Made by a program: the position numbers and the translations under genes. The notes below the pieces were generated by a model that saw nothing but the letters and a program-made list of their open reading frames with translations, searched no databases and was not told where the DNA came from. Below are positions 1 to 64,000 of a stretch of 64,000 nt of DNA, in pieces; the first letter of the stretch is position 1; each line of letters opens with the position of its first letter. The stretch comes from Phycisphaerae bacterium (GTDB lineage: Bacteria > Planctomycetota > Phycisphaerae > UBA1845 > Fen-1342), in the NCBI GenBank assembly GCA_022072445.1, contig JAJVHV010000031.1, forward strand, positions 62,001-126,000. Direction: 5' to 3'.

Positions 1-1290
<1,290 letters not shown>

Positions 1291-1517
1291 CGTGACCCTC
1301 AACCTTCGCCAGATTCGGCCAAGTGAGGCATCATACGGCGATTCGTTCCGACCGGAAATCGGTCCCGCCGTCGGCGCAGCGCACAGCCCGACGCGCAGCA
1401 GTTGCGCGGCGGGTGATCGCCGGGCGGAGCTGACAACGGGGCTTCCGATAATCGACGTAGCAATCAGCGCGTGCGACTCGGGACCGGCGCGGTCCGGGCG
1501 CCGCCCGGGAGTCACCC

Positions 1518-3308
1518 ATGAGCAAGATCAAGTTCCACACCATCCGCCTCAGTCTCACAAGCGTCGCCGGATGCGTGCTGCTGGCTGGCTGTCCCGCGAC
1601 CGAACAAGGGGCGATCACGACACAGACGATCGTCGCCGCCGCCGGCGGGACAATCGTGACGTCCGACGGCGTCTCGCTGGACATTCCGGCGGGAGCCCTT
1701 CTGGCGGACACGGAGATCAAGGTAACGACGTTGTCGAGTGCGGCGCTGACGGCGGTCGACGGCGCATTCGTGGCTGGCGTTATCCTCGAGCCGGACGGCC
1801 TGACGCTCAGCGCTCCCGCGACGCTGCGGGTGCCGCTGCCGGCTCCGTGGTCGAGCGACAGCCCGCCTGTGGAGCTGTTTTTCAAAGGCGATTCACCGGG
1901 CCTGGCCGTTCCGACTGGCGCGCTGGTGAGCCTGTCGGACGACCGGACGACGGCGCTGTTCGAGATCACGCACTTCAGCGGCCGAATCTGCGCGAACAAC
2001 TGCCATGAGGGAGTACGGGAATTTCTCGCGTCCTCGTTCGCCACCCGCGGCTGCGCCCAGGACACGTGGCAGGCGCGCGTGGTGGGGCGATACCCGGGGC
2101 TCGTATTCGAGGCGTGCGACAAGATCAACGCCGACGTGATTCAGTGCGTGCTTGACACGTTTTTCGACGACTTCGGCGGCTGGGACGGAGGCGTCGACAT
2201 TCCGGAGGAGCAGTTGCAGCAACTGGCGCAGTACGCCGAGCAGGGGCGTCACGTGGTGTTCATTTTCGGGAAGGACCGGATCGCGGCGCGCAGCGGCGCG
2301 CGGCAGTTCTACGGCCTGGTGGCGCACTCGGCGATCGTGGAGAAGAAGGACGGCATCTGGCAGCTTCGAAACGCGTTCGTCCCGAACAGTCTCTCGCGCG
2401 AGCTGGCGGCCATCGACTACACGAATCTGATCTGGTGGCCGCTCTCCAACGTGAACAACTTCCGCAACCTGGCCAACGGCGTGGCGCTGGAGCTGGCCGT
2501 GTGCGGCACACCGGGATGCCTGGGCTCGTCGAATCCGCTGTTGGGCGAGACGCATCCGCTGCTGCCGCTGGAGCAGCGGCTCGTCCCGTGGAACGCCGTA
2601 CACGTCTACGTCGAACGTGCTCAGAACGCGCCGTGCAATCGCCTGTCGGGCTGCTGGCGCTTCGAGACCAGCGCGGCGGATGGAAGCCCCGGGACGCTGC
2701 TGGTCCGGTTTGACCAGGAAGGCGGCGTGCTGAGCGTCCACTTCTCCAACGTCGAGGAAGGGCATGACGGACAACCTGACGTCGAAGTGTTCACCGAGGT
2801 GTTCCGGTTTGCCGCACCCAACGCGACGCCGATTCAGGACGCGATCGAGTCGCTCGACGAGGTGGTGGAACTGTCCGCCGACCAGACGGCATTTCACGCC
2901 GAGTTCCACGTCGAGATGGGAAGCCGCGATTCGAACGGGGCGCTGACCTCGAAGACCGGCTACTACTTCTCATTCACCGACGCGCACTTCTCGGCGAACG
3001 AACCGGACGAATACTTCGATGCGACGTACACGCTTCTCACGCGCTTCACGACCTACGACGAAACCGGTGCGCCGCAGGTCAGCGAGCAGTCGTTCTCGGC
3101 ACCCATTCGCGCGTGGCTTGTGCCGTGTCCGACCGTCGAGGAGGGCACGCTGATCACCCAGGAGCAGCTCGTCGAACAACTCGGCGACGACATCGACTTC
3201 AATCTCGACTTCTGCGGTGCAGGCGCCGTCAGCACAGCCCCGCTGACCATGCTGGGACTGGCCGCCATGCGACGAACCAGCACCGGCGCGCGACGGCGCC
3301 GGTGCTGA
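1518..3308 (+). CDS. Secreted lipoprotein of unknown function
   Basis: A 596-residue protein with a lipoprotein signal peptide: basic start, hydrophobic stretch and a lipobox LLAGC near residues 22-26, so it is probably membrane-anchored. Residues 40-150 ([21 protein letters not shown] and following) resemble the ZU5-like segment common in secreted bacterial proteins, with a repeated beta pattern. The rest is not recognised; it contains paired cysteines ([14 protein letters not shown]) and acidic stretches. The ATG at 1518 is preceded by GGGAGTCACCC, a reasonable ribosome site. The C-terminus ends in an Arg run (RRRRC), and the gene is convergent with the next one. No function is proposed. 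Confidence 0.8.
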
Positions 3309-3370
3309 TCCCGTTCGGCGCCCGTCCGGGCGGCGCGGCGCCGACACTGCCAGCGCTTCGATTCCGCCGC

Positions 3371-4963
3371 TCAGCAGCCGCCGCCGCTGAGCGCCGCGAC
3401 AAACCCGTCGACGTCGAAGCCGTTGACGAACCCGTCGGCGTTGACGTCGCCGGCGCCCGAGTGGCAGGGCGTGCCCACGCCGGTCAGCAGATCGACAAAC
3501 GAGTCGACATCAAATCCGTTCACCGAGCCGTCGCAATTCGTGTCGCAGGGCGAAAAGCTCTCGCACTCGTCGGGGATGCCGTTCTCATTCGCGTCCAGGC
3601 TCGTGCCGAACGCAATATCGACCCAGTCATCCTCGCCGTTGCCATTGCAGTCATTCCCGGGAAGCTGAATCTCCTCAATGTCGGGATTGAAGCCGCATGC
3701 GGGCAGCGTGAACACGACCGGGCAGCAGGCCGGACCGCCGGCGGGTCCGACGTAAAGCGTGAACGGTGCACCGGCCTTGATGACGAGGAGCCGCAAACCA
3801 AAGAAGCACAGGCGCCCCGAGATGAGCTGGTTCGACGCACATCCGTTCACAGCGCCCGCCGCGTTGATGCTGTTTCGGAAATTGGTCGCGATGCCGCAGG
3901 TCGTGGTCGAGCCGGGCGTGTTGTTATCGACGATGTCGGTGAACACGCCGGTGGCCGATTCGATCCGCCAAGACCAGTTGATGTTGTTCGCATTGCCGGT
4001 GATCTTGTAGACCTTCGTCGTCGGCGCGCCGGCAGGGGGGCAGAGCGTGGGCGTACAGACCGCCGAGCCGGAGTAGTGCCCGTTCTGCGATGTGTTGCCG
4101 TAGAAGCCGATCATCGGCCCGAGCGGGTCGGGGCAGAGCCCGAAGCCGAAGTCGTAGCACTCCATGGGATTGAACGAACCGTCGCGCGGATTGTCATCGA
4201 CCCAGACATCCTTGTTTTGCGAATCCGGATTCGACGGGTTCTTTGTCCCCCAGAGCATCGGTTGGCCGCCCTCGGCGAGCAGCATCTGGCCGCCGGCGCT
4301 GAAGCCCTGCGACAGGACCATGCAGTACCCGCCGGAGCCGTCCACCGGCAGTTGGTGGAACAGCCCGCTTGGGCAGAGATCGATGTCGGCGAAGTAGTAG
4401 CCGCCTGGATTGCACGGCAGGACGCCGAAGTTGTACACCACGCCGCTGTACGTCGAACCCGAGCCGAACCAACTGCAGTCAATCCAATCTTCCAACGTGA
4501 AGACGGCGACCATGCAATTCTGCGATCCGCCCGCGACCGGGCAGGGACCCCAGTACCACGCAAACTCGATCCGCTCGGAGATTGAGCCGTGGCAATTCGG
4601 ACAGCCCAGCACCATGTCGTTGCAGGTGTACACGCCGTCGATCCCGCCTGGCCCGAAGAACCAGCGGCTGCCACCCTGCCCGCAATCCGGGCAATAGGTC
4701 TCCACCGGAGCCGCTGGCATCGCGACGCGCTGCGGCTCGTAATTGTCAAAACAGAGCAGGTCGGTGCACAGCGAGCCAATCGCCCCGTCGCCCACCGGAA
4801 TCCAGGGCGTGGTAAGCCGCCGATCGGGTGCGATCCCGGCGACAGCGATGGGCGAGACGCGCACGCCGGCCGGCGCGGGCTGAAGCTGCGGTCCGTCGGC
4901 CGCGCAGATTTGCCACGAGGAGACGAGCAGGAGCGACACTAGGGTCGCGATTCGCGCTGACAC
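3371..4963 (-). CDS. Secreted cysteine-rich protein with C-terminal dockerin-like tag
   Basis: About 530 residues from a GTG at 4963, chosen because GGAG lies eight bases upstream and a signal peptide follows directly (SARIATLVSLLLVSSWQICAADG). The ATG at 5077 would put 38 charged residues before it. The body has many cysteines, including CPDCG and CPNCHG pairs, and Gly/Asn/Trp-rich segments typical of extracellular proteins. The last 60 residues carry two calcium-loop repeats, CDTNCDGSVNGFDVDSFVDLL and GDVNADGFVNGFDVDGFVAAL, preceded by a third EF-like stretch, NDCNGNGEDDW...LDANENGIPDECE. The same tag ends three other proteins in this window. No enzymatic motif is recognised. Confidence 0.85.
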   Translation of the reverse strand: MSARIATLVSLLLVSSWQICAADGPQLQPAPAGVRVSPIAVAGIAPDRRLTTPWIPVGDGAIGSLCTDLLCFDNYEPQRVAMPAAPVETYCPDCGQGGSRWFFGPGGIDGVYTCNDMVLGCPNCHGSISERIEFAWYWGPCPVAGGSQNCMVAVFTLEDWIDCSWFGSGSTYSGVVYNFGVLPCNPGGYYFADIDLCPSGLFHQLPVDGSGGYCMVLSQGFSAGGQMLLAEGGQPMLWGTKNPSNPDSQNKDVWVDDNPRDGSFNPMECYDFGFGLCPDPLGPMIGFYGNTSQNGHYSGSAVCTPTLCPPAGAPTTKVYKITGNANNINWSWRIESATGVFTDIVDNNTPGSTTTCGIATNFRNSINAAGAVNGCASNQLISGRLCFFGLRLLVIKAGAPFTLYVGPAGGPACCPVVFTLPACGFNPDIEEIQLPGNDCNGNGEDDWVDIAFGTSLDANENGIPDECESFSPCDTNCDGSVNGFDVDSFVDLLTGVGTPCHSGAGDVNADGFVNGFDVDGFVAALSGGGC

Positions 4964-5098
4964 GGTGGGTTCTCCGAGGATTCGGACGCACTTCTTCGGC
5001 CACCAACGCCCGAGCGAACGTGGCCGTCCACCCAATGATGCGTCCGTCGCCCGGCGACCTCTCAGCGGGGGGCGCATATTTTGTGAAGAAATGCGAAG

Positions 5099-5458
5099 TT
5101 AGATAGCGGAATTACCCCGTTCGCCCGTGCGTATCCGGACGCAGTCGTCGATCGGCAGAACGAAAATCTTGCCGTCGCCCACCGCCCCCGTTCCCCCGCT
5201 TCGCGCGCCTTCGACGATTGCCTGAACCGCGCGCTCCACGTACGGGTCGTTAACCGCGATCGTGATTTGCGTCCGGCGGACCATCCGCGGTTTGACCTCC
5301 ACACCGCGGACGTACTCGACCTCGCCGTGCAGGCGCCCGTGCCCCTCCACCGGCTGGACCGTCAGACGGAAATTATCGCCCTCGTCCAGGACGGCCTGGA
5401 GCTTGCTCTGCACGGCGTCGAGCCGATCGGGACGAATGATCGCGATCACGAGTTTCAT
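5099..5458 (-). CDS. glnB: PII nitrogen regulatory protein
   Basis: A 119-residue PII signal protein, the usual family length, which senses 2-oxoglutarate and ATP/ADP and gates its partner. The start MKLVIAIIRPDRLDAVQ and the end GDGKIFVLPIDDCVRIRTGE are both diagnostic. Aligning the T-loop (GHGRLHGEVEYVRGVEVKPR) with E. coli GlnB puts Val where the uridylylated Tyr51 would be; a Tyr lies six positions earlier. UMP modification of the classical kind is therefore unlikely. The gene starts 21 bases after the ammonium transporter stop, on the same strand, so the pair should be co-transcribed and this PII probably regulates that transporter, in the manner of GlnK. Confidence 0.95.
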   Translation of the reverse strand: MKLVIAIIRPDRLDAVQSKLQAVLDEGDNFRLTVQPVEGHGRLHGEVEYVRGVEVKPRMVRRTQITIAVNDPYVERAVQAIVEGARSGGTGAVGDGKIFVLPIDDCVRIRTGERGNSAI

Positions 5459-5479
5459 GGCGGGTCCGCTCGCAAGGTC

Positions 5480-6742
5480 TTACAGATCGAAATGATACCC
5501 GCGCTCGCCGTGGACGGTGAGGTCCAACCCGTCACGCTCCTGCTCATCATCGCAGCGCAGACCGATCGTGTGCTTGACCGCCAGCCCGATAACGAGCGTG
5601 CCGATGGAGCAATAGACGATCGTCGCTGCCGCTCCCACAAGCTGCTTGACAAGCTGCGCCGCGTCGCCGTGAATCAGCCCGACGACCGGGATCATGCAGA
5701 AGATGCCCGTCGCCAGCGCGCCCCATAGCCCGCCGACGCCGTGCACGCCAAATGCATCCAGCGAGTCATCGTAGCCCAGCCGACTCTTGAGCCGGACGGC
5801 GGCGTAGCAGGCCAGCGACGCCACGCTACCGACGACGATGGCCCAGCACGGGGCGACGTGGCCGGCCGCGGGTGTAATGGCGACGAGTCCGGCGACAATG
5901 CCGGACGCCATTCCCAGACTGGTCGGCTTGCCGTGATGCCACCACTCGATCAGCATCCAGACCAGGGCGGCCGAGGCGGCGGCGGTTTGCGTGGTCGTGA
6001 AGGCCAGCCCGGCGATGTGGCCGGCGACGGGCATCTCCGCCGCGACGGCGCTGCCCGCGTTGAATCCGAACCAGCCGAACCAGAGCAGCCCGGCGCCGGT
6101 CAGCGTGAGAACCAGGTTGCTGGGCAAAATTGCCCCGGCGGGATAGTCGCGCCGTGGGCCGAGCAAAGCGGCCAGGATCAGCGCTGAAACGCCCGCGGCG
6201 ATGTGCACGACCGTTCCGCCGGCAAAATCGAGCACGCCGTATTTGAAAAGCCAGCCTTCCGGCGCCCAGACCCAGTGTGCCAGCGGGTCATATACCAGCG
6301 TGGACCAGAGCAGGATGAAGACGACGTAGCCGGAAAATTTCACGCGTTCGGCGATCGCGCCGCTGATCAGCGCGGGAGTGATGATTGCGAACTTCCCCTG
6401 GAACATGACGAACACAAGTTCGGGAATCGCCTTGTCGGCGTAGTCGGCGGTGTGCCGCAGATTCTGAAGGAGCACATAGTCCCAGCTCCAGCCGATCCAG
6501 CCGCCGACGCTCTGGCCGAAGGCCAGACAATATCCGATCGCGATCCACTGCACGCCGATCACCGCCATCGCGACGAAGCTGTGCATCATCGTGGTCAGGA
6601 CGTTCTTCTGGCGGACCATGCCGCCGTAAAACAGAGCCAACCCAGGCACCATGAGCAGCACAAGCGCCGAGCTGGCCAGCATCCACGCCGTGCTGCCGGA
6701 GTCGAACGTGGTAGCCGATTGAGTTGCGAGAAGTGCGGCCAA
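5480..6742 (-). CDS. amt: Ammonium transporter
   Basis: An Amt-family inner-membrane ammonium channel of about 420 residues with about 11 hydrophobic segments. Family hallmarks include LFYGGMVRQKNVLTTMMHS near the N-terminus, LWFGWFGFNAGSA, a pore-type His in DAFGVHGVGG, and the C-terminal tail LTVHGERGY that contacts PII proteins. I chose TTG at 6742 because GGAGG lies eight bases upstream; the frame continues to another TTG at 6793, which has no clear ribosome site. The PII gene follows directly, forming the common amt-glnK arrangement, so expression is probably nitrogen-controlled, although no promoter motif was recognised. Confidence 0.95.
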   Translation of the reverse strand: MAALLATQSATTFDSGSTAWMLASSALVLLMVPGLALFYGGMVRQKNVLTTMMHSFVAMAVIGVQWIAIGYCLAFGQSVGGWIGWSWDYVLLQNLRHTADYADKAIPELVFVMFQGKFAIITPALISGAIAERVKFSGYVVFILLWSTLVYDPLAHWVWAPEGWLFKYGVLDFAGGTVVHIAAGVSALILAALLGPRRDYPAGAILPSNLVLTLTGAGLLWFGWFGFNAGSAVAAEMPVAGHIAGLAFTTTQTAAASAALVWMLIEWWHHGKPTSLGMASGIVAGLVAITPAAGHVAPCWAIVVGSVASLACYAAVRLKSRLGYDDSLDAFGVHGVGGLWGALATGIFCMIPVVGLIHGDAAQLVKQLVGAAATIVYCSIGTLVIGLAVKHTIGLRCDDEQERDGLDLTVHGERGYHFDL

Positions 6743-6793
6743 GCAGCGTTCCTCCGTGGCGGGCTCCGGCGGGAAGCGCAGATTCGCCGACAA

Positions 6794-7244
6794 GTCTCAA
6801 TCGTCAGATCGCCGGACCCGGCTGGAGCGGAACGGTGCTGGTGGTCGCGGAAGTCCGTCGTCGCACGCGACCCCCCGTGCAGCAATTGCGCGGCGTCGCA
6901 ATAGGTCTCGGCGTGTCGGGCGGGAATGCGGCCCCGTCTCGACCGAGCCGCGACCGTAAGGGAGCGCTTTCCGGCCGCGCTCGACCAAGGCGCGCTCGCC
7001 GGATCCGAGCCGCGACCGCAAGGGAGCGCTTTCCTCGCCGCGCTCGACGGCACCCGTCGCCGAGCGCAAACGCGCGGGGCTGGGAAACCGCTTGCTGACG
7101 CGCGCGGCTCGGTCACTGGCCGGCTCCGGTTTGCGGCTCGCCCGCCAGGCGACGATCGGTGGCCCGCGTCGCTCCGTCCGCGTCGGAGTGCTCTCACGGC
7201 GCGATTTCGATATAGTGAACGTCGACCAGACCGTCGTCGCCAGC
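6794..7244. other. Intergenic region with short interspersed repeats
   Basis: No gene is supported here. The stretch lies between the amt start and a tRNA. It holds two direct copies of a GAGCCGCGACCG(T/C)AAGGGAGCGC element 62 bases apart, plus a third copy in inverted orientation. Translations of the region in several frames are Arg-rich and low in complexity, as expected for GC-rich non-coding DNA. Confidence 0.7.
6945..7034 (+). repeat. Two direct copies of a 28-base interspersed repeat
   Basis: Copies at 6945-6972 and 7007-7034 share GAGCCGCGACCG, then T or C, then AAGGGAGCGCTTTCC, one mismatch in 28 bases. A related inverted copy lies at about 7084-7113 (AAACCGCTTGCTGACGCG followed by CGCGGCTCGG), which could fold back on either. 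A GC-richer cousin of this element recurs near 7.4, 13.8, 14.0 and 39.4 kb. Confidence 0.75.
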
Positions 7245-7317
7245 GGGCCCATAGCTCAGCGGTTAGAGCGGCGGACTCATAATCCGTTGGTCGCAGGTTC
7301 GAATCCTGCTGGGCCCA
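7245..7317 (+). tRNA. tRNA with CAU anticodon, probably tRNA-Ile2
   Basis: A 73-base cloverleaf. The acceptor stem GGGCCCA pairs with TGGGCCC and the discriminator is A. The D-arm is GCTC/GAGC with an AGCGGTTA loop; the anticodon stem-loop is GCGGA-CTCATAA-TCCGT, so the anticodon is CAU; the T-arm is GCAGG-TTCGAAT-CCTGC. CCA is not encoded. The TAGCTCAG D-arm and the GACTCATAATC..TTGGTCGC context resemble the isoleucine tRNA whose C34 is modified to lysidine, rather than elongator or initiator methionine tRNA. That identity is inference from sequence similarity. Confidence 0.9.
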
Positions 7318-9809
<2,492 letters not shown>

Positions 9810-9877
9810 GAAGCTGCGGCGAACGACTCGCGGCGTTGTGGCTCGGTGTCGGTTCTCCCTCACTTCGGCGACAGTGC

Positions 9878-9960
9878 GGCGACTTCGGCGGCGTCCCGAT
9901 CCCGAACAAGGTTGTCGTTAAGCTCACCGACGGCATCCTGCGCGTCGAACGCGGCTGGGA
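9878..9960 (+). pseudogene. 3' remnant of a G8-like secreted-protein gene
   Basis: The translation GDFGGVPIPNKVVVKLTDG almost matches the C-terminal end of the complete gene at 11257-12081 (GDFGAVPIPNKAVVKLTNG), and the DNA aligns closely over about 56 bases (9878-9933 with 11998-12053). No start or N-terminal part is present, so this is a leftover tail. It sits directly upstream of the propeller gene at 10029. Confidence 0.7.
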
Positions 9961-10028
9961 GTGCGGACTCTTCTGGTATGATGGCGGCAGGGGGCCGGGG
10001 GTTGGTCTGGGCGCGGTAGGAGCACGTC

Positions 10029-11255
10029 ATGCGCACGTTGAGAATCATGTCGGGCGTCTGCGTCGGCTGGCTCGTGTCGGTGGCGCTGGCCCAGATTCCG
10101 CCGGGGTATGAGGTGATCCAGATCACGGACGGGACCTACTACGACTTCGGGCCGAAGATCAACAATCACGGTCAGATCGTCTTCACGCGCTGGTACGACA
10201 CGAACGACCGCTCGACCGAGGAGATTTTCCTCTACGATCCGGCCCAGGGCGGGCTCATCCAGTTGACGAACGACAACATTCAGGACGTGGGGGCGGTGAT
10301 CAATGACGACGGCGTGATCGCCTGGAGCCGCGGCATCGGACCGACCGACCCGGATACGCAGGAGCCGGGGCTTGAGATCATGGTTCGCACGCCGGACGGT
10401 CAAATCACGCGGATCACGGACAACGCGTTCACGGATTATCCGCCTGCCATTAACAGCGCCGCCCACATGGTCTGGGAGGCGGAGACCGCCTACGGTGGTT
10501 GCGCCGGGTTTGGCGCGGACCTTTTCTTTTATGACGGGCAATCCATTGAGGCCATTACCGAGGACGGAGTCTCCAGTCTGTTGCTGAACCAATCTCCCGC
10601 CATCAACGACTTCGACCAGATCGTGTGGGCGAAATACGATTTCTGTCCCGATCCATGGGAGTCGGAGATTTGGATGTGGGATCAGGCCGTCTCCACGAAG
10701 CTGACCACGGACCAGTTTGAGCCCGCGTCACCCACAATCAACAATAGTGCGCTGGTGGGCTGGTTTCACCGGCCTCTGCCGGGTCAGCACGCGCTCCAAG
10801 TCTGGCAATCGGGCGTGACGACGGACCTGACAGACTGGGGGACAGGGCCGGTTCTGAATGACCTCGGTCACATTGCGTTCATCCGCTGGCATGATGCCAA
10901 CAGCACTTGGCAGCAATGGCTCTATCGGGATGAACGCTTCTGGCAACTGTCGGACGATCCGTTCTGGAATCGAGATGGGGATATCAACAACAACGGAGAG
11001 GTTGTCTGGGCGTCGGGGCCAACGTTTGCGTCCGGCATTCGATTCGTTCGGCGATTCATGGCCGGCGACCTGAACTGTGACGGCTCCGTCAATGGCTTCG
11101 ACATTGACGCCTTTACTCTGGCGCTCACGAGCCGCACGGAATACTTGAGTGTGTACCCATCGTGTGACCCAATGCTGGGAGACACAAACGCAGACGGTTC
11201 TTTTGACGGTTTCGATATCGACTCGTTTGTTCATGCTCTAATCGAAGGAGGTTGA
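10029..11255 (+). CDS. Secreted propeller-like protein with dockerin-like tag (copy 1)
   Basis: A 408-residue exported protein with signal peptide MRTLRIMSGVCVGWLVSVALAQ. Residues 25-340 are six or seven repeats of a PxINxxGQIVWxRY... block followed by an aspartate-rich strand (EIFLYD, LFFYDG, EIWMWD, QWLYRD), suggesting a beta-propeller. Residues 345-408 are two dockerin-like calcium loops (GDLNCDGSVNGFDIDAF and GDTNADGSFDGFDIDSF). The ATG at 10029 has GGAG upstream. A paralogue with the same plan lies at 27188-28393. The next gene starts two bases after this stop with a strong ribosome site, so the two form an operon. Its ligand is unknown. Confidence 0.85.
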   Translation: MRTLRIMSGVCVGWLVSVALAQIPPGYEVIQITDGTYYDFGPKINNHGQIVFTRWYDTNDRSTEEIFLYDPAQGGLIQLTNDNIQDVGAVINDDGVIAWSRGIGPTDPDTQEPGLEIMVRTPDGQITRITDNAFTDYPPAINSAAHMVWEAETAYGGCAGFGADLFFYDGQSIEAITEDGVSSLLLNQSPAINDFDQIVWAKYDFCPDPWESEIWMWDQAVSTKLTTDQFEPASPTINNSALVGWFHRPLPGQHALQVWQSGVTTDLTDWGTGPVLNDLGHIAFIRWHDANSTWQQWLYRDERFWQLSDDPFWNRDGDINNNGEVVWASGPTFASGIRFVRRFMAGDLNCDGSVNGFDIDAFTLALTSRTEYLSVYPSCDPMLGDTNADGSFDGFDIDSFVHALIEGG

Positions 11256-11256
11256 C

Positions 11257-12081
11257 GTGCCGACCCGAAGTGAATGCAGGAGTACATTATTGCTGATCTG
11301 CTTTGCGATTAGTTCGTCGCTTGCACATGCAACGGTCTATACATTTACCGGAAACCAGAACAGCCGATGGGCACTTCCGGGAAACTGGGACCCGCCGACC
11401 GGAAAACCCGGCGCTGGCGACAAGGCCATCATCCCCAATGGCAAGACGTGTCTGGTGGACAGCGACGAGGCCGCCGAGGTCGTCGAAATCGCCAGCGGCG
11501 CGACGCTCACCATCGCCGGCAAGACGCTGCTGATGCAAGAGAACATCGGAACCAGCCAGCATCTCGGCATCGCGCTCGATGGCACACTGCGTTTTGAGAT
11601 CGCCGCCAGCGAGCGCGGCGTGATCAGCTATAATGGCAGCTTTCACATCACGGGCAGCGGCACGGCGCTGGCCGACGGGGGCAACGGGCACGGCGGGTTG
11701 CTGGAGAACCTCTCGGACACCGATACCTTGACGGTTAGCAACGGCATTACGCTCCAGGGAACGCTGACGCTGCGGATCGCGAAACTGGTGATCGAGAGCG
11801 GCGGCCTGCTGCTGGTGGACGACGCGGCCGACGAGATGCGAATTGAGGACAACGGCACGCAGCGCGACATCGAGGGCGGCGGGACGCTCCGCGTCAGCGC
11901 CGGCGACCTGGTCCTGGAACGCGAGGCCGTCCCCAACCTCAACTTCACCGGCCGGCTCGAAGTGCTCGGCGGGCAGATGACGCTGCTCGGCAGCGGGGGC
12001 GACTTCGGCGCGGTCCCGATCCCGAACAAGGCGGTCGTCAAGCTTACGAACGGCCAAGCGCGGCGCGTCAGCGCACCGTGA
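11257..12081 (+). CDS. Secreted G8-like/beta-helix protein (copy 1, complete)
   Basis: 274 residues from a GTG at 11257, preceded by GAAGGAGG and only two bases after the upstream stop. A signal peptide (LLLICFAISSSLAHA) is followed by YTFTGNQNSRWALPGNWDP, then GKPGAGDKAIIPNGKTCLV and repeated short beta strands (VEIASGATLTIAGKTLLM, LTVSNGITLQGTLTLRIAKL, LRVSAGDLVLE). This layout resembles G8-type and right-handed beta-helix surface proteins. No dockerin tag is present. It pairs with the upstream propeller gene; the same pair recurs at 27188-28926. No catalytic residues are recognised. Confidence 0.8.
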   Translation: MPTRSECRSTLLLICFAISSSLAHATVYTFTGNQNSRWALPGNWDPPTGKPGAGDKAIIPNGKTCLVDSDEAAEVVEIASGATLTIAGKTLLMQENIGTSQHLGIALDGTLRFEIAASERGVISYNGSFHITGSGTALADGGNGHGGLLENLSDTDTLTVSNGITLQGTLTLRIAKLVIESGGLLLVDDAADEMRIEDNGTQRDIEGGGTLRVSAGDLVLEREAVPNLNFTGRLEVLGGQMTLLGSGGDFGAVPIPNKAVVKLTNGQARRVSAP

Positions 12082-12202
12082 CAGTGCACCGTGCCAGTAC
12101 CGCGTCAGTTTCGGTATCATGAAGCGAGTCGGCCGGCCGTTGGCGCGCCGCGCGATCCATCCGGCGAGCAGGGGCCGCGCCGCGCATCAAGATGGAGTCG
12201 CC

Positions 12203-13609
12203 ATGAACCGCCGCTCAGTCGTTCGCACGTTCGGATGGCTGCTGGTCGTCGCGGGCTGGGCGCAGGCCTGGGCTCAGCGCGAGCCGGCCGTGTTCAGCCC
12301 GGCCATCCGCATCGAGCTTGATTCCGACAATGACGGGCTGCCCGATTCGAGCGACGACTGCCCGCGTGTCAGTTACGCGCCCGGGTTCGATTGGGACGCC
12401 TGCGCCCCGATGGATCTGAATCCCAACAACGACTCGCTGCCGGAATGCCGGGCACGGGAGCGCGTCGCCCAAGTTCTCGTCACGGACGAAACGTTCGTCA
12501 CCCACATGTCGTTCGCCGTCGTCAAGGCCGGCGTGCTGCACTTCGCCGACGCGTTTGAATACGTCGGCCAGGGTCAGTTTGTGCACAATCCCAAGGGCAT
12601 CAAGCGGCTCTACCGCGTTGGCTCGACGAGCAAGTCGGTCGTCGCGGTCGCAGCCAAGGCGCTGGAGGAGGGTGGCGAGCTTTCGCTGAACGACTTTGTC
12701 AGCGACGAAGACGGCTCGCAGGAACTCGTGAACCCGCAGCGGACGCTGCTGCATCTGCTCACGCACCAGGGCGCGTTCCTCACCGACTACGGCGCCATAC
12801 ACCTCTTCTGTTATCCGGGCGATCTGCGCGCGTTCTGGATGGAGGGGGATGACGTCGTCAGCCCGCACTACGACAGCGCGCCATACGGGAATCTGGGTGG
12901 CGGGTATTCGTACTCAGCCTTCAACTACTCCCTGGCCGGCGCCTACCTGGCGAACCGCGCCGCATCGCCCTTTGCGACCGTCTTGCAGAAGCGTGTCTTC
13001 GACTCGACGGGCATGTGCACCGCCATGCTGGACGGGGCACGGGCCATGCACACGCCGATGGGCAACGTCTGGGGCGTTTCCGAAACGGCCACGATGCACG
13101 TCGGTCCGTACGTCAACTACTACAGCCAGTTCGACAATCGCTGCGCGGACAATTTCTACAGCAGCGACGACCTGCCAGGGGATTCGTACGCGTGGCAGGT
13201 CTTTCACATCGACGAGGCGGCGTCCGAAGCGCGCGACCCGGCGGGCGGCGTGATCGCCTCGGCCATCGACCTGGCGCATTTTGCCGAGGCGCTGCTGGAC
13301 AGCTATCACGGGCGCGGCGGCCCAGTTTCCCCTGCCGGAATTCGGCAGCTCTGGTGGGCGACCTCCGATCTGGGCTGCTACCCCAACTGCCCTTACGAAC
13401 GGTATTACGGCGTCGGGTTCTTCACCGACACGCTGCCGGGCAACCCGGTGATTCAGGTTGGGCATGGCGGCGCGCGTCCGGGATACGCGACCGGTTTTGT
13501 GCTGCGGCCCGAATCGGATTCGGCGGCGTGCGTGCTGGCGAACGCAGACGTGAGCACCGTGAAATTGTCCAACCTCGCCAAGGCGATCCTGGACGACTTC
13601 GCGGATTAG
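12203..13609 (+). CDS. Secreted serine hydrolase, beta-lactamase/esterase class C type
   Basis: About 468 residues from the ATG at 12203, chosen because GGAG lies upstream and a signal peptide follows directly (RTFGWLLVVAGWAQAWAQ). After a short calcium-type loop (LDSDNDGLPDSSDDCP) comes a class C beta-lactamase-like fold: the SxxK motif in GSTSKSVV (catalytic Ser and Lys), LLTHQGAF, a YSYSAFNYSLAGAYL segment in the YxN position where the usual Asn is Ala, and a C-terminal HGG in VGHGGARPGY. The family includes esterases, peptidases and transesterases. The changed YxN motif argues against ordinary beta-lactamase activity; substrate unknown. Confidence 0.88.
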   Translation: MNRRSVVRTFGWLLVVAGWAQAWAQREPAVFSPAIRIELDSDNDGLPDSSDDCPRVSYAPGFDWDACAPMDLNPNNDSLPECRARERVAQVLVTDETFVTHMSFAVVKAGVLHFADAFEYVGQGQFVHNPKGIKRLYRVGSTSKSVVAVAAKALEEGGELSLNDFVSDEDGSQELVNPQRTLLHLLTHQGAFLTDYGAIHLFCYPGDLRAFWMEGDDVVSPHYDSAPYGNLGGGYSYSAFNYSLAGAYLANRAASPFATVLQKRVFDSTGMCTAMLDGARAMHTPMGNVWGVSETATMHVGPYVNYYSQFDNRCADNFYSSDDLPGDSYAWQVFHIDEAASEARDPAGGVIASAIDLAHFAEALLDSYHGRGGPVSPAGIRQLWWATSDLGCYPNCPYERYYGVGFFTDTLPGNPVIQVGHGGARPGYATGFVLRPESDSAACVLANADVSTVKLSNLAKAILDDFAD

Positions 13610-14383
13610 GCCCGGCACGGCGTCATCCATGACGCGCCGTTGGTTGATGCGAGCGTCGGCCTTCGCGCCAGCGGCGTCTCCCTCCTTTTCACAGCGGACC
13701 CCGTGTCGGAGCGGGCCGTGATGGAGAAACTCTGATGGCGACCATTGCGCGGCAGCGGGAAAACGGATTCGAGCGAGGGGTGCGCAGCGGAGTCCCCAAC
13801 CGAGCCCCGACCGTGAGGGAGGGGTTCGACGGGAGTTCGCCCGCGGACTTGGGGAGCATTGCGCCCGACTTGACCCGACAGGCTCGAATAAGCTGGAGCG
13901 CTCGCCGCGACAACGGGGGCTGGGGTAAGCAGTGAAACCACAATAACGCGGGAACATCGCGAGCGAGGCAATGAAGACGCCTCCCGCTCCGAACCCCTCC
14001 CTCACGGTCGGGGCTCGGCTGGGAACGCTCATTCGCGGTCGGGGTCCGTCGCTGCCGCTCCAGGTTCGGGTGGCGGGCGTGGTTCGGCGGGAGCCTTGCG
14101 CGAGCGTTGCCAGGATGAAATGGGTGAACGTGCGCATGTCGCACAGGCCGTACATCTCGGCCAGGAGGCACCAGATCGAAGTGGCGGCGAGCGTGAAGAC
14201 CAGCACGCGGCCCGGTGCGCTCCACTGCATGCAGCGCGGCAGCGCGCGGCCTCCTGGCGTGAGATCAGCCTGTGTTATTCGCGTGCGCCTCCGTCGATTC
14301 CTCGTGCGGGTCAACAGGGCGCACAGGTTACCCGGCCGCGCCGCGAACCGCACGAGGGATCGTCGCCCGTGTCGGGATTGCGC
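13610..14383. other. 774-base intergenic region with inverted repeats and a short fragment
   Basis: No complete gene is supported. It contains a GC-rich interspersed repeat in direct orientation at about 13799-13829 and the same element inverted at 13992-14022, able to form a long stem. On the minus strand, 14106-14230 encodes a short hydrophobic stretch (MQWSAPGRVLVFTLAATSIW, then CLLAEMYGLC) that runs into the repeat; it may be the remains of a small membrane-protein gene. Confidence 0.6.
13799..14022. repeat. Inverted pair of GC-rich interspersed repeats
   Basis: The direct copy reads GAGCCCCGACCGTGAGGGAG then GGGTTCG; the inverted copy at 13992 reads GAACCCCTCCCTCACGGTCG then GGGCTCGG. 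About 160 bases separate them. Related copies are at 7437 and 39370. Confidence 0.75.
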
Positions 14384-15592
14384 TTACTTCGCCGACACGG
14401 GCTGCGCCGGCCGCAGCGACAACATCCGATCCAGCGCGATGCGCGACCAGTGCCGCGTCTCGGCGTCGACGCGAATCTGGTTGACGATTTGGCCGGCCGC
14501 GAGCTGCTCCAGCGTCCACAGCAGGTGCCGCAGGTCGATGCGGTACATCGTGGTGCACAGGCACTGGATGCCGGCCAGCGAACGAACGTGCTTATCGGGG
14601 TTCTGCCCGGCAAGGCGATTGATGAGATGCACCTCGGTGCCGATTGCCCAGTGTGTGCCCGGCGCGGCGTCGCGCACCGTGCGGATGATGTACTCCGTGC
14701 TGCCGCACAGGTCCGCCTGCTGCACGACGTCCCACGAGCACTCGGGATGCACGAGGATCGTCCACGGCTCGGGCGCGGCGCGCAGCGCTTCCACCTGCTG
14801 GACGTTGAAGAGCTGGTGCACCGAGCAGTGTCCCTTCCACAGAATGAACTGCGCGGCGCGCACCTCGTCGGGCGTCAGGCCGCCTTCCGGCAGCTTCGGG
14901 TCGTACACGACCATGCTCTCCAGCGGCCAGCCCAGCGCGTACGCCGTGTTCCGCCCCAGGTGCTGATCCGGCAGGAACATGACCTTGCCTTCCTCAGCGG
15001 CGTCCGCCCGCCTCGTGGCTTCGTAGCTTCGTGCCTCCGTGCCTCTTTTCCCCTCCGTGGCTTCGTGGCTTCGTGGCTTCGTGGCTGCTTCATCCAGCGC
15101 CCACTCCAACACCATCCGCGCATTCGAGCTGGTGCAGCAGGCGCCGCCGTGCCGGCCGACAAACGCCTTGACCGCCGCCGACGAATTCACGTACGTGATG
15201 GGTACGAGCGGCGCCCCGGCCCACGCTGCGAGCAGCGGCCAGCTTTCCTCGACCTGGTCGACGTGCGCCATGTCGGCCATGCTGCAACCCGCCGACAGAT
15301 CGGGCAGGATGACCTTCTGCCGCTCACTGGTCAGAATGTCGGCGGACTCCGCCATGAAGTGCACGCCGCAGAAGACGATGAACTCGGCGTCAGTCTGCTC
15401 GGCGGCAAGCTGCGAGAGCTTCAGGCTGTCGCCGGTGAAGTCGGCGAACTGGATGACCTCGTCCTGCTGGTAGTGATGCCCGAGGATGACCAGCCGGCGT
15501 CCGAGCTGCTGCTTGAGCGCCGCGATGCGGGCGCACATGTCCGGCTCAGCGAGTTTGCCGAATCGTGCCGGTAGCGGCAGTTGGTAGAGCAT
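14384..15592 (-). CDS. nadA: Quinolinate synthase A
   Basis: Condenses iminoaspartate with dihydroxyacetone phosphate to quinolinate in de novo NAD synthesis, using a [4Fe-4S] cluster. Landmarks: VILGHHYQQDEVIQFADF, DSLKLSQLA, FCGVHFMAESADIL, YVNSSAAVKA, FLPDQHLGRNTA, LVHPEC, GTEVHLINRL and IQCLCTTMYRI, which supply the expected cysteine ligands. The ATG at 15592 starts where homology begins; the frame extends upstream to 15655 through repeat DNA, so the longer start is doubtful. Oddity: about 30 extra charged residues (EAATKPRSHEATEGKRGTEA and following) lie between MVLEWAL and KVMFLPD, encoded by 8-base tandem repeats. No nadB or nadC is adjacent. Confidence 0.95.
   Translation of the reverse strand: MLYQLPLPARFGKLAEPDMCARIAALKQQLGRRLVILGHHYQQDEVIQFADFTGDSLKLSQLAAEQTDAEFIVFCGVHFMAESADILTSERQKVILPDLSAGCSMADMAHVDQVEESWPLLAAWAGAPLVPITYVNSSAAVKAFVGRHGGACCTSSNARMVLEWALDEAATKPRSHEATEGKRGTEARSYEATRRADAAEEGKVMFLPDQHLGRNTAYALGWPLESMVVYDPKLPEGGLTPDEVRAAQFILWKGHCSVHQLFNVQQVEALRAAPEPWTILVHPECSWDVVQQADLCGSTEYIIRTVRDAAPGTHWAIGTEVHLINRLAGQNPDKHVRSLAGIQCLCTTMYRIDLRHLLWTLEQLAAGQIVNQIRVDAETRHWSRIALDRMLSLRPAQPVSAK
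14996..15094 (-). repeat. In-frame 8-base tandem repeats inside nadA
   Basis: The plus strand reads repeated GTGGCTTC units (perfect over 15053-15084, degenerate to 15012). The minus-strand translation is the Ala/Thr/Glu/Arg-rich insert in NadA. An 8-base unit rotates the reading frame, so the insert has three alternating peptide phases, and its total length keeps the gene in frame. Confidence 0.8.
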
Positions 15593-15618
15593 CGATCGAA
15601 TCCAGGCAGCGGTCTCGC

Positions 15619-15673
15619 GTGGCCACGGAGGGCCGACGCGACGGTGCGTGGCCACGGAGGGCCGACGCTACGG
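15619..15673. repeat. Two tandem copies of a 20-base repeat
   Basis: GTGGCCACGGAGGGCCGACG occurs at 15619 and again at 15648, 29 bases apart, immediately upstream of nadA on its 5' side. Confidence 0.7.
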
Positions 15674-15778
15674 AGAATAGCAAGGAGAATAGCGAATTGA
15701 CCTGCGACGGACAGCGGCGGCCCAATTCGTAATTCGCCACCCAATTCGTTATTCGCCACTCGATATTCGCCACATGAT
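15674..15778. repeat. Interspersed repeat of the AATTCG/ATTCGCCA type
   Basis: Multiple short copies of GAATAGCGAATTG and its complement (AATTCGTTATTCGCCACTCG) fill the gap between nadA and the VanZ-like gene. A close relative is at about 25768-25858, next to a pseudopilin gene. The lower GC content stands out from the surroundings. Confidence 0.7.
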
Positions 15779-15779
15779 C

Positions 15780-16193
15780 CTACGGACCCGACGCCGCACT
15801 TGCACGCGGCGTGCGGGATTTGCGTCTGATAACCTCCAGACCGGCCAGCACCACGACGATCCCCGACACGTCGAATAACCAGTCGCCCACGTCCGCGCTG
15901 CGCCCGACGAAACTCTGCAAATACTCATCCAACGCGGCGTACGCACTTAGGCCGACCAGGAGCATCCAGAACGGGCGCGATTGGCGGATCGGACCAAACG
16001 TCTCCCAGAATCGCCAGCCCATGAACGCGAGAACGCCGAATGCGACCAGGTGCGCGATTTTGTCGCTCTCGCGCACGCCGAGATCAAGGCTCAGCTTCGG
16101 GAAATGGGTGACGCAGCAGAGAAAGACGAAGTAGGCGGGCGCGGCCCGGCGGTACCAGTGCTGCCAGACCAGACGCCGTCGCTCGTCGAACAC
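15780..16193 (-). CDS. VanZ-like family membrane protein
   Basis: 137 residues with about four hydrophobic segments and the family pattern SDKIAHLVAFGVLAF...DEYLQSFVGRSADVGDWLFDVSG. VanZ-like proteins are small inner-membrane proteins; VanZ gives low-level teicoplanin resistance, but most members have no known role. The start is GTG at 16193, with AAAGGTGATC upstream that overlaps the gap after the ParA gene (31 bases), so the two genes are probably co-transcribed. Confidence 0.85.
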   Translation of the reverse strand: MFDERRRLVWQHWYRRAAPAYFVFLCCVTHFPKLSLDLGVRESDKIAHLVAFGVLAFMGWRFWETFGPIRQSRPFWMLLVGLSAYAALDEYLQSFVGRSADVGDWLFDVSGIVVVLAGLEVIRRKSRTPRASAASGP

Positions 16194-16224
16194 CCGCGAT
16201 CACCTTTCGTGCGTCCGAGTTCGA

Positions 16225-17100
16225 TCAGGACGCGGCCGCCGATGGCGCATCGGTCATCGACGCGTCGGACTCGGACGCGGGCGGCGGCGCGCCGGGTTTG
16301 GGCGGGGCGGCAGCGGATGAAAGCGCCAGCAGCTCCGCGGCGAGCGACCGATAGTCTTCGGCACCGTGGCTCTGCGGGGCGTAGTCGAAAATCGTCTGAC
16401 CGAAACTCGGACTCTCGGCCAGCTTGATGTTCTTGCGAATGCAGGAGCGAAAAACACACGCGCCGGACCACGGATCGGTCGGGGCGGCGGAAGCGATAAA
16501 GCGACGAATGTCCTCGACGACTTCCTGGGCGAGGCGCGTGCCGCTCTCGTACATGCACAGCACGACGCCGCTGACGCGCAGCGTCGGCGCGAGCACGCCG
16601 CGGACCATCGAGACGGTTTCGAGCAGCTTGCCGAGCCCCTGGAGTCCGAGAAAGTGCGGCTGGAGCGGGATGACGACCTCGTCGGCGGCGGCCAGCGCGT
16701 TGACGGTCAGCAGGCCGAGCGAGGGCGGGCAGTCGACGATGGCGAGGTCGTATTCGCCGCGGACGGTGCGGAGCGCGTCGCGCAGGATCAGCTCGCGACC
16801 GGGACGTTCGGCGAGCTCGATTTCAGTGGCGACGAGGTCGAGATGCGCGGGGATGAGTGCGAGATTTTCGCGGACGGTGCGGCGGGCCTGCGTGAGCGGT
16901 GCGGCGCGGATGAGGACGTCATAGACGGTGCTGTCGTCGTCGGCGGGCTCGACGCCGAGGTGCAGGGTGGTATGCGCTTGAGGATCGAGGTCGATCAGCA
17001 GAACGCGCTGGCCGGCGAGGGCGAGGGCGGCGGCGACGTTGACGGAAGTGGTCGTCTTGCCGACGCCGCCCTTTTGATTGATGACAGCGATCGAGCGCAT
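16225..17100 (-). CDS. ParA/Soj-family ATPase
   Basis: 291 residues. The deviant Walker A motif KGGVGKTTT is at residues 10-18, LLIDLDPQAHTT is the A' motif and LAIVDCPPSLGLLTVNAL the Walker B region, all typical of Soj/ParA chromosome or plasmid partition ATPases. The C-terminal 35 residues are Ala/Pro/Ser-rich and probably disordered. No ParB-type partner or parS-like site was seen near it; the neighbours are a DUF1080 gene and a VanZ-like gene. It could be an orphan ParA positioning another cargo. Start ATG at 17100. Confidence 0.92.
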   Translation of the reverse strand: MRSIAVINQKGGVGKTTTSVNVAAALALAGQRVLLIDLDPQAHTTLHLGVEPADDDSTVYDVLIRAAPLTQARRTVRENLALIPAHLDLVATEIELAERPGRELILRDALRTVRGEYDLAIVDCPPSLGLLTVNALAAADEVVIPLQPHFLGLQGLGKLLETVSMVRGVLAPTLRVSGVVLCMYESGTRLAQEVVEDIRRFIASAAPTDPWSGACVFRSCIRKNIKLAESPSFGQTIFDYAPQSHGAEDYRSLAAELLALSSAAAPPKPGAPPPASESDASMTDAPSAAAS

Positions 17101-17136
17101 GTCCGAATATTTTCGCGCGGGCGGACGACGGCGCGG

Positions 17137-18357
17137 TTACTGCTTGGCGCCGTCGAGCGGCCGAATCTGAATGTCGCGGAACTCGATGACGCTGTCGGCG
17201 TCGTGGGCCTGCAGGGCGATAAAGCCGGGGTCCATGGCGCTGCTGTCGCGAACGTCGAGGATGGCGCGGCCGTTGACGCGGACCTGCCACCAATCGTCGC
17301 GGGCGAGGACGTAGAAGTCGAACCACTGTCCGTCGGAAGAGATGATCTCGGCGGCGCGGTGCTTATTGTAGATGCTGCCGGTGGGGTTTTCGCGGTCGTT
17401 GTTGTTGATCTGCGCTTCGGGGCCGACCGGCCAGGGGAAGGCGCGATTGGGGTCGGGCTTGTTCGGGTCCGGGTGCCGCGCGCGGATGAAGACGCCGCTG
17501 TTTCCGCCCTTGCTGACGCGGACCTTGGCGCGAAACTCGACGTCGCGATAGGTGCCGGTGGTGTGCAGGTAGCCGCGGCCGCCGGAGGTGACGAGCGAAC
17601 CATCGCGGACTTCCCACTTGGCGGGTCCGACGGACTTCCAGCCGTCGAGCGACTTGCCGTCGAAGAGGGAGATCCAGCCGGCGGTGTTGCCGGGGTACTT
17701 GCCGCGATCGAGCGGCTTGATGCGGATGTTGCGGAACCAGACCGGGTTGCCGTGGTCCTGGAGCCCGATGAAGCCGGTGGCGGCGCGCATCGAGAGTTTC
17801 TCGCGCTTGTGGTGCTTGTCGGCATTGGTGTCGAGATTGATGTGATAAAGCTGCTCGCCGTTGAGCGCGACGCGCAGCTCGTTGCCGAAGCACATGATCT
17901 CGTAGCTGTTCCACTCGCCGGCGGGTTTGGACATGTTCTTGGCGGGGGCGACTTCGTCATACAGCGCGCCGTTGCCCTGGGGCGAGGCGTCCTTGCCGGC
18001 GTCGTCCATGATCTGCACTTCCATGCCGGTGAAGGCCGGGTCGCCGTCTTTGGTCGCGCGGACGAAGACGCCGCTGTTGCCGCTGGGGCTGATCTTGTAG
18101 TCGAGTTTGAGGACGAAGTCCTTGTACTCGTCGTTGGTGCGGAGCCAGCCGCCTCCGCCGCCGGTGCAGGACAGAACGCCGTCGGCTTCGACCTGGAAGG
18201 CGTCTTTCTTCTGGCCGACGACGGTCCAGCCGGCGAGATCCTTGCCGTTGAAGAGCGGGACGAATCCTTCCTTCTGCTCGTCGGCGGCGGACTTGTTGTC
18301 CTGGGCGAGCGCGGGGACGGAAAGCAGGGCAAGCAGGGCGATCAGGCAGCGGGTCAC
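17137..18357 (-). CDS. Exported protein with two DUF1080 domains
   Basis: 406 residues from a GTG at 18357 with AAGGAG upstream; signal peptide MTRCLIALLALLSVPALAQ. Two tandem copies of the DUF1080 (3-keto-disaccharide hydrolase-like) domain: residues 30-215 (FVPLFNGKDLAGWTVVG ... VWFRNIRIKPL) and 225-400 (WISLFDGKSLDGWKSVG ... IEFRDIQIRPL). Each has the NSGVFVRA/NSGVFIRA strand. Concanavalin-like folds of this type are numerous in Planctomycetota and linked to glycan breakdown. It ends 36 bases before parA, probably by chance. Confidence 0.92.
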   Translation of the reverse strand: MTRCLIALLALLSVPALAQDNKSAADEQKEGFVPLFNGKDLAGWTVVGQKKDAFQVEADGVLSCTGGGGGWLRTNDEYKDFVLKLDYKISPSGNSGVFVRATKDGDPAFTGMEVQIMDDAGKDASPQGNGALYDEVAPAKNMSKPAGEWNSYEIMCFGNELRVALNGEQLYHINLDTNADKHHKREKLSMRAATGFIGLQDHGNPVWFRNIRIKPLDRGKYPGNTAGWISLFDGKSLDGWKSVGPAKWEVRDGSLVTSGGRGYLHTTGTYRDVEFRAKVRVSKGGNSGVFIRARHPDPNKPDPNRAFPWPVGPEAQINNNDRENPTGSIYNKHRAAEIISSDGQWFDFYVLARDDWWQVRVNGRAILDVRDSSAMDPGFIALQAHDADSVIEFRDIQIRPLDGAKQ

Positions 18358-18414
18358 GGGTTGTCTCCTTGCACGGAAGGGTCGGTCTGGCGAGCGCCGC
18401 GCGTGTTCATGGGA

Positions 18415-19674
18415 TCAGGGTCGCGGGGCGGACGCGGGTTGAGAGTGCGGCTGGGACGCGGGCGGTGCGTGCGCCGCGCCGGCAAGCTGATAGTCCGGGT
18501 GCGGAACGCGCAGGCTGTTGATCCAGTCGAGCACCATCTGATAGTTGCGGTCCGACGTTGACTTGACGATCGGCGTCAGCTTGCGACCGGGACCAACGTC
18601 GGGATGCGGCCGGTTCGCCTCCTTGGGCGGCAGCATGAAGTCGAGCAGGACGCTGTTCGACGGGTCGTCGCGGTTGAGCAGCGGTCCGGCCGCGGTGCGC
18701 GTCCGGTCGAGCACGGCAAACACGGTGTAAGCGACGGCCTCGTTCTGCCGCGAGCCGGCGGGAAAGCGGAACTCGCCGGAAGGCTGACTGCCGTGGCAGC
18801 CGGAGCGCGAGCAGCCGCGCGAGATGAGCGGCAGGATCTTCCGGCGGAAGGTGGCGAAGACCTCGGGATCGCCGCTGATTTCGATCAGGTCGGCGTAACG
18901 GCTGCCGGTTTTGCGGGCGATGTCGGCCAGTTTTTCCTGTGGGGGTTTCTTAGAGAAGGTTCGTTCACTCTCGGCGTCGAAGGCTTCATCCTTGCTGGCG
19001 CGCATGTCGCCGACGTACTGCTCTTCAGCGCCCTTCTGGCCGCGTTTCTGGATGAAGCGCACGCGAAGCTGCTCCTCGACGCGGTCCGCCGACAGCTCGA
19101 GCATCTTGAGCCGGGTGATTTCGCGTTCGGTGAGCAGTGGGACGTCGGAGGCGCCGGACTCGGCGCCATCGGCCTCGCTATCGCCGGCGCGAGCGGCTTC
19201 CTGGTCGACCGCTTTGGCGAGCGCCTCTTCGAGCAGGATCTTGGCTTTCCGGTGGTTGGCGTCCAGCGAGAGGATGTAGCGGCATTGGCGCGTGACGAGG
19301 TCCCAGCGCTGCCGGCTGCGGGCCCATTCGGCCACGGCGAAGTGGCCGTCGAGATCGCGGGCGTCGAGCTTGGCGACGCGCTGGCGATATTCGTCGTCGT
19401 CGGTGACGCGCGGCACGATCGACAGAACTTCGGACTTTTCGACGCGCAGCGCTCCGGCCGGCGTCGTGATGACGACGTGCGTCTCGGTCTGAGTGACGTC
19501 GCCGTGGTATTTCCGGCCGCTCTTGAGGATGACGTCGGCTTCCTCGGCCCGCGCGTCGAGGGCCGCCAGTGCCAGGGCGAGGACAGCGACGAGCGGAGTC
19601 AATCGCGTCGGGCGGGCGGCACCGGCGGACGTCGGACGCGCTGGCGCGCCGTGCCCGGATGGCGCGGCGCGCAA
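18415..19674 (-). CDS. Exported protein with a CxxxxCH cytochrome-like segment
   Basis: About 419 residues from a TTG at 19674; this start is uncertain, because the frame stays open upstream into thyX and no clear ribosome site was found. An export signal (LTPLVAVLALALAALDARA) follows. Residues 30-90 (ADVILKSGRKYHGDV...GALRVEKSEVLSIVP) look like the small beta domain in planctomycete proteins that monitor or bind a substrate. A helical charged middle is followed by a segment with GCSRSGCHGSQPSGEFRF, a cytochrome-like CxxxxCH arrangement as in the PSCyt families, and DPSNSVLLDFMLPP. Heme binding is not certain. Confidence 0.75.
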   Translation of the reverse strand: MRAAPSGHGAPARPTSAGAARPTRLTPLVAVLALALAALDARAEEADVILKSGRKYHGDVTQTETHVVITTPAGALRVEKSEVLSIVPRVTDDDEYRQRVAKLDARDLDGHFAVAEWARSRQRWDLVTRQCRYILSLDANHRKAKILLEEALAKAVDQEAARAGDSEADGAESGASDVPLLTEREITRLKMLELSADRVEEQLRVRFIQKRGQKGAEEQYVGDMRASKDEAFDAESERTFSKKPPQEKLADIARKTGSRYADLIEISGDPEVFATFRRKILPLISRGCSRSGCHGSQPSGEFRFPAGSRQNEAVAYTVFAVLDRTRTAAGPLLNRDDPSNSVLLDFMLPPKEANRPHPDVGPGRKLTPIVKSTSDRNYQMVLDWINSLRVPHPDYQLAGAAHAPPASQPHSQPASAPRP

Positions 19675-19684
19675 CGTTGCCGTG

Positions 19685-20455
19685 TCAGACCTTGGTGTGC
19701 GGCGTGCGGGCGATCTCCGTACCATCGGCCAGGGAGACGATTTCATAGTCGCCAAAGATATTCGGGGCTTCCTCGCGAAGCAATCGCAGCATGCGGACGG
19801 CGACGGCGCGGATTTCGACGTCGGCGTGCTCGTTGGCCCGCAGCTCGACGAAGTGCCGCAGAGCACGGGCGTTGGCCGTGACAAAAATCTTGGTTTCCGT
19901 GGCGTTGGGAAGCACGCTGCGGGCGGCCTGCCGCGCCAGCTTGCGGCGCAGCGTTGCCGACGGCTCCGGCGAGAACTTGCGCGCCAGCCCCTCGACCAGC
20001 CGGCAATAGGTCTCGTGCGACTGGCGGATGGACTCCAGCCAGACGGCGTGCAGCTCCGGGTCGTCGGCGATGCAGTCGGGCTCGACGTAATCGGCGGTGC
20101 TCTCGTCGACGTAGCGCTGCGAGAGCTGCGAGTAGGCCCAGCCGGCGCGATGCCGAACCAGCTCGTGCGTGAAGGAGCGCGAGACCCCGGTGATCAGGAA
20201 GTTCCAGACGGCGTGCTCCAGGACCGAGCCGTGTTTCACGCCGATGATGTTGCCGAGGTATTCCTCATTGGTCTTGCGGCCGAGTCCGAACGACATGTAG
20301 CAGACGCGGCCGGCCATTTCACAGAGCTCTTCGGCGCCGACTTCGGTGTCGGTGCTCCATTTCAGGTCGTGCTCGGCCAGAAAGCGCTGCACCTCGTCGC
20401 CGTCGAGCGTCTGGCGGGAAACAAGGTAGATGCAGGGTTCGCGGATGATCTTCAC
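19685..20455 (-). CDS. thyX: Flavin-dependent thymidylate synthase
   Basis: Makes dTMP from dUMP using FAD and methylenetetrahydrofolate. About 256 residues from a GTG at 20455 with AAAGGAG upstream; an ATG at 20476 is in frame but has no ribosome site. Landmarks: VCYMSFGLGRKTNEEYLGNIIG, GSVLEHAVWNFLITGVSRSFTHELVRHR, and RHRAGWAYSQLSQRY in the signature position. The usual ThyX motif has RHR, seven residues, then Ser; here the spacing to the final Ser is eight. The C-terminal ARALRHFVELR also fits. It should be the cell's thymidylate synthase unless thyA exists elsewhere. Confidence 0.93.
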   Translation of the reverse strand: MKIIREPCIYLVSRQTLDGDEVQRFLAEHDLKWSTDTEVGAEELCEMAGRVCYMSFGLGRKTNEEYLGNIIGVKHGSVLEHAVWNFLITGVSRSFTHELVRHRAGWAYSQLSQRYVDESTADYVEPDCIADDPELHAVWLESIRQSHETYCRLVEGLARKFSPEPSATLRRKLARQAARSVLPNATETKIFVTANARALRHFVELRANEHADVEIRAVAVRMLRLLREEAPNIFGDYEIVSLADGTEIARTPHTKV

Positions 20456-20647
20456 GGCGGCTCCTTTGGGGGGCATTGTACGAGGATGAGCGGCGCGTCG
20501 GCAAAGGACCCGCTGCGGAGCGAAAGCCGCGGCTGGCAGCGCAGGACTGGTCAGCGCCGTGCTTGCCCGATCCTGTGCGAGCCGCCTACAGTGCGGCGGA
20601 CGTTCTCAATGGCGCGGTGAAGACACGGTCGGATTGGAGGAGTCCCC

Positions 20648-23600
20648 ATGCACACCACGAACCACGCTCACCCGGACTGCCCTCGGATCGTTTCGGCCCG
20701 ACAATGCGTTGCGAGATGCGTCGTCTTCGGCGTGCTGGCGATCGCCGCTGGCTTGCTGGCCGCCGCGGCGCGTGCGTCGCAGGACAGCCCGCCTCCCAAG
20801 GCCGATCAGGTGACGATTCAACTGCTGCCTGCGAAGCCCGCGCCGCCCCCGCCTCCGCCCCCGCCGGCCGCGCCGGGGTTCACCGCGCGGCTGTCGGCGG
20901 CGGAGCTGCGCTCCCTTCTGACCGAGCAATCGGACCTGCTGCCGCCGCCGCTGCGGGTCAACGCGGAGCGCGAGGCTCTGTCGGCGGCTCTGGATCGGAT
21001 CGACGTGGGCGCCCTGGTGGCCGAGTTGACGCCGCTGCTGACGACTGAGTTCAAGGGCCGGTTCGACGGCACGGCCGACCTGATCTCGGTGCCCGTGCCC
21101 GAATCGCAGCAGGTAACGCTCGAGCTGGGCAGCCAGCCGGGGCTCCGCTACCGCGGTCCGAAGACCGAAGTCGTGGGCGTGCTGATTCACGGACTGAGGG
21201 ACGATGAGTATGTCAGCGTCGCCGTGCGCTTCATGCAGACAGCGCGACGGATGCTGGACACGGGCGACCCGCTTTACGACCGCTCGGCGCCCGATCACTT
21301 GAAGCTGATCGCCGAGCGCGAGTTTGCGGCGATGCAGGAGGAGAGTCTGGCACGGGTCGCGGCGCGGCAGCGCGTCGCCGAAGCGCTGGGACTGAAGTAC
21401 GACGCGGCGACCGGCAAGGCGGAAGGCGAGCCGAAGTGGCTGAAGGAGTCGCGCCGCTTCTCGTACATCATCAAGGATGGCAAATTCGTCGAGCGGCTGC
21501 GGCCGCTGGTGGAAGGCATCAACCGCGAGATGAAGCTGGCGGGCTTCCCGCCGCCCAGCGCGCTGGATACGCCGGGCATCACGTTTGATCCGGACATCAA
21601 GGACGTGGAGGTGGTGCTGCCCAAGGCGATGGTGAAGTCGTTTCTGGAGGTGGCCGACGCCATCGAGCAGCGCATGGCGGAGGATTTCATCATCAGCATC
21701 GAGGCGGTGCGGCTGACGGATCGTGACATCGTGACCGGCGCGCTGGCGGCGCGGCTGAGCGCGCAGGTGCAGGGCGTGCACGACATCGACCGCTTCGCCA
21801 GCCAGAACGTGGTGCGCGAGCTGGGACTCAACGCGCTGATCGCCGTGGCCAATCAACAATTGCAAGTCAGCACGCTTCAGAACGTGGCGTCGGGTGCGTT
21901 CCCGGACGGGGTGTCGCCGGTGGTGATCGCGCAGCCCTCGCTTCCGCCGGCGCGGTTCGACCCGCGTTCGACGCTCATCGGCAGCAATTTTTCGGTGGGG
22001 GCGGACGACATCTTCTTCGACGGCCGGCAGCAGTCGTACGGCTTCAGCTACGTGACGCCGGACGGCATCGAGCACCGGCTCGGTCTGGACGTGGTGGACA
22101 GCCTGCGGAAGTTCTGGGACCGGATCGAGCGGAACCTGATCGTCCACAAGATCAAGAAGACCGAGACCAAGACGAAGTTCACCGTGCCGGTCGGTCCGCA
22201 GACCAAGACGTACGACGGCATCGCAGCGCTGATCTCGCAGGAAGACCAGCAGTTGATCGTGGCGACGGGCACGGGCGCGATCAGCCAGATCAGCGCGACG
22301 GCCGGCACGTGGCTGGTGATCGACGATTTCGAGATCACGCCCATTCCCGGCTCGTCGACGACGCTGACCGAGGAGGAGCGCGACGAGCTGGGGATGAAGG
22401 TGCTGCTGACGGTGCTGCTGCGCGACCCGGCCGTGGACGTGAAGTTCAAGCAGGAGCTGCTGCGGACGCGGACGCGCGACGACCTGCACGACATGATGGA
22501 CGAGTACTACAAACACGTGTCCGACCGGCCCATCCGCGACTCGCGCGAGTCGAAGACCTATCGCATGGTTTTCGACGAACGCACCCGGGAGACGGGCGAA
22601 GACGCGGCGATCGAGAAGAAGGAGCGCAACTCGGCGATCACGCTCAACTTCTTTTCCAGCCAGGGCAACATCGTGCAGCAGCCGGGCTCGACGCAACTGG
22701 GCTCGGCGAACGACCTGACGTCGTTCACGACGGTGCTGCGGCCGAACATGGTGACGCCGATCTCGTCGTTCATGACCAAGAGCGGCAGCTCGGCGGTGGG
22801 CGAGACGGCCTTGGCGGGCACGGCGCAGGGCGAGCGGACGGATCAGACCAAGGCGATGACGCACCTGGTGATCCGGGCGCGCTTTCCGACCGCGGAACGC
22901 GAGAAGCGCGACCTGACCGAAGGGCGGCACCTGGGCTATTTCGAGCTACCGCACGGCAAGGACGCGACCAGCGACGTCGAGCTGCCGCTGCTGTCGAGCT
23001 CGGAGCACCCGCTCGAGCGGCTGGCGAAGCTGCGCGTCGGGCTGATGTTCGAGACACTGCAGGCCGACCGCATCAAGCGGCCGGCCACCATCTTCAACCC
23101 CAACCGCTTTCCGGGCAGTGTCCCGCGCGAGACGTGGGAGGCGGCGACGACGCGCATGCTGATGTGCCGTAAGATCATCGCCGACTCGCCGCACCGCGAC
23201 AGGGCCATCGCCCGCGATTGCGTGGCGCGCTTCATCGTCGCGGTGCGGTCGCTGCTGGAGTACGACCCGGACTTTTTCGACGCGCCCAATGTCGCGCTGC
23301 GGAACCTGACGGAGTGGAACAATCCGGATCGGATCGTCGTGGCCCTGTCGAACACTCCCGGCCGGTTCGCTCTGAACAACCTGGTCGAAATGCTGGACGA
23401 GATCGGCCATGAGATCGTGACCGACGCGTACGCCGAGAAGTACCTGGCGCGGGCCGAGCCGGAATTCCTGGGGCCGACGCGAATCTTCGACCTGACGCCC
23501 GAAGAGCTGCGGTCGGTGCGGCGTGACGTCGCGGCGCACCTGATGCGAATTCAGGAGGCCTACGGCGACGCGTTTCTGGAGGCGATCTCAAACCTGCTGG

Positions 23601-23890
23601 AGCTGGGCAGCTACCGGCTCGACCGTGAAACCCTGGTGCGGCACGGGCCGCTCAAGGGCATGCGGCGGCTGGTGGTGTTTGATCTGGGCGGGAGCAACCA
23701 GGCGGCGCCGGAGCTCGTGGATTCGGCACATGACGAGTTCGTGCTGCTTAAGCGCGGCGGTTATCGCGGCAAGCTGTTTGAGCCGTCGCTGGTCGGGCTG
23801 GAACACATGTCGAAGCAGCACCGGCGGTTCGCGGTGAAGGGCGACGAGGTGCTGCGGTACGCGGATGATTGGGAGGTGTATGCGGATTAG
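20648..23890 (+). CDS. Large exported protein of unknown function
   Basis: 1080 residues. A long signal region (CVVFGVLAIAAGLLAAAARA) suggests export; the ATG at 20648 has GGAGGAG upstream. After a polyproline linker (residues 66-75) the protein is mostly charged alpha/beta sequence with no motif I recognise. A helical stretch around residues 285-400 and a Gly/Ser/Thr-rich block around residues 675-725 (FFSSQGNIVQQPGSTQLGSA) recall the Gly/Ser-rich stretches of secretin-type outer-membrane proteins, but similarity is weak. No transmembrane segment beyond the signal. Its start is divergent from thyX; a tiny membrane protein and DUF418 follow downstream. Confidence 0.75.
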   Translation: MHTTNHAHPDCPRIVSARQCVARCVVFGVLAIAAGLLAAAARASQDSPPPKADQVTIQLLPAKPAPPPPPPPPAAPGFTARLSAAELRSLLTEQSDLLPPPLRVNAEREALSAALDRIDVGALVAELTPLLTTEFKGRFDGTADLISVPVPESQQVTLELGSQPGLRYRGPKTEVVGVLIHGLRDDEYVSVAVRFMQTARRMLDTGDPLYDRSAPDHLKLIAEREFAAMQEESLARVAARQRVAEALGLKYDAATGKAEGEPKWLKESRRFSYIIKDGKFVERLRPLVEGINREMKLAGFPPPSALDTPGITFDPDIKDVEVVLPKAMVKSFLEVADAIEQRMAEDFIISIEAVRLTDRDIVTGALAARLSAQVQGVHDIDRFASQNVVRELGLNALIAVANQQLQVSTLQNVASGAFPDGVSPVVIAQPSLPPARFDPRSTLIGSNFSVGADDIFFDGRQQSYGFSYVTPDGIEHRLGLDVVDSLRKFWDRIERNLIVHKIKKTETKTKFTVPVGPQTKTYDGIAALISQEDQQLIVATGTGAISQISATAGTWLVIDDFEITPIPGSSTTLTEEERDELGMKVLLTVLLRDPAVDVKFKQELLRTRTRDDLHDMMDEYYKHVSDRPIRDSRESKTYRMVFDERTRETGEDAAIEKKERNSAITLNFFSSQGNIVQQPGSTQLGSANDLTSFTTVLRPNMVTPISSFMTKSGSSAVGETALAGTAQGERTDQTKAMTHLVIRARFPTAEREKRDLTEGRHLGYFELPHGKDATSDVELPLLSSSEHPLERLAKLRVGLMFETLQADRIKRPATIFNPNRFPGSVPRETWEAATTRMLMCRKIIADSPHRDRAIARDCVARFIVAVRSLLEYDPDFFDAPNVALRNLTEWNNPDRIVVALSNTPGRFALNNLVEMLDEIGHEIVTDAYAEKYLARAEPEFLGPTRIFDLTPEELRSVRRDVAAHLMRIQEAYGDAFLEAISNLLELGSYRLDRETLVRHGPLKGMRRLVVFDLGGSNQAAPELVDSAHDEFVLLKRGGYRGKLFEPSLVGLEHMSKQHRRFAVKGDEVLRYADDWEVYAD

Positions 23891-24049
23891 AGAAGGGACG
23901 AAGGGGATGAGGGACCAAAGTGACAACGGGCACTTGCCGGCGCTTCATGCCCGGATTGTGCGTGCTTGACTGGTGGCCGCGCGGATGATCGTGCGTGCGT
24001 GCCGTCGCGACGCTGCGCTTCGTGCAATGAGATTGAAAGGAGTGGTGCA

Positions 24050-24178
24050 ATGGGTTCGTACATCAACTATCTGCTTTATGGGATCGTCTTCCTGCTGCTG
24101 TTCCCGGGCATTGTCTCGCTGATTCAGCAGTCGCTGGATCTGTTCGGCGAACTGGGCACGAACGGGCTGGCGGGCTAG
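24050..24178 (+). CDS. Small single-pass membrane protein
   Basis: 42 residues: MGSYINYLLYGIVFLLLFPG, then IVSLIQQSLDLFGELGTNGLAG. One hydrophobic segment covers about residues 5-25. The ATG at 24050 has AAAGGAG seven bases upstream, which is why the shorter start was chosen over an upstream one. It ends 30 bases before the DUF418 gene on the same strand, suggesting co-transcription. No function is known. Confidence 0.7.
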   Translation: MGSYINYLLYGIVFLLLFPGIVSLIQQSLDLFGELGTNGLAG

Positions 24179-24208
24179 CCGCGAAGCGGCCAAGGACGGA
24201 GACGCCGG

Positions 24209-25528
24209 GTGGAGCAGAGCATCGCGACTGGCGGGATCGACGGGGCGGCGCGCACGCCGGCACTCGGGCCGGCGCGCGAGCGCTACGTTTTTCTCGACCT
24301 GCTGCGCGGCGTGGCGCTGCTGGGTATTCTGCCCGAGAACATCCCGTATTTCGCGCTGCCAAGCAGCAGTGGCGAGCCGTCGATCGCCCTGGCCGACCCG
24401 CGCTGGACGAATGTCGTCCCGTTTTACGTGACGCGCCTGCTGGGCGACTATAAGTTCCTGAGCATCTTTTCGCTGCTCTTCGGCGTCGGGCTGGCACTGA
24501 TCCAGCAGCGCTGCGCGCAGTCGGGGCGCGCATTTCGCGGGCTGTATCTGCGGCGGATCGGCGTGCTGGCAGCGATCGGCCTGGCGCATGCGTGGCTGCT
24601 GTGGTGTGGCGACATTCTGTTCTACTACGCGCTGGGCGGATTCGTCGTGATGTGGACGGCGCGGTGGTCGGCGCGCGCCCTGCGACGTGCCGGAATCGCG
24701 CTCTTCTGTGTGCCGGTGGTGCTGATGGTCGGGCTGGCGCTGCTGGTGTCGCCGGTCGGGCCCGCCGGCGTGCGCGAGTCGATCGCCGACGCATTGCGGG
24801 CATCGGAGGCGGTCGCGACCACCCAGCCCGGGGCGCTGGCGACCATGCCGTTTCTTGATCAACTTCAGTATTTGGGGCCGGAGCTGGAGCGGCTGATCTA
24901 CGCGCAAGGCTCCTACGGCCGCATCACAGCCCTGCAGTTCGTCACGTGGCTGACGTTGCTGCCGGTGTTCGTGCTGTTCGTCGGCTGGCGCATTCTCGGG
25001 CTGTTCATGATCGGCGTCGCGCTGCTCAAGGCCGGCTGGTTCGTCGATCCGCGGCAGGGCATTGGCCGGTTTCGCAATCTGGCGCTCAGCGCTGGGCCGC
25101 TCGGTTTGGCGATGGAACTTGTCAGTGCCGCGCTGATCAGCTCGCGGCACGAGGCGCTGGCGCAGAACCTCTTCGCCGAAGCGCTGCACTACGCCGGCAG
25201 CATCGGGCTGAGCGCGGTCTACATGTGGCTGGTGGCCGAGCTGTACGCGCGGGGGCGCGACGGCCGGCTGGCGCGCGGGCTGGCGGCGGTCGGGCGGACA
25301 GCGCTGTCCGGATACATCCTGCAATCGGTGCTGTGCGCGTTCGTGTTCTACGCCTATGGACTCGGCGCGTTCGGGCGGATGACGCGCCTGGAGCTCTGGG
25401 GCGTGGTCGCTGGTGTGTGGGCCGTCAACGTGGCATTTGCAAATTTGTGGATGTGGCGGTTCCGTTTCGGACCGCTCGAGTGGTGCTGGCGGAAGCTGAC
25501 GTACGGAAGCGGAATGTCTGCGACGTGA
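24209..25528 (+). CDS. DUF418/YeiB-family membrane protein
   Basis: 439 residues from a GTG at 24209 with GGAG upstream. About ten hydrophobic segments and the family opening FLDLLRGVALLGILPENIPY, with FLSIFSLLFGVGLALI, LYLRRIGVLAAIGLAHA and, near the end, GRTALSGYILQSV and FRFGPLEWCWRKLTYG. All are characteristic of YeiB/DUF418 proteins, inner-membrane proteins of unknown transport or acyltransferase-like role. A probable hairpin follows the stop at 25544-25571. Confidence 0.9.
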   Translation: MEQSIATGGIDGAARTPALGPARERYVFLDLLRGVALLGILPENIPYFALPSSSGEPSIALADPRWTNVVPFYVTRLLGDYKFLSIFSLLFGVGLALIQQRCAQSGRAFRGLYLRRIGVLAAIGLAHAWLLWCGDILFYYALGGFVVMWTARWSARALRRAGIALFCVPVVLMVGLALLVSPVGPAGVRESIADALRASEAVATTQPGALATMPFLDQLQYLGPELERLIYAQGSYGRITALQFVTWLTLLPVFVLFVGWRILGLFMIGVALLKAGWFVDPRQGIGRFRNLALSAGPLGLAMELVSAALISSRHEALAQNLFAEALHYAGSIGLSAVYMWLVAELYARGRDGRLARGLAAVGRTALSGYILQSVLCAFVFYAYGLGAFGRMTRLELWGVVAGVWAVNVAFANLWMWRFRFGPLEWCWRKLTYGSGMSAT

Positions 25529-25534
25529 CGCCCT

Positions 25535-25571
25535 AAAAAAAGAGGGTCCGAGCTCGCCGTTACTCGGACCC
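25535..25571 (-). terminator. Rho-independent-type terminator
   Basis: A nine-pair stem (GGGTCCGAG at 25544-25552 with CTCGGACCC at 25563-25571) and a ten-base loop. On the minus strand the stem is followed by CTCTTTTTTTAGG, a proper U-tract, so it terminates leftward transcription from the pseudopilin gene; on the plus strand it could still stabilise the DUF418 message. Confidence 0.75.
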
Positions 25572-25853
25572 CGAAAGAAAGGCTGTCCGCTCGAGCGAGC
25601 GGAGACCCACAGCCTGAAGGATGCATCGGCCAGCAGCGGGCGCGCGTGAAACGCCGAGGCCGGCCGTCCGCGAATCGAACGATTGCGTGGGCGCGAGGCG
25701 TTGGGGGCCGGTTTTTTTGAGACGTTCATTCGGGCGGCGGTGGGCTCTCGCCGGGCAGGGTCTGAGAACTGAATGGCGAATAGCGAGTTCAGAATAACGA
25801 ATTGAACCACAAACGGCTTCACCACTCGTTATTCTTAACTCGCAATTCGATAT
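25572..25853. other. Intergenic region between convergent genes
   Basis: Between the terminator and the pseudopilin stop I see no gene. The right half (from about 25768) holds the AT-richer AATTCG/ATTCGCCA repeat also found upstream of nadA; it continues to about 25858, just overlapping the last codons of the pseudopilin gene. Confidence 0.6.
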
Positions 25854-26630
25854 TCAACGTGGCTGGTTGGCCCAGCCGAATTCGGACGCGTTCGAGCGCC
25901 AGACGGGGAATTTCCCGGACTTGGTCAGCAGCCGCAGGTCGCGCGCCACCAGATCAAGCGACTCCTCGGCTTCGTCAGCCGAGCCGTGCGGCGTCTTGAA
26001 GCGGCTGGCGGAGCCGTCGAGGTATCCGAGGTTCGCGCCGCCGGCGTGCCGCGCGGTGATCTGGTCGACGTTGGCCCACGAGCCGTCGTCGTAGGGGGCG
26101 TTGTAGAAGCGGCTGTGTTCTTCGATGAGGATGGGCAGCGCCGGGAAGCGGCGTTCGGTCTCGAGTCGGCGGGTCGGATCCTCGGGAAATGTCATTTCCC
26201 AGGGCAGGTCGGTGCGAGCGCCGGCCATGCGGATGACCGCGGTGTAATCGAAGATGGCGTTGGGTTCGCGCTTCGAGGTCGGGCATTCGAGGATGCGGTC
26301 GATTTCGGCCAGATACTTCCGCAGGACCGAGGTCTCCAGCGGGTGTTTGTACTTGCCGGGGTTGTTGATGTACTCGGCGTTCATGCGGCCGCTCCAGTCG
26401 AGATTGATCGGCCCCTGCCAGTAGGTGCCGGGAATCATGCCGTTCTCGATGGAGTACGTGAAAAACGCCGTGGCAACCTGCTTGACGTTCGACATGCAGA
26501 CGACGGCGCGGCCCTGCTCGCGAGCCCGCGACAGTGCGGGCAGCAGGATGGCGATCAGCAGGGCAATGATGCTGATGACGACGAGCAGCTCGATAAGCGT
26601 GAAGGCACGCCGGACGCGCATGCCGGACAT
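25854..26630 (-). CDS. Type II-like pseudopilin, H-X9-DG family
   Basis: 258 residues. It begins with a prepilin-type signal: RRAFTLIELLVVISIIALLIAILLPALSRAREQ, a type IV pilin/GspG methylation motif and hydrophobic helix. The C-terminal half has HAGGANLGYLDG, the H-X9-DG motif of the large planctomycete pseudopilin family. Either the ATG at 26630 or the one at 26621 could start it. It would be cleaved by a prepilin peptidase and join an extracellular fibre; no assembly genes are near. The AT-richer interspersed repeat reaches its final codons. Confidence 0.92.
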   Translation of the reverse strand: MSGMRVRRAFTLIELLVVISIIALLIAILLPALSRAREQGRAVVCMSNVKQVATAFFTYSIENGMIPGTYWQGPINLDWSGRMNAEYINNPGKYKHPLETSVLRKYLAEIDRILECPTSKREPNAIFDYTAVIRMAGARTDLPWEMTFPEDPTRRLETERRFPALPILIEEHSRFYNAPYDDGSWANVDQITARHAGGANLGYLDGSASRFKTPHGSADEAEESLDLVARDLRLLTKSGKFPVWRSNASEFGWANQPR

Positions 26631-26930
26631 TATAAGCGGGAAATGGGGTCCGCCACCCGTTTCGTCGGCCAGGTGTGAAAACGGCGCACGCACTGCTCGT
26701 TCTGGCGCAGCGCCGTGACGGCATGTGCTCCGCCCCGCGGGCCGGGGGATGATCACGCCGGGAAACGTCGATCTCCGCATGGTCCGGAAATTGCATGTCC
26801 ACAATCTTGCGGCGCGGCGTGCGCGCCGGGGGTCCGATGGGGAGTGTCGTGCGGCTCGCCGTCCGCCGCTGTCGGCGGAGGCGTCGACAGGCGCCGGCGG
26901 CGGCCGTTGTCGCCGGCGTCGTCCGGATAG
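26631..26930. other. Intergenic region upstream of a gene remnant
   Basis: Nothing gene-like is supported in these 300 bases. Their minus-strand end is the upstream region of the pseudopilin gene; the plus-strand end joins a broken secreted-protein fragment. Confidence 0.5.
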
Positions 26931-27104
26931 CACGGGCTCGCCATCAATGAGAGCATCGGCCGGCTGACGATCGGCGGGAACGTGGATTTCGGCAGCGCTG
27001 GCGGCACGCCCAACCTGGAAGTCGACGTTCTGGTGGTCGATGCGAGCAACGGCGACGTGACGCTGACGATCGGCGGCGCGACGCTGACGAACGCGCCCAC
27101 CTGA
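26931..27104 (+). pseudogene. 3' remnant of a secreted beta-strand-rich gene
   Basis: Open frame after a TAG at 26928 to a TGA at 27102-27104, with no plausible start. The translation (INESIGRLTIGGNVDFGSAG ... VTLTIGGATLTNAPT) has the repeated short beta-strand pattern of the G8-like secreted proteins at 11257 and 28405. It sits immediately upstream of the second propeller gene, just as a similar remnant (9878) precedes the first. Confidence 0.6.
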
Positions 27105-27187
27105 CAACCCACTCGCGTGATACGTGCGCCGCCTGCGCCCATCGTGGTGTGGCGCGGCCGTGCCCACGCACGCACAAGGAGCATCTC

Positions 27188-28393
27188 ATGTTACGATGGG
27201 TTTTGCCGCTCGGCGTGGCGGTTGGCGTGGCGTTGCCGGCCGCGCTGGGTGGGCAGGAGATCCCGCCGGGGTACGAGCTGGTCTGGATCACGCGCGACGA
27301 CTTGAGCAATCAGATGCCGCGGATGAACAACCGTGGCCAGATCGTCTGGGACGAGTGGGAGATTGGCGTCGACCACAGCGCTGAGATCGTGCTGTACGAC
27401 AATGGAGAGTTGGTCCGACTCACGAGTGACGCCGTTCGCGACGCATTCCCGGACATCAACGACGAGGGGACCGTCGTCTGGACACGCTTCTGTGGTCCGG
27501 ATGGCCCGTACGGTCCCACGGGAGAGATCTTCATGCGTCGCAATGGCCTAACTGTTCAGATCACGGATAACTCACTCGAGGATCGCGTGCCGCGCATCAA
27601 CAGCCAAGGGCAGATCGTCTGGTATCGCTACCAGGGCGACAGCGTGGACCGATCGGACATCTTCATGTACCAGGACGGCGTGGTGACCCAAGTCACAGCC
27701 GACGGACTCGCGGCGAATGCAAGCAATCAGGGTCCGCGGATTAACGACGTCGGTCAGATCGTCTGGACGCGCTACGACTTCTTCGTCAATCCGTGGGAGT
27801 CAGAAATCCGCCTGTACGACAACGACCAGACTCGAACGATCAGCCCACCCGGCGCCTTCGAGCCTCAAGTGCCCGACATCAACAACCTGGGAGATGTGGT
27901 CTGGTTCTACAATACCGGGACCACGAATCAGGCGATTCAGTTATGGCATGCTGGACACGTGTTACCGTTGTGCGACGGCCGGAATGCTTATCTGAATGAC
28001 CTCGGTCACATCTACTTCATTCGCTGGCACGAGCCGGGCGGATGGCAGGGCTGGCTCTATCGCGACTGTCGTTACTACCAACTTACGGACGATCCGCTCT
28101 GGAGCACTGACGGCGACGTCAACGCCCGTGGCGAGATCGTCTGGCGTTGTGGCGCACCCGCCGGTCCGTACGACGTTCGTCTGCTGCGACGGTTTCGCGA
28201 TGGCGATATGAACTGCGACGGCTCGATCAATGGATTCGATGTCGAAGGCTTCGTGGTCGCACTCAGCGATCCCGATCTGTACGGAGTCTTGTATCCGGTT
28301 TGTGATCGGACACTGGCAGACGTCAATCGGGATGGTTCGGTGAACGGCTATGACGTCGACTCATTTGTTCAGGCGCTTCTCGACCAGGAATGA
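27188..28393 (+). CDS. Secreted propeller-like protein with dockerin-like tag (copy 2)
   Basis: 401 residues from the ATG at 27188, chosen for the AAGGAG upstream and the signal peptide that follows (MLRWVLPLGVAVGVALPAAL). It parallels the protein at 10029 along its whole length: start IPPGYELVWIT versus IPPGYEVIQIT, repeated RINSQGQIVWYRY-type blades, NDLGHIYFIRWHE versus NDLGHIAFIRWHD, and a C-terminal tag with GDMNCDGSINGFDVEGF and VNRDGSVNGYDVDSF. The following gene starts close to its stop. The two copies have clearly diverged, so the duplication is not recent. Confidence 0.85.
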   Translation: MLRWVLPLGVAVGVALPAALGGQEIPPGYELVWITRDDLSNQMPRMNNRGQIVWDEWEIGVDHSAEIVLYDNGELVRLTSDAVRDAFPDINDEGTVVWTRFCGPDGPYGPTGEIFMRRNGLTVQITDNSLEDRVPRINSQGQIVWYRYQGDSVDRSDIFMYQDGVVTQVTADGLAANASNQGPRINDVGQIVWTRYDFFVNPWESEIRLYDNDQTRTISPPGAFEPQVPDINNLGDVVWFYNTGTTNQAIQLWHAGHVLPLCDGRNAYLNDLGHIYFIRWHEPGGWQGWLYRDCRYYQLTDDPLWSTDGDVNARGEIVWRCGAPAGPYDVRLLRRFRDGDMNCDGSINGFDVEGFVVALSDPDLYGVLYPVCDRTLADVNRDGSVNGYDVDSFVQALLDQE

Positions 28394-28404
28394 AGGAGCT
28401 ACCA

Positions 28405-28926
28405 ATGATACGCGCATCGACACTCGTGCTGCTGACCGTGGCGCTGGCGGCCGCCGCACACGCAACGACGTACACCTTCCAGCCCACCAGCGGTGACTGG
28501 AACGACAACAACAACTGGTCACCCAACGGCAAGCCGGGCTCCGGCGACACGGCGATCATCCCGAACGGCAAGACGTGCAACATCGCCGACGCGAACCAGG
28601 TGGTGAAAATCCTCGACGTGCAGTCGGGCGGAACGCTGGTGATCGACTATGACAACAACCTCCAGCTCGGCGAGAACGACGCCAGCACCACGTCGAACCG
28701 ACCCGTCCCGCCTTTCGCCCCGGTAGGGGCGCAGGGCTGTGGCCACGGGTGGAGCGCAGCCCGCCACAAGGCGGGCGTAGCGCAACCCGTGGAACACGGC
28801 GCGCGATTGAGACCCGCCCCGGCAGGGGCGGAGGAGCTGCGCGGGTGTCACGCGCATGTTCCTCTGCCCCTCGCGGGGCAGAATAGCGAGGATCACTCTC
28901 CATCCACGGGTTCCGCTCGGCCCTGA
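28405..28926 (+). pseudogene. G8-like secreted protein, 3' half replaced by repeat DNA
   Basis: Copy 2 of the gene at 11257. From the ATG at 28405 (AAGGAG upstream) it encodes a signal peptide and YTFQPTSGDWNDNNNWSPNG, then KPGSGDTAIIPNGKTCNI, matching copy 1. After GENDASTTSN (about 28690) the homology ends; the frame runs on into repeat sequence that also occurs as intergenic DNA, with an unrelated Ala/His/Arg-rich tail to the TGA at 28926. A truncated 90-residue exported domain may still be made. An alternative ATG at 28390 overlaps the upstream stop but has no ribosome site. Confidence 0.75.
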
Positions 28927-29131
28927 CGGGCCTCGCTGCACCCGTGGCTACATTCCGTCGTCCCTTCGGGACGATCGGACCCCACCCCGTAACTGCCCAG
29001 TTCTGCAGCAACACGCGTTAGAAAGAGGGTCACAGTCGAGTGCACAGCCGGCGGCGGCTGTGCCACACGGGCGGCTGTGCTACACAGCCGGCGTGAGGAC
29101 ACGCCGGCTCGGATGGTGTGCTACACACCGC
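28690..29131. repeat. Mixed repeat block downstream of the truncated gene
   Basis: About 440 bases of palindromic elements: GCCCCGGTAGGGGCG and CCCCGGCAGGGGCGG near 28718 and 28817, CCCCTCGCGGGG near 28866, CGTCGTCCCTTCGGGACG near 28948, then the CACAGCCG..CGGCTGTG element (29038-29090) also found inside glnS. No gene is supported between 28927 and the DUF1501 stop at 29132. Confidence 0.75.
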
Positions 29132-30568
<1,437 letters not shown>

Positions 30569-30586
30569 GAGGTCCGGTCCCGTCCC

Positions 30587-33500
30587 TCAGCTCTTGGTAA
30601 TGAACTCATCCAGATTCAGCAGCACGTTGGCCACCACGGTCCAGGCCGCCACCTCGGGCAGCGCGGGCTCGGGCGGCCCGACCATGCCGCTTGCGATCAG
30701 CGCTGTGGCAGCCGCGGCGTCACGTTCATAGTAGCCGCGCTGCGACTCCAGCAGTTGCGTCAGCCGCTCGGTTTCCATTGGCGTCGGCCGCCGGGCCACC
30801 GTCAGGCGAAACGCCAGCGCCAGCCGCGCGGCCGTTTCTGGTCCGCCCTCGTCGATCACGCGCCGCGCCAGCGCCGCCGCCGCCTCGACAAATGCGGGGT
30901 CGTTCAGCGTCGTCAGGGCCTGGAGCGGCGTGTTGGTACGCGGGCGCCGGGCACAGGCGACTTCGCGGCTCGGCGCGTCGAACGAGACGAACGACGGGTA
31001 CGGGGCGGTCCGCCGCCAGAATGTGTACAGCCCGCGGCGATAGCGGTCCTCGCCGGCGCTGTTTTCCCAGCGGTCGTTGCTGTAGATCATGGTCCAGACG
31101 CCGTCGGGCTGCGGCGGGAAGACGCTGGGGCCGCCGACGCGTTGGGTCAGCAGGCCGCTGGCGGCCAGGGCGCTATCGCGGATGGTCTCGGCCTCCAGGC
31201 GAAAGCGCGGTCCGCTGGCCAGCAGGCGGTTGTACGGGTCGCGCTGGCGAAGGGCGGGGTCGAAGCTGGCGGCCTGCTGATACGTGGCTGACAGGACGAT
31301 CATCCGGTGGATGGCCTTGCTGCTCCAGCCGCCGCGGACGAATTCGAGCGCCAGCGCGTCGAGCAACTCCGGGTGCGTAGGGCTGTCGCCCTGCGTGCCG
31401 AGGTCCTCGACGGTCTCGACGAGCCCGCGGCCGAAGAACGCCTCCCAGTAGCGGTTGACCGTGACACGCGCCACGAGCGCGTTCTCCGGGCAGACCAGCC
31501 AGCGCCCCAGCGCCAGGCGGTCGGGCCGCTCGGCCGCCGGCAGTTCGTGCAGTACCGCCGGAACGCCGGGCGTCACTCTCTCGCCATGGTCGAGGAAGTT
31601 GCCGCGGACGTGAACGAAGGTCTCGCGCGGTTCGGGGCGGGTTTTCATGACCAGGGTTGAGCCTACCGTCAGCTTCGCCAGGTTGGCGCGCAGCTCGGCC
31701 AGCCGCACACGGAGCGGGTCGAGGAGCGGCGCGACCCGACGGTAATAGGCGGCGAGCTGCTGCTGCTCGTCGGCCGAGCGCTCCGTCGCTGGCCGGGCGA
31801 GCGCTTCTTCCAGCGCCGGCGAGAGCGGCGGTGAGTCGGCGGGAGACGGTGCCGTCGTGCTCGACAGGCGAAAACGAGCGATGACGTGCTGATGGCCGTA
31901 GGTCTGACCGAGGCGAACGCGCAAAACACCGCCGGCCGGAACTTCGATCGGCGCGGCGGCGGCGAAGACAGCGCAGTGCGGCAATTTGGCCTGCGGACCG
32001 ACCGCCCAGCCGCTGCGCGGGTCGCCGTCGAGGGCGGCGGCGGCCGGCCAGGTCTCGCCGTTGCGATAGTGCGCGCCCTGCTGATAGTCCTCCGTGCCGC
32101 GCGCGAGCCGCACGGGCGCGGGTGGCCCGCAGAATCCGTCGGGCGGCGCGATGTCGACCCAGAAGTCGGACAGGACGAAATTGCCGTGCGACGTCCGGCC
32201 GACGTTTCCAGTTCCGCCGGTCAGCACGTCGAGCCGCAGGGCGGTGAGCCCGGCGAGCGGACCGGCCGACTCGCAGACGTACGTATCCGACTCGGGCAAC
32301 AGTCCGGCTGCCTGCCACGAGCCGTCGGGCAGCGCCAGCAGCGCGGCCCCGCCCAGCGATTCGACCTGCGCCGCCGGCAGCGGCGCCCAGACGGGCCGGG
32401 TACGTTGATAGTCGGTCTCCCAGGCGGCCTGCGCGGCGGCGAGCTCCGGCGTCGGGGTGACGAGCGTCTTTTCGGCGTCGGAGATCTCGTGCTGCAAGCG
32501 CTCATACTCGCGGCGCTGCGACCGCAGCGATGTCGTGGTCATCGGTCCGCCGGGCGTGGCACCGAATGTGTTCACCTCGAATTCAGGCTCGTCGTTGTTG
32601 AAGAAGGCGAACAGGCGATAGTAATCGCGCTGCGTGAACGGATCGAATTTGTGATCGTGGCACTGGGCGCAGGCGATGGTCGTGCCGAGCCAGACGGTGC
32701 CGATCGTGTTGACGCGGTCGATGATCGCCTCGACGCGGAACTCCTCCGCGTCGATCCCGCCCTCTTCGTTCGTCATCGTGTTGCGCAGAAAGCCGGTCGC
32801 GATCTGGTCGTCGACCGTCGCGCCGGGCAGCAGGTCGCCGGCGATCTGCCGAATCGTGAACTGGTCGAACGGCATGTCGTCGTTCAACGCCGCGATCACC
32901 CAGTCGCGGTAGGGCCACATCGAGCGGCGGTTGTCCACCTGGTAGCCGTTGGTGTCGGCGTAGCGCGCCAGATCGAGCCAGACCCGCGCCCAACGTTCCC
33001 CATAGTGCGGCGACGACAGCAGGCGCTCGACGACTTTCTCGTAGGCATCGGGTGCGCGGTCCTGCTCGAAGGCGTCGAGCTCGGCGATCGTGGGAGGCAG
33101 GCCGATCAGGTCGAGGCTGACGCGCCGCAGCAGCGTGCTGCGGTCGGCGGGAGGCGCGGGCCGCAAGCCGGCTTCGTCAAGCCGCGCCAGGATGAAGCGG
33201 TCGATGTCGTTATGCGCCCACGCGTTATCACGCACTTCCGGTGGGGAAGCCGGCTGCGGAGTGCGATAGGCCCAGTGCCAGTGTTTGCCCCCGGCGCGAT
33301 CCGGGTAGATCGCGCCCTGCTCGACCCAGCTTCGCAGGAGCGCAATTTCGGCCTCCTCCAGCGGCTCGCCCTTGGGCGGCATGCGGCGGGCCGCCTCGGG
33401 GCTGGACACGCGCTGAATCAGCGGGCTTTCGTCCGCATTCCCCGGAACAACCGCCGGAAATCCGGAGCGGCCACCGCTCACGGCGCCGGCTTCATCGTCG

Positions 33501-33757
33501 AGGCGCAGGCGTCCCTCGGGCGTATCGCCGGTGTGGCACGGGAAGCAGCGGCGACCGAGCAGTTGGATGGCGCGCTGCGACGTGCCGGGAGCGGGGTCGA
33601 CGGGTCTGGCAGGGGGCTGGTCAGCCGGGGCGGGCATGACGGCCACCACAGCGGTACATGCAAGGGCTGCGCAAATCCGGCTGGCGCCAGCGCGTGCGAC
33701 GCCGACGGGCGCGCGGTTCGGTCGTTGAGCAGCGGTGAAATGAACCACCGGCGGCAT
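30587..33757 (-). CDS. PSCyt1/DUF1549/DUF1553 cytochrome-like protein
   Basis: 1056 residues, the usual size. After an export segment, residues 60-130 form the PSCyt1 domain with a heme c site CFPCH (71-75) and [24 protein letters not shown]. Residues about 180-400 match DUF1549 ([60 protein letters not shown], a second CxxCH). The C-terminal part is DUF1553 ([42 protein letters not shown]). It is probably a periplasmic multi-domain electron-transfer protein acting with the DUF1501 partner. A GTG at 33748 has a better spaced GGAG than the ATG at 33757. Confidence 0.95.
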
Positions 33758-33902
33758 CTCCGGAACTGGACCCTTCTATCGGCCCCGGCTTCGATTCTCC
33801 AGTGTAGCGAACGAGCGTGACGTGGAGAAGCCGCCGAGCCGGCCGGCGGGTACGATAAATAGTCGCCGCTACGCCGGGCCCGGCGTGGTCCGGTGCGGCA
33901 CT

Positions 33903-33976
33903 GGGCCAGTAGCCCAACTGGCAGAGGCACAGGTTTTAAAAACCTGGCAGTGCGGGTTCGAGTCCCGTCTGGCCCA
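33903..33976 (+). tRNA. Atypical tRNA with UAA anticodon (Leu-type), short variable arm
   Basis: A 74-base cloverleaf: acceptor GGGCCAG/CTGGCCC with discriminator A; D-arm with TGG; anticodon stem CAGGT/ACCTG and loop TTTAAAA, so the anticodon reads UAA (codon UUA, Leu); a variable region of only five bases (GCAGT); T-arm GCGGG-TTCGAGT-CCCGT. The D-arm (TGGCAGAGGC) resembles tRNA-Leu, including a 13-22 mismatch, but bacterial tRNA-Leu normally has a long variable arm. CCA is not encoded. It may be a divergent tRNA-Leu or a mobile-element-type tRNA. Confidence 0.75.
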
Positions 33977-34397
33977 TCAAACGTAGATTTGCGAGATACC
34001 CTATGTGCGGTGCGGGGCGCCCGTCGCCGGCCGCGGCGCGGTTCGGCCGGCGGCGCGAGCTGCGCGGGCGGGCTTGCGTCCCGGGCGGGACAGGATGGAA
34101 TCGGCGGCGCGGAGCGCTTGGGGCGGTTGGGGGGATTATCCGGCAGCCGGCCGGGGTGGGACGTCAGATGACGCACGCACTGCGCGATACCGCGCACGCG
34201 GCTCAGACGGCGCAGGTCGGCAAATTCGCGGGCAAGCGACGCCTGAGCGGGCGGTGCGGGTCGGCGGCGGAAAATCCGCGGCGGTGGAGGGGGCGGCGGA
34301 ACGCAGATTGCAGGCCAATATTCGGTAGCCGGATCGCGCGCCGCCGGGCGCGACGCCGGCCGACGAACAGCTCGCAGCCGCACGCGAAGGGACGCCG
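33977..34397. other. Intergenic region upstream of the por operon
   Basis: 420 bases, GC-rich, with no supported gene in either strand. It should contain the promoter for the operon that starts at 34398, but no clear sigma site was recognised. Confidence 0.55.
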
Positions 34398-36614
34398 ATG
34401 ACCGAGCTGACTATCTGTGGACGTGGCGGACAGGGCGGCGTGACGCTGGCCAAACTGATCGCCACGGCGGCGTTTCAGCGCGGGCAGTACAGCCAGGCGT
34501 TCGGCGTATATGCCGCGGAGCGCTCCGGCGCGCCGCTGGCGGCCTACGTGCGGATCGACGACCGCGAGATCACGAACCACAACCAGGTGCGGCAGCCGGA
34601 CCACGTCATCGTGCTGGACCGGACGCTGGTCGGACCGCAGGTGCTGGCCGGGCTGAAGCCCGACGGCTGGATCATCGTCAATACGGCGGAATCGCCCGAC
34701 GAGCTGTCGTCGATCTTCTCGGGCTGGCACGTGGCGACGGTGGACGCCACCGCGATCGCGGTTGCCAACAAGCTCGGCACGCGCGCGGTTCCGATCGTGA
34801 ACACGACGATGCTCGGCGCCGTCGCGCGCGTGTTGACCTTCGACTGGGAGCAGATCGTCGGTGCCCTTCAGTCGGCGCGTTTCAGCGAGGCCAACCTGGC
34901 CGCCGCCCGAACTGCTTACGAGGCGGTGCGGATGGCGTTGCTACCGGGGGTTCGCGCCGCCGCGGCCTGCGCGAAATCCACGGCCGCACCGGCCAGCCTT
35001 TTTGATGAGAACGTCGGCGCGCCGCCGACCATTCGAACCGGTGCGTGGGCCACGCGCCGGCCCCACCGTGAACAGCTCACGCCGCCGTGCGTCGCCGCCT
35101 GTCCGGCGGGAAACGACGTGCGTTCCTTTGTGGCGGAACTGGGCAAGAACAACGTCGACGGCGCGCTTTGCATTCTGTTGGAGACTTCCCCGTTGCCGGG
35201 AGTTTGTGGACGGGTTTGCCCGGCGCCCTGCATGCAGCGTTGCAATCGCAACCCGTTCGACGAATCCGTTCAGGTTCGGGAGCTGGAACGGTATGCCGCG
35301 GAGCACGGTCGCAGGCCGGCGCCGACACAGCCGTGGCGCGCGTCACGAGTCGCGGTGGTGGGCTCAGGCCCTGCCGGGCTGAGCGCGACGTACCACCTGG
35401 CGCGCCTCGGTCATTGCGTCTCGCTGTACGAGTCGCGTGACGAGCTGGGCGGTCTGCTGCGGACCGGCATCCCGGCCTACCGCCTCCCGCGCGACGTGCT
35501 CGACGAGGAAATCAGTCACATCCTCCGGCACGGCGTCAAGGCACATCTGGGCTATCAAGTTGACAGAGCCACGCTGCTGGAGTTGTCGCGTCGGCACGAC
35601 GCCGTATTCGTGGCGACCGGCCTGCAGGAGCTGCGCGGCCTCGACCTCGGCCCACGCGCCGACGGATTCGTCATGCAGGGCGTCGACTTTCTCGACCGCG
35701 CGCGAGGATTCGACATTGCCGTACGCGGCGAGCGGGTCGTGGTGATCGGCGGCGGCAACACGGCCGTCGACGCGGCCCGTTCGGCGCTGCGGCTCGGCGC
35801 GCATCCCGTCCGCATCTTCTATCGCCGCACGCGCGCGGAAATGCCTGCGATCGGCGAGGAGATCGACGAGGCGCTGGCGGAGGGCGTCGAGCTTCAGGAG
35901 CTCGTCGCGCCGCTCGCGCTGCGTCCCGACAACGGGGAGGCTGTTTTGACGTGTGCCCGCTTGGCACTGGGTGAACCCGACCAGACCGGTCGTCCGCGTC
36001 CGATTCCGCTGACGAGCGAGGACGCGCAGTTCGACATCCGCTGCGATCGGGTCATCCTCGCGATGGGGCAGGGAAGAGACATTTCCCTGCTACCGGAGGG
36101 CGCAGAGGTTCGTATGAACGGCGCGCTGGCCGGCTGGGCCGGCGCGCCGCTCTATTTCGGCGGCGATTTCGCCACCAACGACGGGACCGTCGCCGCGGCG
36201 CTCGGATCGGGACGTCGTGCCGCCTGGCACATTCACCTGGCGCTGACCGGAGAAGACTTGTTTCCGCCGCCGCTCCAGCCGGTCGCCAGCGCTGAGTACG
36301 TGCACTGGTCGCAGTTCGATCACAGCAGCGCGCACCATGCTCCGCACGCGCCGCCGGTCCAGCGACGCCGGAGTTTTGTCGAGGTTCGCCAGAGTCTCAG
36401 CGACGAGCCGGGGCACAATGTCGCGGCGGAAGAAGCGGCGCGCTGCCTGAGTTGCGGCGTGTGCAACCTGTGCGATCAATGCATCGAGCACTGCCCCGAG
36501 GGCGTCTTGCGGCGCGACGGCGATTGCTTCCGTTTCGACTTCGACTACTGCAAGGGCTGCGGTGTGTGCGCGTCGCAGTGTCCGCGCGGCGTGATCCACA
36601 TGGCGGAGTTGTAG
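34398..36614 (+). CDS. Fused 2-oxoacid:acceptor oxidoreductase gamma/GltD-like/ferredoxin protein
   Basis: 738 residues in three parts. Residues 1-185 are the gamma subunit of pyruvate/2-oxoacid:ferredoxin oxidoreductase (TICGRGGQGGVTLAKLIATA, NTTMLGAVARVL). Residues 215-620 match the small subunit of glutamate synthase/NADPH oxidoreductases: cysteine cluster TPPCVAACPAGND near 231 and VCGRVCPAPCMQRCNRNP, FAD site VVGSGPAGLSATYHLARLG (317) and NAD(P) site VVIGGGNTAVDAARS (447). Residues 660-738 carry an 8-Cys two-[4Fe-4S] ferredoxin (CGVCNLCDQCIEHCPEG; CKGCGVCASQCPRG). The next two genes supply alpha and beta subunits, so this protein could couple 2-oxoacid oxidation to NAD(P). AAGGGA precedes the ATG. 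Confidence 0.93.
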   Translation: MTELTICGRGGQGGVTLAKLIATAAFQRGQYSQAFGVYAAERSGAPLAAYVRIDDREITNHNQVRQPDHVIVLDRTLVGPQVLAGLKPDGWIIVNTAESPDELSSIFSGWHVATVDATAIAVANKLGTRAVPIVNTTMLGAVARVLTFDWEQIVGALQSARFSEANLAAARTAYEAVRMALLPGVRAAAACAKSTAAPASLFDENVGAPPTIRTGAWATRRPHREQLTPPCVAACPAGNDVRSFVAELGKNNVDGALCILLETSPLPGVCGRVCPAPCMQRCNRNPFDESVQVRELERYAAEHGRRPAPTQPWRASRVAVVGSGPAGLSATYHLARLGHCVSLYESRDELGGLLRTGIPAYRLPRDVLDEEISHILRHGVKAHLGYQVDRATLLELSRRHDAVFVATGLQELRGLDLGPRADGFVMQGVDFLDRARGFDIAVRGERVVVIGGGNTAVDAARSALRLGAHPVRIFYRRTRAEMPAIGEEIDEALAEGVELQELVAPLALRPDNGEAVLTCARLALGEPDQTGRPRPIPLTSEDAQFDIRCDRVILAMGQGRDISLLPEGAEVRMNGALAGWAGAPLYFGGDFATNDGTVAAALGSGRRAAWHIHLALTGEDLFPPPLQPVASAEYVHWSQFDHSSAHHAPHAPPVQRRRSFVEVRQSLSDEPGHNVAAEEAARCLSCGVCNLCDQCIEHCPEGVLRRDGDCFRFDFDYCKGCGVCASQCPRGVIHMAEL

Positions 36615-36638
36615 GCGCCGCGGGCCCGGAGGACTGAT

Positions 36639-37820
36639 ATGCCTCGCACGCTCCTGACCGGAAACCACGCCGCCGGCCGAGTCCTCGCCCTGGCCGGCGA
36701 GGCCAACCGCGCCGCTCGCGGCTGCTGCGGCGGTGCCTACCCCATCACGCCGCAGACGGAGATCATCGAGTATCTGCGCGGCGTGAATTTCACAAGAGGC
36801 CGCATCGTTCCGGTTGAAAGCGAGCACAGCGCGATGGCCGTGTGCATCGGGGCGGCGCTGGCCGGCGCGCGTGCGTTCACGGCGAGCAGCGCCAACGGCC
36901 TGTCGTACATGACCGAGAATGTTTTCGCCGCCGGCTATTACCGTCTACCGATCGTGATGATTGCCGTGAACCGCACGCTGGGCCCGCCGTGGAACATCTG
37001 GGTCGACCAGGGCGACAGCCTGGCGCTGCGCGACGCGGCCTGGCTGCAGTTCTACACCGAGGCGCATCAGGACCTGGTCGACACGATCCTGCTGGCGTTT
37101 CGCGTTGCGGAAGACGCGCGCGTGCTGCTGCCGGCGATGGTGGCGCTGGACGGATTCGTCGTCTCGCATACGCAGATGGTCGTCGATCTGCCGACGCAGG
37201 AGCAGGTCGACGCATTCCTCCCGCCGTGCCGTGTTCCGCACGCCTTGCGCGCGGATCATCCGGCGACCGTGGGCGGGCTGACGTGGCCGGCCGAGACGGC
37301 CCATCATCGGCGTGAGATTCAGGAGGCGATGGAGCGCGTGCCGGCGGTGCTGGAAGAGGCGCTTGACGCGTTCGAGCGTTGTTTCGGCCGCCGGCCAAGC
37401 GGCGCCCTGGCCGAGACGCAGACCGAGGATGCCGAGACCGTGCTGATCTCGTGCAACACGATGTCGCGCACGCTGCGCGACGTGATCCGCGCACGGCGCG
37501 AAGCCGGCGAAAAGGTCGGCATGATCAACTGCAAGCTGTTTCGCCCCTTCCCGCGCCAGGCGCTGCTCGACTCGATCGGACAGGCCACGCGCGTCGGCGT
37601 GCTGGACCGGAATCACTCGCCGGGCTCGGGCGGCGTCTTCTGGCAGGAAGTGGCGGCGACGTTTGGCGGAACGGCACAGCGCGACGGACGTGTCATTCAG
37701 GACTACATCGTGGGGCTCGGGGGCGGGGACGTGACGCCCGCCGTGCTGAACGAGGTTGTCGATGATCTACGGCGCCGCAATCACGCCGCGGCGCCGGTCT
37801 GGCGGGAGGTGGCCCTGTGA
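36639..37820 (+). CDS. porA: 2-oxoacid:ferredoxin oxidoreductase alpha subunit
   Basis: 393 residues, normal for PorA. Opens with LLTGNHAAGRVLALAGEANR, then YPITPQTEIIEYL, VESEHSAMAVCIGAALAGARAFTASSANGLSYMTE and RLPIVMIAVNRTLGPPWNIWVDQGDSL, all family hallmarks of the pyruvate-binding pyrimidine domain. Ends GVLDRNHSPGSGG...QDYIVGLGGGD, the domain II signature. It starts 24 bases after the fused gene with GGAGG upstream and its stop overlaps the next gene by four bases, so the subunits are translationally coupled. The substrate could be pyruvate or a related 2-oxoacid. Confidence 0.95.
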   Translation: MPRTLLTGNHAAGRVLALAGEANRAARGCCGGAYPITPQTEIIEYLRGVNFTRGRIVPVESEHSAMAVCIGAALAGARAFTASSANGLSYMTENVFAAGYYRLPIVMIAVNRTLGPPWNIWVDQGDSLALRDAAWLQFYTEAHQDLVDTILLAFRVAEDARVLLPAMVALDGFVVSHTQMVVDLPTQEQVDAFLPPCRVPHALRADHPATVGGLTWPAETAHHRREIQEAMERVPAVLEEALDAFERCFGRRPSGALAETQTEDAETVLISCNTMSRTLRDVIRARREAGEKVGMINCKLFRPFPRQALLDSIGQATRVGVLDRNHSPGSGGVFWQEVAATFGGTAQRDGRVIQDYIVGLGGGDVTPAVLNEVVDDLRRRNHAAAPVWREVAL

Positions 37821-38788
37821 GCCGCACCGTTTCCTCTACCGGCCGCGTCACGCCTTGCGAGCATCTCGATGTGGCCGAGCCGCCTCCGGCTGTGGTAGTG
37901 CAGCCGTCTGCGGACGAGCTTCACATTCCGACCGAGCTGATTCTGCGGCCGGGAAACACGAACTGCGCTGGGTGCGGGATGTCGCTCGGCTTGCAGCTTC
38001 TGAAGCAGGCGCTCGGCGACGAAACGCCCTACATGTCGATCCCGGCCTGCTGCGGGATCGTCACCGCCGGCGCGTTTCCCACCAGCGCCTACGGCGCACC
38101 GGTCGCAGCCAGCACGTTTGCCAGCGCCGCGGCAGTGGCGTGCGGGATCAGCACCGTGCTGCGGCAGAACGGCGACGACCACCCCGTTATCTGCTGGGCC
38201 GGCGACGGCGGGACCTACGACATCGGCATGGCCACCATCTCCGCCGCCGCCGAACGCAACGACGACATCATCTACATCTGCTACGACAACGAAATCTACG
38301 GCAACACCGGCGGCCAGCGCAGCAGCGCCACGCCGCAGGGCGTCGCCACCAGCACCACGCCGCGCGGCAAGCCCGAGCGCAAGAAGGACATCATGCGCAT
38401 CATGGCGGCGCACGGCATACCCTATGCTGCGACGCTTTCGGTGGCGCATCGCGACGACTTCCTGCGAAAGGTTCGTACTGCCCGCAGTCTGACCGGCTTT
38501 CGATTTCTGCTGCTGCTCTCGCCGTGCCCGACGGGCTGGAAGTCGGAACCGGATGAGAGCGTGGAACTGGTGCGGCGTGCGGTGGGCTGCGGCCTGTTTC
38601 CGCTGTTCGAGGTGTTTGACGGGATGCGCTACCGCATCAACGTTCGGCCCGGGGGTGCGACACTGGAGCAATACACGTCGTGCCAGCGGCGCTACACGTC
38701 GGCGGCGATCGACGCGGCGACGATTCGTGCGGGGATCGACGAGCAGTGGAAGTGGCTCGACGCGCAGTGCCGCGCGTTTCCGGCGTGA
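37817..38788 (+). CDS. porB: 2-oxoacid:ferredoxin oxidoreductase beta subunit
   Basis: 323 residues from a GTG at 37817 that overlaps the porA stop (GTGA). It holds the thiamine diphosphate site: CWAGDGGTYDIGMATISAAAERNDD then ICYDNEIYGNTGGQRS, and conserved cysteines NTNCAGCGMSLG and SIPACCGI for an iron-sulfur cluster. TPRGKPERKKDIMRIMAAHG is characteristic of PorB. Together with porA and the fused gamma/delta protein it forms a complete oxidoreductase, oxidatively decarboxylating a 2-oxoacid to an acyl-CoA. Its stop overlaps the next start by one base. Confidence 0.95.
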   Translation: MSRTVSSTGRVTPCEHLDVAEPPPAVVVQPSADELHIPTELILRPGNTNCAGCGMSLGLQLLKQALGDETPYMSIPACCGIVTAGAFPTSAYGAPVAASTFASAAAVACGISTVLRQNGDDHPVICWAGDGGTYDIGMATISAAAERNDDIIYICYDNEIYGNTGGQRSSATPQGVATSTTPRGKPERKKDIMRIMAAHGIPYAATLSVAHRDDFLRKVRTARSLTGFRFLLLLSPCPTGWKSEPDESVELVRRAVGCGLFPLFEVFDGMRYRINVRPGGATLEQYTSCQRRYTSAAIDAATIRAGIDEQWKWLDAQCRAFPA

Positions 38789-39207
38789 TGACCAGTTCCA
38801 GCCGGTTTCAGGTCTCGACGCGCGGCGACACGCAGGTGCTCGACATTACGCGCACCGTCAGCGACATCGTCGCGAAGTCCGGCATACGCGACGGCATCGC
38901 GGTCGTCTTCGTGGTGGGCTCGACGGCTGCGATCACGACAACGGAGGCGGAACCCGGCTTGATGAACCGGGACTTGAAAGCTTTCTACGACCGCATCGCG
39001 CCGGACGACGCCGAGTACGCACACGAGTCGACCTGGAACGACGACAACGGCCACGCCCACGTGCGTGCCTCGTCGCTTGGTCCGTCGGTCGCGCTGCCGA
39101 TCGTCGCCGGCCGACTGCCTCTGGGCACCTGGCAGCAGATCGTGCTCATCGACTTCGACACGCGTCCGCGGCAGCGTGAGCTCGTCGTTCAGATTGTGGG
39201 TGAGTGA
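38788..39207 (+). CDS. YjbQ family (UPF0047) protein
   Basis: 139 residues; the ATG at 38788 shares one base with the porB stop (TGATG). Hallmarks: FQVSTRGDTQVLDITRTV, VVFVVGSTAAITTTEAEPGLM, NGHAHVRASSLGPSVALPI, LGTWQQIVLIDFDTRPRQRELVVQI. YjbQ proteins are small trimeric enzymes proposed to act as thiamine-phosphate synthase-like or metal-binding proteins; the biological role is unsettled. The link to a thiamine-diphosphate-dependent oxidoreductase in one operon is suggestive but unproven. Upstream starts of the same frame lie inside porB and are rejected. Confidence 0.92.
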   Translation: MTSSSRFQVSTRGDTQVLDITRTVSDIVAKSGIRDGIAVVFVVGSTAAITTTEAEPGLMNRDLKAFYDRIAPDDAEYAHESTWNDDNGHAHVRASSLGPSVALPIVAGRLPLGTWQQIVLIDFDTRPRQRELVVQIVGE

Positions 39208-39524
39208 CTCGGAACGGGTTGCCGGCCGAGCCCCGACCATTCCGGCGAGCGAGGTGCGCGCCGGAATGGCGAGATTGATAGCGAGCGGACTTCGAACCCG
39301 GTTTCATCGCGCGACGCGCCCGGATGACGCCGGCAGCCTTCACCGAGACGTCAACACGTGTCGCCGCTCCGGGCCCCCTCACGGTCGGGGCTCGGCTGGA
39401 AAAAGCAATCCGAAATCCCGTGGCGTTGTGCGGCAGAAATGATGAGCGCCGACCCGCGAGGATCGGCGCTCGTTGCGTCGAGTGAGACCTGACGGTTGTC
39501 AGGTGATTGACGGAATACGCTCCG
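39208..39524. other. Intergenic region between convergent genes
   Basis: No gene is supported. It contains partial copies of the GC-rich interspersed repeat at about 39222 and 39370-39398 (CCCTCACGGTCGGGGCTCGG) and a hairpin at 39444-39471. Confidence 0.6.
39444..39471. terminator. Hairpin between convergent genes, possible terminator
   Basis: A nine-pair stem: GAGCGCCGA at 39444-39452 with TCGGCGCTC at 39463-39471, ten-base loop. No U-tract on either side, so termination is suggested only by its position between the YjbQ gene and a convergent gene. Confidence 0.45.
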
Positions 39525-41255
39525 CTACGTCAGCAGCGCGACAAAGAGGTCGATGTCGAAGCCGTCGACGTTGCCGTCGCCGTTCAGATCGCCGTTGTCG
39601 ATGTCGCAGCCGGGATGGTCGGCGGTGTACCCGGCCGGATCGGTCAGAGCCTGCACGAAGTGCTCGATGTCGAAGCCGTCCACCGCGCAGTCGCAGTTCA
39701 TGTCGCCGGGCGGGAACGAGATGCAGAAGCTGCTGATCCAGGTGCTCCAACCGCCGGCATCCTGGAATTCGCCGATCAGCCAGAAGACCGTGTCGTTGGT
39801 CGGGTCGAGCCGCAGATCGAAGTAGTCGCCCCAGCGGCCGCTGGCGGTCGCCGTGCCGATCTTGTCCTGCGTCAGGGCGCCCATCGTGCCGGCGGCGTCG
39901 CCGACCTTGCGGCCGGTGTGGCGCACGCTGGCGAAACGGTTGGCGCTGCTGGCGGCGACGACGATACCGATGTCGTTCTTCACGTTCTTGGCCAAGGCCG
40001 GGAACCAGGTGTGGACGGCGTTGCCGCTGTCGCTGCCGGCGTCGATGTTGCCCTGCTGCGCGACCGTCACGGAGCCGCTGATCGGCCAGTTGTTGGTGTT
40101 CAACTCGTACCAGCGGGCCTGGTTCTTGCTGCTGAGGCGCACGCCATGGCCGGCGAGCAGTTTTCCGCCGCGCCAGAAGCAGTTGATGATGCGGCCGTCG
40201 AGCACGTCGATGTTACCGCCGCCGGAGTTGGGGGCGCCACCGGTCGGATAGGCGAACGAAGAGACGGCGACCGAGGTGCTGTTCAGCACGGGCGTCGTGG
40301 TGGGGTTTCGAATGGCGTGAATGGTCAGATGCGTGGTATCCGCCTCGGAGACGAAGAACGCCGCGTTGGCCGTGCCGTAGTGCGCCGTCGCCTGAACCGA
40401 CGCGGCCCCGCCGTCGCGCACGTCCTTGATGCTCGCGGCGCCGCCGCTGAGCAGGGGGGTCTTGTCGAAGCAGCGGAACAGGACGCCGCCGAACCCGCCG
40501 TTGTTCAGGCCGAACAGGTTGCCGGTGACGTAGTAGGCCGTACCGTCGTAGCCGAAGCCGGGGTAGTCGACCCAATACGTGTTCGCGCCGACGGTGACGA
40601 CGGCGTTCGTGCGATACTTGAACCAGGTGCCGTTCGGGTCGCCATCGTCGGAAACGGCGATGCAGATCCAGGCTTGCGTACTGCCGTAGACTTCGAGCGC
40701 GACCACGACGAAGCGACCGGTGTAGTGGTCGTAGTAGCACTTCGGATCGAACGTGAAGTTGCCCGCGCCGACCGATTCGAAGAAGCCAGGGCTGCCCGAG
40801 TTATCGAGGCGCTGCTGGAACGTCTTCACGCCGGTCGCCTTGTTGAAAAAGGCGATCTCCATGTTGACGGTTTCGACAATGTGGTCCTGACCGACCGCCA
40901 GCGTCGGATCGGGCGGGCTCCAGGGCGACTGAGAAATGCCGGGGAACAGCATGCCCGGCGTGGTGCGGACTTCGTCGGTCAGCTCGCCGGCGATCATGTC
41001 GTTGGGCGTACCGACGGGTTTGGTGCGGTCGCGCCAGTGAATGGGCAGGTGATCGCGGACGATGGTGACCGGACCGGTGTACGGATTGGGATCACGGATT
41101 TGCGGGTTGAAAATCCGCGTGTCGATAATCTCGGCCTCGGCGGTGCTCGACGCGACCGCGCCGGGCTCGGTCAGGTCGATGACCTCCGGCGCCGGCTGCT
41201 GCGCGAACGCGCTCACCGCCGCCAATGCCACAAGGCTCACCAGGAAACGTCGCAT
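39525..41255 (-). CDS. Secreted protein with dockerin-like tag
   Basis: 576 residues; ATG at 41255 with AAAGGAGG eight bases upstream and signal peptide MRRFLVSLVALAAVSAFAQQ. The body (residues 60-500) resembles bacterial sialidase-like or lectin-like propeller proteins (ISQSPWSPPDPTLAVGQDHI; DPKCYYDHYTGRFVVVALE; WICIAVSDDGDPNGTWFKYR), but no catalytic Asp/Arg set is recognised. The last 65 residues are two dockerin-like loops (GDMNCDCAVDGFDIEHFVQAL; GDLNGDGNVDGFDIDLFVALL). The fourth protein in the window with this tag, and the only one transcribed leftward beside the MgtC-like gene. Confidence 0.85.
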   Translation of the reverse strand: MRRFLVSLVALAAVSAFAQQPAPEVIDLTEPGAVASSTAEAEIIDTRIFNPQIRDPNPYTGPVTIVRDHLPIHWRDRTKPVGTPNDMIAGELTDEVRTTPGMLFPGISQSPWSPPDPTLAVGQDHIVETVNMEIAFFNKATGVKTFQQRLDNSGSPGFFESVGAGNFTFDPKCYYDHYTGRFVVVALEVYGSTQAWICIAVSDDGDPNGTWFKYRTNAVVTVGANTYWVDYPGFGYDGTAYYVTGNLFGLNNGGFGGVLFRCFDKTPLLSGGAASIKDVRDGGAASVQATAHYGTANAAFFVSEADTTHLTIHAIRNPTTTPVLNSTSVAVSSFAYPTGGAPNSGGGNIDVLDGRIINCFWRGGKLLAGHGVRLSSKNQARWYELNTNNWPISGSVTVAQQGNIDAGSDSGNAVHTWFPALAKNVKNDIGIVVAASSANRFASVRHTGRKVGDAAGTMGALTQDKIGTATASGRWGDYFDLRLDPTNDTVFWLIGEFQDAGGWSTWISSFCISFPPGDMNCDCAVDGFDIEHFVQALTDPAGYTADHPGCDIDNGDLNGDGNVDGFDIDLFVALLT

Positions 41256-41460
41256 GCGTCATGCCTCCTTTTGTGTGGTGTGAATTCGTGAGCCGGGTGG
41301 GTGCAAGAAGGGGCAGGCCCGAAAACGCACCGTCGCCAGCATCCCAGATCGCCCGTTGCCGGGCACGCATGTATCCTATTATGGCCGTGTCAGTTGCGGC
41401 TTTCAACGGGAAATGCGCGGAATCCACGCGGCGAATTCTCGGTCCTGGCGAGAAGGTCTC

Positions 41461-42102
41461 ATGAACGACTTGTTACGATTGCTGGCGGCGTGCGTGGCCG
41501 GCGGGATTATCGGGTTCGAGCGCGAGGTACACGACAAGCCGGCCGGTTTGCGGACCAACGTCATGATCTGCCTCGGCGCGGCGCTTTTCGCGATCGTCTC
41601 GATACGGTTCTCGGCGGGCGTCGACGGCGCGAGCGGCGACCCGGCGCGCATCGCCGCGCAGGTGGTGACGGGCGTCGGATTTCTGGGAGCCGGGGCGATC
41701 ATCCAGGCGCGGGGGGGCGCGGTACTGGGACTGACGACGGCGGCGACGATCTGGACGGTGGCGAGTATCGGACTGGCGTTCGGGGCGGGGCGATTCGGTC
41801 TCGGAGCCGTGGCGACGGCCATCGCGTGCGGGATTCTCTTCGGACTGAGCCGCGTGGAGCAGCGGATTGCGCGGTGGCGCACGACCGACCACCTCGAAGT
41901 GCTGACGCAGGCCGCCGCGGACAGCGAACGCCTGATGGCGTACAGCCGGACGTGCGGCGTGGAGCTGCGGATGCGCTACGCGTCGAAAGTCGAAAGCGGG
42001 TACTCTTTTCACCTTCGGGTGAGCGGGCCGAAGGCGGCGATCGACGGGTTCACAGCGGGACTGATCGCGGAGCCGTACGTGATTCAGATGCGCGAGGCGT
42101 AG
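41461..42102 (+). CDS. MgtC/SapB family membrane protein
   Basis: 213 residues from the ATG at 41461 (AGAAGG upstream; an earlier in-frame start is rejected because homology begins here). The opening LLRLLAACVAGGIIGFEREVHDKPAGLRTNVMICLGAALFAIVS and GVGFLGAGAIIQARGGAVLGLTTAATIWTVASIGLAFGAG are the diagnostic MgtC motifs. MgtC proteins are inner-membrane modulators linked to magnesium limitation and ATP synthase control in pathogens; in free-living bacteria the role is less clear. A cytoplasmic ACT-like tail covers residues 140-213. Confidence 0.92.
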   Translation: MNDLLRLLAACVAGGIIGFEREVHDKPAGLRTNVMICLGAALFAIVSIRFSAGVDGASGDPARIAAQVVTGVGFLGAGAIIQARGGAVLGLTTAATIWTVASIGLAFGAGRFGLGAVATAIACGILFGLSRVEQRIARWRTTDHLEVLTQAAADSERLMAYSRTCGVELRMRYASKVESGYSFHLRVSGPKAAIDGFTAGLIAEPYVIQMREA

Positions 42103-42161
42103 CCACGAAGCACAGCCGGGCGTAGAACAGCGCGCGGCGCACTCAGCAAGGGCCGGTCGGC

Positions 42162-43943
42162 ATGGGACGCGAGATTCGGATTCTGCTGTTTGTCGAGCCG
42201 TACTGCGTTCGGTCCGGGCCGGACGATTTCCGGACACCGTTCGAGCTGTTTCGGCGGCTGGCGGCGACGCTGGGGATGAATCCGGGCGTCGAGACGGCGC
42301 TGATCTGCAGCACGGCGCAGCAGGCGCGTCCGGGTCCGCCGGTGCGGTTTCTGACGCCGGCGGCATTCGGTGTTGACGAGGCGCCGGAGCGCGACTGGCA
42401 GGAGAAGTGGGTGCGGATGCTGCGCGACGAGTCGGTCGCGGGCTGGAGCGACTTCTACCGGCAGGCGGTGCGTGAGTTTCGGCCGACGTTGGCGTATGCC
42501 TGGAACAAGAACAGCTCGTTCGTCGAAGGTTGTCGCCGCGCGGGCGCGCCGGTGATCACCTTCGAATATGGCGGGTGTCGTGCGCCGTCGGGATTTCGCA
42601 TTTCGGTCGACCCGGGCGGATTCGGCCCCGAGTCGGCGCTGGCGACGACGCCCTTCGAGGCGAACGACGCCGACGCGGAGAGCGGCTGGGAGTGGGCTGG
42701 CCGGCATCTGCATCGGGACGTGGTGGAATCGTTTGTGCCGGACGGCGGGGCAGCGTCCGCGGGCCGGCTGCGGGTGTGCGTGCTGCTTCAGAAAGAGGAC
42801 GACGTCAATTTCCTGCTTTGGCCGTCATTCGGGAGCATGCGTGAGTTCGTCGAGCAGACGCTCGCGTCGCTGACGGCGTGTGACGGCGTACAGGTGACGC
42901 TGCGGCCGCACCCGGCGGGGCTGGAGGACTATCGTCCGCTGGTGGCCGAGCGCTTCGCGCGCGTGCACGTGGATGACGGCTCGCGCGACTTCTATCAGTC
43001 GCTGCTGAACTACGACTGCCTGCTGACGTTGAACTCCGCGGCGGGATTCGAGGCGCTGGCCTGCGGCGTTCCGGTGCTGACGTTTTCGGCCGGCTTCTAT
43101 GACTGCGGAACACGGGCGGCGAACGGAGCGGCGGACATTGCGGCGTTTGTTCAGCAGGTGCGGCGTAACGAATACTGGTCGCCACAGCGGCGAAGGCAGG
43201 CGGGCGCGTTTCTGCATCGCCTGGTTAATCACTATTCGATTCCGCAAGACATGCTGCTGGAGGCGGGATTTCACGTGGCGCTGGCGCGCGAGCTGTCGGG
43301 GCTGAGCGTGGCGGCGGCGGCGGAGTGGTTCGAGCGGCGGCCGGCGCGGCTCGCGGAGCTGGTGGCGCAGTGCGGCGTGTCGATGGGACAGGCGCAGATC
43401 AGCACGCTGAAGCACGAGAACCACCTGAAGGGGCTCACGCTTCAGCGGATCGATCGGCGCCTCGAGTCGGAGCTTGCCGCGCTGCTCGAGCAGAATCACC
43501 GCCACGGGCTGTCGTTTGGCGAGCTGAATCGCCGCGTCGAATCCATCGCGCAGTCCGTCGGCCAACTGGCACAGCAAAACCACCTGACGCGCGAATCGCT
43601 TGACGCGCTGGCCCGGCGGCTGGACGGGTTGGCGGCGGCGCTGGAGGCGCTGGGGGCCGAGAACCATGCGAAGAATCTGTCGTGGACGGACCTGACGCAG
43701 GCCAACGCGCAGCGCGACGAACGGCTGGCCGAGCTCGAGCGGCAGAACCACCTCGTGCAGCAGGCGCAGGCCGCGCAGGCCGAAGTCGCCCAGCAGCAGC
43801 GGACGCTCGAACGGCGGCTGGAGCAGCTCGACGCGGCGCTCGACGAGCTGCAACGTGGCGCGGCCGTCATGCGGAGCCGGCTGGACGAGCTGGCGATACC
43901 GTTTGTGCTGCGCTGGATGCGGCGACGGGGTGGAGCTGCGTAG
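42162..43943 (+). CDS. Capsule-type glycosyltransferase with NH-motif coiled-coil tail
   Basis: 593 residues. Residues 195-370 match the capsule polysaccharide/CDP-glycerol-type transferase fold (VTLRPHPAGLEDYRPLVAERF, SLLNYDCLLTLNSAAGFEALACGVPVLTFSAGFYDCG), as in KpsC/KpsS-like proteins. Residues 405-560 are a predicted coiled coil made of about five imperfect repeats, each with an (E/Q)NH element (ENHLKGLTLQRIDRRLES, QNHRHGLSFGELNRRVES, QNHLTRESLDALARRLDG, ENHAKNLSWTDLTQ, QNHLVQQAQ). The pairing is unusual; the tail may oligomerise the enzyme or tether it. Substrate unknown. Confidence 0.72.
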   Translation: MGREIRILLFVEPYCVRSGPDDFRTPFELFRRLAATLGMNPGVETALICSTAQQARPGPPVRFLTPAAFGVDEAPERDWQEKWVRMLRDESVAGWSDFYRQAVREFRPTLAYAWNKNSSFVEGCRRAGAPVITFEYGGCRAPSGFRISVDPGGFGPESALATTPFEANDADAESGWEWAGRHLHRDVVESFVPDGGAASAGRLRVCVLLQKEDDVNFLLWPSFGSMREFVEQTLASLTACDGVQVTLRPHPAGLEDYRPLVAERFARVHVDDGSRDFYQSLLNYDCLLTLNSAAGFEALACGVPVLTFSAGFYDCGTRAANGAADIAAFVQQVRRNEYWSPQRRRQAGAFLHRLVNHYSIPQDMLLEAGFHVALARELSGLSVAAAAEWFERRPARLAELVAQCGVSMGQAQISTLKHENHLKGLTLQRIDRRLESELAALLEQNHRHGLSFGELNRRVESIAQSVGQLAQQNHLTRESLDALARRLDGLAAALEALGAENHAKNLSWTDLTQANAQRDERLAELERQNHLVQQAQAAQAEVAQQQRTLERRLEQLDAALDELQRGAAVMRSRLDELAIPFVLRWMRRRGGAA

Positions 43944-43987
43944 TCCATGGCGAGAACATGGTGACGGAGGGACAGCGCGAGCATTGG

Positions 43988-44947
43988 TCAGGCAGTTGGC
44001 CCGGAGCGGTACGGGCCCAAGAACTTGGGCCCATTGAAGTGGATCATGTGGTCCGGATTGTCGGCTATCCAGACCTCGGTCTCCCAGGCGATTTGGGCAG
44101 CATACTTGCGAAACTCGGCGGTCGAAGGGAAAGCGGTTACGTAGATCGTATCGGCCGGACATTGCGCGAGCACTTGCTTCAGCTCACGCTGGCGCTTCGG
44201 TGAAATCGGACCGTGCGATGTGACGGCTTCGACAATGTAGAGCCAGTTCTTCTCGCGTTGATACAAGATGATGTCGGGGAGCTTTTGATGCTCGGATGCG
44301 ACGACGCTCAATGCGGCGAGGGCGGCAGCTTCGAGTGTAATTTGCTTGTCAGCGGTGTCACCCACGTAGAGCACTTCGGCACCGGGCGCAAATCGAGGGC
44401 CGAATTCCTCGATGATGGCGACTTGAAGCTTGTTGTGCCTCCCCGGAGACAGGTAGAGAGTTCTTCCGTCGGGAAGGCGCAGCGGGACGCGGTTCGCGTC
44501 GCGGGCGCGTGAATACGCGGCCTGGAGTGAGCCGAACTGTTCAAGAAAACGAGCAAGCTGGTCGCGAAACTCACGATCATCTCCATAGGCACGTATGACG
44601 GCCGTGACGTGGTCTGTCAGCCGGTAGACAGTCTTGCCACTATTCGTCGGTCGCGAGGGATCGTCAGGGTTGCGATCGACGACGCGCGCCTGCTCGAACT
44701 GGTGGATCGTTTGGCGGCGGACAGTCTCGCGCGTATTGGGTGCGTACTGTTTTCCGTACGCCGCGCGCATGAACTCCATGATGTCCACGATTCGAAGATG
44801 TGGTTGCTCGGCACTGCCCCACGCGGTTCTCGGCCCGATTCGGGCAAGCGCCAGCAGCGTAAGGGCGGACCGCTCATTTCTCTGCGCCGCCGGAAGCCCA
44901 AGCGCAGCGAGGAATCTGATCGCCTCGTTGATTCTTCTCTTGCTCAA
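43988..44947 (-). CDS. BsuBI/PstI-family type II restriction endonuclease
   Basis: 319 residues. The C-terminal half carries the family motif: VLYVGDTADKQITLEAAALAAL, PDIILYQREKNWLYIVEAVTSHGPISPKRQREL, with the catalytic PD...E arrangement. BsuBI and PstI cut CTGCAG. The gene starts with TTG at 44947 inside the methyltransferase stop (TTGA), so translation is coupled. An N-terminal helical region of about 140 residues precedes the nuclease core. It should cut unmodified CTGCAG DNA; that site occurs several times in this window. Confidence 0.93.
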   Translation of the reverse strand: MSKRRINEAIRFLAALGLPAAQRNERSALTLLALARIGPRTAWGSAEQPHLRIVDIMEFMRAAYGKQYAPNTRETVRRQTIHQFEQARVVDRNPDDPSRPTNSGKTVYRLTDHVTAVIRAYGDDREFRDQLARFLEQFGSLQAAYSRARDANRVPLRLPDGRTLYLSPGRHNKLQVAIIEEFGPRFAPGAEVLYVGDTADKQITLEAAALAALSVVASEHQKLPDIILYQREKNWLYIVEAVTSHGPISPKRQRELKQVLAQCPADTIYVTAFPSTAEFRKYAAQIAWETEVWIADNPDHMIHFNGPKFLGPYRSGPTA

Positions 44948-46545
44948 CGCGACGTCCCCAAGAGGTCGTGAGCAATGGGGCCATCAATCCCAAGCACGGC
45001 CAGCACCAAGGATTCCACAACGTCGGGATTGAACCTGTCGGCTTCGCGGACTGCGGAGCCGATTTGACGGACGACTCCCAGGTCGGGAAACGGCATGGTA
45101 CGAATCTCGGTCGCGTTTACCTGCGTATTGCCGCTCAGCATGCGGAAGTAGCGATCGAGAAGCGACGAATTGAAGAGTGCTGCTAGTCCGAGGGTCTCGG
45201 ATTCGGTGAGTTCTCGCCGGGAGTGATAAACATAATTCACATGATTCTCAATCGCGATCTGGAGCGGCCAGCGCCCGTGACTTGGAAGGAAACAACTGGC
45301 TGTGAGCCGGCGGTGTTCCTCCTTCGCGCTGAAGCGCCGGAGTAGGACGTAGTTCCGCGCGGCGAGAAGGAGCTTTTCGGATCCGCCGCACGCACGAAAG
45401 GCCAAGGGCTTTCCATTCTTGCTAGCCGGCCACCGCGTCTCAAACGGGCGAATGTTGTGCGGCAGAATCAAGGGTACGGAATAGGCGTGATCGGCAGCGT
45501 GCAAAAGATACCGCTTCGCGCGAAACGTGACGACGGGGCCAGTGGAGATTTGCAATCCGTGCTCGACGAAGCGGGCTGGCCAGGATTCGACGGCGGCGAT
45601 GATTCTCGCATCGGCCCTACTCCGTGGAATGCGAATCAGATGATCGCCGCACGCATCGTCGATGACGCAGGATCGGCGAAAGCGGGTTTGCCTATCCACG
45701 CCATCCAAGTCCGCCCCGTGGCTCGTGCTGACTGTGACCGTTGCAGCTGCAATCGCGCCTTTCTGGCAGAGTGTGATCACGTTCTCCTGAAGCACGTCCG
45801 ACCCTTCGAAAGTGTCGCTGCGCGAGTCGAAGAGGTGGATATGTTTGAGTGTCATGCGCTCGAATAACCAACGACGAAACTCGCGGAAGTACAGGCCGCT
45901 GCAGAAGCTCCGCGGTGTGATGGCAACAAGCTCGCCTCCGGGGCGAAGCAGGGCGGCCGCCGTCGCCATGAAAAGCGCATAGATGTTGGGGTGGCCGCGA
46001 ATGATGCGCTGAAACGCGCGTGCGTGTGGCGACTCGCTGGTTAACTTAAAGTAGGGTGGATTCATGAGAACCGCGTCGAACTCACTGGAACCGTCTCCGT
46101 TGCCGAACAGCAGCTTTTGCCCGAACGTCGACTGGTTGCTGAGGACAAAATCGGTCTGGTCGATGGTGTAGCTCATCTCGTGACCGGCATCGCGCAAGGC
46201 GCGGCGGCAGTACTTCATCTGCTCGTCGAGCAGTGGCACGACGGCCGCGTCGGTCTCGACGAGAACGAAGTCTGCCGACCGAGGCGCGCGGAGGCGAACG
46301 AGGCGATCGCAGAGCGCAGCCGACAGAATCCCCGTTCCAGCGCCAGCATCGAGGATTCTGATACGTCCGGACGGCGTGGAGAGAAGTCCGGCCATAAACG
46401 ATGCGACGCTGCTCGGCGTGAAAAACTGGCCGAGTTTCTTACGCCGGTGAACCGAGGTTTGTGTTGCGTGTCGGCGCTGAAGCGCGACGGCGACGCCGAG
46501 CAAATCGGTCGCCGTCGGTTCCAGTTGTTGCGCCGTGTGCGTCAC
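44944..46545 (-). CDS. Adenine-specific DNA methyltransferase, restriction partner
   Basis: 533 residues from a GTG at 46545. The amino-adenine methyltransferase motifs are present: GQFFTPSSVASFMAGLL, AdoMet site IRILDAGAGTGILSAAL, and catalytic NPPYF in VLMNPPYFKL. LVAITPRSFCSGLYFREFRRWL is typical of the PstI/BsuBI methyltransferase family. It lies upstream of, and overlaps by four bases, the BsuBI/PstI-type nuclease gene, so the two form a complete R-M pair that should methylate adenine in CTGCAG. Having the methyltransferase first allows protection before the nuclease appears. Confidence 0.93.
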   Translation of the reverse strand: MTHTAQQLEPTATDLLGVAVALQRRHATQTSVHRRKKLGQFFTPSSVASFMAGLLSTPSGRIRILDAGAGTGILSAALCDRLVRLRAPRSADFVLVETDAAVVPLLDEQMKYCRRALRDAGHEMSYTIDQTDFVLSNQSTFGQKLLFGNGDGSSEFDAVLMNPPYFKLTSESPHARAFQRIIRGHPNIYALFMATAAALLRPGGELVAITPRSFCSGLYFREFRRWLFERMTLKHIHLFDSRSDTFEGSDVLQENVITLCQKGAIAAATVTVSTSHGADLDGVDRQTRFRRSCVIDDACGDHLIRIPRSRADARIIAAVESWPARFVEHGLQISTGPVVTFRAKRYLLHAADHAYSVPLILPHNIRPFETRWPASKNGKPLAFRACGGSEKLLLAARNYVLLRRFSAKEEHRRLTASCFLPSHGRWPLQIAIENHVNYVYHSRRELTESETLGLAALFNSSLLDRYFRMLSGNTQVNATEIRTMPFPDLGVVRQIGSAVREADRFNPDVVESLVLAVLGIDGPIAHDLLGTSR

Positions 46546-46772
46546 TGTGTCGCTTCCGCTATCGAATCGCCGCGCAGCGAGTCGCCCGGGTCTGTGGCCA
46601 TACGACCAAAAAGGCTACCACGCGGGCCTGGGCACAGCAAGTCTCGTTCGGGAATTGTCAGGATCGATGCTTGCCGTCGGGCTGGAGGCAGAAGCACAGA
46701 TGTGACGTGCAGAAGATCGGACTTCCGCAATACCCCGGACGCCGCCAAACTGCGCGAAATCCAGCCACCCAT

Positions 46773-47816
46773 TCAAGGCCGACGCCGCGTGCGCAGCAGC
46801 CCCGCGCGTGGTTCGAGTGATAGATCGGCGATGCGTCCGCCGCGCAGCCGCTGCAAGCCCAGCGCCGCGATCATCGCCGCGTTGTCGGTGCAGTATTTCA
46901 TCGGCGTGAGGTGCAGCTTGAGGCCCTGGGAGTCACAGGCAATCGCGAGCTCGCGGCGCAGGGCCGAGTTTGCGGCGACGCCACCGCCGACGACGACGTT
47001 CGACACAGCGCAGAGGCGCGCCGCCAGCGTCGTCTTGCGGACGAGGACGTCGACCAGCGCGACCTGGAAGCTGGCGGCGATGTCGGCCACCTGTTGAGGC
47101 GAGAGATGGGCGACAGTGCCGTACTTGCGGCCCGCGCCGTAGACGTGATAGAGGACGGCGGTCTTGAGGCCGCTGTAGGAGAAATCCAGGCTCTCCCGCC
47201 CCAGCCAGGTGCGTGGAAAGTCGATGGCCCGCGGGTCGCCGCGCTCGGCCAGCTTGTCGATGAGCGGCCCACCGGGATAGCCGAGCTCGAGGATGGCCGC
47301 GACCTTGTCGAAGGCCTCGCCCGCCGCATCGTCGATCGTCTCGCCCAGCAGGTCGATCTCCAGGAAGCTGCGCACGAGATAGAGCGAGGTGTGTCCGCCG
47401 GAGACGACCAGGGCGACAGCCGGCCAGGGTGGGTCTGGGCAGGCGAGGGCGGCGCTGGTGGCGTGCGCCTCGATGTGGTCGACGGCGACGAGCGGCAGGT
47501 CCCAAGACCACGCGAGCGTTTTGGCGGCCATGACTCCGACCATCAGTGAGCCGATCAGGCCGGGGCCGTCGGTGACGGCGATAGCGCTCAGATCGGCGGG
47601 TGCGACGTCTGCCATCGACAATGCCTCGGCGATGATCGGTTGGATGCGCTCGATGTGGGCGCGCGAAGCAATCTCCGGGACGACGCCGCCATACCTTCGA
47701 TGCAGGTCGATCTGGGAGCTGACAAGATTGCAGCGGACGTCGGTTGCGCCGCTGAGGACGGCAGCGGAGGTTTCGTCACAGGAGGTTTCGATTCCGAGGA
47801 TGCGGGTCGGCGGCAT
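46773..47816 (-). CDS. tsaD: tRNA threonylcarbamoyltransferase TsaD
   Basis: 347 residues, the normal length. It transfers the threonylcarbamoyl group to A37 of ANN-decoding tRNAs. Motifs: ILGIETSCDETSAAVL, YGGVVPEIASRAHIERI, HIEAH (metal ligands), VALVVSGGHTSLY, DDAAGEAFDKVA, YPGGPLIDKLAERG, FSYSGLKTA, NVVVGGGVAANSALR and CTDNAAMIA. All metal- and nucleotide-binding residues expected for the family are visible. The gene is isolated: a 227-base gap separates it from the methyltransferase and a repeat array lies upstream. Confidence 0.97.
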   Translation of the reverse strand: MPPTRILGIETSCDETSAAVLSGATDVRCNLVSSQIDLHRRYGGVVPEIASRAHIERIQPIIAEALSMADVAPADLSAIAVTDGPGLIGSLMVGVMAAKTLAWSWDLPLVAVDHIEAHATSAALACPDPPWPAVALVVSGGHTSLYLVRSFLEIDLLGETIDDAAGEAFDKVAAILELGYPGGPLIDKLAERGDPRAIDFPRTWLGRESLDFSYSGLKTAVLYHVYGAGRKYGTVAHLSPQQVADIAASFQVALVDVLVRKTTLAARLCAVSNVVVGGGVAANSALRRELAIACDSQGLKLHLTPMKYCTDNAAMIAALGLQRLRGGRIADLSLEPRAGLLRTRRRP

Positions 47817-48355
47817 GGGGCGACATTGTAGGCGAGCGGCGAGTGGTCAGACGCGCGGCAGGTCAGAATGCGGCAGACAGGCTGAAGCCTGTCTCCACAC
47901 AAGGAAGATCGCCTGTCTCCACACAAGGACGATAGCCTGCCTCGCGCGGCAGGTCAGAATGCGGCAGACAGGCTGAAGCCTGTCTCCACACAAGGAAGAT
48001 AGCCTGCCTCGCGCGGCAGGTCAGAATGCGGCAGACAGGCCGGGCAGGTCAGAATGCGGCAGACAGGCTGAAGCCTGTCTCCACACAAGGAAGATAGCCT
48101 GTCTCCAAAAACACAAGGAAGATCGCCTGCCTCCACACAAGGAAGATAGCCTGTCTCCACACTGGGAGTCGGCAACGACAGGCTGACGACAGGCTGATAG
48201 CCTGTCTCCACACAATGATAGCCTGTCTCCACACAATGACAGCCTGTCTCCACACGATGATAGCCTGTCTCCACACGATGAGACGACGAAGCCGGCCGAG
48301 TGTCGCCACCCGGCCGGCGTCGCGTTGAACGGGAAGAGTCGAGGCTACGTAGTCG
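47817..48355. repeat. Array of CCTGTCTCCACACAAGG repeats
   Basis: No gene is supported. From about 47853 to 48282 a short unit AGCCTGTCTCCACACAAGGA recurs about 10 times, at irregular spacing, interleaved with longer copies containing GCGGCAGACAGGCTGAAGCC, including the perfect stem AGACAGGCTGAAGCCTGTCT. Spacing varies and the repeats abut each other, so there are no unique spacers. Minus-strand frames read as runs of VWRQAI. Confidence 0.85.
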
Positions 48356-49267
48356 TTACGGCACGATCACCGAGTCGGTACCCGTGCGGGGCGCTTCCTT
48401 GCCAGTCGACGGGCGGTCGCCAAGCAGCGAGCCCTTCAGCGTGTAGGAGCTGTCCTGAACGGTGAAGATGTTGTCGTTGTTGACGCCGACGATCGGCTTG
48501 CGGACGAATTCGACGTGGTCGTCGACAAACAGGACGTTCTGGCCTTCGCCGTTGTGGTTGCGGCTGTTGTACGGACGCCACCGATCGTTGTCGGCCTTGA
48601 GGATTTGGTCGGCGTCGGAGCCGAGGTTGGTCGGCGGCCAAGTGATGCCGCTGGCCTTGTCGGTCCCGGTGCCTTCAAAGAACGGGCCCTTGTCGGAGCT
48701 GAGCGCCGCGCGAACGTCGAGCGACTGATTCGGACGGGCGCGCTTGCCGTACATGAGCTGGTAGCCGTAGCTCATGTTGCCGTAGCCTTTGAAGTCGAAA
48801 CGGTTGATGCCCGGCTGGGCCGCCGTGTCGCCGCCGGAGCCGCCCGTGTTACGCAGATCGTCTTCCTGATCGCCCGAGCTGGGGCAGATGAACTGCTTGG
48901 GCGTCGAGCTGCCCTGAACGATCAGCAGGAAGAGGCTGCGGCTGGGCGAAGTCTTGTCCGAGTTGAAGGTCGCGGTGATGCGCTGGTTGGTGCTGATGCC
49001 CATGTTCCCGACATAGTTCACCTCGCACTTGCCGTCGGCGGTGCTGGCGGTGATCTCCTTGAAGTAATCCATCGGGAACGCTTCGGCGTTGTCGTTGCTG
49101 TAGATGTGCATGCTCTGGCCGATACCGCGCAGGTTGGCCGAGCAGACAGCGCGCTTGGCCAGCTCGCGAGCGCGTGAAAGGCTGGGCAGCAGAATGGCGA
49201 TCAGCAGCGCGATGATCGCCACCACCACGAGCAGCTCAATGAGAGTGAACGCGTTTCTTTTCTTCAC
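48356..49267 (-). CDS. Type II-like pseudopilin
   Basis: 303 residues from a GTG at 49267 with AGGAGG eight bases upstream; an in-frame extension to 49498 is rejected. The prepilin signal is KKRNAFTLIELLVVVAIIALLIAILLPSLSRARE. The variant of the H-X9-DG motif is HNGEGQNVLFVDDH. The remainder is Ser/Thr/Gly-rich with paired cysteines (CSANL, CEV, FICPSS). Paralogous in type to the pseudopilin at 25854. No secretion or pilus machinery genes are nearby. Confidence 0.92.
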   Translation of the reverse strand: MKKRNAFTLIELLVVVAIIALLIAILLPSLSRARELAKRAVCSANLRGIGQSMHIYSNDNAEAFPMDYFKEITASTADGKCEVNYVGNMGISTNQRITATFNSDKTSPSRSLFLLIVQGSSTPKQFICPSSGDQEDDLRNTGGSGGDTAAQPGINRFDFKGYGNMSYGYQLMYGKRARPNQSLDVRAALSSDKGPFFEGTGTDKASGITWPPTNLGSDADQILKADNDRWRPYNSRNHNGEGQNVLFVDDHVEFVRKPIVGVNNDNIFTVQDSSYTLKGSLLGDRPSTGKEAPRTGTDSVIVP

Positions 49268-49790
49268 AATTGTCCTCCTGCGATCGGACATTTCCATGAG
49301 ACTCACTGTCGGTTGCTCCCGAACCACCATCAGGAACGACGCATGATGGCATATCGACGCCGGCACTCGCCGGACGCCCACGGTGAATCGGGTAGCCGCC
49401 GCTCGACAGCCGCTGTGCAGGTCGCTCCGAACGATTTCGAAGCCGACACCCGCCGCCGCCCGCATGGAAAGCCCGGGCGGCGCGCAGACGTATCGCAATG
49501 GCGTCTGACGCCAAGGTTCTACCAGATCGAAGTGGTTACGACAGCGCGCACCGAAAGCGGAGACGATGCTGCGGAACGGGCTGTCGATCGAATGGCGGGC
49601 CGAATGAGATAGAACGACCTACGACGACGATGCGAATGACTTTGAATGAAAGCGAAGAATCAATAACGATTTATGACGCCTCGTCCTGCCGCTCGATCCA
49701 TATGTCAAGGTTCAGCAAACTGCTGCTTCATCTAAATTATTTCGGCTTTGGCGGGCTGTCAATGAAAATCTGCGGAAAACTGTGCGATTA
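49268..49790. other. Long, partly AT-rich upstream region
   Basis: No gene is supported in these 520 bases. The part near 49620-49800 (CGAAGAATCAATAACGATTT, CATCTAAATTATTTCGGC, TCAATGAAAATCTGCGG) is visibly lower in GC than anything else in the window and probably holds promoters for the leftward pseudopilin gene. Confidence 0.55.
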
Positions 49791-50807
49791 TCAACCCGCA
49801 TTATCGACAACCAATCTCTCAATTTCGTTCGGTCGGGTGCGGCCGACGCCCAAGTGACCGGCGGCTGCGAGGTAGGGGACGTTCAATTCGGCCTCGACTC
49901 CTGCAGTTCGGCGAAGGTCCGATATTGCGCTGTGTGCGACGGAATCGACCGCGACCGGATCGAAGCCCACGAGCAACTCGCCGAAATCGCGAAACGCGTT
50001 CGGAACGAGCTCGGCGGCGTGGGCGGCGCGAACGCGGAGCGCGTTGACGATGCATAGTCGCAGTCGCGTCGAGACCGGCTCGGCGCCGATAACCCGTGCC
50101 ACGTAGGGCGAGCAACCGTTGTCGTGGTAGCGGGCGGGCCGGCGGATCGCGGCGAATGCCAGGTTCTTCATGCAGGCGGACATGCCGGCGAGATGGTGTG
50201 CCTTCAGAAAACCGACATTGATGATCGCGTCGGCTTCGAGCACGTAGTTCGCGAGTTCCTCGGTTGCGCCGTCGTCCCCGATGGGGATCGGTGAGCCCCA
50301 GCCGGACAGAACGCGGCGGAATCGCTCGCGGACGGCAGCCGGGCGCGGGCATTCGACCAAGGCGATAGCGCTCGGCGGGTAGTCGGCATGCAGCAACCCG
50401 GCGGTGATGACTTCGGCCATCGCGTCGCTGGTTTTCATCCGGTCCGCGTCGACGGAATTGAATTTGACCACGATACGGCGAGCGTCGCCGAGGATGGCGC
50501 GCCAGGCGTCGGCGGTCTGTGTGGTCTGCGTGAGGCGCTGGATGGAGATGGCGAGCATCTGCGAAAGCACGCTGGTCCGTACGTTTCCGCCGCCGAGGAC
50601 GTTGGCTGAGCGGACGTTGATGGCGGTGGAACGGTTCGGGAAGCGTTGGACCCACCAGGGCTGGTACGCGGTCGGCTCGGGGTCGTCGCCGGCGAGCGTT
50701 GGGGCGACGGAGCCGAGGGACACCGCGGCGGCATAGCCGAGGAGGTCGCGACGAGTGGGGCGGGAGAGGTCGGCGGTCTGAGGAGCGTTGACGCGTTGGG
50801 AGCGCAC
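49791..50807 (-). CDS. DUF362 family protein
   Basis: 338 residues from GTG 50807 with GGAG seven bases upstream. A Tat-like signal (RPTRRDLLGYAAAVSLGSVAPTLA) suggests export. DUF362 motifs: RIVVKFNSVDADRMKTSDA, INVGFLKAHHLAGMSACMKNLAFAAI and GFDPVAVDSVAHSAI. DUF362 domains sometimes accompany ferredoxins but none is fused here; role unknown, and it may be periplasmic. Confidence 0.88.
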   Translation of the reverse strand: MRSQRVNAPQTADLSRPTRRDLLGYAAAVSLGSVAPTLAGDDPEPTAYQPWWVQRFPNRSTAINVRSANVLGGGNVRTSVLSQMLAISIQRLTQTTQTADAWRAILGDARRIVVKFNSVDADRMKTSDAMAEVITAGLLHADYPPSAIALVECPRPAAVRERFRRVLSGWGSPIPIGDDGATEELANYVLEADAIINVGFLKAHHLAGMSACMKNLAFAAIRRPARYHDNGCSPYVARVIGAEPVSTRLRLCIVNALRVRAAHAAELVPNAFRDFGELLVGFDPVAVDSVAHSAISDLRRTAGVEAELNVPYLAAAGHLGVGRTRPNEIERLVVDNAG

Positions 50808-50894
50808 TTCTATTCTCCGGGCCGCACGATCGGCGCGAGCCCGGTAACGTTATCGGCTGGCCGCCGAGGAGATGTTGAAGCGCGCACGAGGCTC

Positions 50895-52370
50895 ATGGTC
50901 GGGACTACGCACAACTACGAGGGACTGCGGGCGATCGCGGAGCGGCACGGGCAGGGGCACCTTTTTCAATTCTGGCCGCAGCTTGACGAAGTGCAGCGAG
51001 CCGAGCTGCTGGCGGACGTGGCCGAGATCGACTTTGAGCTGTGCGCGTCGCTGTTGGACGAATTCGTGCGGCGTAAGCCGGTGATTCCGCTGCCGGAGAG
51101 GATCGAGGCGGCGGCGATCTTGCCGCGTCGCGGGGAGGGGCCGCGGGATGGCGAGTACGACGCAGCGCGGCGGGTGGGGGAGGAGGCGATTCGCGGCGGG
51201 CGTGTGGCGGCGTTTACGGTGGCAGGGGGGCAGGGGACGCGACTGGGATTCGAGGGTCCCAAGGGCGCGTTTCGAATCAGCCCGATTCGCGGTGCGCCGC
51301 TGTTTCAGCTATTCGCGGAGGGGCTACGGCGCGTGGGGCTGCGCTGGGGAGTGACACCGGCGTGGTACATCATGACCAGTCCGCAGAATCATGCTGAGAC
51401 GCGGGCGTTTTTCGACGCGCACGCGTTTTTCGGGCTGCGGCCGGCCGATGTGATCTTCTTTCAGCAGGGGCAGATGCCGGCGTTCAGGCCGGACGGGCGG
51501 ATGCTGCTTTCGGAGCGGCACCGCGTGGCGCTCTCGCCGAACGGGCATGGCGGCAGCCTGCGGGCGCTGGCGACGAGCGGGGCGCTGGCGGACATGCGGC
51601 GGCGCGGGGTGGAGCAGATCAGTTATTTTCAGGTTGATAATCCGCTGGTCGCGGTGATCGATCCGCTGTTCATCGGGCTACACGTGCGGCGTGGCTCGGA
51701 GATGAGCAGCAAGGCGGTTCGGAAGGCGGACGACCTGGAGCGGGTGGGGAACTTCTGCCTGGCGGACGGCAAGCTGAGCGTGATCGAGTACAGCGACTTG
51801 CCGGACGAGCTGGCGCGGCAGCGGAACGCGGATGGGACGCGCCGATTTGATGCGGGGAGTATCGCGATTCACATCCTCGAGCGGGGCTTCGCCGAACGTG
51901 TGACGGAGGGCCGCCTGGGCGGGCAGTTGCCGTGGCATCGGGCGGATAAGAAGGTCTCGACCGTGGATGAGCACGGGCGGCCGGTGCAGCCGGCGGCGCC
52001 GAACGGCGTGAAGCTGGAGATGTTCGTGTTCGACGCGATTCCGTTGGCGCGGAGTGCGATGGTGATGTACACGGATCGCGGAGAGGAATTCAGCCCGGTC
52101 AAGAATGCCGAGGGTGTCGATTCGGTGCACACGGCGCGGCGCGACATGATCCGTCGGGCGGCGGCGTGGCTGGAGCGCTGCGGTGCGCGGATTCCGCGGG
52201 CGGCGGACGGCGAGCCGGCGGCCGTGCTCGAGATTTCGCCGACGTTCGCGATGGATGCCGATGACCTGGCGCGGCAACTGCCGGAGCCGCCGACGATCGC
52301 GACGGGTGCACACGTGCTGATCGACGAGGGAAGGGAGTGGCCGTGCGCCGATCCAGCGGCGTCGATCTGA
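50895..52370 (+). CDS. UDP-sugar pyrophosphorylase (UTP:hexose-1-phosphate uridylyltransferase)
   Basis: 491 residues from the ATG at 50895 (weak GAGG upstream; in-frame sequence before it is non-homologous). The nucleotide-sugar signature VAGGQGTRLGFEGPKGAF and sugar/nucleotide-site strands QISYFQVDNPLVAVIDP, NGVKLEMFVFDAIPLA and EEFSPVKNAEGVDS are typical of the eukaryote-like UAP1/AGX UDP-N-acetylglucosamine pyrophosphorylase family (UDPGP). It should make UDP-GlcNAc or a related UDP-sugar for envelope glycans. The gene overlaps the next one by about 28 bases, indicating co-transcription. Confidence 0.93.
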   Translation: MVGTTHNYEGLRAIAERHGQGHLFQFWPQLDEVQRAELLADVAEIDFELCASLLDEFVRRKPVIPLPERIEAAAILPRRGEGPRDGEYDAARRVGEEAIRGGRVAAFTVAGGQGTRLGFEGPKGAFRISPIRGAPLFQLFAEGLRRVGLRWGVTPAWYIMTSPQNHAETRAFFDAHAFFGLRPADVIFFQQGQMPAFRPDGRMLLSERHRVALSPNGHGGSLRALATSGALADMRRRGVEQISYFQVDNPLVAVIDPLFIGLHVRRGSEMSSKAVRKADDLERVGNFCLADGKLSVIEYSDLPDELARQRNADGTRRFDAGSIAIHILERGFAERVTEGRLGGQLPWHRADKKVSTVDEHGRPVQPAAPNGVKLEMFVFDAIPLARSAMVMYTDRGEEFSPVKNAEGVDSVHTARRDMIRRAAAWLERCGARIPRAADGEPAAVLEISPTFAMDADDLARQLPEPPTIATGAHVLIDEGREWPCADPAASI

Positions 52371-54019
52371 TCGTCACGGCGGACGCGTGCCACACGATGA
52401 CGGATGGCGGGCGCGGTGCGCAGGGCGTGGCGATCCGGGGCGGGACGATTGTGGCGATGGGCACGCGGCGCGGCTTGTCGCGATTGCGCGGGCGCGGCAC
52501 ACGTGTGATCGACCTGAGCGGCGGGGCCATTACGCCGGGGCTCGTGGATTCACACACGCATTTTTTCTACTGGGCGTTGTCGCGGGCGCTGGTGATCGAC
52601 GTGAGCGCGGCGGCGTCGCGGGCGGACGCGCTGGAGCTGCTGCGGCGGGGGGCGCGGAGGCGGCGCGTGGGGGCGTGGGTTTGCGGGCGCGGGTTTGATC
52701 AGAATCGGTGGGGAGGCGGATTTCCGAGTGCCGCCGACCTGGACGCGGTGCTGGCGGATGTGCCGGCGATGATTCGCAGCCGCGACGGGCACAGCGCTTG
52801 GTTGAACAGCGCGGGCATGCGGCGCGCGGGCGTCGCGGCCGGGACGCCCGATCCGAAAGGGGGGCGTTATCTGCGTGACGCTCACGGGAGGCCGACGGGG
52901 ATCGCGCAGGAGACGGCGGTCGACCTGTTGCCGAACCCGCTGGCGGAGCTGGCGGCGGCGCGGGACGCGCGGTCGCTGGGCGTGATCGACCGCGCGCTGG
53001 AGGCGGCGTATGCGGAGGCGTGGCGGCACGGCATTGTCGGCGTGCACAGCATGGACGATGCCGCGTCGTTGTGGCACCTGAAACGGCAGCGCGCGGCGGG
53101 CGCGCTCGGTGTGCGGGCTGTTCATGCGATCCCGCTGGCGAATCTGGGGCACGCCCGGGCGCTGGGACTTCGTTCGGGAGTGGGCGACGACTGGCTGCGA
53201 ATCGGGGGGGTGAAGATATTTTCGGATGGCGCGTTGGGGTCGCAGACGGCGTATATGTTCGAGCCCTACCCGGAGCGGGGCGACTGCGGCGTGGCGAACA
53301 TCGCGGGTGCTGAGTTGCGCGAAGCGGTTGCCGGAGCGGCGCGCGACGGCTGGGTGTCGTGGGTGCATGCGATCGGGGATCGGGCGGTGAGCGAGACGGT
53401 GGCGGCGCTGGCGGCGGCGCAGCCGTTGCCGCGCGCGGCGCGGCGCCGCGCGCGGGGCGCGACGCGCGGGGCGGATGATTCCGCGCGCGGGGCGGATGAT
53501 TCCGCGTGGATGCCGCCGCGGGTCGAGCACGCGCAGTGTGCGCGGGCGGCGGACGTGCGGCGGATGGCACGCGCCGGCATCGTGGCGTCGATGCAGCCGT
53601 GTCACATCCTGGGCGACATCGCCACAGCGGACCGGCACTGGCCGGTGGCGCGGCGTGACGCGTACCCGTTTCGGCGGATGCTGCGGGCGGGTGTGACGCT
53701 GGCGATGGGCTCGGACGTGCCGATCGAGTCGATCGACCCGCGGCGGAGCCTGTTTGGCGGCGTCGCGCGAACCGACGAGGCGGGGGAGCCGAAGGGCGGG
53801 TGGTTTCCGAAAGAGCGGCTGAGCGTGATGGAGGTGCTGGAGGGATTCACCGCGGGGGCGGCGCGCTCGGTGGGGGCGTGGCCGCGGTTCGGCGTTATCT
53901 CGCCGGGCGCGGCGGCGGACCTGACGCTGTGGGAGCGCGATCCGGCGTCGGTGGCGACCGAGGAGCTGCTGACGGTGGGCATCGCCGGTTGTGTGATCGA
54001 TGGCGAAGTCCGATTGTAA
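52343..54019 (+). CDS. Amidohydrolase, YtcJ-like
   Basis: 558 residues from GTG 52343 (GGGAG five bases upstream; a GTG six bases earlier is possible). A metal-dependent hydrolase of the amidohydrolase-3 family: VDSHTHFFYWAL (HxH metal site), IRSRDGHSAWLNS, GVHSMDDAASLW, IFSDGALGSQTAYM, VHAIGDRAVSE, VEHAQCARA and GSDVPIESIDP. Substrate unknown; relatives include formamidases and exoenzymes. Oddity: residues about 374-388 contain an exact duplication of GADDSAR, encoded by tandem 21-base repeats at 53464-53507. Confidence 0.9.
   Translation: MRRSSGVDLIVTADACHTMTDGGRGAQGVAIRGGTIVAMGTRRGLSRLRGRGTRVIDLSGGAITPGLVDSHTHFFYWALSRALVIDVSAAASRADALELLRRGARRRRVGAWVCGRGFDQNRWGGGFPSAADLDAVLADVPAMIRSRDGHSAWLNSAGMRRAGVAAGTPDPKGGRYLRDAHGRPTGIAQETAVDLLPNPLAELAAARDARSLGVIDRALEAAYAEAWRHGIVGVHSMDDAASLWHLKRQRAAGALGVRAVHAIPLANLGHARALGLRSGVGDDWLRIGGVKIFSDGALGSQTAYMFEPYPERGDCGVANIAGAELREAVAGAARDGWVSWVHAIGDRAVSETVAALAAAQPLPRAARRRARGATRGADDSARGADDSAWMPPRVEHAQCARAADVRRMARAGIVASMQPCHILGDIATADRHWPVARRDAYPFRRMLRAGVTLAMGSDVPIESIDPRRSLFGGVARTDEAGEPKGGWFPKERLSVMEVLEGFTAGAARSVGAWPRFGVISPGAAADLTLWERDPASVATEELLTVGIAGCVIDGEVRL
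53464..53507 (+). repeat. In-frame tandem 21-base repeat in the amidohydrolase gene
   Basis: Two adjacent copies of a 21-base unit beginning GCGCGGGGCGGATGATTCCG, at 53464 and 53485, each adding seven residues. The unit length preserves the frame, consistent with slippage-type expansion in a loop. Confidence 0.8.
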
Positions 54020-54366
54020 GGGTGCTGGTCGCGACGGCAGTGAGTGATTACCGCTGCGGCAATCGCCGCCGAACCACGACAGAATCCAGCGGCACATGTT
54101 GATCACCTCGGGCTGGATCGTCTCGCCGCCGTCGAGCTGATAGAAGTCGGTCCCGTGCCGCACGTTCACGGCGGCGTGGGTGGGTAGCGTGGGCCTCTGG
54201 CCCGCGAACGGCGTCCCCGCCCGCGAGCCGCATTTCCGGCAGGCCGTTGACGTATGGCTTGAAGTGCGCGAAGCGTCACCTGACGCGAGGATGGCTGAAT
54301 TCGTGCACAGTCGCGACAATCGCTGTCGGTTCGGCCAGGCCGACCTGTCCGATAGGAGAATCTTCC
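54020..54366. other. Intergenic region with a possible broken coding remnant
   Basis: On the minus strand, about 54053-54190 encodes VNVRHGTDFYQLDGGETIQP and VINMCRWILSWFGGDC, which looks protein-like, while the adjoining 54191-54250 reads HFKPYVNGLPEMRLAGGD in another frame. No start or complete frame is found, so this is probably the frameshifted rest of an unrecognised gene. Confidence 0.5.
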
Positions 54367-55041
54367 ATGCCCTCGTTGCTTTGCAGACGAGTGATCCGAC
54401 AACTCGATGACCTCGTGGTTTTCATGGGTCTGCGCGAGGAATTGTTCTTCCGGCAGTTGATCGACCGGTGGAGTGGCCTGCCGGTGCCCGCTGGGACCGT
54501 GGAACCGCCGGCATCCTTCGATGCGTACGAACAATTGGTGCTCCAGTCCGCCCTTCTGTTGGGCGTATCGTACGCGGAGGCGTATTTCGCCGACGCCCTT
54601 CGTGAGGTGCTACGGCGGCAGCCGAGAATACTCGCTTCGCGACAGAAGCACGTGAGTTGGGAGTGCGTTGTGAAATCGGAGGACCTTTCGTCGCTCGTCG
54701 ACGGACTGATCGAAAAGGAGCTCTTGGAGTTCACGCACTCGGCAATCGAGGGCATGCTTGATTATTTGGCTGACCAGCTCAAGATCGGCGTACTCTCAGG
54801 AGATGATCGGGCCGTGGCCAAGGAGGGGAGCATCGTTCGGAATCTGATTACGCACAACGGGAGCTTGGCGAACAACGAACTCGCGAACATGAATGATGCG
54901 TTCAACGCCGGTGCCGTCATTCGGCTCTCGGCTGGGCTCGTCCATCGTTACGGATTGGCGGGGCGCTCACTTATCCGACGGGTAGATGAGCAGCTTGTTG
55001 AGAAATACAACATCGCTGCGGATAGCCCCGATCCCCCGTGA
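54367..55041 (+). CDS. HEPN-like domain protein
   Basis: 224 residues from the ATG at 54367, chosen because AGGAG lies eight bases upstream; a longer frame from 54247 has no ribosome site. Mostly helical. RNLITH at residues 158-163 with the following NGSLANNELANM resembles the Rx4-6H motif of HEPN ribonuclease domains found in abortive-infection and toxin systems. No partner nucleotidyltransferase or antitoxin was recognised beside it; the neighbours are an amidohydrolase and a large secreted protein. Base composition looks more balanced than that of surrounding genes, hinting at transfer. The functional call is tentative. Confidence 0.65.
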   Translation: MPSLLCRRVIRQLDDLVVFMGLREELFFRQLIDRWSGLPVPAGTVEPPASFDAYEQLVLQSALLLGVSYAEAYFADALREVLRRQPRILASRQKHVSWECVVKSEDLSSLVDGLIEKELLEFTHSAIEGMLDYLADQLKIGVLSGDDRAVAKEGSIVRNLITHNGSLANNELANMNDAFNAGAVIRLSAGLVHRYGLAGRSLIRRVDEQLVEKYNIAADSPDPP

Positions 55042-55212
55042 ATCGTCTCGCGTTCGTGCCGCGGATGGCGTAGAGCCCTACTCGCACGATGCCGCACCAC
55101 ACGCCGGCCAGTCAATCACCGTATCGAGCAAGTAGCGGGCAGGTCGCGCTGCGCTTGACTCACCTCACGTTGGATCGCCCCAGTCTGCAATGGCTCAATC
55201 CAAACTCCAACG

Positions 55213-58200
55213 TCAGCGCAGCGTAACGTCGAAGTGCGACTGGGGTTCGAACAGCCGCAGGCGCTGCTTCCAGGCCGGCGACCAGAATTCGAACATCACG
55301 CCGAGCTGCTCGAAACGCGTCAGGTCGAGGCCGGCGTCCTTGGTCTGCGGGATGGCGATCTCCAGGTGCAGTTCGTCGTCGACGCGCGACCAGCGCGCCG
55401 CACAATCGTGCGGGCTGGGCAGGATGTTGTCGCGCCAGATCGGCTTCATGCGAATGACCGTGTCGTTGTGCCGCGGTGCGATGTGCACGCTGCCGTCCGG
55501 CTGCGGCTCGAAGCGCAACTCGATGTTGTCGCCGCCGACCGTGAAGCCGTCGTTGTTGGCGTCGAGCTCCATGTAAATCTGCGGCGGGATGGGTTCGCCG
55601 ACGCCGTTCTGGGCCTGCACTTTCTGCGTGAGGCCGATGAAGAGCGCCTTTTCGTTCCAGGCGAGGCGCAGCTCGCCATTGATGTCGGCGTCGCGCATTG
55701 ATCTACAGAAGCCTTTCGGGCCGCCGCGTTGGATGACAAGCGAGCCGGTGCCGACCGCCTGAGCGACGCGGGGCTGATCGGCGGCGAACGCGGGCCACTC
55801 GGCGGGGCCGAGGCGGCCGTCGACGACGACGTTGGCCCGGTAGACGGACGGGTCGGTCGGATAGAGCGGGTAGCGGTCGTCGCCGTCGGGCGTGCCGTCG
55901 CCGTCGGAGTCGGGCTTGCGCGGATCGGGCTCGAAGACGGGTTCGATCTGGCGCATGTCGAAGGCTCCGGCGTAGCGCGCCAGGCCCTGCGTGCTCATCA
56001 GTTCTTCGAGATCGTCCAATCCGTCGCCGTCGGTGTCGCGCTTGGCCAGATCGCTGCCGAAGCGCTTTTCATCGAGCGGGCAGAGCGGATCGTCGTCGGG
56101 CAATCCGTCGCCGTCCGCGTCGTCGACCACGTGCAGGCGGCCGTACTTGAGCGTCCAGTAGGCCGCGTCGCTGAACTCGCGGAGCATGGCGGCCATGCCG
56201 TCGTAATGCGCCGCGTAGTCGGTGGGCAGGTAGTTCCAGTGAAAATGATTGAAGTGGAACGCCTGGCCGCTGTACTCGTAGTTGATGCCCATCTGGTGGC
56301 CGTATTCGTGCACGAAGAGCCAGCACGTGTCGCCGCCGGCATTGATGGTGGTGATACCGCTGCCGTCATGCACCGAGCCCCAGGTGTTACCGCCGCTGCC
56401 GCTCAGAAGCCACTTCTTCTGATGCTCGTCCCAATGCCGATAGCCGTAGATGGCGACGAGGCCGGCGGTGTCGGCGTGCTTGACGCCGTGCCGCGCGAGG
56501 ATCTCATCGATGCGGCGATGGTCGGCGTTATTCCAGTAACCCCAGTTGGGCACCGGCGCCTGTTCGAAGCGTTCGTCGTCGAGGACGTAGGTGAATCGCA
56601 GATTGAAACGGGCGCGGGAATTGATCCAGTAGAAGCGGCGGGCCAGCTCGAGCCGCTGCTTGACGCCCTCGATCTCCTCGGGCGACATCGGGCCGGGGTC
56701 GGGTGGCTCGGGTTTCAAGGCCGGGCTATCCGGCTTTGTCAGCAGATTGGTGAAGAGCAGGACGAGCACCTCGGCGTCGGTATATTGCGTTTTGGCGGGT
56801 GGCGGGGCGGTGGAGAAAACGAACGTCTCGGACCAGAGCGGCAGCGGATAGGCTTCGTTCGACACCAGGAAGCGCCAGGCGTAGCGCGTGCCGGGCTGCA
56901 AACCGGTCAGCTCGATGCGATGGTTGGCGCCGGGCTCGGTCTTTTGCTTGGGTTGCCACTGATCGTCCAGCGCAGCGGCCGAGAAGGTTTCACGGCCCTT
57001 CACGGGGGGCTGCTCGGGATACTCGTACCAGCCGAGGTAATGCAGGCCGTCGGGGCGCCACGGTCCGCCCGGCGGCGGCTGATCGTCCTTCGCGACCATC
57101 GGCAGGGCGGCACACTCGACCTCGGTAAAGGTTGGCTCCGGCGTGGTGTACTCGATGACGACGCGCGTCGGTTCGCAGACCGGAGTGCGGATGAGCTTGG
57201 GCCATTCGAGCGGGTTGATCTCGCCCGCCGGCAGCTCGAAGTACTTGCGCGGAACGCGGAGCACCTGTCTCTTGTCGGCGTCGGCCACGAGCACGTGTCC
57301 GTCGGGCGTCAGGGCGACGGCCCGCGGGTGCGTCAGAAATCGATAAGGGAAGAACTTCACGCCGACGCGCGGCATCTCGCTTACGTTCGGGCTGACGCGA
57401 ATGAAATCGTGGTCGGTGAGCGGAAAGTCGCCCTCGGCGTAGAAAATCTGTCCGCTGCGCGGATCGACGCAGACGTCGGCGGCCTTGAAGTCGACGAAGC
57501 CGTCGCTGCCGATGGCGAACTGCTCGAACTCGGCCGTTTTCGCGGCGAAGTCCAGTTGCCAGACGGTGAACTTGCCGGAACGCTCGTTGCGCTCCGGGTT
57601 GATCACCGGGCCGTCATAGTCGGCGACGATCAGGCGGCCATTGGGCAGGAAAGCGCCGCGAACGGGGCGGTAAAGATGATCGGTCACCCGCTCTTCAATC
57701 CGTTTGTGCTGCGCCTCGCTGTCGTAGGCACGGTCCCAGGTGTACTCGGAAAACGCGAACTGAAATCGGCCGGCGGTGTCGAACACCTGCACACGGCTGT
57801 TGAGCGTGTCGAAGACCAGGACGTGCTTGCCGTCGGGCGAGAAGAGCACGCCGCAGGGGCCGTTCAGCTCGCCGTCGCCAGCGCCTGAACGCCCGATGGT
57901 CTGCATCGGCTCGCCGCTCTTTTCGAAGAGGATGACGGAGGACGTGCGACCCGCGGTGGCGACGGCGAATCGGCCATCGGCGGCGACGTCGACGGCGGTG
58001 ACGCCCGCGAGAGCGATGACTCCCTCAAATGGTTTGAGGTGGCGGTCCAGTTTCACCAGGCGCCCGGCCTCGGCGTCGACCACGAGGACTGTCCCGTCGA
58101 GCGGGGAGACGGCGACGTCGAGTGGCGACGCAACCGAGTAGGGCTCGTGGCCCCACGCGTCGATTCGAAGCGGGTCAGTCGCCTGCGGCACGGCGGGGCG

Positions 58201-58329
58201 CGGCGCGGCGGTGGTGTCCCGTTCCTGGGGGGCCGCCGCTTCGCTCCAGGAAGCGGCGAGGATTGAGATCGCCGAGGCAATGGCCCTGGCTACGCCGCGG
58301 GAATGAACGTGCTCCAGTCCGGTCGCCAT
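55213..58329 (-). CDS. Secreted multidomain protein: NHL propeller, FN3, HExxH metalloprotease, calcium repeats
   Basis: 1038 residues from the ATG at 58329 (GAGGAGA upstream); the longer frame to 58632 is rejected. After an export signal, residues 40-360 are NHL-type propeller repeats (SPLDVAVSPLDGTVLVVDAEAGRLVKLD; GPCGVLFSPDGKHVLVFDTLNSRVQVFD). Residues 385-500 look like fibronectin III (IELTGLQPGTRYAWRFLVSNEAYPLPL). Residues 600-720 carry a zinc-protease HEYGH (674-678) within LFVHEYGHQMGINYEYSG. Thrombospondin-3-type loops follow (ADGDGLPDDDP, DTDGDGLDDLEE, DSDGDGTPDGDD), then a CBM9/DOMON-like beta domain to the end. It probably degrades or binds surface material. Confidence 0.82.
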   Translation of the reverse strand: MATGLEHVHSRGVARAIASAISILAASWSEAAAPQERDTTAAPRPAVPQATDPLRIDAWGHEPYSVASPLDVAVSPLDGTVLVVDAEAGRLVKLDRHLKPFEGVIALAGVTAVDVAADGRFAVATAGRTSSVILFEKSGEPMQTIGRSGAGDGELNGPCGVLFSPDGKHVLVFDTLNSRVQVFDTAGRFQFAFSEYTWDRAYDSEAQHKRIEERVTDHLYRPVRGAFLPNGRLIVADYDGPVINPERNERSGKFTVWQLDFAAKTAEFEQFAIGSDGFVDFKAADVCVDPRSGQIFYAEGDFPLTDHDFIRVSPNVSEMPRVGVKFFPYRFLTHPRAVALTPDGHVLVADADKRQVLRVPRKYFELPAGEINPLEWPKLIRTPVCEPTRVVIEYTTPEPTFTEVECAALPMVAKDDQPPPGGPWRPDGLHYLGWYEYPEQPPVKGRETFSAAALDDQWQPKQKTEPGANHRIELTGLQPGTRYAWRFLVSNEAYPLPLWSETFVFSTAPPPAKTQYTDAEVLVLLFTNLLTKPDSPALKPEPPDPGPMSPEEIEGVKQRLELARRFYWINSRARFNLRFTYVLDDERFEQAPVPNWGYWNNADHRRIDEILARHGVKHADTAGLVAIYGYRHWDEHQKKWLLSGSGGNTWGSVHDGSGITTINAGGDTCWLFVHEYGHQMGINYEYSGQAFHFNHFHWNYLPTDYAAHYDGMAAMLREFSDAAYWTLKYGRLHVVDDADGDGLPDDDPLCPLDEKRFGSDLAKRDTDGDGLDDLEELMSTQGLARYAGAFDMRQIEPVFEPDPRKPDSDGDGTPDGDDRYPLYPTDPSVYRANVVVDGRLGPAEWPAFAADQPRVAQAVGTGSLVIQRGGPKGFCRSMRDADINGELRLAWNEKALFIGLTQKVQAQNGVGEPIPPQIYMELDANNDGFTVGGDNIELRFEPQPDGSVHIAPRHNDTVIRMKPIWRDNILPSPHDCAARWSRVDDELHLEIAIPQTKDAGLDLTRFEQLGVMFEFWSPAWKQRLRLFEPQSHFDVTLR

Positions 58330-58613
58330 GATGCATCTCCTCTTCGACCCGAGCGTGGTTACAGCGTATCGCGCCGGGCGGCGATTGGCGAACGTGGAGC
58401 GGGCGTGTCGCGCTTCGCGGGTAGCGGTGCTTGGCGCTGCTGTCGGCGAGTCCGAATTCCGCGCTGTTTTGTAACGCGTGGCGGGGCGTCGGGACGCATC
58501 CGGACGGCGGATGGCCGGTATAATCCCGCGCGGGGCACGAATATGCCGATGGAACGGATGCCGGAGGCGAGCAAACGCGTACGACCCGCCGCCGCGGCAA
58601 TCCCGAGAAACCG
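58330..58613. promoter_or_regulatory. Divergent upstream region
   Basis: The 284 bases between the metalloprotease-like gene (leftward) and the DUF4230 gene (rightward) must hold both promoters. A GGTATAATCCC sequence near 58517-58527 resembles a -10 box for the rightward gene; no convincing -35 was seen. Confidence 0.35.
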
Positions 58614-59240
58614 ATGTCGCGAATCGTACCACTGATGGTCCTGGCCGGGCTGGTGATCGCCCTGGGCGCGCTGCTGCATCGTCAGCAGGAGGCGCTGGTG
58701 TCCGGCCGTGTGATCGCCGATCAGGTGACGCCGACGGGCCGGCTGCGTCCGATCGCCGAGGTCGTCAGCGCCGTCAAGGCGATGGACCTCGTGACGACGC
58801 GGATTCAGACAAGGGTGCACAAGTCGATCGAGAGCGACGTCTGGCGCGGCCGGACCTATGCGGACGTCGCCGCGCCGGTGACGTATCTGTATGGCGTCGA
58901 TCTCGCGAACTTGCGGGCGGAGGACGTGCAATTCGGTCCGTTGACGCGGACGTACGTGCTGCGGGTTCCGGCGCCGCGGCGGCTGGCGGTCGAGGTCGAC
59001 ATGAACCAGCGGGCGGAGAACGTGTCGGTGAGCGGGCTGCGGCTGCGGTCGCGCTCAGGGGAGTATTACCTGGGGTTGTCGCGCGTCGGGCTGTATGAAG
59101 AGGCCCGACAGACCGTGCTTCCCGGCGAGACGCTGGAGCGCATCCGCGACGAAAGCGGCGAGCGCCTCCGCGAGCTGGTGCAGAACATCGTCGGGCCGGA
59201 TGCCCGTGTCGAGGTCGTGTTCGACGAGGGGCTGCCATGA
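58614..59240 (+). CDS. DUF4230-like membrane-anchored protein
   Basis: 208 residues with a single N-terminal transmembrane helix (IVPLMVLAGLVIALGALLH). The remainder resembles DUF4230: MDLVTTRIQTRVHKSIES, YADVAAPVTYLYGVDLANL, YVLRVPAPRRLAVEVDMN, ending with a helical segment. Role unknown. The next gene starts inside its stop (ATGA), so the two are made together, a pairing that points to a shared membrane function. Confidence 0.72.
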   Translation: MSRIVPLMVLAGLVIALGALLHRQQEALVSGRVIADQVTPTGRLRPIAEVVSAVKAMDLVTTRIQTRVHKSIESDVWRGRTYADVAAPVTYLYGVDLANLRAEDVQFGPLTRTYVLRVPAPRRLAVEVDMNQRAENVSVSGLRLRSRSGEYYLGLSRVGLYEEARQTVLPGETLERIRDESGERLRELVQNIVGPDARVEVVFDEGLP

Positions 59241-60445
59241 GGACGGCGGGCTTGCTCAAGCATGCGATCGGGCTGCCGGGGGCAATGTGGGCGGCGCGTT
59301 GGAGCCTGGCGCGGGCGACGGTGGCTGCCAGCCTGCTGCTCGTACTGGTCCACGACAACCCGGCACGTCTCGCGCGGCTCCAGCTCGCGGGCTTGCCGGA
59401 CTACGACTATCTCGGCGAGGCGCGGCGGCTGGGTGAGACGGCGCGGTACGGCGAGGCCCTGGTCGTGCTCGACGCGGCCCGTGCGGCGGCCGAAGCGAAC
59501 GACGATGCGGCACAATTGGCACAGATCGAGGACGCACGGGCGACGACGGTCGCGCAGCGCGACAGCTATGTGCGGCGTGCCGCGGTTTTCGGACGCGGGG
59601 CGCTCTTCGGCACCGGTCAGTCGCTGGAAGAACTTGCGGGTGCCGTGACGGCTGACTTCTTCGTCGTCGGGGACGTGCGGGACCTGGTGATCCAAGCCGG
59701 GCGGTTGGCGCTCGATGGTCGTGCTGATCCGGTGCTGGTCGCACTCTCGAGCGTCGGCATCCTTACCACGCTGCGTCCTGATCTCGACTGGGTGCCCAGC
59801 TTTCTGAAGATTGTGCGAAAGGCGGGACGACTGACCGAACGAATGTCCGAGGCGATCGTCCGCATCTGCCGGCGCGCGGCGACCGGCGGCCCGACCGGCG
59901 AGCTGGTGCGGCTGGCCGACGACGTGGGCGAACTGACGGTGCGGCTCTCTCCCGCCGGGGCGGCCCGCGTCGTGCAGCATCTTGACGATCCGGCGGAGCT
60001 GGAGCGCGTCGCCGCTTTCGTGAAGCGGCATCCGCAGGGTGCCTTTGCGCTGCACGTCACCGGCGGCGAAGGTGTGCGGCTTGTGAAACGGGCCACGGGC
60101 GCGGCCGACGACGCGCTGCTGATCGCCTCGCGGAAAGGCGAGCGTGGCGTGGCGTGGCTGCGGAGCGGGAACGCGCGGCTGCTGCGGCCGCACCCGCTGA
60201 TCGGCGTGGTCCGCGGGCTCTACAAGCAGAACGTGCAGAAGGGCGTGGCGGCATTTACCGCCCGGTATCTGGACCCTTATGGCTGGGCCAGCATCCCGGC
60301 CGCCGCCGGCTGGCTGCTGTTGGAGTTGTGGGTCTTGTGGCGTCGCGTGTCGGGGCCGAGGCCGTTCGCCGCCGGGCGCTTGCCAGGGGATGACGGGGGC
60401 GTCGTCGCGGTGATGCGCGTTGGTTCGAGTAGCGAACAAGCCTGA
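59237..60445 (+). CDS. Unrecognised membrane protein, partner of the DUF4230 gene
   Basis: 402 residues; ATG at 59237 overlaps the upstream stop by four bases. An N-terminal hydrophobic segment (ATVAASLLLVLVH) is followed by TPR-like helices (YLGEARRLGETARYGEALVVLDAARAAAE), a central AVTADFFVVGDVRDLVIQAG and a C-terminal hydrophobic segment (IPAAAGWLLLELWVLW). No catalytic motif. It probably works with the DUF4230 protein; nothing more can be said. Confidence 0.7.
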   Translation: MRTAGLLKHAIGLPGAMWAARWSLARATVAASLLLVLVHDNPARLARLQLAGLPDYDYLGEARRLGETARYGEALVVLDAARAAAEANDDAAQLAQIEDARATTVAQRDSYVRRAAVFGRGALFGTGQSLEELAGAVTADFFVVGDVRDLVIQAGRLALDGRADPVLVALSSVGILTTLRPDLDWVPSFLKIVRKAGRLTERMSEAIVRICRRAATGGPTGELVRLADDVGELTVRLSPAGAARVVQHLDDPAELERVAAFVKRHPQGAFALHVTGGEGVRLVKRATGAADDALLIASRKGERGVAWLRSGNARLLRPHPLIGVVRGLYKQNVQKGVAAFTARYLDPYGWASIPAAAGWLLLELWVLWRRVSGPRPFAAGRLPGDDGGVVAVMRVGSSSEQA

Positions 60446-60510
60446 ATGCGCTCGGCAGTCGGCGATTGCCTACACGAGAACGGCGGCATGACGTATATTC
60501 CCCGGCGAAC

Positions 60511-61662
60511 ATGGATCGGCTGCTGGAAATCGTCCAGAAATATCAGTGGTTCGGGCTGCTGGCGCTCGTGGTCAGCCTGATCGCCACGCCGATTGCCGTG
60601 CGCGTTGCCTGGAAGACCGGCGTCCTCGATATTCCCGACACCAAACTCAAGCCACACGCGCGGCCGATTCCGTATCTGGGCGGGCTGGCGATTCTGGCGG
60701 GGTGGGCGGCGGCACTGGTCGTGGCGATCGTGACGGGCCAGGCGGATGCGAAGCTGCTGCTGCCGGTGCTCATCGGCGGGGTGCTGATGACGCTGATCGG
60801 CGTGGTCGATGACATCCGCAATGTGCCGGTGAAAGTGCGGCTGGCGGCGACGAGCGTGGTGATCGTGATCGTGATTCTGGCGACCCGCGCCGGCCTGGGG
60901 CTGGTTGACGCCGTCCTCGGGCCATTCGGGGTCGATCCTCCCGGAATTGTGGCGCGGCCGCTGTCGCTGCTGATCAGCCTCGTCATAGTGCTGGGGGCGT
61001 GCAACTCGACCAATCTGATCGACGGATTGGACGGATTGTGCAGCGGCGTGACGGGGATCATCTCGTTCGGGTTTTTCCTGCTGGCGGCGTATCTGGCGAT
61101 GTACGACTACAGCCGGGCCGGCGACCCCGTGCGGTTGACGCTGGCGATCGCGATGCTGGGGGCGGCGCTGGGTTTCCTGCCGTGGAATTTCAACCCGGCG
61201 AAGATTTTCATGGGAGACGCCGGGAGTATCCTGCTAGGCTTCAACTGCGGGATGATCATCCTGCTGTTCGCCGAGCGCGGGCCGATCCGCTGGGTGATCG
61301 GCGCGCTGATGATGTTTGCGGTGCCGATCTTCGACACGGCGCTGGCGATGTTCCGCCGCTGGCGGAGCGGGCGGTCGATCTTCGAGGGCGACCGCAGCCA
61401 CTTCTACGATCAGCTCGTTCAGCGCGGCTTTTCGGTGCGGCAGACGGTGGCGATCTGCTATCTGGCGGCGACGCTGTTCGCGGCGATCGGCACGCTCGTG
61501 ATTCTGATCCGCACGTGGCACGCGGTTTTTGTCTATCTGGGTGTGTGCGCTGCGACGGCTCTGCTGGCGTGGCGCGCGGGTCTGACCGACCCGGACGCGA
61601 AGCGTGGCTTTCCCGTCGCGTCGGGTCCACAGGACGTACCAGCAGGAGGTGCTTCGTCATGA
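60511..61662 (+). CDS. Undecaprenyl-phosphate glycosyl-1-phosphate transferase (WecA/MraY superfamily)
   Basis: 383 residues from ATG 60511; an earlier in-frame ATG at 60466 is rejected because the first hydrophobic helix starts here. About ten membrane helices. Motifs: GVVDDIRNVPVK (DDD-type Mg site), NSTNLIDGLDGLCSGV, FNPAKIFMGDAGSILLGF and GDRSHFYDQLVQRGFS, the WecA/TagO-type signature. It should attach a sugar-1-phosphate to undecaprenyl phosphate, starting O-antigen, teichoic-acid-like or exopolysaccharide synthesis. The following lipoprotein gene overlaps its stop (ATGA), so they are translationally coupled. Confidence 0.95.
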   Translation: MDRLLEIVQKYQWFGLLALVVSLIATPIAVRVAWKTGVLDIPDTKLKPHARPIPYLGGLAILAGWAAALVVAIVTGQADAKLLLPVLIGGVLMTLIGVVDDIRNVPVKVRLAATSVVIVIVILATRAGLGLVDAVLGPFGVDPPGIVARPLSLLISLVIVLGACNSTNLIDGLDGLCSGVTGIISFGFFLLAAYLAMYDYSRAGDPVRLTLAIAMLGAALGFLPWNFNPAKIFMGDAGSILLGFNCGMIILLFAERGPIRWVIGALMMFAVPIFDTALAMFRRWRSGRSIFEGDRSHFYDQLVQRGFSVRQTVAICYLAATLFAAIGTLVILIRTWHAVFVYLGVCAATALLAWRAGLTDPDAKRGFPVASGPQDVPAGGASS

Positions 61663-62468
61663 ATGCACGGTTGCGAATGGAACGAGTCCTTTGCGTCACG
61701 GCGGCGCTGATGCTGGTGTCGATGCTGTCGGCCTGCGAGAAGCCGCCGGCGCCAGCGCCGCCGGCCGCACCGGCGGCCACCGGAACGCCGAAGTCGGATG
61801 TTGAGGCGATGCGGCAGTTCGCGGATCAGAAGTCCAGGCGGGGCACCGCGGCCAATCCGCAGTTGCCGCCGGGTCATCCGCCGGTCGAAGGCGGCGCGCC
61901 GCCGCCCGCGCCGCCGAACGGCCCGCAGCTTCCCGCGGGTCACCCGCCGACCAATGCGGCCGGAGCGGTGCCCGCGGCGCGCTCTGGGCAGGGCAGCCCG
62001 AGCGTGCTGAAGTTTGATCCACCCGCCGAGTGGCGTTCAGTTCCGCCGCCGAGCGCGATGCGCAAGGCGCAATACGTGCTGCCGCGCGTCGAGGGCGATG
62101 AACTCGACGGCGAGCTGATCGTGTATTACTTTGGGCCGGGCGAGGGTGGGGGTGTGCGCGACAATCTCGAACGCTGGAAGGGGATGTTTCACGGCCCCGA
62201 CGGCAAACGCGTGGCGGACGACGCCGTGCGCGAAGAATCGTTTGAAGCCAATGGCCTGAAGGTGACGTGGCTCGACATTTCGGGCCAATACGCACCGGCG
62301 CCGATGGCGGGCGGGGCTGACACGACGCCGCGCGACAAGTTCCGGATGCTGGCCGCAGTGGTGGAGACGAGTGGCGGGCCGTGGTTCTTCAAGGCGATCG
62401 GGCCGCAGGCGACGCTGGAGAAGCACCGGACAGGCTTCAAAACGCTGCTGGAGTCGTCGCGCGAATAG
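61659..62468 (+). CDS. Lipoprotein of unknown function
   Basis: 269 residues; ATG 61659 overlaps the preceding stop and has AGGAGG upstream. A type II signal peptide with lipobox LSAC (around residue 25) is followed by a Pro/Ala-rich segment with repeated LPPGHPP/LPAGHPP units. Residues 125-269 contain LKFDPPAEWRSVPPPSAMRKAQYVLP and GPWFFKAIGPQATLEKHRTGFKTLLES, a pattern of conserved planctomycete proteins, but no function is known. Confidence 0.82.
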   Translation: MNARLRMERVLCVTAALMLVSMLSACEKPPAPAPPAAPAATGTPKSDVEAMRQFADQKSRRGTAANPQLPPGHPPVEGGAPPPAPPNGPQLPAGHPPTNAAGAVPAARSGQGSPSVLKFDPPAEWRSVPPPSAMRKAQYVLPRVEGDELDGELIVYYFGPGEGGGVRDNLERWKGMFHGPDGKRVADDAVREESFEANGLKVTWLDISGQYAPAPMAGGADTTPRDKFRMLAAVVETSGGPWFFKAIGPQATLEKHRTGFKTLLESSRE

Positions 62469-62505
62469 CTCGCTGTTCGGGGCGGCTTGAAGTCTGCGCA
62501 CCAGC

Positions 62506-63675
62506 TTAGCGCGGCGAGTGCATCGTCCTCAGCAGGCGGCCGTAAAGCGCTTCCAGGCGCGAGACCATCTCGCGCCAGTCGAACCGTTGCTGGCAGAATT
62601 CACGTCCGGCCGCTCCCATGCGGCATCGCAAGTCGCGGTCGGCCGCGAGCGCGAGCAAGGCGGCCGCGAAGTCGTCGAGCCTGTTCAGGCGGATCAGCCG
62701 GCCGGTCAGGCCGTCGCGCACGACCTCCGGTGTGCCGTCGATGTCGAACGCGACGACCGGGACAGCCATCAGGAGCGATTGCACCGCGACACGCGGCAGG
62801 CCCTCCCACTGCGACGTATGGGCCAGAATGTCGAATCCGGCCAGCAGTCGTGGCACGTTGGCGGGCGGAACCAGGCCGGTCATCCGCGTGCATTGCGCGA
62901 GGCCCAGACGCCGCAATTCGTCCTCATACACGCCGCGCTGCGCTCCGTCGCCGACCCAGACGAAGCGTAAGCGCGGATTCTGCACTGCCGCGCGCGCCAT
63001 GACAGGCAGCAATTGCTCGTAGCCTTTCCTGCGGAACAGCCGCGCGACGGTGCCCACGACGATCTCGTCCTCGCCGACACCCCAAGCGGCGCGGACCTGG
63101 CGGCGGTCGTGTGCGGAAGGGTCGAACTGTTCGGTCTCCATTCCTGAGTAGATGGTCTCCATTCGATCGGGCGGACAGATCCGCGCGGCGACGCTCTGCG
63201 CGATGAGGGCATCGGCGACCGTGACGATCCGGTGTGTGAACCGCGCGCAATGCCGCTCGAGCCTGGCGTACGCGGTGCGGACTGGCCAGGGCTGCGTGCG
63301 GTTGAAGCTCATGCCGTGGACGGTGTGGACGATCACGGGCGTTGCGGCGTCGCGGGCGGCGAGTCGGCCGAGGATTCCGGCCTTGCTGCTGTGCGTATGC
63401 ACGAGGTCGGGCTGAAGCGTGCGAAACAGGGCGCGGAGCTCGCGCCAGGCGCGCAGTTCGCGCCAGGGCCGCACGGCCCGCACGAGATCGGGGACTTCGA
63501 CGTACCGATAGCCCGCGGCTCGAACGCGATCAAGCAGGCTGCCCTCGGGGCCTGCGGTCGGGCCGCTGACGAGCGTCACGTCGTGGCCGCGCTGCTGGAG
63601 CCCCTCGCAGCTCAGAATCGTGTTTTCCTGGGCACCGCCGACGATCAGGCGTGTGATGACGTGGCAGACGCGCAT
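62506..63675 (-). CDS. Glycosyltransferase family 4
   Basis: 389 residues from the ATG at 63675, where homology begins; the frame extends upstream without support. GT-B fold motifs: MRVCHVITRLIVGGAQENTI (donor-side loop), LVHTHSSKAGILGRLAA, ETIYSGMETEQFDP, VVGTVARLFRRKGYEQLLPV, FVWVGDGAQR and AHTSQWEGLPRVAVQSLLMAVPVVAFDIDGTPEVV with the EX7E-type pattern. Transfers an activated sugar, probably to a surface polysaccharide. It is convergent with the lipoprotein gene; together with the UDPGP and WecA-type genes it indicates envelope glycan synthesis. Confidence 0.95.
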   Translation of the reverse strand: MRVCHVITRLIVGGAQENTILSCEGLQQRGHDVTLVSGPTAGPEGSLLDRVRAAGYRYVEVPDLVRAVRPWRELRAWRELRALFRTLQPDLVHTHSSKAGILGRLAARDAATPVIVHTVHGMSFNRTQPWPVRTAYARLERHCARFTHRIVTVADALIAQSVAARICPPDRMETIYSGMETEQFDPSAHDRRQVRAAWGVGEDEIVVGTVARLFRRKGYEQLLPVMARAAVQNPRLRFVWVGDGAQRGVYEDELRRLGLAQCTRMTGLVPPANVPRLLAGFDILAHTSQWEGLPRVAVQSLLMAVPVVAFDIDGTPEVVRDGLTGRLIRLNRLDDFAAALLALAADRDLRCRMGAAGREFCQQRFDWREMVSRLEALYGRLLRTMHSPR

Positions 63676-63732
63676 GCGGAGATTATGGCGGGCGGGGCGC
63701 GAAACGGGGACAGGTGCGTTCGGGATTTGAGC

Positions 63733-64000
63733 GTGAGCGGCGTGAAACCCGAGGGAGGTCTCACGCCGCCCAATTCGCCGCCGGGATCGCCCGGCACGTT
63801 GAGCCCGACTTTGGATGAGCATGCGTCGTCATTCCGACGCGGTACCACGGGCCGATACGCACAGACGGCGCGAGCCACCGCTCCGACCGAACGGTCGAGC
63901 CGGGGATTCGCGGTGTACGGACGCAGTGCGTTGGCACGAGGCGAAATCTCGCAGGAGATTGCGGAAAAAATGCGCAAGAATCTCGGGTGCAGGCGCCAAT
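63733..64000 (+). CDS. Possible start of a gene running off the window
   Basis: From a GTG at 63733 (alternative starts inside) the frame stays open to the edge: SGVKPEGGLTPPNSPPGSPG ... RSALARGEISQEIAEKMRK. No family is recognised and the composition is only mildly protein-like. Listed because it would be lost otherwise. Confidence 0.25.
   Translation, partial: MSGVKPEGGLTPPNSPPGSPGTLSPTLDEHASSFRRGTTGRYAQTARATAPTERSSRGFAVYGRSALARGEISQEIAEKMRKNLGCRRQ

Follow-up and report, generated by a model that had tools for sequence, protein, structure and literature searches.

Structure of the tRNA gene

A complete tRNA gene was located on the forward strand at positions 33903-33976 of the window (the whole 64,000-nucleotide stretch of DNA analysed). 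ARAGORN called tRNA-Leu(taa) at 33902-33978, and Rfam RF00005 gave a full-length match to the same strand at 33903-33976, with 58.4 bits and a window-wide E of 4.7e-10. The sequence-only reading of this DNA had placed a tRNA with a UAA anticodon here and had proposed a covariance-model or ARAGORN search as a check; both searches upheld its coordinates and its anticodon.

The features of the tRNA, all on the forward strand, were read from the sequence and the Rfam alignment. The 5' strand of the acceptor stem, GGGCCAG (33903-33909), forms 7 pairs with CTGGCCC (33969-33975), and T8 and A9 lie between the acceptor and D stems. The D arm (33912-33928) is of the leucine type, with a stem of 3 bp (GCC/GGC) and a loop of 11 nt, CAACTGGCAGA, which includes A14, A15, G18 G19 and A20a. 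Its register is that of the D arms of the long tRNA-Leu genes of the same genome (GGCGGAATTGGCAGACGC, sequence and ARAGORN); the sequence-only reading had rightly noticed a leucine-like D arm. The anticodon arm CAGGT-TTTAAAA-ACCTG (33930-33946) carries the anticodon TAA (UAA) at 33937-33939, for codon UUA. It is followed by the 5-nt variable region GCAGT (33947-33951), with U48 for pairing with A15, by the T arm GCGGG-TTCGAGT-CCCGT (33952-33968), and by the discriminator base A73 (33976), the main bacterial leucine determinant. CCA was not encoded.

The long variable arm is a textbook fixed mark of bacterial tRNA-Leu. Its replacement by five bases had been described correctly from the letters alone: GCAGT is shorter than the variable arm of class II tRNAs (10 bases or more), and the variable region is therefore of the short, class I type. 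The acceptor and T stems have the 7/5 layout, and not the 8/4 or 9/3 pairs that define allo-tRNAs. Several other features were those of bacterial tRNA-Leu: the leucine anticodon UAA, A73 at 33976, and A15-U48, G18G19 and A20a in a D arm with a 3-bp stem. Minimum free energy folding of the unmodified RNA did not give a clean cloverleaf; this is common among tRNAs and was not counted against the gene.

On one side, the tRNA gene was flanked by genes for a PSCyt1/PSCyt2/PSD1 protein and a DUF1501 protein, and on the other by a pyruvate:ferredoxin-oxidoreductase-type cluster (Pfam). PSCyt1 and the other domains point to Planctomycetota as the probable source. None of the seven neighbouring proteins scanned was recognised by Pfam as an integrase or a phage protein, and neither a consensus promoter nor a terminator was evident near the tRNA.

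Leucine tRNAs and leucyl-tRNA synthetase of the host genome

The genome to which the window belongs (5.25 Mb; assembly 96.7% complete, 50 contigs) gave 49 RF00005 matches, which were then read with ARAGORN. Four long-arm tRNA-Leu genes were present (CAA, CAG, GAG and UAG), and the only tRNAs with a UAA anticodon were two diverged short-arm genes, one in the window and the other on contig 22. A normal tRNA-Leu(UAA) elsewhere in the genome, which the sequence-only reading had suggested looking for, was found in this assembly neither by RF00005 and ARAGORN nor by a pattern search, and UAA occurs only in the short form. It is possible that a long gene was missed in the assembly, but its absence from all 27 genomes of the family (see below) argues against this.

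The second short tRNA-Leu(UAA) gene (contig 22, 78367-78441, minus strand; 5001-5075 of locus L072) lies near a tRNA-Val(CAC) and is 93% identical to the window copy. Its anticodon loop is ATTAAGA, with G37, versus TTTAAAA in the window copy, and its D loop is one base longer. A candidate origin for the short gene was an anticodon change in another tRNA of the same genome, the nearest of which is Thr(UGU), 80% identical to the window tRNA; short leucine tRNAs from unrelated bacteria are closer (up to 85% identical).

One strong locus for a bacterial LeuRS (TIGR00396) was found in the genome; the weaker matches scored low and are presumably fragments or class I synthetases of other kinds. Two low-scoring CAU tRNAs (L074, 50-122; L078, 51-121) with a Gln-like D arm, T37 and the loop CTCATTC were noted in addition to three further tRNAs with that anticodon.

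Conservation of the short form and exclusion of the long form

A DNA search of 27 same-family genomes detected full-length or nearly full-length homologues of the short tRNA-Leu(UAA) in 24, including its own. Most genomes of the family have homologues with identities of 81-93%; the window tRNA is therefore not a chance match. ARAGORN called tRNA-Leu(taa) with the same architecture in every one of the 23 same-family loci fetched besides its own (L032-L054). A pattern for the long-arm tRNA-Leu(UAA) matched none of the 27 same-family genomes but 31 of the 34 other genomes of the order (Fisher p = 2.6e-14).

Short and long tRNA-Leu(UAA) largely exclude each other across 392 genomes of the phylum. 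The short form was present in 37 genomes, seven of which also had the long one, while the long form was present in 290 of the 355 genomes lacking the short (p = 1.7e-14). These counts were taken by hand from listings, genomes within one family are not independent, and the patterns, being exact, will miss some genes of either kind. Judging from this distribution, the short tRNA-Leu(UAA) appears to have replaced the long-arm version throughout the family of this bacterium.

Amino acid at UUA codons

UUA makes up only 0.67 per 1000 codons, so that few sites could be tested. Of 43 UUA sites of the family aligned at moderate local identity, 25 had leucine as the majority residue in relatives, as did 17 of 23 sites under a stricter alignment cut; no other residue was in the majority at more than 2 of the 43. 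Only seven of the sites came from the window's own genome (5 leucine), and a first, smaller run of aligned codons had given leucine at 8 of 10 UUA sites. With the looser cut, the leucine share of aligned pairs was similar for TTA and the reference leucine codons (52% for TTA, 61% for TTG and 63% for CTG); with the stricter one it was 52% for TTA, a value partly lowered by one R/S site, versus about 70% for TTG and CTG. From these alignments, UUA still appears to mean leucine in the family. Reassignment of the codon was rejected, since aligned UUA codons were mostly leucine and there was no competing residue.

Short-arm leucine tRNAs in other bacteria and in phages

Public genomes and viral contigs were scanned with a pattern combining the D arm and a short spacing, in which the anticodon was left free. 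At least 297 distinct tRNAs were read: 112 from genome contigs, 122 viral and 63 from relatives (phylum loci). Among the matches listed, 296 of the 297 distinct short-arm tRNAs had leucine anticodons (UAA, CAA, UAG, CAG, GAG and AAG); U48 was present in 293 and A73 in 295 of them, neither base being part of the pattern. The pattern itself required A15, which thus carries no independent weight.

The named carriers among the matches listed were mostly Actinomycetota (Nocardia, Gordonia, Mycobacterium, Microbacterium and others); Planctomycetota, Cyanobacteria and a small number of other groups also occurred. A loosened pattern for the long tRNA-Leu(UAA) matched none of the 15 genomes reached from the scan loci, a count made with a pattern that had no positive control in Actinomycetota. 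Tandem short-arm leucine genes (UAG, UAA and GAG) were found at L055 (1285-1564, minus strand) and L057 (1495-1866, plus strand), the latter also with CAA; both genomes belong to another family of the same order and also contain a long tRNA-Leu(UAA). A short tRNA-Leu(GAG) with C33 for T33 (loop TCGAGAG) was seen in L202 and in several Planctomycetota matches. The sole non-leucine anticodon among the matches listed (ACA) was that of a viral contig, L265, and its anticodon stem was poorly paired.

Phage records annotate tRNAs of the same kind as tRNA-Leu, in one case as tRNA-Leu(taa). No description of a short-arm bacterial tRNA-Leu was found in the literature searched, the scope of which excluded most subscription journals; as far as could be checked, the short form has been annotated in phage records but not described.

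These observations suggest that there is probably a second structural form of bacterial tRNA-Leu, of class I shape, which is widespread, spans six leucine anticodons, travels with phages and in tRNA arrays, and has supplanted the chromosomal long-arm tRNA-Leu(UAA) on more than one occasion, both classes being charged by one LeuRS per cell.

Predicted charging and function of the window tRNA

Leucylation in E. coli needs A73, A15-U48, G18G19 and A20a, while neither the sequence of the variable arm nor its folding correlates with leucylation, and armless variants remain active (PMC9976931). The ordinary LeuRS would charge the window tRNA through A73 and the D-arm and core features A14, A15-U48, G18G19 and A20a, which it shares with long-arm tRNA-Leu, the long arm being dispensable. 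Because the window tRNA keeps the E. coli determinants, such charging would require no new mechanism. The gene is presumably expressed; its product would insert leucine at the rare UUA codons and probably also help at UUG by wobble. In several other families besides this one, the short form would have superseded the long-arm tRNA-Leu(UAA). We consider it very probable that the window gene, which together with its second copy represents the only UAA-anticodon leucine type of this genome, encodes a functional leucine tRNA with a class I shape, charged by the ordinary LeuRS, and that it replaces the long-arm form.

The sequence-only reading had left two options, acceptance by LeuRS or charging with something else that would affect the decoding of UUA. 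The first of these is supported, charging by LeuRS being predicted from the determinants kept. As to the second, a tRNA carrying another amino acid, with UUA reassigned in the family, would be consistent with the class I body (the nearest other tRNA of the genome being the 80% identical Thr(UGU)) and with the lack of a competing long tRNA-Leu(UAA). Counter-evidence is provided by the UUA alignments, in which leucine predominates and another residue has the majority at no more than 2 of 43 sites; by the anticodons of the class, almost all of them leucine, with arrays of short tRNAs that combine UAG, UAA, CAA and GAG; and by the conserved leucine D arm, U48 and A73. We regard it as highly improbable.

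A pseudogene, or a tRNA-like element outside translation, is likewise extremely unlikely. The missing consensus promoter and terminator and the poor energy folding would fit either of these, but every stem is intact, conservation extends across the family, the only other UAA tRNA found in the genome is the second short copy, and UUA is in use; conservation and intact stems led us to reject this explanation. Viral contigs and phage records commonly contain short leucine tRNAs similar to this one, and arrays of them stand beside a long tRNA-Leu(UAA) in some genomes of the phylum, as would be expected if the window tRNA were an accessory derived from a phage or tRNA array, a normal tRNA-Leu(UAA) elsewhere doing the main work. 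The window gene, however, is solitary among ordinary metabolic genes and is conserved across a family in which 0 of 27 genomes had the long form, and an accessory role is very unlikely.

Comparison with known tRNAs

A working short-arm leucine tRNA, the interpretation favoured here, would be a natural, chromosomal and apparently indispensable molecule, and thus a direct test of the features that LeuRS needs. It bears on how leucine tRNAs are discriminated from others without the arm, and on how an essential isoacceptor gets swapped for a differently shaped one. It is also a warning that annotation based on the anticodon conceals switches of class. A 2023 review allowed short-arm tRNA-Leu in animal mitochondria only (PMC9976931). 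The animal mitochondrial tRNA-Leu(UUR) likewise lacks a long variable arm, reads UUR, and is charged with leucine without the arm (PMC9976931), but the short form described here occurs in bacterial chromosomes and phages, is GC-rich and fully paired, and is used alongside a bacterial LeuRS and isoacceptors that do have the long arm.

With the bacterial class II tRNA-Leu(UAA), the window tRNA shares the UAA anticodon, the 3-bp D stem, the leucine-type loop, A15-U48, G18G19, A20a and A73; it differs in the five-base variable region and in the remaining body, which is like that of Thr(UGU) and other class I tRNAs. Allo-tRNAs (8/4 or 9/3) that read leucine codons also depart from the bacterial norm, and leucine anticodons occur in some of them (PMC7609411), but their acceptor and T stems have altered lengths and they were shown to insert serine, whereas the window tRNA has the normal 7/5 layout and leucine features. 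Rhodococcus phage Trina and Mycobacterium phage Kykar have tRNA-Leu(taa) genes (74-75 nt) with the same D arm and a short variable region, annotated as tRNA-Leu. Those genes are phage-borne, whereas the window gene is chromosomal and apparently represents the sole UAA isoacceptor type of its genome.
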